From: Peptostreptococcaceae bacterium
GTDB taxonomy: Bacteria > Bacillota > Clostridia > Peptostreptococcales > Acidaminobacteraceae
Assembly (NCBI GenBank): GCA_027064135.1
Contig: JAMOQG010000081.1
Span: 1 to 44,917, forward strand
DNA: 44,917 nt
Direction of reading: 5' to 3'
Shown here piece by piece: positions 1 through 44,917 of the stretch. The position numbers and the translations under genes are program-made. Numbering within the stretch: the first letter of the stretch is position 1; every line of letters begins with the position of its first letter. The notes under the pieces were generated by a model, which made no database searches, was not told where the DNA came from, and saw only the letters and a program-made list of their open reading frames with translations.

Positions 1-108
1 TAGTATATCAAGTGGTGATTTTTTTGTATAACTTCCATTTCCGCACCCGCATAGCGGGTGGTTTTATGTTTCGCACGCTTCGCGAACTCAACTGACTAAA
101 GTCTACAA
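1..108. other. GC-richer intergenic palindromic segment, no gene seen
   Basis: No credible reading frame lies here. Base composition differs from the rest of the window. It contains a perfect 7-bp hairpin (CACCCGC at 44-50, ATA loop, GCGGGTG at 54-60) and a second short stem (TTCGC/GCGAA around 71-87). The first hairpin is followed on the plus strand only by a weak T tract (GTTTTAT), so it could end a gene that lies left of the window. It may also be a dispersed intergenic repeat, which one copy cannot show. Confidence 0.4.
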
Positions 109-131
109 TAAAAAAAACGACTTAAAGTCGC
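109..131 (-). terminator. Terminator of the his operon
   Basis: Reading the minus strand after the hisIE stop, a CGACT-TTA-AGTCG stem-loop is followed directly by an uninterrupted run of T. It is a short intrinsic terminator placed where the his transcript should end. Confidence 0.75.
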
Positions 132-139
132 TTTCTAAT

Positions 140-748
140 TTATTTAAATCTAGAATATAATTCCTTGTAAATATCATCTAAGTTAATGTTTTTCTGTGCT
201 AATAGTACCATTAAATGATAAATTAAATCCGCTGTTTCATAAATGAAATCTTCATCATCGCTATTTTTAGAAGCAATAACTACTTCGATAGCTTCTTCTC
301 CTACCTTTTGAGTAATTCTATCTAATCCTTCCTTAAATAATGATGTTGTATATGAATCTTTTGGCATATTTCTTTTTCTATCAATAATTATTTTTTCAAG
401 ATTAACTAAAATTTTTTTATAATCCATATTTTCTTTATCTTCTACAACATTATTAAAAAAACAAGATATTTTTCCAGTATGACATGTTGGTCCTTCTGGT
501 TTAACTAAAATTAGAAGTGTATCATTATCACAATCATATTTAAATGATTTCAAATTCAAATAATTTTCACTTGTTTCTCCTTTTGTCCAAAGCTTATTTC
601 TTGATCTAGAATAAAAAGTAACTTTCTTTGTTTTCAAAGTAATTTCTATTGATTCTTCATTCATATATCCAAGCATCAATACTTCAAGCGTATCAGCATC
701 TTGAATAATTGCTGGTATTAATCCTTTTTCATTATAAGTTAAATTCAT
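140..748 (-). CDS. hisIE: Bifunctional phosphoribosyl-AMP cyclohydrolase / phosphoribosyl-ATP pyrophosphatase
   Basis: This cytoplasmic enzyme catalyses steps 2 and 3 of histidine synthesis: it removes pyrophosphate from PR-ATP, then opens the purine ring of PR-AMP. The N-terminal cyclohydrolase half (about 1-105) shows YDCDND at 71-76 and GPTCHTG at 86-92, which hold the metal-binding Asp and Cys residues. The C-terminal MazG-like half (about 112-202) has the GEEAIE helix near 150-155 expected of the pyrophosphatase. The 202-residue length is normal for the fused form. Its ATG overlaps the hisF stop (TAATG), so translation is probably coupled. It is the last gene of the operon and is followed by a terminator. 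Confidence 0.96.
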   Translation of the reverse strand: MNLTYNEKGLIPAIIQDADTLEVLMLGYMNEESIEITLKTKKVTFYSRSRNKLWTKGETSENYLNLKSFKYDCDNDTLLILVKPEGPTCHTGKISCFFNNVVEDKENMDYKKILVNLEKIIIDRKRNMPKDSYTTSLFKEGLDRITQKVGEEAIEVVIASKNSDDEDFIYETADLIYHLMVLLAQKNINLDDIYKELYSRFK

Positions 749-1503
749 TATAACCTCACTTTAATATCATTTAATTTTAAATATTCTTTTAATTTTTTTA
801 TTTCAATTTCTTTATTATGAAAAACACTTGCAGCTAATGCTGCATCAACATCAGTATTCTTAAATACATTTAAAAAATGTTCCATATTTCCTGCTCCACC
901 TGATGCTATTACTGGAATCGATAAATTCTCACAAAGAGTCTTAATTATATTCTCACTAAAACCATTTTTTTCACCATCTGAATTTATTGAATTTAGTACA
1001 ATTTCTCCAGCTCCAAGTTTTTCTCCAATTATAGCCCAAGTAAGTACATCCATATTTTCATTTTTTCTGCCACCTTTTGAATAAACCATCCATTTTCCGT
1101 TTTCAAATTTAGCATCTATGCTTAATACAACACATTGTTTTCCAAATTTTTTACTTGCTATCATTATAAGTTCCGGAGTTCTAATTGCTGAAGAATTGAT
1201 TGAAACTTTATCAGCACCTGATTGAAGTGCTTTATCAAAATCTTCAATCGAGTTAATCCCTCCACCTATTGTAAATGGAATATTAATCTCTTTAGCAACT
1301 TCTTTTGCTAAATCAAAAACAGTTTTTCTATTTTCATTTGATGCTGAAATATCATAAAATACCAATTCATCTGCTAAACTATTAGCATAATATTTTGCCA
1401 TAACAACAGGATCTTCAATTATATTTAAATTTTCAAATTGTTTTCCTTTTACAACTTTTCCATCTTTTACATCTAAACACGGAACTATTCTTTTAGTTAT
1501 CAT
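748..1503 (-). CDS. hisF: Imidazole glycerol phosphate synthase, cyclase subunit
   Basis: HisF is a TIM barrel that takes ammonia from HisH and converts PRFAR to IGP and AICAR. The catalytic Asp residues are visible: Asp11 in CLDVKDG and Asp130 in SIDAK. The phosphate-binding loops GGGI and ASGGAG are present. I chose the ATG at 1503 (MITKR) over a longer frame because family members begin this way and because that ATG overlaps the hisA stop as ATGA. The resulting 251 residues match the family. HisF and HisH form the synthase complex; hisA separates the two genes, as in most bacterial his operons. Confidence 0.96.
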   Translation of the reverse strand: MITKRIVPCLDVKDGKVVKGKQFENLNIIEDPVVMAKYYANSLADELVFYDISASNENRKTVFDLAKEVAKEINIPFTIGGGINSIEDFDKALQSGADKVSINSSAIRTPELIMIASKKFGKQCVVLSIDAKFENGKWMVYSKGGRKNENMDVLTWAIIGEKLGAGEIVLNSINSDGEKNGFSENIIKTLCENLSIPVIASGGAGNMEHFLNVFKNTDVDAALAASVFHNKEIEIKKLKEYLKLNDIKVRL

Positions 1504-2204
1504 TTTACCCACTCCAAAAGATTCAATTTATTTTCATAAATTGCTTTACCCACTATTACATTTTCAATACCTATTTCTTTTAATTTCAAAATATCTTCTT
1601 TACTTCCTACTCCACCAGAAGCAATTAAATTAATATCAAACTTTCCCATTATTTTTTTATAAAGTAATACATTTGACCCCTTCAATGTTCCATCTTTTGA
1701 AACATCAGTAACAATAAAATTTTTAAGTCCCATATCTGTAAACTCAGATAATTTTTCAAAAATATTCATTTGAGAATTTTCTTCCCATCCTTTAATTAAA
1801 ACAGATTCATTCATTACATCAAGACCCACAATAATATTTTCTTTATAATCTTTTACAATTCTATTAAATATTTCTCTATTTTTAATGGCCATTGTTCCTA
1901 TTATTATTTTATCTATACCTAAATCAATTATTTCTTTTGCTTTTTCATAATCTCTAATTCCACCACCATACTCGATTTTAAAATTAGTACTTTCTTTTAT
2001 TTCCTTAATAACATTTAAATTTATAAAATCTCCAGTAAATGCTGCATCAAGATCTACAATATGAATATTTGTAAATCCATATTCTTCAAATTTCTTTGCT
2101 GCATCTAAAGGGTTTTCATAATAAATAGTTTCACTATCTGCTTTTCCTTTATAAAGTCTAACGCATTTCTGATTTTTTATGTCTATTGCAGGAATAATAT
2201 TCAT
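1500..2204 (-). CDS. hisA: ProFAR isomerase (HisA)
   Basis: HisA catalyses the Amadori rearrangement of ProFAR to PRFAR. It is a half-barrel-repeat TIM protein related to HisF. Asp8 in PAIDIK and Asp129 in VGLDV are the expected acid/base pair. GGGIR near 80-85 and ASGGVG near 195-200 bind the two phosphates. The length of 234 residues is slightly short but within family range. Its TGA overlaps the hisF ATG. A Trp-biosynthetic dual role (PriA) is an actinobacterial feature and is not suggested here. Confidence 0.96.
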   Translation of the reverse strand: MNIIPAIDIKNQKCVRLYKGKADSETIYYENPLDAAKKFEEYGFTNIHIVDLDAAFTGDFINLNVIKEIKESTNFKIEYGGGIRDYEKAKEIIDLGIDKIIIGTMAIKNREIFNRIVKDYKENIIVGLDVMNESVLIKGWEENSQMNIFEKLSEFTDMGLKNFIVTDVSKDGTLKGSNVLLYKKIMGKFDINLIASGGVGSKEDILKLKEIGIENVIVGKAIYENKLNLLEWVK

Positions 2205-2215
2205 TTCATTTCCTC

Positions 2216-2821
2216 CTATATAAATTCTTTAATTATATTTTCTAATATTTTCAAACCAACTTTACTACTTTTTTCAGGATGAAATTGAATACCAATTAAA
2301 TTATCCTTTAAAATAATTCCAGGAACTTTTACTTCATAATCAGAATACAATATTAAGTTTTCGTTATTATACTCAGTTAAATAATATGAATGCACATAAT
2401 AAGCATAGTTTTCTTTATTAAATCCTTTTGTTAAAAAAGATTTCTTATTAACAATAAGTTCATTCCATCCCATATGAGGAGATTTTAATTTAATATCAAA
2501 TTCCTTAAAAACACCTTTAAAATATCCTAAACCTTCACAATATCCATCTTCATAACTTGCTTCAAACATCACTTGCATTCCCAAGCAAATACCCACAATA
2601 AGTTTATTTGCATTTTTTCTTTTATTTAAAGCATCAATTAAATTATTATTTTTTAAATTTTCCATTGCGGCTTTAAAAGCTCCAACTCCAGGAAGAAAAA
2701 CAATATCTGCGTTTATTATTTCATCAGTGTCTGAACTTATTTTTGATTCATAACCAATTTTCTTAATTGCATTTTTCAAATTATATACATTACCAAGCCC
2801 GTAATCTAATATCAATATCAT
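2216..2821 (-). CDS. hisH: Imidazole glycerol phosphate synthase, glutaminase subunit
   Basis: HisH is a class I glutamine amidotransferase that hydrolyses glutamine and passes ammonia through the HisF barrel. The triad is complete: Cys79 in GICLGMQ, His181 and Glu183 in QFHPEKS. The oxyanion region LPGVGAF (about 43-49) is intact. The 201-residue length is typical. The start is backed by AGGAGG a few bases upstream, which overlaps the end of hisB. Confidence 0.96.
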   Translation of the reverse strand: MILILDYGLGNVYNLKNAIKKIGYESKISSDTDEIINADIVFLPGVGAFKAAMENLKNNNLIDALNKRKNANKLIVGICLGMQVMFEASYEDGYCEGLGYFKGVFKEFDIKLKSPHMGWNELIVNKKSFLTKGFNKENYAYYVHSYYLTEYNNENLILYSDYEVKVPGIILKDNLIGIQFHPEKSSKVGLKILENIIKEFI

Positions 2822-2822
2822 T

Positions 2823-3404
2823 CTATCCTCCTATTGTCCCTTTTGTTGAAAGTAATTCATCATTCACATTTAAAGCTATCTTTAATGCAAGACCTAACGA
2901 TTTGAAAATATTTTCAATAATGTGGTGTGCATTTTCTCCTGAAAGTTTCTTAATATGTAGATTAATCATTGCATTATAAGTCATTTTCATAAAAAACTCT
3001 TTAAAGTTTTCTACTTCAATATTACCAACATAATTATTTTCAATATCTACATCATAACTAAAATAACTTCTCCCACTTAAATCAACTGCTAAAAGAATTA
3101 ATGAATCATCCATGGGAATAATATTTGAAGCAAAACGTTCTATTTTCGTATTTTCATCAATTCTTTGTCTAATTGATTTCCCAAGTACTATCCCTATATC
3201 TTCAATTAAATGATGAGAATCTACATATAAATCACCTTTCGCTTTAATAGTAAAATCAATATCTGCATACCTCGCAAAAGTATTTAACATATGATCGAGA
3301 AAACCAAGTCCTGTATCAATTGAAGCATTATAACTTTTATCATAATCAATTGTTAATTGAATATCTGTTTCATTAGTTTTCCTATTTATTATAACTTCAC
3401 CCAT
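2823..3404 (-). CDS. hisB: Imidazoleglycerol-phosphate dehydratase
   Basis: HisB is a manganese enzyme that dehydrates IGP to imidazole acetol phosphate. It is the monofunctional form (193 residues), with no HisN phosphatase fusion. Metal-binding motifs are seen as FLDHML, DSHHLIED and AHHIIEN. I place the start at the ATG giving MGEVIINRK, which matches how homologues begin. An ATG four codons upstream sits directly against AAGG with no spacing and is less likely. The gene overlaps the 3' end of hisC by 8 bases. Confidence 0.95.
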   Translation of the reverse strand: MGEVIINRKTNETDIQLTIDYDKSYNASIDTGLGFLDHMLNTFARYADIDFTIKAKGDLYVDSHHLIEDIGIVLGKSIRQRIDENTKIERFASNIIPMDDSLILLAVDLSGRSYFSYDVDIENNYVGNIEVENFKEFFMKMTYNAMINLHIKKLSGENAHHIIENIFKSLGLALKIALNVNDELLSTKGTIGG

Positions 3405-4380
3405 TTCCAACCACATCCTTTAAAATAGAAAGCAATTTATCATTTTCCTCTCTATTTCCTATATTAAACCTTATATATGAAACAAGATATTCATCGTTAA
3501 ACGTTCTAACAAAAATTTTATTTTCTTTTAAAGCTTTTAAAACTCCATTATTATTAATAGTTTTTATTAAAATAAAATTTGATTCGCTATTTAAATATTC
3601 AATATTTATCTTCTTTAATTCTTTAATTATTCTTTGCTTTTCATTTAAAATATTTTCAACATATTTTTTAGTATCAATTAATTTTAAAGTTTCAGTTGCA
3701 ATAAATTGACTTATTCCACTAATGTTATATGGCATTCTATATTCATTTAAAAAATCAATATTTTTTTCACTTGTTAATCCATATCCAACTCTTAATGACG
3801 CTAATCCATATGCTTTTGAAAGAGTCCTCATAATTATTAAATTTTCATACTTATTTAATAATTTTATATTTGTTTTACCTGAAAATTCTATATACGCTTC
3901 ATCTACAATAACCATATTATTTGAAGTATTTAATACTTCTTCGATAAATTCTTCTTTTAAAAGCTCTCCTGTTGGATTATTAGGAGAACAAAGAAATATT
4001 ATTTTTGGATTATACTCCTTAATCTTTTGAATAAATACATCTTTATCAACTTTTAAATTTTTCTTTGGTTTAACTCCAATAAAATTTCTGCCAAGATAAT
4101 TTGATATTTTTTCATATTCTGAAAAAGTTGGAATATGTGAAAGAATATTTTCATTTTCTTTTGAATATGCAAGTAAAATAAGTTGTATTAATTCATCAGA
4201 TCCATTTGTTGGAATAATATTTTCAACTTTTCTATTTGTTATTCTTGATAATTCACTTTTTAATTTTTTATAATCTAAATCCGGATACCGGTTATAATCA
4301 AAAGAAAATAATAATTCATTGATTAAATTTCTATCAACAGTATTAAATGGATTTTCATTTGCATTTAGGTATATATTCAT
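3397..4380 (-). CDS. hisC: Histidinol-phosphate aminotransferase
   Basis: HisC is a PLP-dependent class I/II aminotransferase that converts imidazole acetol phosphate to histidinol phosphate using glutamate. The Schiff-base lysine is Lys189 in LSKAYGL. SPNNPTG (about 132-138) and the Arg of SLRVGY are also diagnostic. It has 327 residues and begins right at LNANENPF, so it lacks the short N-terminal extension of many homologues. Its ATG overlaps the hisD stop as ATGA, which supports this start. Confidence 0.95.
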   Translation of the reverse strand: MNIYLNANENPFNTVDRNLINELLFSFDYNRYPDLDYKKLKSELSRITNRKVENIIPTNGSDELIQLILLAYSKENENILSHIPTFSEYEKISNYLGRNFIGVKPKKNLKVDKDVFIQKIKEYNPKIIFLCSPNNPTGELLKEEFIEEVLNTSNNMVIVDEAYIEFSGKTNIKLLNKYENLIIMRTLSKAYGLASLRVGYGLTSEKNIDFLNEYRMPYNISGISQFIATETLKLIDTKKYVENILNEKQRIIKELKKINIEYLNSESNFILIKTINNNGVLKALKENKIFVRTFNDEYLVSYIRFNIGNREENDKLLSILKDVVGNG

Positions 4381-5648
4381 CTCATTCTCTCCTTTATACT
4401 ATTTGCATGTTCAAAAAGATTTTCAGTTTCCGCAAATTTTGAAATATACTTCCAATTTTCAGTAAAATCATCTTTTGAGTACTTAATATAACTACTTCTT
4501 TTTAAAAAATCATAAACACCCAATGGTGATGAAAATTTTGCTGTACCACTAGTAGGTAATGTATGATTTGGTCCTGCAAAATAATCGCCTACTGGTTCAG
4601 GAGAATATTCTCCAATAAATATACTTCCTGCATTTGTAATTTTATTAAGTTTCTCCATAGGATTCTTTATAAGTAATTCAAGATGTTCTGGAGCAATGTA
4701 ATTTGAAATTTTAAACATTTCATCAACATCTTCAACTTTAAAAATTAAAAGATTATTATTTATACAAATTTTTAATATTTCTTTTCTTTTAGATTCATCA
4801 ATATACTTTTCTACAAACTTCAATGTTTCAATTATTATTTTTTCAGAATTTGTAATAAGATATGGTTTTGCATTTTCATCATGTTCAGCTTGACTTAATA
4901 AATCGCGAGCAATGTATTTAGGATTTGACTCTTCATCAGCTAAAATTAAAATTTCTGATGGTCCTGCTATCATATCAATATCTACTATTCCGAATACTTG
5001 TCTTTTAGCTTCAGCAACATAAATATTTCCCGGGCCAACTATTTTATTAACAGCTTTAATTGTTTTGGTTCCATAAGCTACTGCTGCAACTGCCTGTGCA
5101 CCACCAATTTTATAAATTTCATTTATATTAAGTAAATCTGCAGCTACAAGAATATTTGAATTAACTTTTCCAAATTTATCAGGTGGTGTAATAATTACTA
5201 TTTCTTTTACTCCAGCAATTTTCGCAGGAATTACATTCATTAAAACAGTTGATGGGTAAATTGCTTTCCCTCCAGGAATATAGACTGCAACCCTTTCAAT
5301 CGGAGTTGTAATTTGTCCTATTACTGAATTATTCTTAGTATTATATTGAAAATCATTAACCGTTTGATTTTTATGAAATTTTTCAATATTATAAATAGCT
5401 TTTTTTAATATTTCAATGAATTCTTCACTTACATCTTTATAACTGTCCTTAATTTCATTAATAGTAACTCTAAAATTACTAATATCTACATTATCAAATT
5501 TTTTAGTATAGTTTATTAATGCTTTATCACCATTTACTTTAATATCTTTAATTACTTCAGATACAACTTCCTTTATCTCAGAAATATTATTATCTTCTAA
5601 AGAAATATATTTTTTGAAATCTTCTTTTTTCACATCTATAATTTTCAT
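4377..5648 (-). CDS. hisD: Histidinol dehydrogenase
   Basis: HisD is a zinc and NAD dependent enzyme that performs the last two oxidations, histidinol to histidinal to histidine. Family signatures are clear: VGPGNIYVAEAKR, IDMIAGPSEILI, LLSQAEHDENA (Glu/His zinc and catalytic region), NYIAPEHLEL, and AGPNHTLPTSG near the C terminus. The 423-residue length is standard. It follows hisG by 12 bases and overlaps hisC by 4. Confidence 0.97.
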   Translation of the reverse strand: MKIIDVKKEDFKKYISLEDNNISEIKEVVSEVIKDIKVNGDKALINYTKKFDNVDISNFRVTINEIKDSYKDVSEEFIEILKKAIYNIEKFHKNQTVNDFQYNTKNNSVIGQITTPIERVAVYIPGGKAIYPSTVLMNVIPAKIAGVKEIVIITPPDKFGKVNSNILVAADLLNINEIYKIGGAQAVAAVAYGTKTIKAVNKIVGPGNIYVAEAKRQVFGIVDIDMIAGPSEILILADEESNPKYIARDLLSQAEHDENAKPYLITNSEKIIIETLKFVEKYIDESKRKEILKICINNNLLIFKVEDVDEMFKISNYIAPEHLELLIKNPMEKLNKITNAGSIFIGEYSPEPVGDYFAGPNHTLPTSGTAKFSSPLGVYDFLKRSSYIKYSKDDFTENWKYISKFAETENLFEHANSIKERMR

Positions 5649-5660
5649 TTTTTCTCCTTA

Positions 5661-6266
5661 TCAAGAAATTTTATTAATAAATTCTGTAATAATATCTGTT
5701 TTAGTTTTATATGAAACTTTATTAGCAATTACTTTAGAATAAATTTTCTTAAAATGCTCATTTACTTCAAGCCCATTTTCTTTTAAAGTATTCCCTGTTT
5801 CAACTATATCCAAAATACAATCACTGATATTAATTAAAGGTCCAAGCTCTACCGAGCCATTTAATTTAATCACTTCTCCATTTAACTTCTTAAATTTAAG
5901 ATACTCATTTGCCTGCTTAGGATATTTTGTAGCAATTTTTAAATAATCCATTTCTTTAATTTTAGAATTTTTCATTGATGCTATACATAAATCACAAACA
6001 CCTATTTCAAGATTTAAAAGTTCATAAAAAAGATCATCAAATTCATCGATTATATCTTTACCAACAATTCCTAAATCTGCAAATGCATTGTTCACATAAA
6101 GCGGTACATCTATCGCCTTAACTATTATTAAATTAATTGAATTATCCAAATCTTTAATTACAAGCTTTCTTGTTTTTTCATCTTTAAATCTATAACCTGA
6201 TGATTTCAATAAACTTAAGAAATCTTCATATACTCTGCCTTTAGAAACCGCTATTTTTAATGTCAT
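5661..6266 (-). CDS. hisG: ATP phosphoribosyltransferase catalytic subunit, short form
   Basis: HisG commits PRPP and ATP to histidine synthesis. At 201 residues it is the short form, lacking the C-terminal allosteric domain; such enzymes work as an octamer with HisZ, encoded just upstream. The N-terminal SKGRVYEDFL, the ADLGIVGKD segment and the PRPP loop region DIVETGNTLKENGL are all present. Its ATG overlaps the hisZ stop (TAATG), in keeping with stoichiometric production of the two subunits. Confidence 0.95.
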   Translation of the reverse strand: MTLKIAVSKGRVYEDFLSLLKSSGYRFKDEKTRKLVIKDLDNSINLIIVKAIDVPLYVNNAFADLGIVGKDIIDEFDDLFYELLNLEIGVCDLCIASMKNSKIKEMDYLKIATKYPKQANEYLKFKKLNGEVIKLNGSVELGPLINISDCILDIVETGNTLKENGLEVNEHFKKIYSKVIANKVSYKTKTDIITEFINKIS

Positions 6267-7435
6267 TAGTGAATCGACTCCAATTTTGTTGAATTTATTC
6301 CCTCAATAAATTCGTTATAGCTTTTTTTATAAACTTCATTAGTGTTTTTACTTATAATATTTACCAAATCATTTTGAATACTTAAAATAAATGCACTATT
6401 TATATTTTTTATAACATCATACTCTAATTCGTTTTCCATTAAATTTACATTTAAACCATTTTCTCTTAAAGCTGTAGCTAAATAAAGAGCTTTTTCATTG
6501 TTAGAACTGTTTGTAATCACTGTATAGTCATTTTTTGCTAAATTATAATTTGTCATTTTTATCACTCCTATTAAATTTAATATATTGAATGAAAAGCCTA
6601 CACCCTGCTTATCATTATTGTTATATCTTCCACCTTGCAATATTTTTTTACCATAATCCCTTATATATGAATTAAATATCATACCGTCATAATATGAGTA
6701 TTTATTTGTTAAACTCAAATCAATTTTTAACTTCTTAATATCAATTTTGTAAATAAGAAGTATTTTTTTTAACTTAGTTAGATAATCAATTATTGGTTTA
6801 AGTTCACTAATATTTAATTCAGTTGCATTTTTTAAAATTGACTCATAATCTCCAAATAGTTTTGAAAGTACTATAAGTGCATTTTTATTTTCATTAGATA
6901 TATCTAATTCATTTAAAATTTTTTCAATTTTTTGAATATTTTTGTTATGAATCGCATTATTTAGTCTGATTTTCTCGCTTCTACTTATTCCATCACTATT
7001 TAGAAGTTTTTCAATAAAATGAGTATGCCCGATTTCTATTGTAAAATCATCTAAATTCAAATTCTTTAAAAGTTCGTTTGCTATAATAATTATTTCAGCA
7101 TCTGCTATAACTGATTCTTCACAAAAATTCTCAACTCCTCCTTTAAGATTCTCAATTGACTTATCCCATGAAAATGTATTAGTTAAATAATATATTTTTT
7201 CATTTAATATTTTTGAATCAAATAAACTAATTGTTGGATCTTCATGTAAAATATTTACTTCCCCTTCAAAATCAATAATTTTCACAAGTGATGATTTTGT
7301 GTTTTTATAATAATCAATAGAAGCTTCCATACTTGAAACAGATTTTGGAAATATTTTTTTAAATCCAAATTGTTTAGAAATTTTAGAAAATTTTTCATCG
7401 ATATAGTTAATTTCTTCTAAATTTAAATATTGCAT
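6266..7435 (-). CDS. hisZ: ATP phosphoribosyltransferase regulatory subunit
   Basis: HisZ is a catalytically inactive paralogue of histidyl-tRNA synthetase that activates short HisG and gives it histidine feedback sensitivity. Class II synthetase-like blocks can be traced (FEGEVNILHEDPT near the N terminus, GGRYNN in the C-terminal third), without an anticodon-binding domain. The start is the ATG at 7435 (MQYLNLEE), preceded by AGGAG at 5-base spacing. An upstream in-frame TTG would lie before that site. The N-terminal region is divergent, as is usual in this family. It is the first structural gene after the attenuator. Confidence 0.9.
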   Translation of the reverse strand: MQYLNLEEINYIDEKFSKISKQFGFKKIFPKSVSSMEASIDYYKNTKSSLVKIIDFEGEVNILHEDPTISLFDSKILNEKIYYLTNTFSWDKSIENLKGGVENFCEESVIADAEIIIIANELLKNLNLDDFTIEIGHTHFIEKLLNSDGISRSEKIRLNNAIHNKNIQKIEKILNELDISNENKNALIVLSKLFGDYESILKNATELNISELKPIIDYLTKLKKILLIYKIDIKKLKIDLSLTNKYSYYDGMIFNSYIRDYGKKILQGGRYNNNDKQGVGFSFNILNLIGVIKMTNYNLAKNDYTVITNSSNNEKALYLATALRENGLNVNLMENELEYDVIKNINSAFILSIQNDLVNIISKNTNEVYKKSYNEFIEGINSTKLESIH

Positions 7436-7448
7436 ATTCTCTCCTCTC

Positions 7449-7490
7449 AAAAAACAAAATAGCCATCTAGGTAAACACCTAGATGGCTAT
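7449..7490 (-). terminator. Attenuator terminator before hisZ
   Basis: Perfect 14-bp stem (ATAGCCATCTAGGT, GTTT loop, ACCTAGATGGCTAT) followed on the minus strand by TTTGTTTTTT. It lies between the His-rich leader peptide and the hisZ ribosome site, so read-through is needed for any his gene to be expressed. This is the decision hairpin of an attenuation system. Confidence 0.93.
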
Positions 7491-7522
7491 AATTATAAGA
7501 ATAATTATTATATCATCATCAG

Positions 7523-7557
7523 ATGCGAACCCTGGTCAATACAAACAGAGCTCGCAT
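7523..7557 (-). promoter_or_regulatory. 12-bp leader hairpin in the his attenuator
   Basis: On the minus strand AUGCGAGCUCUG (7557-7546) pairs with CAGGGUUCGCAU (7534-7523) across an 11-base loop, including G-U wobbles. It lies between the leader-peptide stop and the terminator, where pause or preemptor hairpins sit in known his/trp attenuators. Part of its 3' arm (GACCAG) can instead pair with CUGGUU just after the leader stop (7580-7575), so alternative folds exist. Confidence 0.75.
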
Positions 7558-7581
7558 TTGAAATAAAATCAAACAACCAGC

Positions 7582-7635
7582 TCACTTCTTATGATGATGA
7601 TGTAATTGTAAAAAACTTAAAATTAATTTAAACAT
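7582..7635 (-). CDS. hisL: His operon leader peptide with four tandem His codons
   Basis: A 17-codon frame reads MFKLILSFLQLHHHHKK and stops with TGA. All four His codons are CAT, at 7602-7591. The ATG at 7635 is preceded by AAAGGA at 9-base spacing and lies about 30 bases after the predicted transcription start. Translation through the His codons would sense charged tRNA-His; stalling there would change pairing of the downstream leader and decide whether the terminator at 7449-7490 forms. The peptide itself probably has no other role. The gene is assigned from architecture and position, not homology. Confidence 0.88.
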   Translation of the reverse strand: MFKLILSFLQLHHHHKK

Positions 7636-7672
7636 AATAACCATTCCTTTTATTTTTAATTTATTGTAACAT

Positions 7673-7701
7673 ATACTATCAGTATATAATTAACATGTCA
7701 A
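7673..7701 (-). promoter_or_regulatory. Sigma-A promoter of the his operon
   Basis: On the minus strand a perfect -35 TTGACA (7701-7696), a 17-base spacer and -10 TAGTAT (7678-7673). Predicted start is near 7666, giving a leader of roughly 215 bases ending in the attenuator. No separate operator is evident. Confidence 0.85.
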
Positions 7702-7735
7702 GAATTTTCTGAATATTTCGTATTTACCCACACAT

Positions 7736-8455
7736 TCATTTAATGTTTCTAACTATTGATAGAACTCCCATAACAGTCATTAAAAGAATTGTTAAATTCT
7801 TAAAATTCTCTTCTTTCACCTTATTTCCTATTTTAACTCCTAAAACTGAACCAATTAATAAACCTGGTAAAAGAAATCCTGTCATTTTAATTACTTCGTT
7901 TGTTATCAATCCTTTAGTGAAAAATACGATAATTGTTACTATATTTAAAACCCAAAAAAACGAAGTAAGTGTTGCTCTAAATACTTGCTTATCTTTATCT
8001 TGATTTGTTAAAAACAATATCACTGGTGGTCCACTTAAACTAACTGCACCATTTAAAATACCACTAATAATTCCAACCGGAATATATGCAAGTTTTTCAT
8101 TTTTTACTTTTATATTAAAACCTGTTTTAAACATAATAGCAGAAAAGACAACAAGAATTCCAACAACTAACTGTAGAATTTTTTCATCAATATTTATAAG
8201 TAAACTAGCACCAAAAGGTGTAACAATTATAGCCGACAATATTAATATATAAATTTCTTTAAAATTAATATAATCTTTTAATTTCACAAGAATAATACTA
8301 TTTAGAATAAATGAAAATATCACTAAAAGAGGTACAATTAATTTTAGAGATAAAAACATACTTAAAAGTGGAACTGCAACTAATGAAAAACCAAAACTTG
8401 TTATCCCTTGAATTAAACACGATATGAATATTATTATAGATGCTAAAACAATCAT
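7736..8455 (-). CDS. TauE/SafE-family membrane exporter
   Basis: A 239-residue integral membrane protein with about eight hydrophobic segments. The N-terminal QGITSFGFSLVAVPLL and the mid-protein ISGILNGAVSLSGPPVILFL (two halves of the DUF81 repeat) are typical of TauE/SafE permeases. Family members export sulfite, sulfoacetate or related organic anions, but substrate cannot be read from the sequence. A good AAGGAG precedes the ATG. It is a single gene between the efflux operon and the his promoter; no obvious terminator separates its 3' end from the his promoter. Confidence 0.85.
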   Translation of the reverse strand: MIVLASIIIFISCLIQGITSFGFSLVAVPLLSMFLSLKLIVPLLVIFSFILNSIILVKLKDYINFKEIYILILSAIIVTPFGASLLINIDEKILQLVVGILVVFSAIMFKTGFNIKVKNEKLAYIPVGIISGILNGAVSLSGPPVILFLTNQDKDKQVFRATLTSFFWVLNIVTIIVFFTKGLITNEVIKMTGFLLPGLLIGSVLGVKIGNKVKEENFKNLTILLMTVMGVLSIVRNIK

Positions 8456-8593
8456 TTTTTCTAACTCCTTCTCTATTTTCTTTATATCGCTTAATTTTGT
8501 ACTATCTTCATACTATTATATATATTACCGATTCCTTTAAAGCCATTATTTAATATATTTATATTATTTTCTTAATCTTTTGATATATTTAAT

Positions 8594-8630
8594 AAAAAAT
8601 GCACTATCTACAACATTCTAGATAGTGCAT
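8594..8630 (-). terminator. Terminator of the RND efflux operon
   Basis: A 12-bp stem (ATGCACTATCTA / TAGATAGTGCAT with an 8-base loop) flanked by A and T runs on both sides. It closes the minus-strand operon ending at 8673. Confidence 0.85.
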
Positions 8631-8672
8631 TTTTTTAATCAATACGGTAATTGAAACTTTAGAAATTTATCA

Positions 8673-8891
8673 CTAGTTCTTCTTATTCTTACGTTTTTTA
8701 AAATATTTATTATAATAAATCTGAATAAAAAGAAACGAACCTGTTACTGCAAGAGTTAACATTGTAACCTTTTGCAACTTTAAAAATATTGGAGCCTTTG
8801 AAATAAACATGGCAGTTATCGTAATAACTACAAATACAGGTGTTAAATAACGATGGATTTTCCTAAAAACTTTACAAATTTTATTAAACAT
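8673..8891 (-). CDS. Small basic membrane protein at the end of the RND operon
   Basis: A 72-residue protein with two predicted membrane segments (PVFVVITITAMFIS and VTMLTLAVTGSFLFIQIYY) and a very basic C terminus (KYFKKRKNKKN). The start at 8891 (MFNKICKVF) is chosen because GGAGG lies just upstream; a longer frame would start within that site. I do not recognise a family. It follows the RND pump by 20 bases and precedes the operon terminator, so it is co-transcribed. It might be an accessory subunit of the pump, by analogy with small proteins that bind RND transporters, but this is inference. Confidence 0.7.
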   Translation of the reverse strand: MFNKICKVFRKIHRYLTPVFVVITITAMFISKAPIFLKLQKVTMLTLAVTGSFLFIQIYYNKYFKKRKNKKN

Positions 8892-8911
8892 ATTTCCTCC
8901 TCCCAATCATA

Positions 8912-11900
8912 TTATACTTTTTTTGAAACTATTCCTATTTTATTTTCTATTTTATAAAATACTACAGGTATTAAAATAAGTGTTAAGAATGTTGAAGCTA
9001 GTATTCCTCCAATTACAGTTACTGCAAGCGGAGAAAATCTTTCAGAACCTAATGCTAATTGAAGTGCTAAAGGCAACATTCCAACTACATCAGAAAATAC
9101 TGTCATCATTATTGGTCTAAATCTGTTTTTAACCCCATTAATAATAGACTCTTTAGTAGACACCCCCGCTTTTATACTTTCAATAAAATAATCAATAAGC
9201 AAAATCGAATTATTTACTACAGTACCTGCTAACATAATAAATCCTAATAATACAGGCATTGATATAAATTTATTAGTAAGTATTAATGACGGTGCAACTC
9301 CTATAACAATAAGAGGTATTGAAGCCATTACTACAAGCGGTAAAATAAATGATTTAAACTGAGGTAAGAGAACAAGATACACAAATGCTATAGACATAGC
9401 TAATAGAATAACCATATCTGACATAGCATCAATTAAATCATTTTGTTGTCCTGTAAGCCCAATATTATATCCTTTTGGAAGCTCATAAGAATCTAATAAC
9501 TTAGTTATATCACTTGTAATAAAACTAAATGCACGACCTTCAGTATATCCAAGTACATTGATTGTATATTCCAAATCGTCTTTAGTAACAATATTTGCTC
9601 TATTAGATTTTTCAACCCATGCAATATCACTTAATGGAATAGTAGCTCCATATGGTGTTTTAATAGATTGCTTCATAATATCTTCAATATTATTTCTAGA
9701 TTCTTTATTAAATAGAATTTTAATACTTTCATTTCTTTCATCCATTTTAAGTTCAGTAGCATTTACCCCTTCAACTAATTGATAAATATATTTGCCTACA
9801 TATGCATTATTTAATCCAAGTTCCTTTATTCTAGAATCATCTGTTTTTATAATATATTCTGGACTATCAATATTAAAACTTTTATAAACATTTATCATAC
9901 CATCAATATTTTTAATTTCTTTTTCCAAATCAACAGCCAATTTATATAGGACTTCTTGATCTTCACCACTAATTTTAATATCAATTGGCACTCCACCACT
10001 ACTATTAGCAGTGCCACCTTTTTCTTTAACTACAAATCTTTTAATGCCAGGAATTTTTTCAATTTCTTTTCTAATTCTATCTTGCATGCTCCAAATATCT
10101 TCTTCACGTTCTTTTCTAGTATTATAATTAATCGTTATTACACCTTGATTTGAAGCCATTGTATTAAATTCGCTCATTATAGTACTATCTTTTTCAAAAC
10201 CTATTTGAGTATCGTACCCAACAATATTTTTTTCTTTATTTAATATATCCTCAATATGGCTAAATACTTTTGAAGTTTCTTCTATTGAAGTACCTGTTTC
10301 AGTTTCTACAGAAATAAAAGTTACACCACTATCAAATTTTGGAAGCATTTCAATTCCTTTATTTTTTAATGCAATCCCACTTGATATTAAAAGTAATATT
10401 ACTACTACAAATATTAAATTACTTTTTATTGATTTATTCAGTATTTTTAAATATACACCTAAAATCCAATCCATCATTCTGTTAAAAGGTTTAGTTACTA
10501 CATTAAATAGTGATTCAGTTCTTCTAAATGAAAATTTATACATAAATATCGTTACAATTGGAATTACTACAAATGCAATAACTAATGAAGAAGAAAGTGC
10601 AAATATCAGAGTCAAAGCAACTGGCTTAAACATTTCACCAACGAACCCTTGCATAAATGTTAAAGGAACTAGTACAACAACAGTAGTAATTGTACCAGAT
10701 AAAACCGAACTAGCAATCTCATTTACCCCATCAACTGCAGCTTTTACAATTGTTGTTTCATTGTCCCGTTCTTTATGCTTCATAATATTTTCAACTATTA
10801 CAATTGAATTATCTACTACAAAACCAATTGACAATATAAGTGCTGATAATGTTACTAAATCTAACTTCATATTGAAAAGTTTCATAAGCCCAAGTGTACT
10901 TAAAAATGTCAAAGGCATTGAAAATGCAACAACTAATGATTGATTTACTTTTGATAAAAACAAAAATATTATAATCGCTGTAAATATTATCGCGAGTAAG
11001 ATACTTGATGTCATATTGTCAACCATTTGATTAGTAAATGTTGAATCATCTTGCGCTATTTCAATATCTAGATAAGGATATTTTTCTTGTAATTCATTTA
11101 AACTTAATTTGATATTTTCAATTGTTTCAACAGTATTTGCATCTTTACTTTTTAATATTTGAAGAGCTATTCTATCATCAGAATCAAATCTATACATACT
11201 TTCAAGATCTTCCATTCCATACTCAATATCAGCAATATCTTTTAAATAAATACTATTTCCATCAGCTAAAATTATTTTTATATTATTTAATTCTTCAATA
11301 CTTGAATATTCTTCATCAATTTTTAAAGAAATATTTTTTTCGCCATTTTTTATTGTTCCACCAGGTAAACTTATATTATTTTCGTTTAGTGCCTTATACA
11401 CATTTGACAACGTTAAATTATATTGATTAAATTTATTCTCATCTAAATTTATTCTAATTTCACTTATATAGCCACCAAACATTTCGACAGCAGCAACACC
11501 ATCAATTAATTGCAATTCAAACGCAATATTATCTTCACTAAGTCTTCTAATTTCCTGAAGGCTTAACGATTCACTATTAATTGCTAAAGTCATAATCGGT
11601 TTATCTGAAGTATTAAATTTAAGAACTTTTGGTTCAGGAATATTACTAGGTAGTGAATCTTTAGATGCACTTATTGTATTTTGTACATCTATTGCTGCAC
11701 TATCTACATCAGTACCATATTTAAAGAACAAATGTACTATTCCAATATTATCCATAGAATCTGATTTAATATTAGAAATTCCCTCTAATTTACCAAAACT
11801 CTCTTCAAGTGGCTTAACCAGATTTTCACTTACATCCTGAGCCGTAGCTCCTGGATATTTCGCCATAACTGTAACTCTTGGAGCATTGGTATCAGGTGCC

Positions 11901-12007
11901 AATTGTGTCTGCAAAGTCATTTTAGCAAATACACCAAATATAATTATTACAATTATAAAAGAAATAACTAAATACTTATTTTTTACTGCACTTTCACCTA
12001 TATTCAA
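8912..12007 (-). CDS. RND-family efflux pump, HAE1/AcrB-like
   Basis: A 1031-residue inner-membrane proton-driven transporter with the duplicated 6+6 transmembrane layout and two large extracytoplasmic loops. The N-terminal PGATAQDVSENLVKPLEE and TM4 motif GFVVDNSIVIVENI are diagnostic. One of the two TM4 aspartates of AcrB is Asn here (VVDN), and the TM10 Lys region reads TVVNNSILLIDY; both are common in Gram-positive and Bacteroidetes-type pumps. It starts with TTG, supported by GAGGAGG about 9 bases upstream and by the conserved MNIGESAVKNKY beginning. It follows its adaptor immediately. No outer-membrane factor is present, as expected for a Gram-positive. Substrate unknown. Confidence 0.93.
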   Translation of the reverse strand: MNIGESAVKNKYLVISFIIVIIIFGVFAKMTLQTQLAPDTNAPRVTVMAKYPGATAQDVSENLVKPLEESFGKLEGISNIKSDSMDNIGIVHLFFKYGTDVDSAAIDVQNTISASKDSLPSNIPEPKVLKFNTSDKPIMTLAINSESLSLQEIRRLSEDNIAFELQLIDGVAAVEMFGGYISEIRINLDENKFNQYNLTLSNVYKALNENNISLPGGTIKNGEKNISLKIDEEYSSIEELNNIKIILADGNSIYLKDIADIEYGMEDLESMYRFDSDDRIALQILKSKDANTVETIENIKLSLNELQEKYPYLDIEIAQDDSTFTNQMVDNMTSSILLAIIFTAIIIFLFLSKVNQSLVVAFSMPLTFLSTLGLMKLFNMKLDLVTLSALILSIGFVVDNSIVIVENIMKHKERDNETTIVKAAVDGVNEIASSVLSGTITTVVVLVPLTFMQGFVGEMFKPVALTLIFALSSSLVIAFVVIPIVTIFMYKFSFRRTESLFNVVTKPFNRMMDWILGVYLKILNKSIKSNLIFVVVILLLISSGIALKNKGIEMLPKFDSGVTFISVETETGTSIEETSKVFSHIEDILNKEKNIVGYDTQIGFEKDSTIMSEFNTMASNQGVITINYNTRKEREEDIWSMQDRIRKEIEKIPGIKRFVVKEKGGTANSSGGVPIDIKISGEDQEVLYKLAVDLEKEIKNIDGMINVYKSFNIDSPEYIIKTDDSRIKELGLNNAYVGKYIYQLVEGVNATELKMDERNESIKILFNKESRNNIEDIMKQSIKTPYGATIPLSDIAWVEKSNRANIVTKDDLEYTINVLGYTEGRAFSFITSDITKLLDSYELPKGYNIGLTGQQNDLIDAMSDMVILLAMSIAFVYLVLLPQFKSFILPLVVMASIPLIVIGVAPSLILTNKFISMPVLLGFIMLAGTVVNNSILLIDYFIESIKAGVSTKESIINGVKNRFRPIMMTVFSDVVGMLPLALQLALGSERFSPLAVTVIGGILASTFLTLILIPVVFYKIENKIGIVSKKV

Positions 12008-12008
12008 T

Positions 12009-13115
12009 TTAATTTACCTCCTCAAATAGCATTATTTCCACTCCATCATATAATGCTTTTAGATTTGAGCTGGCAATTATATCATTTGCTTTTATGTCTC
12101 CATTTACCACAAAATTATTATTTTTAGTAAAAAGAATTTCTACTTTCTTTTCTATTGCTTTTCCATCTTCAATAACATAAACCATATTGTCATTCCCAAT
12201 AGTTTTTACAGCATTTTTTTCAACTATAAGTACTTCAGAAAAAGTATCTACTATAAATTCAACATTTACAGTACTATCTAATATAATATTATTAATATCC
12301 GTACTATCTATTGGTCCTATTTTAAGAAGACCTATTCTTGTTTTTTCATTAATCATATCTGGCATTGAATATACAACAGACTCAATTACTTTACCACTAA
12401 AACCTAAATTAACTTTTGATCCAACATTTAATTTATTTAAATCTGATTCCGGCATTTTAACTTCAACATATAATGAATTAATATCATCTATCATATACAA
12501 AGGCATTCCAGGTTGAATCATATCACCTTTTACATGATGTAATCCTCTTATTTTTCCAGAAATTGGAGCTTTAATAATCATATCATTTCTTTTTGAATAA
12601 AGTGATTTTAAATTCATTTCTATTTCTTTTACTTTATAATCAGCCATATTTAATTCATATAAATTTTTATCATATGCGGCTTTTGATAATGCGCCAGATT
12701 CATATAACTCTTTTGTTTTTTCAAAATTACTTTCAATAAAGCTATAATTCAATTTTGCTTGAGATAAATTAATTTTAATAGTTTCAATATTAATACTAAT
12801 ATCTTTGTCATCAAGCTTTATCATTTTTTGTCCAACTTCTACAATATCTCCATTTTCAATATATACTTCACTTGCATAACCACCATATTTTGAAGAAACA
12901 GTACCAGTTTCATTAGCAATCAAATTTCCAAGATAATTTAAACTATCATTAACATCATCTTTTTCAACTTTTGTAGTTCTTACAGGTACTCCTAAATCTT
13001 TTTTAATTTCTTCAACAACATTCTCATTCGCATTTAAAAATGGAATTTCAACAATATTATTTAAAAGAAGTACTACTATAACAACTAAAACAACTATTCC
13101 AATTATTTTTTTCAT
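12009..13115 (-). CDS. RND efflux periplasmic-type adaptor (MFP) subunit
   Basis: A 368-residue membrane-fusion protein: an N-terminal membrane anchor (about 1-22), a split biotinyl-lipoyl domain (SKYGGYASEVYIENGDIVEVG and APISGKIRGLHHVKGDMIQ), a short alpha-helical hairpin between them, and a C-terminal beta-barrel. It joins the RND pump encoded next. The start at 13115 (MKKIIGIVV) has GGAG at 5-base spacing; a frame opening five codons earlier lacks this. It is preceded by the Fe-S permease gene. Confidence 0.9.
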   Translation of the reverse strand: MKKIIGIVVLVVIVVLLLNNIVEIPFLNANENVVEEIKKDLGVPVRTTKVEKDDVNDSLNYLGNLIANETGTVSSKYGGYASEVYIENGDIVEVGQKMIKLDDKDISINIETIKINLSQAKLNYSFIESNFEKTKELYESGALSKAAYDKNLYELNMADYKVKEIEMNLKSLYSKRNDMIIKAPISGKIRGLHHVKGDMIQPGMPLYMIDDINSLYVEVKMPESDLNKLNVGSKVNLGFSGKVIESVVYSMPDMINEKTRIGLLKIGPIDSTDINNIILDSTVNVEFIVDTFSEVLIVEKNAVKTIGNDNMVYVIEDGKAIEKKVEILFTKNNNFVVNGDIKANDIIASSNLKALYDGVEIMLFEEVN

Positions 13116-13130
13116 TCTATCTCCATTCAT

Positions 13131-13829
13131 TTATTCATCACTTAATAATTCATTAAGTTTAATTTTAACTTCTTCCCTTTGTTTTACACATTTTGAAGTT
13201 ATTTCATTATTATAAAATATTGCTTCAGCATATTCACTACAATTTGAATATCCACACCCACTACAATTAAATCCTGGTAATATCTCTTCAATTTCTAATA
13301 CTCTACCACTTAATGAATCGATACTATCAAGCACTTCTTTTCTCGATATTAATTTACTGGCAAAATATCCCATAATTAATATTCCAGGTAGTGTTAATAA
13401 ATATCTTGAAACTGCAAACGGCATTCCTAAAAATTTTGCTTCAACTATAAGCATTGGTACTTTCATAACTGCCCACGAACTAAGAATTATTATCGCATTC
13501 TCAACACTTGCACCCTTATAAAGTAAAGTTTGTGTTAGTGGGAATGCTGCATAAATAGGTCCAGCTGAAACAGACCCTATAAATATTGAAATTAATTTTC
13601 CTTTAAGTCCAGAACTTTTTCCAAAGTTCTTAGTTATAATTTCTTTTGGTACCCACACACTTATTAATCCCGAAAGAATCATTACCGGTGGCAAAACTTG
13701 TAGCATATCTTTTAATACAAGAAAAAAACTATTAATAGCTTCGAAAAACTTTTCTCTACTAATAAAAAATACAATTACGTAAAAAAATAAAACAATAAAA
13801 TATATTTTAAACTTTTTATTTTTTTTCAT
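13131..13829 (-). CDS. Half-size ArsP/DUF318-type permease with C-terminal Fe-S domain
   Basis: A 232-residue protein in two parts. Residues 1-160 carry about four membrane segments with the GSVSAGPIYAAFPL motif of the DUF318/ArsP_1 permease group. Residues 185-215 show Cys189-x2-Cys192-x4-Cys197-x16-Cys214, the pattern of the small 4Fe-4S domain found in RnfB and corrinoid Fe-S proteins. The gene overlaps its 158-residue partner by TAATG, and the two together equal one full-length permease. It lies just upstream of the RND adaptor. A link between metal, thiol or redox sensing and transport is inference. Confidence 0.8.
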   Translation of the reverse strand: MKKNKKFKIYFIVLFFYVIVFFISREKFFEAINSFFLVLKDMLQVLPPVMILSGLISVWVPKEIITKNFGKSSGLKGKLISIFIGSVSAGPIYAAFPLTQTLLYKGASVENAIIILSSWAVMKVPMLIVEAKFLGMPFAVSRYLLTLPGILIMGYFASKLISRKEVLDSIDSLSGRVLEIEEILPGFNCSGCGYSNCSEYAEAIFYNNEITSKCVKQREEVKIKLNELLSDE

Positions 13830-14305
13830 TATAACATAATCACCATTCCCAATGCTATAACTAGCGCTAAAACAAAACTTAAACCATTTCTATAAAATGC
13901 AAATTTTTTACCAAAATGTTCAATTTCTATTGGTAAAGTAACAAAGCCAACCATTGTTAATGTTGTGATAAATGCAGCTATAGCCACAAAATTTGCTCCA
14001 CTTTCCATCATTGAATTAGCTAGTGGAAATGCAACAAATGCAGGAATTATCGTTACCGTTCCAATCATTGCTCCATATAATCCGCTTAAAAACATACTGC
14101 TATTTCCAAGAAGACTCTTAATTAATTCATCTGGTATTAATGCAAGTACCAAACTAATAAGTAAAAGTAAGCCAGTTACATTTATTATTGTTTCGAATAA
14201 CATTTTTTTAGCTACTATTATACTTTTTTTTGTTTTTTTTCTGTTTTTAAAGAAAGATATTAAAAGTAGAGTTAAAGCAACTCCCATTAATATTATTGTA
14301 CCCAT
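13829..14305 (-). CDS. Half-size ArsP/DUF318-type permease, first subunit
   Basis: A 158-residue protein with about five hydrophobic helices and the signature GTVTIIPAFVAFPLANSMM, matching the equivalent loop GSVSAGPIYAAFPLTQTLL of the next gene. The two are therefore homologous halves of a split permease. The family includes organoarsenical exporters and many of unknown substrate. It is the first gene of the operon that continues into the RND pump. The start codon has AAAGGA about 11 bases upstream, which is rather far but no better start exists. Confidence 0.75.
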   Translation of the reverse strand: MGTIILMGVALTLLLISFFKNRKKTKKSIIVAKKMLFETIINVTGLLLLISLVLALIPDELIKSLLGNSSMFLSGLYGAMIGTVTIIPAFVAFPLANSMMESGANFVAIAAFITTLTMVGFVTLPIEIEHFGKKFAFYRNGLSFVLALVIALGMVIML

Positions 14306-14352
14306 ATTTTTCTATTTCCTTTCAAATTTTTAATAGTTTCATTATTAGGTTA

Positions 14353-14393
14353 ATTATAGTATAATTTAGATAATCAAATTTGTATGTAACATA
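14353..14393 (-). promoter_or_regulatory. Candidate Crp/Fnr-activated promoter of the permease-RND operon
   Basis: On the minus strand TATAAT (14358-14353) predicts a start near 14346. A short perfect palindrome, TATGT-A-ACATA (14383-14393), is centred about 42 bases upstream of it, the classic class II activator position. No good -35 hexamer is present, as expected for an activated promoter. The same stretch lies downstream of a plus-strand TATAAT (14360-14365) that could serve the regulator gene, so binding there could also repress the regulator. Confidence 0.4.
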
Positions 14394-14423
14394 TGGTACC
14401 AAACATAGAGAAAGGATAATAAA

Positions 14424-15104
14424 ATGAAAGAATATTACTATACACTTAAAAAATGTCCTTTATTTAAAAACGTTGATTTAAAATCACTTGAAGAAATTTT
14501 TAATAATATTGATTACCAAATAAAAAAATTCGATTTGAATGAAAACATTTATTGGGAAAATGATATTTGTGATGAAGTTAATATTATACTTGAAGGAGAG
14601 ATAAATATTCAATCTATTTCATCATCTGGAAAAATTTTTAGAGTACTACATTTTACTAAAGGAAATATTTTTGGTGAAGGATTGATATTTTCTGATCTTA
14701 ATAAATATCCAATCTCAGTAACAGCATCAGAAAAAAATACTAAAACACTTATAATTTCAAAAAAAAATTTAATTAAAGCTTTTAGTATTAATACAGAATT
14801 AACAACTTCATTTATGAAAATTCTTTCTAATAGAATTACTCTTTTAAACGATAAAGTAAAAATACTTGCACTTCAATCTATAAGGAAAAAAATTTGCTAC
14901 TTTATTTTAAAAAAGTATAAAAAAAATGAAGATCTAAAAATTGATATTGGAATGAATAAGGAAACACTTGCTGAATCCCTTGCAATTCCAAGACCTTCAC
15001 TTTCACGAGAACTCATAAAAATGAAAAATGAAAACATAATTAATTACGATAAAAAATATATTTATATATTAAACATAGATGCAATAAAACTTGAATTATT
15101 ATAA
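14424..15104 (+). CDS. Crp/Fnr-family transcriptional regulator
   Basis: A 226-residue protein with an N-terminal cyclic-nucleotide-binding-type beta-roll (about 20-125, including ILEGEINIQ and KGNIFGE) and a C-terminal HTH_Crp domain whose recognition helix reads AESLAIPRPSLSRELIKM. It lacks the cysteine cluster of Fnr; only Cys11 and a few scattered cysteines are seen. It is divergent from the permease/RND operon and probably controls it. Effector unknown. AGAAAGGA lies ahead of the ATG. Confidence 0.88.
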   Translation: MKEYYYTLKKCPLFKNVDLKSLEEIFNNIDYQIKKFDLNENIYWENDICDEVNIILEGEINIQSISSSGKIFRVLHFTKGNIFGEGLIFSDLNKYPISVTASEKNTKTLIISKKNLIKAFSINTELTTSFMKILSNRITLLNDKVKILALQSIRKKICYFILKKYKKNEDLKIDIGMNKETLAESLAIPRPSLSRELIKMKNENIINYDKKYIYILNIDAIKLELL

Positions 15105-15112
15105 TTAAAAAT

Positions 15113-15136
15113 AAAAAATGCCTTAAGGCATTTTTT
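15113..15136. terminator. Bidirectional terminator between the regulator and cupin genes
   Basis: A perfect 24-base palindrome (AAAAAATGCCTT / AAGGCATTTTTT) with A runs on one side and T runs on the other. It can end transcription from both converging genes. Confidence 0.88.
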
Positions 15137-15459
15137 TATTCAGTATAATTTTTTGGAGCAGGAGCTTTTACTACAAGAAGTTCCAAGATCTCGTCATGCT
15201 TGTTTCTTACATTCATCTTTACATTAAATTGAATTTGCAAAATACTTCCTTTTTCATATATATGATCTTCTTGATCATTTAATTGAATGGAAAGATTTCC
15301 TCTTAATACCGTCATATAAAGATTTGAATTTGAAAAATGTTCAGGAAGTCCTTCGCCATTTTCAAAAGTCATATGAATATAGTTAATATTTTCATCCATT
15401 ATTAATTTTTCTACTTTTGTTTCATCACCAGTATAATATTTCAACACTTTTTCAATCAT
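15136..15459 (-). CDS. Small single-domain cupin protein
   Basis: A 107-residue protein with a cupin beta-barrel: motif 1 resembles GEGLPEHFSNSNLYMTVLRGNLSIQ and motif 2 follows at YEKGSILQI. The usual HxH of metal-binding cupins is reduced to one His (PEHFS), so it may not bind metal in the standard way. No neighbour on its strand shares its transcript. Its cellular role is not clear. Confidence 0.75.
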   Translation of the reverse strand: MIEKVLKYYTGDETKVEKLIMDENINYIHMTFENGEGLPEHFSNSNLYMTVLRGNLSIQLNDQEDHIYEKGSILQIQFNVKMNVRNKHDEILELLVVKAPAPKNYTE

Positions 15460-15556
15460 ATTATTTTTCTCCTTTTCAATTCAATAGTTTATTATTTAAC
15501 AACCTTAGTTTATCATATTACTATTTTTGAACCTGTGACTTTTGCAACGATTTCAA

Positions 15557-15592
15557 TAAAAAAGCCAACAAATAAAATAATTTGCTGGCTTA
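15557..15592 (-). terminator. Terminator of the chemoreceptor gene
   Basis: Imperfect stem AAGCCAGCAAAT / ATTTGTTGGCTT (one wobble) followed by a T-rich tract on the minus strand, 16 bases after the receptor stop. Confidence 0.85.
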
Positions 15593-15607
15593 AATAGTAT
15601 AATAAAT

Positions 15608-17779
15608 TTATATTTCAAATTTACTTAGATTTTCATTTAATTCTTCTACTTTTTTATCTAAATTTTCTGCTAAAGTAGAAACAATTTTTACGGATTCATT
15701 TTGTGTTTCCATTGAAGCACTAACCTCTTCAGAAGCAGCTGCAGTTTCTTCAGTTACTGCAACAATATTTTGAATTTTATTAAACACCAATTCTTTCTGT
15801 TTATTAATATCATAGATTCTATTAGTTGATTCATTAATCATATTTACAATATTATTTAAAGAATTTCTAATATCATTAAATGTTTTATTTACATTTTCTG
15901 AAGCTTTAATTTGTTCATCATTAATTTTTTCAACTGAACCCACTGATTTTAATACAAGCTCAGAGGTTTGTTTAACTGTCACTATCATATCTGTAATTTG
16001 TCTAGTTGCGCTTGCAGTTTCCTCAGATAATTTTCTAATCTCATCTGCTACCACTGAGAAACCACGTCCTGCTTCTCCAGCTCTAGCAGCTTCAATAGAA
16101 GCATTTAACGCTAATAAATTAGTTTGTTCAGCAATACTTGAAATTGTATCAGTAATACCTGTTATTGATTCAATTGCTTCTGATAATTCATACGTTTTGT
16201 TTGATGTTTCATTAATAATTTCAGTAGATTTAATTGCTTTTAAATTTAAATCTTCAATGGCTTTAACACCTTTATCAGTATTTTCGTCAAGTTTATTAGT
16301 TTCTGAAACTTGTTCAACATTATAATCAGTTAATTTATTAATTTCTGATGATAAACCCTGCATCAATCTTGAACTTTCTTCTGAATCCATTGCTTGATTA
16401 GTAGCGCCTTGAGCAATTTCTCCAACGGTTAATACTACAGCTTCAGAAATTTCTTCAAGTTCAAAACCTTTTTTTGATAATTCCACTGTCGCTTCCCCTA
16501 TTTCGTTTGAAAGATCTACAACATTAGTTATCATTCCACTAAACTCAGTTTGTAATAATTTAAGTCCCAAAACAGCTTCATTTATTTCACTTGTAGGAGC
16601 ATGAATTTCAATTTTTTCATTTAATTTTCCTTCTGAAAGTTTTTTGATGTTTTCTGAAATCAATTTAATTGGATTAGTTATTTTATTTACAACTATAGTC
16701 GTAATAAAACCTAACACAATTAATAATATTACAGCTGTTATCATAACATTTTTGATTATTTTTTTCTGATTAATTTTTATTGCGCTTTCTATATGATTTT
16801 CAAGATTATCAAAAGAATCTGCTGTATTTTTAGTAATTGCGTCAAATTCAGTTAATTTATATGAAGCAAAAAGCGCAAGGTTTATATCCGGAACTTTTGA
16901 AGCTATTGCAACTTTATTATCACCTTTATATTCATATCTAAGAATTTTTGATTCTTTCTCATCACTTTGAGCATATTCTCTAGCTATATCAGTTGATACT
17001 GGCTTTCCAATTTTTTCAAATTTTTCGGGGTCTGTTTTTCCAGCATCTGTAGGATGATAAAACATAATTCCTTCTTTATCAGCTGCAAAAATATATCCTG
17101 TTTCACCAATTTGATATTCTTCTAATAATTTTTGTACTGATATCATAGCTATATCAGCACCTACTACTCCTATTGATTTTCCATTAATATCTTCAACAGA
17201 TATTGCAGCTGAAATAATTAATTCACCAGTAGCAAAATCAATATATGGATCAGTCCAAATAAGTTTGCCTTTGCTTTTCATTGCATCCTGATACCATGGT
17301 CTAGTACGAGGATCATACTCAGGTGTTTCCCAGCCTGTAGCAGTATAAGTTTGTCCATCTTCATAACCAACATATAAGAACATTATTGATCCATTTGATT
17401 GAGCGTGTGCATTTACTAAAGCACTTTTTAACCCTTTCCCATAAACATTTCCTTCATCTTCAGATGCTTCCAAAATTTTTCTTGTATTGATATCTCCAGA
17501 AATGATTTTAGTAGCAATTTCAGCATCTCTAAAATAATTTCTTACTGCATCACTTACTGCATCCATTTGATCTGTAGTTCCATTAAGAGCAACATCAATA
17601 AGTTCATCTTTCGATGTCACTTCCATTTTATCACTTTCAACTTTAATCTTATCAGTAATGTCACCAATACTTGATCTCATACCTATAAAAGATATAGCAG
17701 TAGACACAATAATAGCAATTAGTAATAATATTAAAATTGAAAGAACACTTAAAAATTTAATGCTCATTTTTTTCTTCAT
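15608..17779 (-). CDS. Methyl-accepting chemotaxis protein with dCACHE sensor
   Basis: A 723-residue chemoreceptor. An N-terminal membrane helix (about 7-30) is followed by a roughly 300-residue extracytoplasmic sensor with [18 protein letters not shown] and [23 protein letters not shown], typical of dCACHE domains that bind amino acids or other small ligands. A second membrane helix (about 345-367), a HAMP domain and a long signalling coil follow, with the conserved tip [19 protein letters not shown]. It ends without a CheR-binding pentapeptide. Alone between two operons, it sits beside the peptide-uptake operon. Ligand unknown. Confidence 0.95.
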
Positions 17780-17808
17780 TATTTATCTCCTCTTTATAAT
17801 AGTTATAT

Positions 17809-17888
17809 AGAGATATTATTAGTTAATTAAAAGCATAGTACTCTTTTGAAAAACATAAAAAAGTTATACTTCTAACTAATAAATCTCT
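17809..17888 (-). promoter_or_regulatory. Long inverted repeat in the chemoreceptor mRNA leader
   Basis: The segment at 17809-17825 (AGAGATATTATTAGTTA on plus) is complementary to 17873-17888 apart from one bulged base, enclosing about 47 bases. In the mRNA this forms a 16-bp stem ending about 30 bases before the ATG. It matches no riboswitch consensus I know; the c-di-GMP-I core was looked for and not seen. It may affect stability or ribosome access. Confidence 0.5.
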
Positions 17889-17982
17889 GTTTCCTAATTT
17901 GTTGATCAAAAATATCCTAACGATATAATTACCTTATATATAATTAACAAAGGAAATTTATTCTTCGCTTTTTTTATACCCT

Positions 17983-18031
17983 ATAAACAATATTATAAAC
18001 AATAATTTGCGTTTTGTAAACAATTTGTAAA
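17983..18031 (-). promoter_or_regulatory. Chemoreceptor promoter embedded in direct repeats
   Basis: On the minus strand -35 TTTACA (18020-18015), a 17-base spacer and -10 TATAAT (17997-17992) form a strong sigma-A promoter, giving a leader of about 205 bases. Around it on the plus strand are ATAAACAAT at 17983 and 17995 (period 12), TGTAAACAAT at 18015 and TGTAAA at 18026 (period 11). These repeats probably bind a regulator. The remainder of the 327-base gap holds the folded leader and the neighbouring terminator. Confidence 0.75.
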
Positions 18032-18052
18032 GACAAACTCTTCTTTTTATAC

Positions 18053-18080
18053 AAAAAAAGATTAGCATTTTATACTAATC
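18053..18080 (-). terminator. Terminator of the opp operon
   Basis: Stem GATTAG / CTAATC with a 9-base loop and a run of seven T on the minus strand, 27 bases after the oppF stop. Confidence 0.85.
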
Positions 18081-18106
18081 AAAAATCTTTAATAAATAGA
18101 ATTATA

Positions 18107-19060
18107 TTATTTTTTAAAAATATGGCAAGCTACAAAATGCCCTGGAATAACCTCTTCAAGTTCCGGTTCTTTTTCTCTACAAATATCTGTAGCATAATTA
18201 CATCTATCAGCAAATCGACAGTTATTTTTAGGATTAATCGGTGAAGTAATTTCACCCTTTAAAATAATTTTTTCATTCTTATTGTCAAGAGAAGCTCTTG
18301 GTATTGCTGATAAAAGAGCTTGTGTGTATGGATGAATTGGATTATTGAAAAGATCTTCAGAAGATGCTTTTTCAACTAGTTTTCCTAAATACATTACTGC
18401 AATATCATCTGAAAAATGGTTTACTACAGATAAATCATGTGTAATGAAAATATAAGTAAGCTTTAATTTCTCTTGAAGTTCATTTAATAAATTAAGTATC
18501 TGAGCTTGTATTGAAACATCAAGTGCTGAAACTGGCTCATCACAAACAATAAATTTTGTATTAAGAGCTAAAGCTCTTGCAATTCCAATTCTTTGCCTTC
18601 TTCCTCCATCAAGTTCATGAGGATAAGTATTAATTAATCTTCTTGATAAACCTACAAGATCCATTAATTCAACAACTCTTTCAAATCTTTTTTCTTTATC
18701 AACTATCAATTTATTTAGTTTTATTGGTTCTTCAATAATTTCACTTACCGTCATACGTGGATCAAGTGATGAAAAAGGATCTTGAAATATTATTTGAATT
18801 TCTTTTCTTAATTCTCTCATTTCATTCTTACTTAAGTTTCTAATATCTCTCCCTTTATAAATTATTTCTCCATCAGTAGCATTTAAGAGTCTTAAAATAA
18901 CTCTCCCAGTAGTTGATTTTCCGCATCCGGATTCACCAACTAAACCTAAAGTTTTTCCCTTTTCAATGCTAAAATTTATATCATCTACTGCATGTAATTT
19001 GCCTCTTGGAGTATCAAAATATTTTTTTAAATTTTTTACTTCTAATATTATCTCTGACAT
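18107..19060 (-). CDS. oppF: Oligopeptide ABC transporter ATP-binding protein OppF
   Basis: A 317-residue ATPase for peptide import. Walker A is GESGCGKST and Walker B is KFIVCDEPVSALD. The signature motif reads LDGGRRQRIGIARAL, so LSGGQ has become LDGGR, a variant of a conserved site. The H-loop ITHDLSVV is present. The C terminus has the oligo_HPY region and cysteines (NNCRFADRCNYATDIC) seen in OppD/F and DppD/F. It is the last gene of the operon and follows oppD by 15 bases. Confidence 0.93.
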   Translation of the reverse strand: MSEIILEVKNLKKYFDTPRGKLHAVDDINFSIEKGKTLGLVGESGCGKSTTGRVILRLLNATDGEIIYKGRDIRNLSKNEMRELRKEIQIIFQDPFSSLDPRMTVSEIIEEPIKLNKLIVDKEKRFERVVELMDLVGLSRRLINTYPHELDGGRRQRIGIARALALNTKFIVCDEPVSALDVSIQAQILNLLNELQEKLKLTYIFITHDLSVVNHFSDDIAVMYLGKLVEKASSEDLFNNPIHPYTQALLSAIPRASLDNKNEKIILKGEITSPINPKNNCRFADRCNYATDICREKEPELEEVIPGHFVACHIFKK

Positions 19061-19075
19061 TTTAATATCTCCTTT

Positions 19076-20080
19076 CTATTTTCTACCATTATTCAATTTA
19101 AAATCTTTATTTTCATTATATAAATGACATTCTACAAAATGAGTATCAGAAAAATATACTTTTTCAGGTTTTTTTGTTTTACATATTTCCATTTGATAAT
19201 CGCAACGATCACAAAATGCACACCCCTTTGGTAAATCGTATGGATCTGACATTAATCCTCTAATTGGTTTCAATTTTGCTTTTCTATCCTCAATATTTGG
19301 GATTGAATTAAACAGTCCTTCAGTATAAGGGTGTTTAGTACTTCTAAAAATATCTTCTAACGTACCTTGTTCAATAATTCTACCTGCATACATAATTGCA
19401 ACATCATCACAAACTTCAACAACAACTCCTAAATCATGTGTAATCATTAACATTGACATTTGAAATTTCTTTTTAAGTTCTCTCATAAGTTCAAGTACTT
19501 GAGCTTGAATTGTAACATCAAGTGCAGTTGTCGGTTCATCAGCAATTAATAATTTCGGACTACAAGATAAAGCAATTGCAATTACTACACGTTGTTTCAT
19601 TCCGCCTGAAAATTGATGAGGATATTCATTTAATCTATTCCCAGGAATACCTACCATTTCAAGCATTTCTTTAGCTTTATTATTAGCTTCTTTTTTAGTT
19701 ACCTTCTGATGAATAAAAATTGCTTCTGCAATTTGATCGCCAACAGTAATTACTGGATTAAGTGCAGTCATCGGATCTTGAAAAATCATTGATACCACTT
19801 CGCCACGAATTTTTTCCATTTTACTTTCATTTGCTTTCATAATATCAATATTATCTAGCAATATATTTCCTTTAACAACTTCTCCCGGTGGGTCAGGTAT
19901 TAATTTTAAAATTGAAAGTGCTGTTGTAGTTTTACCTGCACCAGTCTCTCCAACTAAACCTAAAGTTTTACCTTTTTCAATTTTAATATTTACACCATTT
20001 ACAGCTTCAACAATACCATCCTCTGTAACATATCTAATTACTAAATCTTCAATATTTAAAATATTATTATTCAAAATCAA
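19076..20080 (-). CDS. oppD: Oligopeptide ABC transporter ATP-binding protein OppD
   Basis: A 334-residue ATPase partner of OppF. Walker [10 protein letters not shown], canonical signature [15 protein letters not shown], Walker [14 protein letters not shown] and H-loop ITHDLGVV are all present, followed by the oligo_HPY C-terminal region with its [14 protein letters not shown] cysteines. OppD has the intact signature, while OppF has a changed one, suggesting one degenerate ATP site. Confidence 0.94.
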
Positions 20081-20086
20081 TCACCC

Positions 20087-20983
20087 CTATTTCAACTTTG
20101 GATCTAATGCATCTCTTAAGCCATCACCAATTAAATTAAGTGATAAAACTGAAAGTACAATTGCTAATCCAGGATATAATACTATATACATATAATCTCT
20201 AATATAAGCTCTTCCTCCAGCAAGCATACTACCCCATTCAGGCGTAGGAGGTTGCACACCTAATCCAATAAAACTAAGTGAAGCCGTTGCCATAATTGCA
20301 GTTGCTACTTTTAATGTAGAAAAAACAATTATTGGAGCCATTGAATTTGGCAATACATGTTTTAAAATTATAGTATGGTCTTTTGCCCCGATTGCTTTTG
20401 CTGCTTCTATATATTCTTGATCTTTTACGCTTAATATTGCAGCTCTAACAACTCTAGCAAAACCCGGAATATTTGCAATTCCAATTGCTATCATTAAATT
20501 TATAATACTTGCCCCTAAAGCTGCTACAATAGTAATTGCTAATAATATTGCTGGTATTGCTAAAATAACATCTAAAACCCTCATAATTGCATTATCTATT
20601 TTACCACCATAATATCCTGCAATAGAACCTAAAAAACCCCCAATTGATAACGCAATACTAACTGAAATAATTCCTACAAATAAAGATATTCTTGTTCCAT
20701 ATACAATTCTAATAAAAATATCGCGACCAAATTCATCAGTTCCAAACCAATGATCTGCACTTGGTGATTGTAACCTTTCACGAATATTCATTTTTAATGC
20801 ATCATCTTGATAATCACCAATTAATGGTGCAAATAATGCGAGACATACAAAAAGTACAATTAACATCATACCTACTATTGCAGCCTTATTTTTCTTAAAA
20901 TGGTGCCATATATCCGCCCATTGACTTCTTTTTTTAATATCCATAATGCCTTTAATATTCTCATTTTCATGTTTTTGACTCAT
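20087..20983 (-). CDS. oppC: Oligopeptide ABC transporter permease OppC
   Basis: A 298-residue inner-membrane permease with the OppC_N segment (about 18-50), six membrane helices and the EAA loop reading EAAKAIGAKDHTIILKHVLP, which contacts the ATPases. The extracytoplasmic ADHWFGTDEFGRDIF motif is standard for OppC/DppC. AGGAGG precedes the ATG. It pairs with OppB. Confidence 0.94.
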   Translation of the reverse strand: MSQKHENENIKGIMDIKKRSQWADIWHHFKKNKAAIVGMMLIVLFVCLALFAPLIGDYQDDALKMNIRERLQSPSADHWFGTDEFGRDIFIRIVYGTRISLFVGIISVSIALSIGGFLGSIAGYYGGKIDNAIMRVLDVILAIPAILLAITIVAALGASIINLMIAIGIANIPGFARVVRAAILSVKDQEYIEAAKAIGAKDHTIILKHVLPNSMAPIIVFSTLKVATAIMATASLSFIGLGVQPPTPEWGSMLAGGRAYIRDYMYIVLYPGLAIVLSVLSLNLIGDGLRDALDPKLK

Positions 20984-20993
20984 ATAACACCTC

Positions 20994-21920
20994 CTAATTA
21001 TAATTTGCTTTTATTCTTGGATCAATATAAGCATACAAAATATCAACTATCAAATTAACTACACTAAATGCTACTGCAAATACAATAACACATCCAAGAA
21101 CCATAGGAGTATCTTTTCTTTGAATTGATTCAACCATCAACCTTCCAATACCAGGCCATGAAAATACAGTTTCAGTTAAAACCGCTCCACCTAATAAAAT
21201 TCCGAATTCTAATCCAATAACTGTTACCGCTGGAATAAGTGCATTTCTAAGAGCATGTTTTCTAATTACATCCTTTTTACTAACACCTTTTGCTTTTGCA
21301 GTATTAATATAATCTTGTCTTACAACTTCTAGCATTGATGAACGAGTTGTTCTAGTAATACTAGCCGTAGAAGCAATAGCTAAAGTAAATGCTGGTAAAA
21401 TTAAGCTTCGTATTCCATCCATTCCACTTGATGGAAACCATCCAAGGTTAAGAGAAAATGCGATTATTAACATAAGACCTGTCCAAAATGATGGCATTGA
21501 AATCCCAATTAAAGCAAAAATCATTCCTGCATTATCAAATATTGAATATTGCTTTGTGGCAGAAATTACTCCTATTGGAATTGAAATTAATATTGCTATG
21601 AATATTGCTGAAAAAGTTAATTTAAATGTATTTGGGAAACGTTGCCCAATTTCTCCAGCTACTGATTTCCCTGTTGAATATGAAGTTCCCATATCTCCTG
21701 TTAAAAGATCTTTCATATAATTTGCATATTGCACAATTGTTGGGTCATTAAAACCCATTTCTTCACGAAGTTCTTTTATTGATTCTTCTGTGGCTCCATT
21801 TCCAAGTATCATTGCTGCTGCATCTCCAGGCGTTAAACTAATAATAAAATACACTAAAAATGTAACACCTAACATAACTGGAATAAGCATCAGAAACCTT
21901 CTTGAAATATACTTAAACAT
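20994..21920 (-). CDS. oppB: Oligopeptide ABC transporter permease OppB
   Basis: A 308-residue permease with the typical N-terminal MFKYISRRFLMLIPVMLGVT, six helices and EAA loop NTAKAKGVSKKDVIRKHALRN. The start at 21920 is chosen because GGAGG lies 4-5 bases upstream and homologues begin at this Met; a frame opening nine codons earlier has no comparable site. It is separated from oppA by a hairpin. Confidence 0.94.
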   Translation of the reverse strand: MFKYISRRFLMLIPVMLGVTFLVYFIISLTPGDAAAMILGNGATEESIKELREEMGFNDPTIVQYANYMKDLLTGDMGTSYSTGKSVAGEIGQRFPNTFKLTFSAIFIAILISIPIGVISATKQYSIFDNAGMIFALIGISMPSFWTGLMLIIAFSLNLGWFPSSGMDGIRSLILPAFTLAIASTASITRTTRSSMLEVVRQDYINTAKAKGVSKKDVIRKHALRNALIPAVTVIGLEFGILLGGAVLTETVFSWPGIGRLMVESIQRKDTPMVLGCVIVFAVAFSVVNLIVDILYAYIDPRIKANYN

Positions 21921-21943
21921 AATGCCTCCAATCTTTAATAAAC

Positions 21944-21970
21944 ACAATCCAGTAAAAAATACTGGATTGT
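21944..21970 (-). promoter_or_regulatory. Intercistronic hairpin between oppA and oppB
   Basis: Perfect 11-bp stem (ACAATCCAGTA / TACTGGATTGT, 5-base loop) just after oppA. It is not followed by a strong T run on the minus strand, so it is probably a partial terminator or an mRNA-stabilising structure that leaves more binding protein than permease. Confidence 0.7.
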
Positions 21971-22003
21971 ATTATTAATATTAATTATTGTTATTGATTG
22001 TTT

Positions 22004-23575
22004 TTAATAGTGAATCTTTTCAATATTCCATAAACCTTGAGGGCTTAATTCAACACCTTTTAATCCAGCGTTTGCGCCAACAACGTTATTTTTAACAAAT
22101 AATGGAACTATTGGAGCTTCATCCATAATATACTCATGAAGTTCATTGTATATTTCAATACGTTTATTTAAATCTAATTCTTCTCTTGCTGATACAATTA
22201 AATTATCAAGTTTTTCATTATTAATTCTTGAGAAATTCATTCCACCAATATTCTCTGAATAATAAAGTGGTGTTAATGTTGAATCTGGATCTGGGTTAGA
22301 AGTCCAACCTAAAATTAATGACTCTTCTTCACCTTTCATACATACATCAATAAAAGTACCCCATTCATACATTTCTATAGTTGCATTAATTCCACTTTCC
22401 ATTAAATTTGATTGAATAATTTCAGCTATTCTTTTTCTATCATCTCCTGATGTCCAAATTGTCATATCAAATCCATCTGGATATCCAGCTTCTGCTAATA
22501 ATTCTTTAGCTTTTTCAGGATTAAATTCATAATCAGCAGCTTTATATCCAAGCATTGATGGTGCTAATACAGATTCAGCAGCAGTACCTGCTCCATCAAT
22601 AGCAACTATCATTATAGCTTCTTTATCAATTGCATAATTGATTGCTTGTCTAACTAATTTATTATCAAATGGTGCTTTTTCATTATTCATTGCAAAAAAA
22701 TCGACACGTGTAGATGGTTCTTCATATAAAGTTAAATCATCATTATCAACAATTTTATTAATATCCATAGTTTGTAACGCTTGTACAACATCAACTTCTC
22801 CAGTTTCTAAAGCTATAGTTCTTGAAGCGCCTTCTGGAATTACCTTAAAAGTAATTTTTGAAGTTTGACCCATATTTTCTTTATCAAAATAATTTTCGTT
22901 TTTCTCTAAAACTACTTTATCTCCAGATACCCATTCAACAAATGTATATGGACCTGATCCTATAGGGTTAACAAATTCATCACCTGATTCAACATAAGCT
23001 TTTGGTAAAATAGAAGCTCCTGCATGAACTAAAGAATATAAAAAAGGTGCAAATGCTGATTTTGTAGTAAGTTTAACTGTATATTTATCTACTATTTCAA
23101 TTGATTCTACTTCAGCAAGTACATGCTTAACTTTTGGCATTCCTTGTGATCTTTCTAAACTAAATTTAACATCTTCAGATGTCATTTCAGTTCCATCACT
23201 AAATTTTACGCCTTCTTTGATTTTGATAACCCATTCAGTGTCACTAGGTTGTTCCCAAGACTCTGCTAAATCTGGAACTACTTCAAAATCAGTATTCAAT
23301 CTGAATAATCTGTTAAATAATAAGAAAGAAACAGCTTCTGATTTTGTATCATTATGTCCTTGTGGATCTAATGAAGTAATATCTGAATCAAGAGCTATAG
23401 CTATTTCATCTTTAACCTCTACTTTTGGTTCTTCTGCTTTTGATACTGCAGCTTTTTCTTCTGTAGCTGCTGGCTTTTCTTCTGTAGCTGTTGGCTCAGC
23501 AGGTTTTGAACATCCCGCCAAAGTTCCTAATACTAAAACCAATATTAATGATATTGCCAATAATCTTTTTAACAT
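22004..23575 (-). CDS. oppA: Oligopeptide/dipeptide-binding lipoprotein
   Basis: A 523-residue SBP_bac_5 family lipoprotein. The signal peptide ends in the lipobox LAGC (Cys22), followed by an acidic Ala/Glu/Thr-rich linker (about 24-55). The mature domain contains the DITSLDPQGHND start and GYPDGFDMTIWTSGDDRKRIAEI region typical of peptide binders. It delivers peptides to OppBCDF encoded next. The linker explains the low-complexity DNA near 23400-23510. Exact peptide preference cannot be inferred. Confidence 0.92.
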   Translation of the reverse strand: MLKRLLAISLILVLVLGTLAGCSKPAEPTATEEKPAATEEKAAVSKAEEPKVEVKDEIAIALDSDITSLDPQGHNDTKSEAVSFLLFNRLFRLNTDFEVVPDLAESWEQPSDTEWVIKIKEGVKFSDGTEMTSEDVKFSLERSQGMPKVKHVLAEVESIEIVDKYTVKLTTKSAFAPFLYSLVHAGASILPKAYVESGDEFVNPIGSGPYTFVEWVSGDKVVLEKNENYFDKENMGQTSKITFKVIPEGASRTIALETGEVDVVQALQTMDINKIVDNDDLTLYEEPSTRVDFFAMNNEKAPFDNKLVRQAINYAIDKEAIMIVAIDGAGTAAESVLAPSMLGYKAADYEFNPEKAKELLAEAGYPDGFDMTIWTSGDDRKRIAEIIQSNLMESGINATIEMYEWGTFIDVCMKGEEESLILGWTSNPDPDSTLTPLYYSENIGGMNFSRINNEKLDNLIVSAREELDLNKRIEIYNELHEYIMDEAPIVPLFVKNNVVGANAGLKGVELSPQGLWNIEKIHY

Positions 23576-23607
23576 TTTTACATCTCCTTTATATTTATAT
23601 TTATATT

Positions 23608-23628
23608 TTAAAAGGCCCCGCCTTTTAA
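23608..23628 (-). promoter_or_regulatory. Hairpin overlapping the M20 peptidase stop
   Basis: Perfect 9-bp stem TTAAAAGGC / GCCTTTTAA around a 3-base loop, spanning the stop codon of the peptidase gene and followed by an AT-rich tract before the oppA ribosome site. It may mark an RNA-processing point within the operon. Confidence 0.5.
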
Positions 23629-24686
23629 TATCTTCTTATAAAATCAATTAAAACTTCTTCAAGTTTATAAACCGATTCAATTTCCACATATTCATCATCA
23701 CCATGCCAGTAATTACCAATTGCACCAAATTCAACAACTGGTATTCCTTTTTCAGCATAATACCTTCCATCTGATCCTCCATGTTGAGCAACATACTCTA
23801 CTTTTGAATCAGGAAAAACACGAATTAATGACTCACTTAATAATTTAATATTTGAATCATCTGGGACTCCATAAACCCCTGGTTCTGTTGCACTTACCTC
23901 TACATCTCCTTGAACTACATCTTTAATACTTTTAATTATTTCTTTTGGATCTAAATGTGGAACATATCTAATATCAAGCCCAATAGTACATTTATCAGGT
24001 ACTCTATTATAAATATCACCACCATTTATTACTGCAAGATTTACTGAAGTTCCTTTATAAAAATCTGACCCTATATTCATAATTTCTAATTCTTTAATTT
24101 TATTAAAATTCTCAATTGACTTTAAAATTGCATTTTTCCCTTCCCATGGACGAGAGCCATGAGCAGAAACACCATATGATACAATATCCATTCTTACAAT
24201 TCCTTTTGATTGAATTGAAACTTTAAGATTTGTAGGTTCAGTACATATTACAAAATCTCCCAAGTATCCTTGTTCAACTAAATGTTTAGTACAATTAACA
24301 CCACCAGTTTCTTCATCTGATACTAATTGAAGCATTATTTTACTTTTTAAATTCTCATCTTTAAGTTTAATCATAGCTTGCATCATAGCAACACAACCAC
24401 TTTTCATATCTGCTGTGCCTCTTCCAATTAACTTGCCATTTTCTTCAATTGGATTAAATTGCGATGATTTAGCAGAAACAACATCAAGATGACCATTTAA
24501 AATTAATGTTTTTTCTCCTTCACCTATTGTTGATACATAACTTTTATAACCATTGTTAATTATGATTTCTCCATCTATTCCATTTTCTTTTAAATAATTT
24601 TTACAATAATCAATTGCTTCATTAGCTTTTAAAACAGAAGATGAATCAATTTTAACTAATTCTTTTAATAACTTTATTGATTCCAT
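23625..24686 (-). CDS. M20-family metallopeptidase (ArgE/DapE/carboxypeptidase-like)
   Basis: A 353-residue cytoplasmic zinc amidohydrolase. Metal ligands and catalytic residues appear in order: LNGHLDVV (His, Asp), GRGTADMKSG (bridging Asp), SDEETGG (catalytic Glu and ligand Glu), a dimerisation-domain His in VSAHGSRPWEG, and AQHGGSDGRYYAEKGIP near the C terminus. In this peptide-uptake operon it most likely trims short peptides or acylated amino acids; annotation as ArgE or DapE would be over-precise. It starts 4 bases after the S9 peptidase stop with GGGGGTG upstream. Confidence 0.88.
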   Translation of the reverse strand: MESIKLLKELVKIDSSSVLKANEAIDYCKNYLKENGIDGEIIINNGYKSYVSTIGEGEKTLILNGHLDVVSAKSSQFNPIEENGKLIGRGTADMKSGCVAMMQAMIKLKDENLKSKIMLQLVSDEETGGVNCTKHLVEQGYLGDFVICTEPTNLKVSIQSKGIVRMDIVSYGVSAHGSRPWEGKNAILKSIENFNKIKELEIMNIGSDFYKGTSVNLAVINGGDIYNRVPDKCTIGLDIRYVPHLDPKEIIKSIKDVVQGDVEVSATEPGVYGVPDDSNIKLLSESLIRVFPDSKVEYVAQHGGSDGRYYAEKGIPVVEFGAIGNYWHGDDEYVEIESVYKLEEVLIDFIRRY

Positions 24687-24689
24687 ATA

Positions 24690-26594
24690 TCACCCCCTTT
24701 TTAAATATTTATCAAACCAATCTATCATTTCACTATATCTTCTTTCTTTACTTTGAGGCTTACCACTAACAACTAGACCGTGGTGCTCGCCATCAAATAA
24801 GCAAATTTTTGAATCAACTCCTAAATAATTTAATGCCGAATACATATTTAATGATTCAGTATAATGACATCTGTAATCATCTTTACCATGTATAAATAAA
24901 GTAGGTGTCTCTACATTATCTGCATAGGTAATTGGCGATTCTTCAATATATGCATCCATATTATTCCATGGAGTATCATTATTTCCCATATATTCATAAA
25001 TAAATTTATATCCAATATCAGATGATGTAAAAGCTGTCATCATGCTACTAATTCCTCTTTCTGAAACTGCTGCAGAAAACCTTTTAGTATGACCGATAAT
25101 ATAATTAGTCATATATCCACCATATGAACCACCTGTAACACCAAGCCTTTTTTCATCAATGCTTTTATATTTCTTTAGCACTTCATCAGTAAATTTCATA
25201 AATTGCTTAAATGGTTTTTTACCAAATGACCCTCTAATATTTGCAAATTCATCCCCTCGTCCATCACTACCCATAGGATTAAAATAAAATACAAAATAAC
25301 CTTTAGAGCATAATAACTGAACATCATGTGAATATACATCAGAATATATCATTTTGGGTCCACCATGAATAATAAGTACTGCAGGATAATTTTTATTCTC
25401 ATCAAATGAAATTGGTTTAAATACATATCCATCAAATGCAACATCTTTATAATCAAAATTTAATTTCTTTGGTTTAGATAACTCATATTTTTCTAACCAT
25501 TTATTATAATTTGAAATTTGTTTTAAATTTCCATTACTATAAAAATAAAGTTCATGTAATTTTAAATCATTTAGACCAATCAATAAAATTCCATTATCAA
25601 CAACTTCATAACTATTAATCACTTTTAACCCAGTATATATTTCACTAATTTCTCCATTAAGATTTATTCTATAAAGCATTTCTCTATCTCTATTAACTCG
25701 CAAATAATAAAACTCATTATTATATTTTTTTATCGGCTTTGAAGTTGAAAAAATACTATCCGTAACAATACTTGGATTTTCATTACTTAAATCAACATAA
25801 TCGCCAAGTCTTTTAACATTTCCTTTTGCTTCATCAACTAAATAAAGCTGCTGGTTATCATTTCTGCTTCTTTCGTTTAAATTAACACCCGTAAAAATCA
25901 TTTTATTTTTATCCATTGATTTAATATAACTTATTCTATAATTATTCTCAGTATGAAGTTTTATCTCTTGAGATAAAATATTGTAACTATATACATTTGA
26001 CTTAACTGCTTTTAATTTTTTAACATCAAAAGCTGTAAACATTATCCTATTATTTTTAAGATCAAAGTCAATTTGATCAATATCCATGTCAAGTGAAGTA
26101 ATTAAAGAAATATCTTTTACATCCATGCTTGATTTAAATAAACTTACTATACTATTTCCAACAATTCCTTTACCGTTTTCATAGAAAGGCCCTGTTTTAC
26201 TACATTTAATTATTGTCTTCGAATCAAATTTTTGAATTTCTGATATAAAATAGAATTCTTCATCACTAAAAGCAATATCATTTACTACAAATGGAATATT
26301 TATAATTTCTTCGATATCCTCATTATAACTGTAAAAAAGAGTGTTATCTTTTTTTATAACTTTAAATATAATCATATCACCTTTAAAATAAAAATCATCT
26401 GGTATAAAAGGAAGTTCCATTTTATTAGTTTTTAAAGTCTTAAACTCTAATACAATAACTTCTTTTTCATAATTATTTTTTTCAATATTTAAAGTGTTTA
26501 CAAAATAAAGAGCCTTAGTTTGAGATTCATTTATTTTTAGATTAGTTAATATATTGTTTTTTAAAAAATCTTTTAACTTTATTATATTTTTCAT
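24690..26594 (-). CDS. S9-family prolyl oligopeptidase / acylaminoacyl-peptidase
   Basis: A 634-residue serine peptidase without signal peptide. An N-terminal beta-propeller (about 1-370) gates a C-terminal alpha/beta hydrolase. The nucleophile elbow GGSYGGYMTNY, the acid in FIHGKDDYRCHY and the His in DGEHHGL complete the triad; VLIIHGGP forms the oxyanion region. It would cleave short peptides brought in by Opp. It is the first gene after the sigma-54 promoter. Confidence 0.92.
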   Translation of the reverse strand: MKNIIKLKDFLKNNILTNLKINESQTKALYFVNTLNIEKNNYEKEVIVLEFKTLKTNKMELPFIPDDFYFKGDMIIFKVIKKDNTLFYSYNEDIEEIINIPFVVNDIAFSDEEFYFISEIQKFDSKTIIKCSKTGPFYENGKGIVGNSIVSLFKSSMDVKDISLITSLDMDIDQIDFDLKNNRIMFTAFDVKKLKAVKSNVYSYNILSQEIKLHTENNYRISYIKSMDKNKMIFTGVNLNERSRNDNQQLYLVDEAKGNVKRLGDYVDLSNENPSIVTDSIFSTSKPIKKYNNEFYYLRVNRDREMLYRINLNGEISEIYTGLKVINSYEVVDNGILLIGLNDLKLHELYFYSNGNLKQISNYNKWLEKYELSKPKKLNFDYKDVAFDGYVFKPISFDENKNYPAVLIIHGGPKMIYSDVYSHDVQLLCSKGYFVFYFNPMGSDGRGDEFANIRGSFGKKPFKQFMKFTDEVLKKYKSIDEKRLGVTGGSYGGYMTNYIIGHTKRFSAAVSERGISSMMTAFTSSDIGYKFIYEYMGNNDTPWNNMDAYIEESPITYADNVETPTLFIHGKDDYRCHYTESLNMYSALNYLGVDSKICLFDGEHHGLVVSGKPQSKERRYSEMIDWFDKYLKRG

Positions 26595-26617
26595 TTTGTC
26601 ACCTCAATCTAATATAA

Positions 26618-26634
26618 TGCAAATTACATTCCAA
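26618..26634 (-). promoter_or_regulatory. Sigma-54 promoter of the peptidase-opp operon
   Basis: On the minus strand TTGGAATGTAATTTGCA has GG and GC at exactly 10-base spacing, the -24/-12 pattern of RpoN promoters. It lies 24 bases from the S9 peptidase ATG, with predicted start about 12 bases downstream. The gene on the other side is a sigma-54 activator, which makes the assignment strong. Confidence 0.82.
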
Positions 26635-26686
26635 TTGTTTCCAAATTGTAACATTTTCTTTAATCAATTTTTAATTTGTGATAAAA

Positions 26687-26696
26687 TAAGTACTTA
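26687..26696. promoter_or_regulatory. Palindrome TAAGTACTTA, candidate activator site
   Basis: A perfect 10-base palindrome about 84 bases upstream of the predicted sigma-54 start, the usual distance for an enhancer site. It also lies 15 bases before the activator start codon, so binding could feed back on the activator gene. Only one copy is seen, so this is tentative. Confidence 0.35.
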
Positions 26697-26710
26697 CAAA
26701 GGAGAATATT

Positions 26711-28765
26711 ATGAAATCAATTGCAATTGTTACTGACTCAATGAAAAAAAACAATAGACCTAGTAATGTAGGGATAATCATAAAAAATAATATTAATGAA
26801 ATTTTAGCTGATACAGTTAATATAAACAATTACTATATAGATACTTTAAATTCTAATAATAAAATCAATGAGGATTTAATTATCATTATGGCAAGGAGTA
26901 GAGCTTTTAAAATAAAAAATTATGTGAATGATAAAAATAATATTATCGTTGCAAATAGAACATTTTTAAAAAGTTCCATTGAACAGCTTTCTTCAATACC
27001 AGAGAATACTGATGTTTTAGTTGTAAATGACAATATTGAAACAGTACTTGAATCTGTATCAACTTTATATAGTATAGGTGTTAAACATATAAATTTAATT
27101 CCTTTTGAAAATGGAAAAGATTATCATCATATAAATTATGCGATTTCACCTTCAGAACCAGAATTCATTCCAAATTATATAGAAAACATTTTTAATCTTG
27201 AAGATAGAGTAATAGATATTCCTACAATGCTTTTAATTATTAATCATTTAGAAATAAATACAAAACAGATTCAACAAAATTTATATAATTATTATCAAAA
27301 AATTTATAGTACAAACTATGCAATTAGAGAAAATTATGATGCCTTACTAACTCGTACTGAGGAACTTGATTATCTTCTTGACCTTTCACATGATGGAATA
27401 CTTTTAACAGATACTAATGGTAAAATTATTATTGCAAATAAAAAATTCAAAGAAATTTTCAATATTTATTCAACTATTAAAGATCAGTTTCTTCACAATG
27501 TTATTAACGAAATTGATTTTAAAGCTAGTTATAGTCACGATTTTTATGAAGATTTAATTACTTTTAAGAAAAAATATATCAACTTTGAAAAAAAAGATAT
27601 TATTCATTTTGATAAAAAAGTTAAAATGTATTTTAACTTTCAAGAAGTTACTTATATTAAAAAACTTGAGCAAAATTTAAGTCAGAAATTAAGACAAAAA
27701 GGACATATTGCAAGATATGAATTTAAAGATATTATTAGCGAATCAAAAGAAATGAAAAAAATAATAAAAATTGCTAATAAAATTGCTAAAACTGATTTAA
27801 CTGTTTTAATTACAGGAGAAAGTGGTACAGGCAAAGAAGTTCTTGCACAAGCTATTCACAATGCTTCTTCAAGGAAAAACCAACCATTTATCGCTATAAA
27901 TGGAGCAGCAATACCTGAAAATTTATTAGAAAGCGAATTATTTGGTTATGAGAGAGGTTCATTTACCGGTGCTTCTAAAGCAGGTAAAAAAGGTCTTTTT
28001 GAAAAAGCAAATAACGGAACTATCTTTTTAGATGAAATCGGAGATATGCCTAACCATTTACAATCAAAACTTTTAAGAGTATTGCAAGAACAACAAATTG
28101 CGCCAATTGGTTCTGAAAATATTATTGATATTGATGTTAGAGTTATAGCAGCAACTAATAAAAATCCTATGGAAATGATTAAAAACGGAAATTTTAGGAA
28201 AGATCTTTTCTATAGGTTAAATGTATTTTCACTTGAACTTCCACCACTTAGAGATAGAAAAAGTGATATTCAAATTTTATTAAATCATTTTACAAATAAT
28301 AAATTTAAATGCAGTGAAAAATGTTCGATTTTATTAAAAAACTATGATTGGCCAGGAAACATTAGAGAATTAAATAATGTTGCAAAATACGTTACAACAC
28401 TTGCAGAAACTAGTGAAATCAATGCCGATTCACTACCAAGCTACTTAGTTAGCGAAATCAGTAATTTACAAGAAAACAATAAGAATAATATCAATGAATT
28501 TTCAATTATTAACGAACTTTTTAATGAAGATTTAACTTATCAAATATTAAAAACAATTAAGTTTTTAAATGAAATTAAAAAAACTGCTGGAAGAAAACAT
28601 ATTCTTGAATCATTAAGAAATAGAGATATAAAAATTACTGAGAATTATTTAAGAAAATCACTTAAAACTTTTGAAAAAGAAAATTTTATAGTTATAAAAA
28701 AAGGAAGAAGCGGATCTTATATTACAGAAACCGGGGATAAATATCTGTTAAAGACCAATATGTAG
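26711..28765 (+). CDS. Sigma-54-dependent activator with PAS and winged-helix domains
   Basis: A 684-residue enhancer-binding protein. Residues 1-180 form an alpha/beta input region resembling PrpR-type sensors, and about 220-320 is PAS-like (LSHDGILLTDTNGKIIIAN). The AAA+ domain (about 340-570) has Walker A GESGTGKE at 369-376, the sigma-54 contact loop as GSFTGA at 416-421 instead of GAFTGA, and Walker B TIFLDEIGD at 437-445. The C terminus (about 620-684) looks like a winged helix rather than the usual Fis-type helix-turn-helix. It is divergent from the -24/-12 promoter of the peptide operon and is its probable activator. Ligand unknown. Confidence 0.92.
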   Translation: MKSIAIVTDSMKKNNRPSNVGIIIKNNINEILADTVNINNYYIDTLNSNNKINEDLIIIMARSRAFKIKNYVNDKNNIIVANRTFLKSSIEQLSSIPENTDVLVVNDNIETVLESVSTLYSIGVKHINLIPFENGKDYHHINYAISPSEPEFIPNYIENIFNLEDRVIDIPTMLLIINHLEINTKQIQQNLYNYYQKIYSTNYAIRENYDALLTRTEELDYLLDLSHDGILLTDTNGKIIIANKKFKEIFNIYSTIKDQFLHNVINEIDFKASYSHDFYEDLITFKKKYINFEKKDIIHFDKKVKMYFNFQEVTYIKKLEQNLSQKLRQKGHIARYEFKDIISESKEMKKIIKIANKIAKTDLTVLITGESGTGKEVLAQAIHNASSRKNQPFIAINGAAIPENLLESELFGYERGSFTGASKAGKKGLFEKANNGTIFLDEIGDMPNHLQSKLLRVLQEQQIAPIGSENIIDIDVRVIAATNKNPMEMIKNGNFRKDLFYRLNVFSLELPPLRDRKSDIQILLNHFTNNKFKCSEKCSILLKNYDWPGNIRELNNVAKYVTTLAETSEINADSLPSYLVSEISNLQENNKNNINEFSIINELFNEDLTYQILKTIKFLNEIKKTAGRKHILESLRNRDIKITENYLRKSLKTFEKENFIVIKKGRSGSYITETGDKYLLKTNM

Positions 28766-28804
28766 GGTATTATATGGGTTGTCACACCTATTCAAAGCCC
28801 AATA

Positions 28805-28837
28805 AAAACACCTGTTAATTTTAATAGGTGCTTTTTT
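28805..28837. terminator. Bidirectional terminator
   Basis: Stem CACCTGTTAA / TTAATAGGTG (one wobble) with A run before and T run after. It separates the converging sigma-54 activator and azlD genes. Confidence 0.88.
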
Positions 28838-28841
28838 CATT

Positions 28842-29141
28842 TTAAAATATATTGAAAAGTACTACACTTGAAATGCTAGCAATTATTACAAATACTAAAT
28901 TAATATTAAAATATGCTAATACTACCGCTACAGAACCTCCAATTATTGCTGAAAACGGATTACCTGTTGAATTTATTATTCCCGGAAAAATTAAAGCGGA
29001 TAAAGCTGTAAAAGGAATTAATTTTAAAAATCTTTTTAAGAATTTATTTTTATCATTACTTTTTAAAAAAACCAAAGGAAGCATTCTAGGAATATAAGTA
29101 ACTATAGCCATTCCAAATATAATTAATAACATTTTATTCAA
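28842..29141 (-). CDS. azlD: Branched-chain amino acid exporter small subunit AzlD
   Basis: A 99-residue protein with about four membrane segments, of the AzlD family: VTYIPRMLPLVFL near the N terminus and PFTALSALIFPGI mid-protein. I place the start at a TTG (29141) because GGAGG lies 9 bases upstream; the next ATG is 18 bases from it. This makes the gene overlap azlC by 8 bases. With AzlC it forms an exporter of branched-chain or related amino acids. Confidence 0.85.
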   Translation of the reverse strand: MNKMLLIIFGMAIVTYIPRMLPLVFLKSNDKNKFLKRFLKLIPFTALSALIFPGIINSTGNPFSAIIGGSVAVVLAYFNINLVFVIIASISSVVLFNIF

Positions 29142-29850
29142 TGTTATCCACCTCCTCTTCAAACATATAGGCTCCAATTAATGAACTAATAATTATTACT
29201 ATAATTATTCTAAATCCACTAGAAATATTATTCCCCAAAAAAGGTATATAAAATAACAAACTGCTAAATAATAAACTTATTACAGTAATTTTCATCAAAG
29301 TTTTATTTGTTTTAATATTTGGAATTAATAGCGCAATAAACATTGCATATAATGAAATACCCATACCATTTCGAATTGCTTCTGGAAGCGAACTACTTAA
29401 AATCAAGCCTAAAAAAGTACTACCTGACCAAGAAATATATGCAATTAAATTTATACCTAAAATCAACCCTTTATTAAGTTTTTCTTTTTCAGTCATTGAT
29501 ATTAATGCAAAAGTTTCATCTGTTACTCCAAAAGCAATTAATGCAAGCCAAAATTTATTATATTTATTTTTTATTTTTTCACTTAATGAAGCAGTCATTA
29601 AAAAATGCCTTAAATTTACTATGAAGGTTGTTATTACTATTTCAATTACCGTTACACCTTCATGAATTAGACTTACAGCAATAAATTGACTTGCTCCCGC
29701 ATATACTATTAGAGACATTAAAACTACAATTTCACCTGGTATATCAAATGATTTTGCAATAAGTCCAAAACTTATTCCAATTGGAATGTATCCAATACCT
29801 ATTGGAGCTCCTTTATTAATTCCTTTTAAAATATCTTTTAATAATTTCAT
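29134..29850 (-). CDS. azlC: Branched-chain amino acid exporter large subunit AzlC
   Basis: A 238-residue membrane protein of the AzlC/LIV-E family, with the characteristic GAPIGIGYIPIGISFGLIA start, YAGASQFIAVSL and NLRHFLMTASL motifs. It exports branched-chain amino acids (or azaleucine analogues) with AzlD. Peptide import upstream in the window would generate excess amino acids, so export fits the setting, though the genes are not in the same operon. Confidence 0.9.
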   Translation of the reverse strand: MKLLKDILKGINKGAPIGIGYIPIGISFGLIAKSFDIPGEIVVLMSLIVYAGASQFIAVSLIHEGVTVIEIVITTFIVNLRHFLMTASLSEKIKNKYNKFWLALIAFGVTDETFALISMTEKEKLNKGLILGINLIAYISWSGSTFLGLILSSSLPEAIRNGMGISLYAMFIALLIPNIKTNKTLMKITVISLLFSSLLFYIPFLGNNISSGFRIIIVIIISSLIGAYMFEEEVDNIE

Positions 29851-29877
29851 AAATCACCCCATTTTACTTTTCATAAA

Positions 29878-29906
29878 ATTGTATCAGAGAATCGCTCCTA
29901 TTTCAA
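29878..29906 (-). promoter_or_regulatory. Promoter of azlCD
   Basis: Minus-strand -35 TTGAAA (29906-29901), 17-base spacer, -10 TACAAT (29883-29878), placed 28 bases upstream of the azlC ATG. The remaining bases to the MFS gene contain AT-rich DNA with TATAAT near 29940 that probably starts the plus-strand gene. Confidence 0.75.
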
Positions 29907-29967
29907 TTTTTTTATAGCAATAACATATAAATTAATTTATAATTATAAAGTGTATAAAGGGGTTATT

Positions 29968-31200
29968 ATGAATAATCAAAATTTAAAAACTGTAAATAAT
30001 GAAATATCTAATAAAAAAATGAATAGAAATATTAAAAGTAATTACGCATATACTTTTTTCAATTCTATGAATTTAACCCAAGGATTATGGATGATTTATT
30101 TAGTTTCAAAAGGGCAAAGTTTATTTGCAGTTGGAATGTTAGAATCGATTTTTCATATTACATCATTTTTGATGGAAGTACCAACAGGAGCAATTTCTGA
30201 TATCTACGGAAGAAAAGTTAGTAGATTATTAAGTAGAATTGTTTTTATATTTTCAATTGTTCTTTTAGCATTTGCAGATCATTTTATATTTTTTGCAATA
30301 TCATTTATTTTTTCAGCTTTATCATATAACCTTGAATCTGGAAGTGGTGAAGCATTAATCTATGATAGCTTAAAAATACTTAAAAAAGAAAAAAACTATA
30401 TGAAAATATTTGGAAAAATTGAAATTTCATATCAACTTAGTTCAACCATTGCATTAATTTTAGGTGGCTATCTTGTTAAATTCAATTATAATTATGCTTT
30501 TGTTGGAACAATAATTATTGCATTCATTTCATTAGTTTATGGTTTTTTTAATTTTACTGAAGCAATTATTGAAGAAAGAGATAACGAAAAAATCAAATTA
30601 AATTTTTTTATTTCCATTAAAGATCAAATTAAAAACAGTTTAACTACATTCAGGGATCAAAGAAAAATTGGTTACTTAATTGTTATTTCAATGCTTATGA
30701 GCAGTGTAGCAACATCTTTCTTTTTCTATTTACAAAACTATTTCAAGTTTAATGGATACTCAGAACTTAAAATTGGTTTCATTTTATCAATCGCCAGTTT
30801 AATTGCCGCATTTGCTGCTAGTAAAACGCATATTGTAGAAAAATATATTAAAGAACGTGGTATTTTAATGTATATACCAATATTTATGACTTTTTCACTA
30901 CTTGGAATAGCTTATACCAATTATGAAATTATTTTCTATATTTTTCTAGCTCTTGGAGAAAGTATATTATATATTGCTGTAAATGATTATATTAACAAAT
31001 TAATTGAAAGTGAATACAGAGCAACAATTTTATCTTTTATGTCAATGGCATTTAGTCTATGTATGATAATTTTCTTTCCAATAATTGGACTTATTGGAGA
31101 TCATTATTCACTTAAAACAGCTTTTATAATTATTAGCTGGACCTTTGTAGTAATTTCATTATTTAACTATTACAATTTAGTAAAAATGAAAAAACACTAA
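29968..31200 (+). CDS. MFS transporter
   Basis: A 410-residue major facilitator with about 12 membrane helices. The loop 2-3 motif A is seen as GAISDIYGRKVSR. The start at 29968 (MNNQNLK) has AAAGGGG at 5-base spacing; an in-frame GTG further upstream does not. Such MFS proteins usually export drugs or metabolites; substrate is not apparent. It stands alone, and its stop codon lies within the following terminator stem. Confidence 0.88.
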   Translation: MNNQNLKTVNNEISNKKMNRNIKSNYAYTFFNSMNLTQGLWMIYLVSKGQSLFAVGMLESIFHITSFLMEVPTGAISDIYGRKVSRLLSRIVFIFSIVLLAFADHFIFFAISFIFSALSYNLESGSGEALIYDSLKILKKEKNYMKIFGKIEISYQLSSTIALILGGYLVKFNYNYAFVGTIIIAFISLVYGFFNFTEAIIEERDNEKIKLNFFISIKDQIKNSLTTFRDQRKIGYLIVISMLMSSVATSFFFYLQNYFKFNGYSELKIGFILSIASLIAAFAASKTHIVEKYIKERGILMYIPIFMTFSLLGIAYTNYEIIFYIFLALGESILYIAVNDYINKLIESEYRATILSFMSMAFSLCMIIFFPIIGLIGDHYSLKTAFIIISWTFVVISLFNYYNLVKMKKH

Positions 31201-31225
31201 TAATCACTCGATATTAGTGTTTTTT
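31193..31225. terminator. Bidirectional terminator after the MFS gene
   Basis: Stem AACACTAATA / TATTAGTGTT with a 9-base loop and T runs on both strands, so it can also end minus-strand transcription through the flavodoxin/ferredoxin locus. Confidence 0.87.
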
Positions 31226-31249
31226 ATAATTATTATCAACAATATTTGT

Positions 31250-32041
31250 TTATTTCATTTTTTGAACTAACTTAGTATGTGGCTTAGCATAATGGCCAAT
31301 ACCATCTAGTTTTTTTGTATAGATTGATTTTGTTGGGCAATTATTAAAACAAGCATAACATGATTCACATTTAGATTCATCGAATACAGGATACCCATCA
31401 ATCATTTCAATCGCATCATAAGGACACACTTTTGAGCAAATACCACAGCTTGTACACCGATCCTTATGTACTTTCTTAACACCCATTTCTTCCATATTCA
31501 TACTACTCATTAATTTCTTAGCTATTGAGAAAAAAACTCTTCTTTTAACAGTTTTTTCAGAAACAACTTGCCCTTTAATAAGTTTTTCTGCTATTCCATT
31601 CAGATTTGTCATAAACTCATTAAAACTTTCCAGTTCTTTATCAGTTGGATAATTTTCATTAGTAGTACCATTTTAAATTAATGGAGGATAATTTTCTGGC
31701 ACATGTAATGAATAAGCTTCGATTAATTTAAACCCTGATTCCTTTATAGCCCTTGCCATACTTCCTAATGTATTGCCACTCATTTGTCCATAAGTATTAA
31801 ATACAAAAGCCGGTTTTCCATCTCCTTTAATACTTTCCATATACCTCACCATTAATTTGCCTGGTTCAAAATAATCCGTAAATGTTGCAAACCCAAACAA
31901 TTCATAATCAGAAAAATTCGGTTCATTTGATGATGTAATATCATAATAGTCAAACTCTATTTTATCAATTTTAGAGTTTATATGTTCGCAAGCTAATTTT
32001 GTATTTCCAGTTGTAGAAAAATAACAAATAAGACCTTTCAT
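31250..32041 (-). pseudogene. EFR1-type flavodoxin-ferredoxin fusion interrupted by an in-frame TAA
   Basis: The first 122 codons encode a flavodoxin-like domain (MKGLICYFSTTGNTK, FMN phosphate loop STTGNTK) ending VPENYPPLI. Codon 123 is TAA (31675-31673). The same frame then continues without a break (NGTTNENYPTDKELESF) into a region with two 4Fe-4S motifs, CTSCGICSKVCP and CESCYACFNNCP. The total of 263 sense and stop positions equals a full-length EFR1 protein, in which both domains are one chain. The start has AGGAG 8 bases upstream. A one-base substitution or a sequencing error explains it. The downstream half has an ATG (31612) but no ribosome site. Confidence 0.85.
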
Positions 32042-32057
32042 ATGCTTCTCTCCTTTC

Positions 32058-32073
32058 GAATGAACATTCATTC
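32058..32073. promoter_or_regulatory. TetR-type operator upstream of the flavodoxin/ferredoxin gene
   Basis: GAATGAA-CA-TTCATTC is a perfect 7-bp inverted repeat with a 2-base centre, directly upstream of the ribosome site. It closely matches the site before tetR, so both are likely bound by that protein. Confidence 0.72.
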
Positions 32074-32120
32074 TTTTTCTGTTTTTTTTAATGCTGTCCA
32101 TAATTGAACAGCATTTATTT

Positions 32121-32696
32121 CTAATTATATTTTCTAATTGAATCCCAGCTAGTTACAACTAAGTCCTCCATTAAATCACTATCTAATGTTATTACACCAT
32201 TAATAGCATTTTTTGCCATCTGCATACCTACTCCGATAGTTAAATCAGAAATAACAATAAGCGGTAAATCTTTAATTATACCTTCGCTAATACCCTTTTT
32301 AATAAAATCAACAAAGATGTTAATTTTTTCAGTATGTATAGCATCTAACTGTGGTGCAAGTTGTGGCGCATTCTCAAACTGCCAAAAAAATTTAAGCGTA
32401 TTTGGATGAGCAACAAGGTACTTAACTGAATTTATCCAAATTTTACGAAATTGATTATAATATGTATATTTCTTATCACAATCACACAATGATGCTTCTA
32501 AGAAATCATATTTTAATTTTTTATATAATTCCTCTATCATCATTTCTTTATTATCAAAGTAATGATAGAAAATGCCTGTGCTAATACCTGATTCTTTTAC
32601 CATTTTAGATATAGGAGCATTTAATCCATATTTAGCTATTGAAACCAGTACAGCCTCAAATATTATTTCTCTTTTATTATCATTTTTTATTGTCAT
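32121..32696 (-). CDS. TetR/AcrR-family transcriptional regulator
   Basis: A 191-residue repressor-type protein. The N-terminal helix-turn-helix (about 12-58) reads ISKMVKESGISTGIFYHYFDNKEMM, a standard TetR recognition helix. The C-terminal ligand domain is unlike any well-known subgroup. The start at 32696 (MTIKNDNKR) has GGAGA upstream; a frame opening 11 codons earlier would begin inside the operator. It is followed by the EFR1-type gene and preceded by an operator of the same type, so autoregulation with control of the redox protein is likely. Confidence 0.88.
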   Translation of the reverse strand: MTIKNDNKREIIFEAVLVSIAKYGLNAPISKMVKESGISTGIFYHYFDNKEMMIEELYKKLKYDFLEASLCDCDKKYTYYNQFRKIWINSVKYLVAHPNTLKFFWQFENAPQLAPQLDAIHTEKINIFVDFIKKGISEGIIKDLPLIVISDLTIGVGMQMAKNAINGVITLDSDLMEDLVVTSWDSIRKYN

Positions 32697-32715
32697 ATTT
32701 TTCTCCGAATTTTTA

Positions 32716-32766
32716 GAATGAACGTTCAATTTGTTTAAGTATATCTTCCTTTTAAATTCAAGTCAA
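32716..32766 (-). promoter_or_regulatory. tetR promoter with overlapping operator
   Basis: Minus-strand -35 TTGACT (32766-32761), 17-base spacer, -10 TATACT (32743-32738). The predicted start near 32731 falls at the edge of GAATGAACGTTCAATT (32716-32731), whose core TGAACGTTCA is a perfect palindrome. Binding there would block early elongation, giving autorepression. Confidence 0.8.
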
Positions 32767-32779
32767 GTCGTTTTAATAA

Positions 32780-33487
32780 CTATATTGCTTTTTCAGATGT
32801 TTTATTTTGAATATCTGATTCAATTAAACCATCACTGAGTCGTATTATCCTATTAGCTTCCATCGCAATATGCTCATCATGTGTAATCATTATAATTGTT
32901 TTGCCTTCATTATGAAGATTATTAAATATTTTTAAAATTTCTTCTCCTGAATGTGAATCTAAATTTCCAGTTGGTTCATCTGCTAAAATTATTTCTGGTT
33001 CACATATTAATGCTCTTGCAATTGCAACTCTTTGCTGCTGCCCACCAGATAATTCAGTAGGTTTATGTTTAAGTCTATCTCCTAAACCAACCTTTTCAAG
33101 ATATTTAGTTGCAATTTCAATTGTTTCGCTCTTTTTTAAACCTTTTAACAGTAGGGGTAGCTGGACATTATATAAAATATCAAATTTAGTAATTAAATTA
33201 AATTTTTGAAATACAAAACCAATTTCTCTATTTCTAATAGTTGCTAATTCATCTTCAGCTATATCGTCAATGCTCGCTCCATTTAAATAATACATCCCTT
33301 CACTTTTAACATCTATACATCCAATAATATTCATCATAGTTGATTTTCCTGAACCAGAAGAACCTAAAATTGCAACATATTCGCCTTTTTTTATCTCTAA
33401 ATCGATCCCTTTAAGAACTTCTAAATTCAAACTACCCATTTTATATGATTTTCTAATATTCTTTAGACTAATTAAATTATCTTTCAT
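32780..33487 (-). CDS. ABC transporter ATP-binding protein, MacB/LolD type
   Basis: A 235-residue ATPase: Walker A GSSGSGKST, signature LSGGQQQRVAIARAL, Walker B EIILADEPTGNLDS, H-loop ITHDEHIA. The TGNLDS after Walker B is typical of the MacB/LolD/FtsE group that works with FtsX-like permeases. It is the last gene of the adaptor-permease-lipoprotein-ATPase operon and follows the lipoprotein by 10 bases. Confidence 0.93.
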   Translation of the reverse strand: MKDNLISLKNIRKSYKMGSLNLEVLKGIDLEIKKGEYVAILGSSGSGKSTMMNIIGCIDVKSEGMYYLNGASIDDIAEDELATIRNREIGFVFQKFNLITKFDILYNVQLPLLLKGLKKSETIEIATKYLEKVGLGDRLKHKPTELSGGQQQRVAIARALICEPEIILADEPTGNLDSHSGEEILKIFNNLHNEGKTIIMITHDEHIAMEANRIIRLSDGLIESDIQNKTSEKAI

Positions 33488-33497
33488 ATCTCCATCC

Positions 33498-34073
33498 TTA
33501 ATTATTTTCGATAATATTTATAGCACTAACATAAACAGTATTTGAATCCGGGTTATTAGCCTTTTCTTTTTCAGTAAGTTCTGAATCTATAAAAGCAGTA
33601 ATACTCATTCCTTTTGATAATGTTTCTATTTCAAAAGTCATATCCGGATTAGCAAAAGATTTAATTACAGTTCCAACAGGAATTACAATTTCAATAGCCT
33701 CTCCAGATTTCTCTAATGTTTTCATTCCTGCGCCGCCACCCTTTCCGCCACCGCCACCACCGGAACCAGGGATTGGAGCTCCTGTATTTACTAACGGTGA
33801 TTCTGTATTATCCTCATTTTCAATTTTATTTGCACCTCTTTCAGGCATATTATAAAGTTCAAGCGTTATATAATTTCCAACAATTTTATTAATCTCTCCT
33901 GATATTCTTTCTTTATCTGAATTTTCACCAACAACATTTTCAGTGTTTTTTACCTCGTCAACTGTTTCTATTTTCTCAATTTGAATTTCATTTGTTTCTT
34001 CACTTGCACACCCACTTAACATAAATACTAATACTAATGTTAATATCATAATCGTTGTATATTTTCTATTCAT
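33498..34073 (-). CDS. Gly-rich lipoprotein within the MacAB-like operon
   Basis: A 191-residue secreted lipoprotein: signal peptide with lipobox LSGC (Cys22), an acidic stretch, a beta-rich segment ISGEINKIVGNYITLEL, then a low-complexity GSGGGGGGKGGGAG run at about 102-116, and a C-terminal beta-rich part (VIPVGTVIKSF onward). The start at 34073 has GGAGG 5 bases upstream. I do not recognise a named family. Its place between permease and ATPase suggests a surface accessory or substrate-handling role, but that is inference. Confidence 0.8.
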   Translation of the reverse strand: MNRKYTTIMILTLVLVFMLSGCASEETNEIQIEKIETVDEVKNTENVVGENSDKERISGEINKIVGNYITLELYNMPERGANKIENEDNTESPLVNTGAPIPGSGGGGGGKGGGAGMKTLEKSGEAIEIVIPVGTVIKSFANPDMTFEIETLSKGMSITAFIDSELTEKEKANNPDSNTVYVSAINIIENN

Positions 34074-34085
34074 TTTAACCTCCAT

Positions 34086-35267
34086 TTATTCATATCTTAA
34101 TGCATCTATTGGTTTTAATTTAGATGCTGACAACGCTGGATAATATCCAAAAAACGTACCTGTAAACATTGCAAATGCAATTGCATATAAATATGCTCCT
34201 ATTGATGGTATTGCAGGTATTTCAAAATATTTCATTAAAGGAATCATAATAAAACTTAATCCTATTCCTACAACAGCACCAATAATACTTATAGCAATTG
34301 ACTCAAAAAGAAATATTAATAATATAACTTTTCTTTTAGCTCCTAAAGCCTTTAATATTCCAATTTCTTTTGTTCTTTCTTTAACGGATACGAATAATAC
34401 ATTCATTATACCTATTCCACCAACTATTAATACTATTACTGCAACGGATGTTAATAATACTGTCATCATTTTTGCAGAATCTTCAGCAGCTGTTAATGCG
34501 CTACCTGCATCTCTAATCATAAATGGATTTCCACCAGTTGACATATATTTCATATCTAAAATTTTGGTAATATCTTCTACTAATATTTTTGTTTCATCAA
34601 CCGAATTTGCTTGTAGCATTAATGATGGTTTCGTACTTTTCCCACTTATATATGATTCATAAGTTGTAAAAGGGAAAAATATTGCTTCATCAGCAGATGA
34701 AAATCCTACCATTTTACCATTTTGTTCTAATACCCCTACAATTTCATATCTTCTTCCATTTATTGTAAGATCTTGCCCAATTGCTGAACTTGTATCTTCA
34801 AATAATGTTAATGCAACTTCAGAACCAAGTACTATAACTTTTTGCTTTCGATTTACATCTTCCTCTTCAATAAAATAACCTGATTCTAATGTAAAACTAT
34901 TTAATTCTAAAAAGCCTTCATTTACTCCAAGTGCTCCACCTGAAAAATCTTCATATCCAGAACTTGCAACAATATTACCTTGAAGAAAAATTTCTGAATT
35001 TTTTAGCAATGTCGATTTATCCTCAACATATTCTAAATCTTCATCTGAAAGCTGTGTTGTTGTTCCTCTTCCTGCCATAACAGTTATAATATCAGCATTT
35101 AATTTTGAAAATTGTTCTTCTACTGATTGTTGCCCACCTACTCCAATAGATATTACTAAGACTATAGTTGCGGTTCCAACAATTATTCCTAAAGTTGTTA
35201 AGAAAACTCTAAATTTATTTGAAAGTATATTTGCAATAACTGAACGTAGTATTTCACTTATTCTCAT
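34086..35267 (-). CDS. FtsX-like ABC permease, MacB type
   Basis: A 393-residue permease with an N-terminal membrane helix (LTTLGIIVGTATIVLVISIG), a large extracytoplasmic MacB core domain (about 45-260) and three C-terminal helices, including VKERTKEIGILKALGAKR, the FtsX-family coupling signature. It is encoded as a separate chain from its ATPase, as in Gram-positive YknY/YknZ-like systems. It likely transports peptides or drugs outward, or transmits force to an extracellular partner. Confidence 0.92.
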   Translation of the reverse strand: MRISEILRSVIANILSNKFRVFLTTLGIIVGTATIVLVISIGVGGQQSVEEQFSKLNADIITVMAGRGTTTQLSDEDLEYVEDKSTLLKNSEIFLQGNIVASSGYEDFSGGALGVNEGFLELNSFTLESGYFIEEEDVNRKQKVIVLGSEVALTLFEDTSSAIGQDLTINGRRYEIVGVLEQNGKMVGFSSADEAIFFPFTTYESYISGKSTKPSLMLQANSVDETKILVEDITKILDMKYMSTGGNPFMIRDAGSALTAAEDSAKMMTVLLTSVAVIVLIVGGIGIMNVLFVSVKERTKEIGILKALGAKRKVILLIFLFESIAISIIGAVVGIGLSFIMIPLMKYFEIPAIPSIGAYLYAIAFAMFTGTFFGYYPALSASKLKPIDALRYE

Positions 35268-35272
35268 GTTAT

Positions 35273-36445
35273 CTACTCCTCGTAAACTAGTTTATCGCCA
35301 ATATTTAATCCGCTTAAAACTTCAACAAATCTTCCATCTGTTAAGCCTGTAATTATTTCTACTTCTTTAGCAGTTTTTTCTCCAGTAGATACTGTTACAA
35401 TCTGTTTTGATCCTACTTTTTTAACTGCTTTATTCGGAATTCTTATTACATTTAATTTTTCCATTATTACAAATGTAGTAGTAACTGTCATTCCATCCAT
35501 AATCTCATTATTTTCATCTGTCAATTCTAATAAAACTTCATAATTAACAATCCCGTTATTATCAATAATTGGATCTCTATTAATATTTATTACTTTAGCC
35601 TCAATTTGTTTGCCTAACATTGCTTCAACTTCAATATATGCTTTTTGCTCTATAAAAATACTTTGAATATCTATCTCAGGTAAATTTGTTTTAATATAAA
35701 CTTTATCGCCTTCTTCAATTTTCAAAGCAACTTTAGATGTAGAAATATTTTCATTATTAACAATATTAATATCAATAACTATACCATCTTCTAAAGCTTT
35801 AATTGTTGAATTTTCTATGTCATATTCCAATTTCTCAACTATATTTTTAGCCTTTTCAATTGCAATATCATCACTTTCTATATTTGCAACAGGTTTATTT
35901 GTCGATTTATAATTTTCATAATTACTTAATGCATTTAAATAATCGCGTTCAGCTTTTTCAATATCATTTAATGGAAATGCATCTGATAATATCTTCATAT
36001 CTTCAAGCGTCTCTTTATTTACTTGATATATATTTTCTAAACTTGATAATTGATAATTATAATTAGTAATTTTATTATTATATTCATTAACATTAATATC
36101 TTTTTCCAATATAACATTTTCTAAACTTAATTTTGCTTCATTCAGTTCATTTTCTAATTCATCTGTATTAAGAGTAGCAAGAATATCATTAGCTAAAACT
36201 TCTTGATAAAGGTCAACATTTATACTATCAACTTTACCTTGTGAATTAAAACTATATTCTCTTATAGGAATTTCAACTTGCCCATCCGCTAATAAATCAA
36301 TGGAAATATCGCCTTCAGATACATTTGCATATGAGTATTTTATTACTTCAGTATTTTCAGTAGAATCATTACCAAAGATAATATAACCTCCAAATCCTAG
36401 TAATAAACTCCCAATCACAATTATAATAATTATATTTTTTTTCAT
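35273..36445 (-). CDS. MacA/YknX-like membrane fusion protein
   Basis: A 390-residue adaptor with N-terminal anchor (about 5-25), split lipoyl domain (FNSQGKVDSINVDLYQEV and EDGIVIDINIVNNE), a coiled-coil hairpin (about 105-200) and beta-barrel domains ending in VVTVSTGEKTAKEVEIITGLTDGRFVEVLSGLNIGD-like sequence, here cut to its key parts. It bridges the ABC permease to the outside. First gene of the operon with a promoter upstream. Confidence 0.88.
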   Translation of the reverse strand: MKKNIIIIIVIGSLLLGFGGYIIFGNDSTENTEVIKYSYANVSEGDISIDLLADGQVEIPIREYSFNSQGKVDSINVDLYQEVLANDILATLNTDELENELNEAKLSLENVILEKDINVNEYNNKITNYNYQLSSLENIYQVNKETLEDMKILSDAFPLNDIEKAERDYLNALSNYENYKSTNKPVANIESDDIAIEKAKNIVEKLEYDIENSTIKALEDGIVIDINIVNNENISTSKVALKIEEGDKVYIKTNLPEIDIQSIFIEQKAYIEVEAMLGKQIEAKVININRDPIIDNNGIVNYEVLLELTDENNEIMDGMTVTTTFVIMEKLNVIRIPNKAVKKVGSKQIVTVSTGEKTAKEVEIITGLTDGRFVEVLSGLNIGDKLVYEE

Positions 36446-36473
36446 TTTTCACTCCAGTCATAATATTTTCTAT

Positions 36474-36502
36474 ATATTAAATATAACTGAGCATTGTGAC
36501 AA
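36474..36502 (-). promoter_or_regulatory. Promoter of the MacAB-like operon
   Basis: Minus-strand -35 TTGTCA (36502-36497), 17-base spacer, -10 TAATAT (36479-36474). A palindrome ATGAATTCAT lies just upstream near 36517-36526 and could bind a regulator. It is related in sequence but not identical to the TetR operators nearby. Confidence 0.7.
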
Positions 36503-36536
36503 TTATGTGTCTTTAAATGAATTCATGAAAATAATT

Positions 36537-36583
36537 TCAAAAAAAAATAGCCTTAACGTTGATTTTAAAACGTAAAGCTATTT
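36537..36583 (-). terminator. Terminator of htrA
   Basis: Imperfect long stem: AAATAGC (36545-36551) pairs with GCTATTT (36577-36583), with an inner TTAACGTT/AAACGTAA arm. A T run follows on the minus strand. Confidence 0.75.
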
Positions 36584-36676
36584 CAATTTATGTTATTTAA
36601 TAATTTTAATCTTTTGAATAAAATCAATATTAACTAAATCAATTTGATTATTTTTTCAATTTTAATCCTCTCTGAA

Positions 36677-37975
36677 TTAATTCTCATTTCTTTGAGTTAA
36701 TTTCACTTTTATTTCTTTCTTATCTTCACCATTTCTTATTACTTTTAAAGTAACTGTATCTCCAACTTTATAGTTCTCTAAAGCATTTGTCAAATCTTCC
36801 ATAGTAAATGTTTTTATACCATCAATTGAAATAATAATATCTCTAGGTTTCAAATCTGAATTATTAGCTCCTGAATTTTCAACTATTTGACTTACAAATA
36901 TTCCCATTGGTATTTCATAAAGTTCTGACATGCTTTGATCAACTTCTTTACCATATATACCTAAATAAGGTCTTGATACAAAGCCGTTTTCTAATAATTC
37001 ATCAATAATTGGAACTATTGAATTGACTGGAATAGCAAATCCCATGCCTTCTACACCAGTTTCACTAATTTTAATTGTATTAATACCAATTAATTTTCCT
37101 TTACTATCAACTAATGCTCCACCACTATTTCCAGGATTAATTGCTGCATCAGTTTGAATTAATTTAAATGGGTTACTTCTTTTTAAATCTCTATCTAGCG
37201 CGCTTATTACACCAGTTGTAACTGTATTGTTATAGCCTAGCGGATTACCTATCGCTATAACTTTCTGTCCCGGTTTAAGAGCATCTGAATCAGCAAATTC
37301 CACAGGTTGAATATTATTATATTTATCATTATTTGCTACTGAAATTACTGCTAAATCAGAAAGCTCATCTTTACCAACAATTTCAGCCTTTTGAAAATCA
37401 TCACTCATAATTTCAACTAATAATTCATTTGAATTATCAATTACATGATTATTTGTTAAAATATAAATCTTATCTTGATCCTTTTTAAAAACAACACCTG
37501 AACCTGAAGCTTCGCTTGTTCTTACATTATTATACCAATCTCTATATTTAACTTTAGAAGTGATAGATACTACGCTTGGCGACATTTTTTCAACAATTTG
37601 AACCGTATTCATTTCCTCTTGAGATAATACAATATTTTTAACTATTTGTGAGTTATCGTTTTGTGCCACCACATTGTTCTCTTTAACGTTATTATTAGCA
37701 AAATACTTATTATTAATAAATCCTACACCCATTCCTATAGAAAGACCAAATACAATAAAAAATACAAGTCCTATTGCTGTAATTTTAGTAAAAGTTTTAA
37801 CTTTATATTTCTTCTTTGTCGCCTTTTTGTGTTTAGTATTATTCACTACTTCAGATTCATCGTCTATAAAATTCACTTCATCAATTTCAATATCTTCTTC
37901 ATCTGATGTAAAATCAAATTCTACTTTTTCATCTTTAACTTCAATTTTCTCTAATTCATTTTTCATTTCATCCAT
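36677..37975 (-). CDS. htrA: HtrA/DegP-like membrane-anchored serine protease
   Basis: A 432-residue quality-control protease. An acidic cytoplasmic N terminus (about 1-60) precedes one membrane helix (about 64-87). The trypsin-like domain has His177 (NNHVID), Asp207 (SDLAVI) and Ser284 (GNSGG), and one PDZ domain follows (about 335-425). The start at 37975 (MDEMKNE) has AAGGTG upstream; a GTG three codons earlier lies within that site. It is immediately downstream of a two-component system, as htrA-type genes often are, and has its own repeat-marked promoter. Confidence 0.94.
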   Translation of the reverse strand: MDEMKNELEKIEVKDEKVEFDFTSDEEDIEIDEVNFIDDESEVVNNTKHKKATKKKYKVKTFTKITAIGLVFFIVFGLSIGMGVGFINNKYFANNNVKENNVVAQNDNSQIVKNIVLSQEEMNTVQIVEKMSPSVVSITSKVKYRDWYNNVRTSEASGSGVVFKKDQDKIYILTNNHVIDNSNELLVEIMSDDFQKAEIVGKDELSDLAVISVANNDKYNNIQPVEFADSDALKPGQKVIAIGNPLGYNNTVTTGVISALDRDLKRSNPFKLIQTDAAINPGNSGGALVDSKGKLIGINTIKISETGVEGMGFAIPVNSIVPIIDELLENGFVSRPYLGIYGKEVDQSMSELYEIPMGIFVSQIVENSGANNSDLKPRDIIISIDGIKTFTMEDLTNALENYKVGDTVTLKVIRNGEDKKEIKVKLTQRNEN

Positions 37976-38014
37976 TTTTATCACCTTCCTATAATCTATT
38001 TCTTAACTAACTAT

Positions 38015-38057
38015 AGTATAGAGCAATATTGTTAACCAATTATGAACTTTTTGTTAA
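38015..38057 (-). promoter_or_regulatory. htrA promoter with three PhoB/OmpR-type direct repeats
   Basis: On the minus strand TTAACA-N5-TTCATA-N5-TTAACA (38057-38030) has exact 11-base periodicity, followed by a -10 TATACT (38020-38015). The boxes fall about -22 to -49 from the predicted start, the position used by PhoP-type activators, and there is no good -35. The neighbouring response regulator is the obvious candidate to bind. Confidence 0.65.
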
Positions 38058-38061
38058 CAAA

Positions 38062-39465
38062 TTATTTTTTTACAGAAATGGTAAATTTAAATGTTACACC
38101 ACTATCATCACTAGTAACATATATTTTTTCGCCATGAACCTTTAAAATTTCTTTTACAATTGACAAACCTAATCCAGAAGAAATTTTTTCTTTTCCTCTA
38201 GAACCATCAAGTTTAACAAATCTATCAAAAACATTTACAAGATCACTCTTGTCAATTTTTTCAAAGGAATTATTAATAATAACACTATATTTATTAAATT
38301 CATAAATTGTTGAAATATTTATATAACCACCTTTTGGGGTAAATTTCACAGCATTAGAAATCAAATTATCTAATACCCTTTTTATATATTCAGAATCTGC
38401 ATAAGCATACTTGTTTTCTTCTGAAAATATAATTTTTATTTCTATATTATTTTTATTTATTAAGTTTTCATAATTTTCAATAACAGATAAAATTATTTGA
38501 TTAATATCAAAAGTTGTTTTATTAAGTTCAATAATACCACTTTCTAATTTTGATAAATCAAGAATATCATTTACTAATTTTTTCAATCTTATACTTTCTT
38601 CTAATATTACATTCAAATATTTATTATATGATCCTTCATTAATAGTACCGTCAAGCATTCCTTTTGAATAACCGATTATATTTGTTAATGGCGATCTTAA
38701 ATCATGCGTGATATTTGAAATGAATTTCTTTTTATTCTCATCAGCAATATTCAATCTAATTGCCATATTGTTAATATTTGAAGATAAAATTTTTAAATCA
38801 CTATATTTTTTTATATCAATTCTTTTATCAAAATTCCCTTTCGAAATATATGATACCATATCATTAAGTTCAATTATTTCTTTCAATAATTTTTTTGAAA
38901 AAAATATTAAAAGAGAAAGTCCAAATATTGAAGTTATAATCAAAGCAATTACAACTATTTTATTAATATTATTTTTTAAACTTAATACTTCAGGTATAGA
39001 AATATGAAGAAAAAGAGCATAATCAACTCTATTATTATAAGTTATTGGATATCCTAATATTAGCATTTTATCCATACTAATTTCACTAATAACGCCTTGT
39101 TTAATTATTTTTTTACCTTCAAACACTTCTTTTACATCATTAATAGTTATAGCAGAATCAACTAATTTTTTAGAAGTATTATTATCTACATAAATATATC
39201 CTTTATTATCAACAATCCAAAATGATGCATTAGAATATTCTTCTAAAGTTTCTATTTCATCCTTAAAATTAACATCAAAGAAAAAAGAATCTTTTGCCTT
39301 AATATATCTTTTTTCAAAACTTTCTGCAGTGCCTATAAGTTTCTTCTCATTTGTTGAAATTAAAGTTTTAGAAATAAAAAAATTTATACTAAAACCAATT
39401 AATAAACTTAATATTATTAAAGCAATAACATATACTATTGAAATTTTCTTAAAATATTTATTCAT
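38062..39465 (-). CDS. Membrane sensor histidine kinase
   Basis: A 467-residue kinase: membrane helix about 8-32, extracytoplasmic sensor about 33-168, second helix about 169-190, HAMP about 192-245, then HisKA with phospho-acceptor His254 in SNITHDLRSPLTN. The ATPase domain has an N box (NLISNAVKFTPKGG) and G box (SSGLGLSIVKEIL). It pairs with the response regulator 7 bases upstream. The signal is unknown; the htrA link suggests envelope stress. Confidence 0.94.
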   Translation of the reverse strand: MNKYFKKISIVYVIALIILSLLIGFSINFFISKTLISTNEKKLIGTAESFEKRYIKAKDSFFFDVNFKDEIETLEEYSNASFWIVDNKGYIYVDNNTSKKLVDSAITINDVKEVFEGKKIIKQGVISEISMDKMLILGYPITYNNRVDYALFLHISIPEVLSLKNNINKIVVIALIITSIFGLSLLIFFSKKLLKEIIELNDMVSYISKGNFDKRIDIKKYSDLKILSSNINNMAIRLNIADENKKKFISNITHDLRSPLTNIIGYSKGMLDGTINEGSYNKYLNVILEESIRLKKLVNDILDLSKLESGIIELNKTTFDINQIILSVIENYENLINKNNIEIKIIFSEENKYAYADSEYIKRVLDNLISNAVKFTPKGGYINISTIYEFNKYSVIINNSFEKIDKSDLVNVFDRFVKLDGSRGKEKISSGLGLSIVKEILKVHGEKIYVTSDDSGVTFKFTISVKK

Positions 39466-39472
39466 ATAACAC

Positions 39473-40153
39473 CTATTTCATTTCAAATTTATACCCTACA
39501 CCCCAAATGGTTTTTATTTCCCATAAATCATCATTGCAGTTAAACTTCTCTCTTAATCTTTTAATATGTACATCTACAGTTCTACTACCACCTAAATAAT
39601 CATAACTCCAAATTTTTGATAAAAGTTGATCCCTTGTAAATACTTGATTTTTATTTTCTACAAGAAATACTAATAATTCAAATTCTTTTTTTGGCATTTC
39701 TATACTTTCATTATGATATTTAACTTTATATTCAGACAAATTAATTATTAAATTTGGTAAAGCAATAATATTTTCATTACTATTAACTTTTTTAGATCTT
39801 CTAAGTATCGCTTTAACTCTTGCTAATAATTCATACATTTCATATGGCTTTACGATATAATCATCAGCACCTAGTTCAAGTGCAAGAACTTTATCAAATG
39901 TTTCTCCTTTAGCTGAAAGCATTATTACAGAAGCATCACTAATTTTTCTAATATTTTTTAATAAATCAAACCCATCCATATCTGGCATCATAATATCTAT
40001 AATCAATAAATCTGGTACAATTTTAATGAAATTATCCAATGCTTCTTTGCTATCATTAAATTCATATACAGTATATTTTTCTTTTTCTAAATAAATTGCA
40101 ATTAAATTTGTTATGTTAATATCATCATCAACAATAAATATTTTCTTAGTCAT
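39473..40153 (-). CDS. OmpR/PhoB-family response regulator
   Basis: A 226-residue regulator: receiver domain with Asp9/Asp10 acidic pocket, phospho-acceptor Asp53 (IIDIMMPDMDG) and Lys102 (IVKPYE), then a winged-helix output domain with recognition segment GGSRTVDVHIKRLREKF. The start at 40153 (MTKKIFIVDDD) has AAAGGTG upstream. It probably acts on the direct-repeat boxes in front of htrA. Confidence 0.95.
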   Translation of the reverse strand: MTKKIFIVDDDINITNLIAIYLEKEKYTVYEFNDSKEALDNFIKIVPDLLIIDIMMPDMDGFDLLKNIRKISDASVIMLSAKGETFDKVLALELGADDYIVKPYEMYELLARVKAILRRSKKVNSNENIIALPNLIINLSEYKVKYHNESIEMPKKEFELLVFLVENKNQVFTRDQLLSKIWSYDYLGGSRTVDVHIKRLREKFNCNDDLWEIKTIWGVGYKFEMK

Positions 40154-40192
40154 TTTTTCACCTTTTTTCACTCATATTTTATATCTTAAATA

Positions 40193-40729
40193 CTACTTCT
40201 CTAAACTAACTCTCCAAATCATATGATGAGCATCTTTTCCCCATTTATCTTTGTATATATATTTAGGCGCCCCAAATTTACTTGTCCATGTTTTTTGTGC
40301 AGTTTTATATCCACTATCAAGACAAAATTCTTTTTCATCATTTTTTAAAAGTTTTTTAGAAAGTTCTTTAATAAGACTACTACCAATGCCTTTTCTTTGA
40401 TATTCTGGATGCACAAAAACAGTTCCTATTTCTATGACATCCTTAAGCATATTATTAGTCAATTCATTAATTAAATTATTTGGTTCACCATATTCAACAG
40501 AACCTACAACTTTTTCATTTTCAAATGCAATTAAAAAATATCGATCAATACCATTTGTTTCAAAATCTTTAAGTAAATATTTTTTTTTAGAAAGTATTTC
40601 TTCATTATATAGATCTTTTCTGTAAAATATTCCATTTTTCTTAAAAGTATCTATTAATACAATTTCAAAAAAATCATTAATTTTTTCTATTTCATATTCT
40701 TTTGGTCTTCTTATTTCAATGTTATCCAT
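40193..40729 (-). CDS. GNAT-family N-acetyltransferase
   Basis: A 178-residue acetyl-CoA-dependent transferase. The acetyl-CoA binding motif A is VHPEYQRKGIGSSLIKEL (about 120-137). Substrate not recognisable. It overlaps the 3' end of the MBL-fold gene by 8 bases, and so belongs to the same transcript; the two-component genes follow 39 bases later with no clear terminator between. Confidence 0.87.
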   Translation of the reverse strand: MDNIEIRRPKEYEIEKINDFFEIVLIDTFKKNGIFYRKDLYNEEILSKKKYLLKDFETNGIDRYFLIAFENEKVVGSVEYGEPNNLINELTNNMLKDVIEIGTVFVHPEYQRKGIGSSLIKELSKKLLKNDEKEFCLDSGYKTAQKTWTSKFGAPKYIYKDKWGKDAHHMIWRVSLEK

Positions 40730-41609
40730 TTTCCACTTCCTTATAAAGAATTTTATTATCTATAACATGAAATTCAAGTTTACCATTATCGCACAAATAT
40801 GAAATATATGATTTAATTGTATTCCCTACAAGAACATATTGATTCATATCCATATTCAAATTATAAACATTAAAAATGTTTTGCAAAATATCTTCAAAAG
40901 ATATTGGAATTTCACATATCTTAATTATTTTATTCATTATTTCATAAGTTTTATCTCTATTAAGTTCTATTAATTCTTTAATATCATCAGTTGCATTACC
41001 ATGGGCAGGAATAAATAATTTTCCTTCAAGTTTTTCTAAATCATCTAAAGTTTTTAAATGTTTTTCAATATTATATAAATACATAATATGATATTTATTA
41101 AGAACATTTTCACTAAATAATGAATCTGCAATAAAATAAATATCATCTGATGTTTTAATACCAATCATTTCAATTGAATGACCTGGGATTTTAAAATATT
41201 CAAATCCTTCAGGTAATTTCACATTTTCAATATTCTCAGATTTACTTTCTTTTGCCATTAAAAATTTATTTCTAAGTTTTTTTAATGGATATCCTCCATA
41301 TAATAATGAAGATTCAAGAATTGTATTATTGATAAAAGAACTCTCAACTCCAATAGAATAAATTTCACAATTAGTTTTATTTTGAAGTTCCCTATTTCCA
41401 CCAATATGATCTGCATGTGAATGTGTATTAATAATTGCTTTTAAATTCCAATTATTTTCATCTAATATCTTCTTAATTTTTTTCCCAACAGATTTATCAT
41501 TCCCACTATCTATTAAATACACATCAGAATTATTAACTAGAAAAATACCCATTTTAACAGGTGAATCAATATAATATGTATTATCTCCAACTTTTATTAA
41601 TTCATACAT
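40722..41609 (-). CDS. Metallo-beta-lactamase-fold hydrolase
   Basis: A 295-residue MBL-fold protein. The metal motif THSHADHIGG (His63, His65, Asp67, His68) and later metal His in KIPGHSIEMIGI and IPAHGNATDD are intact, so a dinuclear site is likely. A C-terminal extension of about 90 residues resembles a winged helix and is common in MBL thioesterase-like proteins. The start at 41609 (MYELIK) is chosen over an in-frame GTG three codons earlier that is part of the ribosome site. Confidence 0.87.
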   Translation of the reverse strand: MYELIKVGDNTYYIDSPVKMGIFLVNNSDVYLIDSGNDKSVGKKIKKILDENNWNLKAIINTHSHADHIGGNRELQNKTNCEIYSIGVESSFINNTILESSLLYGGYPLKKLRNKFLMAKESKSENIENVKLPEGFEYFKIPGHSIEMIGIKTSDDIYFIADSLFSENVLNKYHIMYLYNIEKHLKTLDDLEKLEGKLFIPAHGNATDDIKELIELNRDKTYEIMNKIIKICEIPISFEDILQNIFNVYNLNMDMNQYVLVGNTIKSYISYLCDNGKLEFHVIDNKILYKEVENG

Positions 41610-41617
41610 TTTTATCA

Positions 41618-41941
41618 CTATCCTTTTTTAGAATATCCTTCTCTATCTCTTGCTTTTTTTGAAATGACAGAACTTGGTCCATCACCTCTAGAAATATTTA
41701 CTGATACTTCTCCATTCAATATTTCAAATATCTCAGATACATCTTTATGTGAAAAGCCTGGACAAAGAATAATCGAATCAATACCATCTTTTTCATATAA
41801 TTTCTTAGATATCTTTAGAGCTTCTAATTGGGTTTTCACAATATATGTATAAAGTTTATACATTCCCGTATTAATTAAACTATTATGTTCCATATAGTTT
41901 CCATCTGGTGCGTGTGCTAAAAAAAGTACTTTAAAAGCCAT
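41618..41941 (-). CDS. DUF6506-like small protein
   Basis: A 107-residue soluble protein beginning MAFKVLFLAHAPDGN and containing SIILCPGFSHKDVSEIFE, features I associate with the DUF6506 family. No function is known. The start at 41941 is taken because homologues begin at this Met; a longer frame overlaps rfbB. It is followed by the MBL gene within 10 bases. Confidence 0.72.
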   Translation of the reverse strand: MAFKVLFLAHAPDGNYMEHNSLINTGMYKLYTYIVKTQLEALKISKKLYEKDGIDSIILCPGFSHKDVSEIFEILNGEVSVNISRGDGPSSVISKKARDREGYSKKG

Positions 41942-41954
41942 AATAATCCCCCTC

Positions 41955-42929
41955 TTATAAATAGTTTTTAATAATCTCACTTATTTCTTTATCGAATGCA
42001 GTTTTAATTTTAAAATTTAATTCGTCTTTAATTTTTTCATCATCCACTCTATAAAAATAATCATGCCCTTTTCTATCTTCAATGAATTTTATTTCTAATT
42101 TATATTTAATTTTAAAATCCTCTTCAAATATTTTAATTATTCTTTTTACTAAATCAATATTTGATATTTCAAGATTCCCTTTAATATTATAAATTTCATT
42201 TTTTTTATTATTTACTATTTCATAAATAGCTCTACAATTATCATTAACATTAAGCCAACATCTTTTATTTTTACCATCACCATATACTAAAATATTATCA
42301 TTATTAATAATTCTAGTAATAATATTTGGAATAAATTTTTCCGGATTCTGATTCATTCCATAATTATTAGTACTTCTAATAATATTTATATCATAGTTAA
42401 ATGTATTTGCAAATGAAGTTATTAAATGTTCAGCACTTGCTTTTGAAGCTGAATATGTATTCATTGGATTTAATAAATCTTTTTCATTAAATTTATAATT
42501 GTCATCTTTATTTGAACTTCCATAAACTTCATCAGTAGAAATTTGAGTAAACAATACATCATTTATTTCATTTTCATCCCATATTTTTTTAGAAGCGGTT
42601 AATAATGTTTGAACTCCCATAACATTTGTTTCAATAAATTCCCTCTGAGATTCAATACTTCTATCAACATGACTTTCAGCAGCAAAATTAATAATTCTAT
42701 TTATTTTATTTTCTTTAACAATCTTTTCAATTAAAACCGAATCATTAATATCACCTTTTATAAATTCAATTTTTTTAGTATCAATTAAATCTTTAATTCT
42801 ATTAATATCACCCGCATATGTAATTTTATCAAGCACAATAATAATTGCTTCTTTTTCTTTTTCTGAAACATATCTTGTAAAATATGAACCAATAAAACCT
42901 GCTCCTCCAGTGATTAAATAACTATTCAT
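41955..42929 (-). CDS. rfbB: dTDP-glucose 4,6-dehydratase-like SDR
   Basis: A 324-residue short-chain dehydrogenase-type enzyme. NAD-binding GGAGFIGS (8-15), catalytic Thr132-Asp133-Glu134 in STDEVYG and Tyr159/Lys163 in YSASK match RfbB, which forms dTDP-4-keto-6-deoxyglucose. The start at 42929 has GGAG 9 bases upstream and overlaps wecE by 8 bases. The dTDP-glucose supplier RfbA is not in this window. Confidence 0.88.
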   Translation of the reverse strand: MNSYLITGGAGFIGSYFTRYVSEKEKEAIIIVLDKITYAGDINRIKDLIDTKKIEFIKGDINDSVLIEKIVKENKINRIINFAAESHVDRSIESQREFIETNVMGVQTLLTASKKIWDENEINDVLFTQISTDEVYGSSNKDDNYKFNEKDLLNPMNTYSASKASAEHLITSFANTFNYDINIIRSTNNYGMNQNPEKFIPNIITRIINNDNILVYGDGKNKRCWLNVNDNCRAIYEIVNNKKNEIYNIKGNLEISNIDLVKRIIKIFEEDFKIKYKLEIKFIEDRKGHDYFYRVDDEKIKDELNFKIKTAFDKEISEIIKNYL

Positions 42930-44067
42930 TAATACCAACTCCAAAATATATTTTTATTTTTTCTATAATATAAACTACTTCATCAATTGTTAAATTATTG
43001 TTCATTGGCAATCTTAAAAGTAATTCACTTTCTTTTGTAGTATAAATATCATCACCAATAAACTCTCCATTTACAATACCTGCTTCAGAAGTATGAAGCG
43101 GTACATAATGAGCTACCGATTCAATATCATAATTATTTAGAAATTTCTTTAATCCTTTTAAATCTTCATTTGTTTTTAAACGAATAAAAAATAAATGTGC
43201 ATTTGAACTTGCATACTCAGGTTTAACTTGTCTTATTAAATAATTTCTATTTTCTAGAATTTCTAATCCACTATAATATTTATCCCAAATTTGATTTCTA
43301 TAATCATTTATTTCATCAATAGATTCAATTTGTGCTAATAAAAATGCAGCATCAATTTCATTCATTAAATATGATGATCCTATCATTTTCCAAGAATATT
43401 TATCAACTTTTTTATTTATAAAAGCTTTTCTATCAGTACCTTTCTCACTAATAATTTCAGCTTTTTTAATGTTTTTTTTATTATTTATAAATATTGCTCC
43501 ACCTTCTCCACCAGAAGTAATATTTTTTGTATCATGAAAACTAATACAACCAAAATCACCAATAGTTCCTAAAAATTCGTTTTTATATTTAGCTCCAATT
43601 CCTTGAGCATTGTCTTCAATTAAATAAATCCCACGTTCCTTAAGAAATGGCTTTAATTTATCATAATCAATACTAACACCACCATAATTTACTGTAATAA
43701 CTGCTTTAGTTTTATTCGTGATTGCTTTTTTGATTTCATCAATAGAAATATTCATAGTACTAGGATTAATATCAACAAATTTAATTTTACAACCTCTTAA
43801 TGCAAAAGCATTTGCAGTAGAAACAAATGTATAAGAAGGCATTATTACTTCATCTTCAGAATTTAAATCTAGCATAATTGCACTCATTTCAAGAGCACTT
43901 GTACATGAAGGTAAAAGCATAACTTTATTAACATTATATTTACTTTCTAAAAGTTCACAAACTTTTTCGGAATATTTTCCATCACCATGTAATGTTTTAT
44001 TTTGCATTGCATTTTCAATATATTTAATTTCATTTCCAGTATAAAATATTTTATTAAATTCAATCAT
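42922..44067 (-). CDS. wecE: dTDP-4-keto-6-deoxyglucose aminotransferase, WecE type
   Basis: A 381-residue DegT/DnrJ/EryC1/StrS sugar aminotransferase. It closely follows WecE/RffA landmarks: HGDGKYSEK, LLPSCTSALEMSA, PSYTFVSTANAFALRG, PLP lysine Lys181 in SFHDTKNITSGGEGG, and IGSSYLMNEI. It would convert the RfbB product to dTDP-4-amino-4,6-dideoxy-galactose for a surface glycan. The start at 44067 (MIEFNKIF) has AGGAG 5 bases upstream. Confidence 0.9.
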   Translation of the reverse strand: MIEFNKIFYTGNEIKYIENAMQNKTLHGDGKYSEKVCELLESKYNVNKVMLLPSCTSALEMSAIMLDLNSEDEVIMPSYTFVSTANAFALRGCKIKFVDINPSTMNISIDEIKKAITNKTKAVITVNYGGVSIDYDKLKPFLKERGIYLIEDNAQGIGAKYKNEFLGTIGDFGCISFHDTKNITSGGEGGAIFINNKKNIKKAEIISEKGTDRKAFINKKVDKYSWKMIGSSYLMNEIDAAFLLAQIESIDEINDYRNQIWDKYYSGLEILENRNYLIRQVKPEYASSNAHLFFIRLKTNEDLKGLKKFLNNYDIESVAHYVPLHTSEAGIVNGEFIGDDIYTTKESELLLRLPMNNNLTIDEVVYIIEKIKIYFGVGINE

Positions 44068-44086
44068 AATTTCTCCTATATAGAAT

Positions 44087-44121
44087 AAAACAAAAATTCG
44101 TAGCACTATGCTACGAATTTT
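44087..44121 (-). terminator. Terminator of the rhodanese gene
   Basis: Perfect 13-bp stem AAAATTCGTAGCA / TGCTACGAATTTT with a 3-base loop and a TTTTTGTTTT tail on the minus strand. Confidence 0.9.
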
Positions 44122-44147
44122 AGTTTATCATATTTTATTGTTTTTTT

Positions 44148-44917
44148 CTACTGTACTACTTCAAAACCTTTATTGGCCCATCCAAGTGGTGCATTTGCTC
44201 CAACACCCATTCCACCGTTAAGTGATACTGCATCGTAACCTAATAATCTTAACACAGCAGTAGTTTGACCTGCTGTTTGACCTGAATAACATTGAACTAC
44301 AATTTTTTTATCTTTTGGAAGATCTGCAAATCCATCAAACATTGCAGTTCCGTATGGAAGATTATGTGCTGTTTTTATATGACCTTTATCATAATCAGCT
44401 TTCTTTCTAATTGATAATAAATAGAAATCTTCTTCATTATCTAACATTAATTTTAAATTATCTTCCGATATTTTATAATTTTTAAATCTACTTTCTTTTA
44501 CATCTGCTAATCCAGAATAATATGCATCCATTGCCTCTTGTATAGTTGGATTTATTTCTGTTACCGCTCCATCAAATGTAAATGCTTCTGTAACTGTTAC
44601 TTCTTCAACACCCTCTACTTTTGAAATACCAAAGTTCCATCCGAATTTTACACTTCTTGCATTAAATCCTGCAATATTTAAATTTGCTACAGTTTGTCCT
44701 GCAGTTTGTCCTGAATAACAATAAACAAATACTGGTTTATCATTAGGAATATTTACTAAATTATCACTAATTGCAGTTCCCCATGGTAAATTTACAGCAT
44801 TTTTTATATGACCTTTTGCATAATCAGCTGCACTTCTAATATCTATAATTGTCATTGCTTCATCAGCTTTTACCATTTCTACAAAATCAGCTTGTGGTAT
44901 TAAATAACTATGTGCAG
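44148..44917 (-). CDS. Tandem-rhodanese protein, 5' end beyond the window
   Basis: The frame stays open to the last base of the window (reading AHSYLIPQADFVEMVKADEA before the first inner Met at 44876), so the true start lies outside. Two rhodanese domains are visible, each with the active-site loop CYSGQTAGQT, whose Cys would carry a persulfide, and the preceding DYAKGHIKNAVNLPWG/DYDKGHIKTAHNLPYG. Both are therefore potentially active. Any signal peptide would be upstream. Confidence 0.9.
   Translation of the reverse strand, partial: AHSYLIPQADFVEMVKADEAMTIIDIRSAADYAKGHIKNAVNLPWGTAISDNLVNIPNDKPVFVYCYSGQTAGQTVANLNIAGFNARSVKFGWNFGISKVEGVEEVTVTEAFTFDGAVTEINPTIQEAMDAYYSGLADVKESRFKNYKISEDNLKLMLDNEEDFYLLSIRKKADYDKGHIKTAHNLPYGTAMFDGFADLPKDKKIVVQCYSGQTAGQTTAVLRLLGYDAVSLNGGMGVGANAPLGWANKGFEVVQ

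Follow-up and report, generated by a model that had tools for sequence, protein, structure and literature searches.

A probable ribosome-mediated his attenuator in Clostridia and its apparent kinship with leaders for other amino acids

The his operon of a Peptostreptococcaceae bacterium (GTDB family Acidaminobacteraceae; assembly GCA_027064135.1) is preceded by what is very probably a ribosome-mediated transcription attenuator: a short frame that holds several His codons in a row, followed by hairpins that can form in alternative combinations and by an intrinsic terminator. In itself this leader is a further case of a published kind and not a new one. What is added here is that it appears to be part of a family with exchangeable sensor codons, one that includes RF04312, the "trpB motif", a current riboswitch candidate. 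(The window referred to throughout is the whole stretch of DNA that was analysed, contig JAMOQG010000081.1, 44,917 nucleotides; coordinates are those of the window.)

The leader and its operon

The attenuator region spans positions 7449-7701 and lies on the minus strand throughout, as do the genes that it precedes: promoter, ribosome site, leader frame, alternative hairpins and terminator lead into hisZGDCBHAF-IE. The promoter, read from the sequence, has a -35 box TTGACA (7696-7701) and a -10 box TAGTAT (7673-7678) separated by 17 bases, and would start transcription at about 7666. A ribosome-binding site, AAAGGA (7645-7650), serves a leader peptide frame (7582-7635) that begins with the ATG at 7635, runs for 17 codons, MFKLILSFLQLHHHHKK, and ends with TGA at 7584-7582; equivalents are found in 22 of the 27 other hisG-bearing genomes of the same family. 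(There is a second in-frame ATG upstream, at 7644; the 17-codon start is preferred because the upstream ATG touches the ribosome site.)

The four consecutive CAT codons (element A, 7591-7602) are the putative sensor. Element B (7569-7583) begins within the stop codon and can pair with element C (7546-7560), as seen in the sequence and in one stalled fold; C itself was placed by the alignments A2 and A3, described below. Element D (7512-7534), recognised by sequence, fold and covariation in relatives, has alternative partners, C or the 5' arm of the terminator, and includes D' (GATGATGAT, 7520-7512), which is complementary to the His codons and pairs with them in the untranslated fold (the A:D' duplex of the window is worth -13.4 kcal/mol). 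Elements E and F make up the terminator (7459-7490), a perfect 14-bp stem followed by a T run (7458-7449) and attested by sequence, alignment and covariation. It sits directly before a his gene, hisZ, which is the position required of a his attenuator. The 211-base leader folds at -65.8 kcal/mol (z -8.0), a value equalled by none of 200 shuffles. The first-pass annotation, which did not give the strand, had called the promoter with its spacer, the ribosome site, the 17-codon frame with its four CAT codons and the 14-bp terminator ahead of hisZ, and all are present; its 12-bp leader hairpin reappears as 12 consecutive pairs, with two more beyond a bulge.

The operon's first gene, hisZ (6266-7435), has its own ribosome site and ATG (at 7435); it is identified by PF13393 (120.6 bits, above cut-off), and scores 164 bits against TIGR00443, below that model's cut-off of 271.65. 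It adjoins hisG (5661-6266; TIGR00070, over cut-off), and hisD, hisC, hisB, hisH, hisA, hisF and hisIE follow in that order (140-5648), each over the cut-off of its NCBIfam model.

How would such an element work? With ample charged His-tRNA the ribosome would reach the TGA and cover B, C would pair with D, and the E:F terminator would form before hisZ. With His-tRNA scarce, the ribosome would stall on the four CAT codons and B would pair with C; D would then be free for the 5' arm of the terminator (D:E), and transcription would go on. If the leader is not translated at all, the His codons would pair with D', and the terminator would be favoured as well. From these arrangements we infer the stalling, the response to histidine and a short terminated transcript. 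The enterobacterial his leader (RF00514) embodies the same principle, with His codons, alternating hairpins and a terminator.

Distribution of His leaders and of other regulators

Histidine attenuation by leader peptide, as the first-pass annotation proposed, is upheld by conservation, by covariation, by the lack of a T-box at the site and by the lack of a PF01371 protein in the genome; the accompanying remark that it is uncommon for the group is not. His leader peptides were proposed for Firmicutes by Naville and Gautheret in 2010 (PMC2965389), and his attenuators were reported there again by Ashniev et al. in 2022 (PMC9413887). The two papers name as carriers bacilli, the B. cereus group, Peptostreptococcaceae, Lutispora and Erysipelotrichales, with the B. 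cereus case acquired independently. The published leaders and that of the window have in common 3-5 consecutive His codons and attenuator, antiterminator and terminator hairpins before hisZ or other his genes. The present case differs in bringing in another family and further Clostridia, and in that its RNA core is common to leaders for other amino acids, a point that the first-pass annotation had not raised.

The comparison set was 80 genomes chosen around the window's genome, which is one of them; hisG is present in 52. For the other 51 of these the DNA upstream was examined, and 47 of the 51 have a hisZ match. A short frame with a His run stands before hisZ or hisG in 26 of the 52, the window's own counted: in 23 of the 28 hisG genomes of the same family, where it is accordingly the usual arrangement, versus 3 of 24 elsewhere in the order. 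(Technical notes: His frames at loci L051, in genome G055, and L074, in G049, were left uncounted because the core is missing; the leader of G037, with the interrupted run HSHH, was counted; G011, G056 and G069, with upstream sequence short or missing, were scored leaderless.) The five leaderless genomes of the family are G006, G033, G012, G011 and G030. In G011 the contig ends, and the model R1 (see below) finds a His leader on a separate contig, ahead of what appears to be hisZ (L196); in G030 hisG is fragmentary. The sole genome of the same genus, G001, has no hisG match, so that it offers no close homologue for comparison. In one genus of the same order (g53) the leader and the start of hisZ are almost the same as in C. 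difficile CD160, which points to the order that includes Clostridioides.

Could the operon be under the control of a His-specific T-box or the HisR repressor, with the leader a decayed remnant? The window's genome does contain 22 T-box matches (17 over cut-off), and PF01371 proteins are common in the order. None of the T-box matches is on the window's contig, however; an Rfam search of the window yielded nothing at gathering score, the T-box model RF00230 included, and inspection by eye shows no T-box core TGGNACC in the stretch, as the first-pass annotation had also noted. The window's genome (G000, 97.87% complete) has no PF01371 match, so it gives no indication of a HisR regulon, and the promoter, frame, hairpins and terminator of the leader are intact. 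Control by T-box or HisR is largely contradicted by these sequences, and we regard it as very improbable. The genome seems to use T-boxes and a leader-peptide attenuator alike.

The wider distribution of PF01371 (the TrpR family, which holds HisR) points in the same direction: proteins over its cut-off occur in 2 of the 26 genomes with a leader and in 19 of the 26 without (Fisher p 2.3e-6, relatedness ignored, and with PF01371 including other proteins besides HisR). If L051 and L074 are counted, 28 of the 52 genomes have a leader, and the comparison becomes 4 of 28 versus 17 of 24. This agrees with PMC9413887, which states that attenuators are found where neither HisR nor a T-box is present.

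The Rfam model of the enterobacterial his leader, RF00514, matched none of 15 genomes, the window's included, while the controls, E. coli and Corynebacterium glutamicum, were positive. At relaxed thresholds the window gave 18 Rfam matches, the best of them, at 38.3 bits, to the trpB motif. The remaining ones, among them Qrr and IBV D-RNA, were judged to be chance matches to hairpins.

The RNA core and its two states

After their His codons the leaders have bases in common, whether coding or not, in B, C, D and the terminator. The consensus reads AGRGUUUGUA for B, CAUAGAUGCAAGCUCU for C and RGGCUUGCAUCUAUGAUG for D, and the window has this B-F core after its sensor codons, as do the members of the wider leader family. 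The alignment with relatives that the first-pass annotation had suggested as a check bears it out: across 27 leaders the His codons are conserved and the stems of both states covary.

This alignment, A2, takes in 27 of 32 leaders (20 from the same family, 3 from the same order, 4 from named records; L055, L085 and L088 were excluded as near-duplicates, and L109 and L051 because the core is not visible). In the terminated state, C:D+E:F, 85.1% of its cells are paired, with 79 both-side changes versus 24.6 (sd 4.7) in shuffles; in the antiterminated state, B:C+D:E, 85.5% are paired, with 28 both-side changes versus 10.2 (sd 3.3). The shuffles ignore relatedness, and an excess over them is not to be read as a probability. 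Slid controls pair in 28 to 48% of cells, although each test structure was taken from one member (L058 for A2, L238 for A3), which favours it over its slid versions. A second alignment, A3, comprises 50 leaders of all codon types, hand-chosen for spread: 14 His leaders, 18 of 30 Trp loci, 12 of 20 aromatic loci found with R1 and 6 of 9 leaders from sub-threshold class-wide matches to RF04312, all described below. It has 177 both-side changes in C:D+E:F versus 49.4 (sd 8.9) in shuffles and 110 in B:C+D:E versus 32.0 (sd 6.5). The window keeps 7/10 of the B:C pairs of A2, 12/15 of C:D, 7/9 of D:E and 11/11 of E:F; for A3 the figures are 7/9, 12/15, 8/12 and 13/13. Over the relatives, then, the mutually exclusive terminator and antiterminator helices both covary. 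In 18 of the 27 A2 leaders Gln and then Leu, Phe or Tyr immediately precede the His block (QLHHHH, QFHHHH, QYHHH).

The match between the codons and D' deserves separate attention, since the CAT run might be a by-product of pairing with D' and no sensor at all, the terminator being constitutive or under the control of a protein. In the His leaders 82% of cells are complementary between codon strand and D', and duplexes of a codon strand with its own D' are stronger than those with a permuted partner: the mean over 57 leaders is -13.3 kcal/mol for the cognate duplex versus -8.8 for other partners, and the cognate total beats all 20000 permutations within codon type. (The 57 are what remained of 68 entered leaders, with Trp represented by 21 of 30 loci, after dropping 7 without a recognisable D motif, L283, in which D was misplaced, and 3 duplicates; a further 4 His leaders had not been among the 68. 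D' was positioned by a motif rule, and L071 is apparently misplaced also.) In the His leaders alone, covariation of the His codon:D' pairing is no higher than in shuffles. Against the by-product reading stand the retention of start codon, ribosome site and frame; the makeup of the His blocks of the 27 leaders (92 CAT, 14 CAC and 1 other codon); the placement of Phe codons in transporter leaders, mostly upstream of the stretch that is paired with D'; and the agreement of codon type with the regulated gene, taken up below. We consider a mere by-product improbable. The parts of the element, their conservation, the covariation of C:D, E:F, B:C and D:E and the matching of codon strand to D' are established by these comparisons.

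Folding of the leaders and of the window's own copy

Equilibrium folding of 50 leaders, with the 3' arm of the terminator left off, shows the predicted exchange of partners: covering the first 12 bases of B lowers the mean probability of D:E from 0.58 to 0.19 and raises that of C:D from 0.16 to 0.50. D:E falls in 42 of the 50. The window is among the 8 exceptions. In its own copy the antiterminator is not favoured at equilibrium: D:E in the stalled state is 0.01-0.35, with C:D dominant. Covering B does not lower it, and when the RNA is free from +9 after the stop onward it is as high as 0.43. One stalled fold of the window does have B:C and D:E as its best structure, and the probability of B:C before D has been made is 0.69. 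Since the window lacks an equilibrium switch, its switch would have to be kinetic, and this behaviour of its own copy has slightly lowered our confidence in the attenuator, which we nevertheless hold to be very probable.

The same core with other sensor codons

R1 is a model built from His leaders only, and it matches 94 of 297 genomes of the order. The 49 R1 loci that were inspected (49 of 51 candidate sources; a hand-picked set of best and secondary matches, not all matches of the 94 genomes) comprise 28 His leaders, 20 Tyr, Tyr/Phe or Phe leaders and a single locus, L226, with neither. (The window belongs to the training alignments of both R1 and R2, so its own match to either is by construction.) Genes behind the His leaders include hisS (L239, L235, L236), hisD (L204), a hisZ-type protein (L179), a solute-binding protein (L177) and a PF03553 carrier (L223). 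Genes identified behind Tyr leaders are SNF symporters (L205, L220) and an NhaC-type antiporter (L206). A Tyr/Phe leader (L212) is followed by a Branch_AA_trans carrier, and Phe/Tyr leaders by a permease (L222) and by a binding protein that resembles TrpX but scores below cut-off (L229).

R2, trained on the leaders of all types in A3, has matches in 31 of the 391 genomes searched in the class; in the Enterococcus order it has them in 117 of 148. Of 22 R2 loci that were read, 15 are His or aromatic leaders, 3 are tentative and 4 are false (L310, L311, L312, L314). Forty secondary R2 loci of the Enterococcus order, L345-L384, hand-picked among the matches listed, carry Tyr/Phe or Trp leaders on reading; among them are Tyr/Phe leader peptides of the QLNNYYFSYFR type before aroE and TrpX-like genes. 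Applied by rule, a frame led by a ribosome site is present in 37 of the 40, and 36 of the 40 have at least 2 W/Y/F/H, versus 123 of 4000 shuffles. The genes that follow include aroE (L347, L351, L366), a TrpX-like gene below cut-off (L361) and trpB (L362).

The trpB motif

The trpB motif, RF04312, was described by Narunsky et al. in 2024 (PMC11109978), who count more than 900 representatives in Firmicutes and Fusobacteria, mostly preceding an amino-acid ABC transporter, and rate it a strong riboswitch candidate; they also admit a protein factor or a classic attenuator as possible. It resembles the window's element in the layout of its P1 (C:D) and terminator, with the antiterminator in the right shoulder of P1. 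The RF04312 model begins at C, so that the leader frame and element B fall outside it, and the codons upstream are Trp where the window has His.

The window scores 38.3 bits against RF04312 (E 5e-4), short of the gathering score of 59, and a genome-wide search of its genome under strict filters gave no match at E <= 0.001. Across 291 genomes of the window's class there are 12 matches, all of them sub-threshold; 9 are codon-run leaders, His or Phe/Tyr, and L246, L250 and L251 are not. The his leader of C. difficile (L137), which has the same core as the window, scores 50.6 bits. Among 21 named genomes RF04312 has matches in 3, one of which exceeds the gathering score; for the order that includes Enterococcus caccae the figures are 70 of 118, with 27 over that score.

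The best-scoring 30 loci of that order, one per genome and several of them near-identical, were examined (L252 and L256-L284; 27 at or above gathering score and 3 just below). Every one has a Trp-codon frame led by a ribosome site, with its stop 12 to 29 bases before the motif. All 30 have at least 1 Trp in the last ten codons, versus 88 of 6000 shuffles, and 25 have at least 2, versus 8 of 6000. The genes behind them include trpX (L257; NF041285, 466.5 bits) and trpB (L262; TIGR00263). R1, blind to Trp-type sequence, detects 26 of the 30 in the expected place at E <= 0.01 and misses 4; it also detects 34 of the 40 secondary loci and misses 6, although there it is not blind, those loci having been chosen by R2. 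RF04312 most likely represents the terminated half and Trp-codon branch of the element found in the window.

A metabolite riboswitch is the other way to understand such an RNA: the hairpins would bind an amino acid or a relative of one directly, and the short frame would be incidental. The published standing of the trpB motif as a strong candidate (PMC11109978) and the conservation of the core at the nucleotide level speak for it. We nevertheless judge it improbable: the type of codon fits the downstream gene where this was tested (His with hisS, hisD and hisZ; Trp with trpX and trpB; Tyr with SNF symporters; Tyr/Phe with aroE), frames led by ribosome sites precede all 30 of the RF04312 loci examined, and the conserved sequence is largely engaged in one or the other pairing.

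A probable single attenuator family

The T-box (RF00230) senses the supply of aminoacyl-tRNA with one scaffold and exchangeable specifier codons for many amino acids. Read as a family, the leaders described here are its ribosome-read counterpart: T-boxes bind tRNA directly, whereas in the window's leader a ribosome would read the codons. The His, Tyr, Phe and Trp leaders probably constitute one family, by descent or by transfer; convergence of their cores is less likely. We think it likely that the Bacillota possess one widespread attenuator family, in which the B-F scaffold is kept while sensor codons for His, Tyr, Phe and Trp (perhaps also Leu, Asp and Asn) are exchanged and D' co-evolves with them, and in which the trpB motif is the Trp branch and needs no ligand.

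Among the literature matches listed, mostly main texts outside subscription journals, none unites these leaders as one family; the main text of a review of C. difficile riboswitches (PMC11477304) contains neither histidine, trpB nor attenuat-, and "trpB motif" together with riboswitch was found in one paper only in the literature searched. If the family is real, a riboswitch candidate with more than 900 representatives (PMC11109978) would be reassigned as a sensor of tRNA supply, the independent origin of the Firmicutes leaders would be put in question, and a natural series would be at hand in which to study how attenuators shift from one amino acid to another.

Further codons and carriers

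The three tentative R2 loci suggest further codons. L307 is a possible Leu version, with RVLLLLAELL before an SNF-like gene (by eye). L309, a weak match, is a possible Asn version, with LNNGYNI before aspS. L313, also weak and with its frame read by eye, is a possible Asp version, with TDDDR before a non-discriminating aspartyl-tRNA synthetase.

Genes of the PF03553 Na+/H+ antiporter family follow both a Tyr leader (L206) and a His leader (L223), which hints that these carriers may move tyrosine or histidine; the Branch_AA_trans carrier behind L212 is likewise a candidate transporter for the amino acid of its leader. At several Tyr and Phe loci (L205, L212, L228, L231 and others) a second terminator-like hairpin, with a related stem, can be seen by eye after the first.
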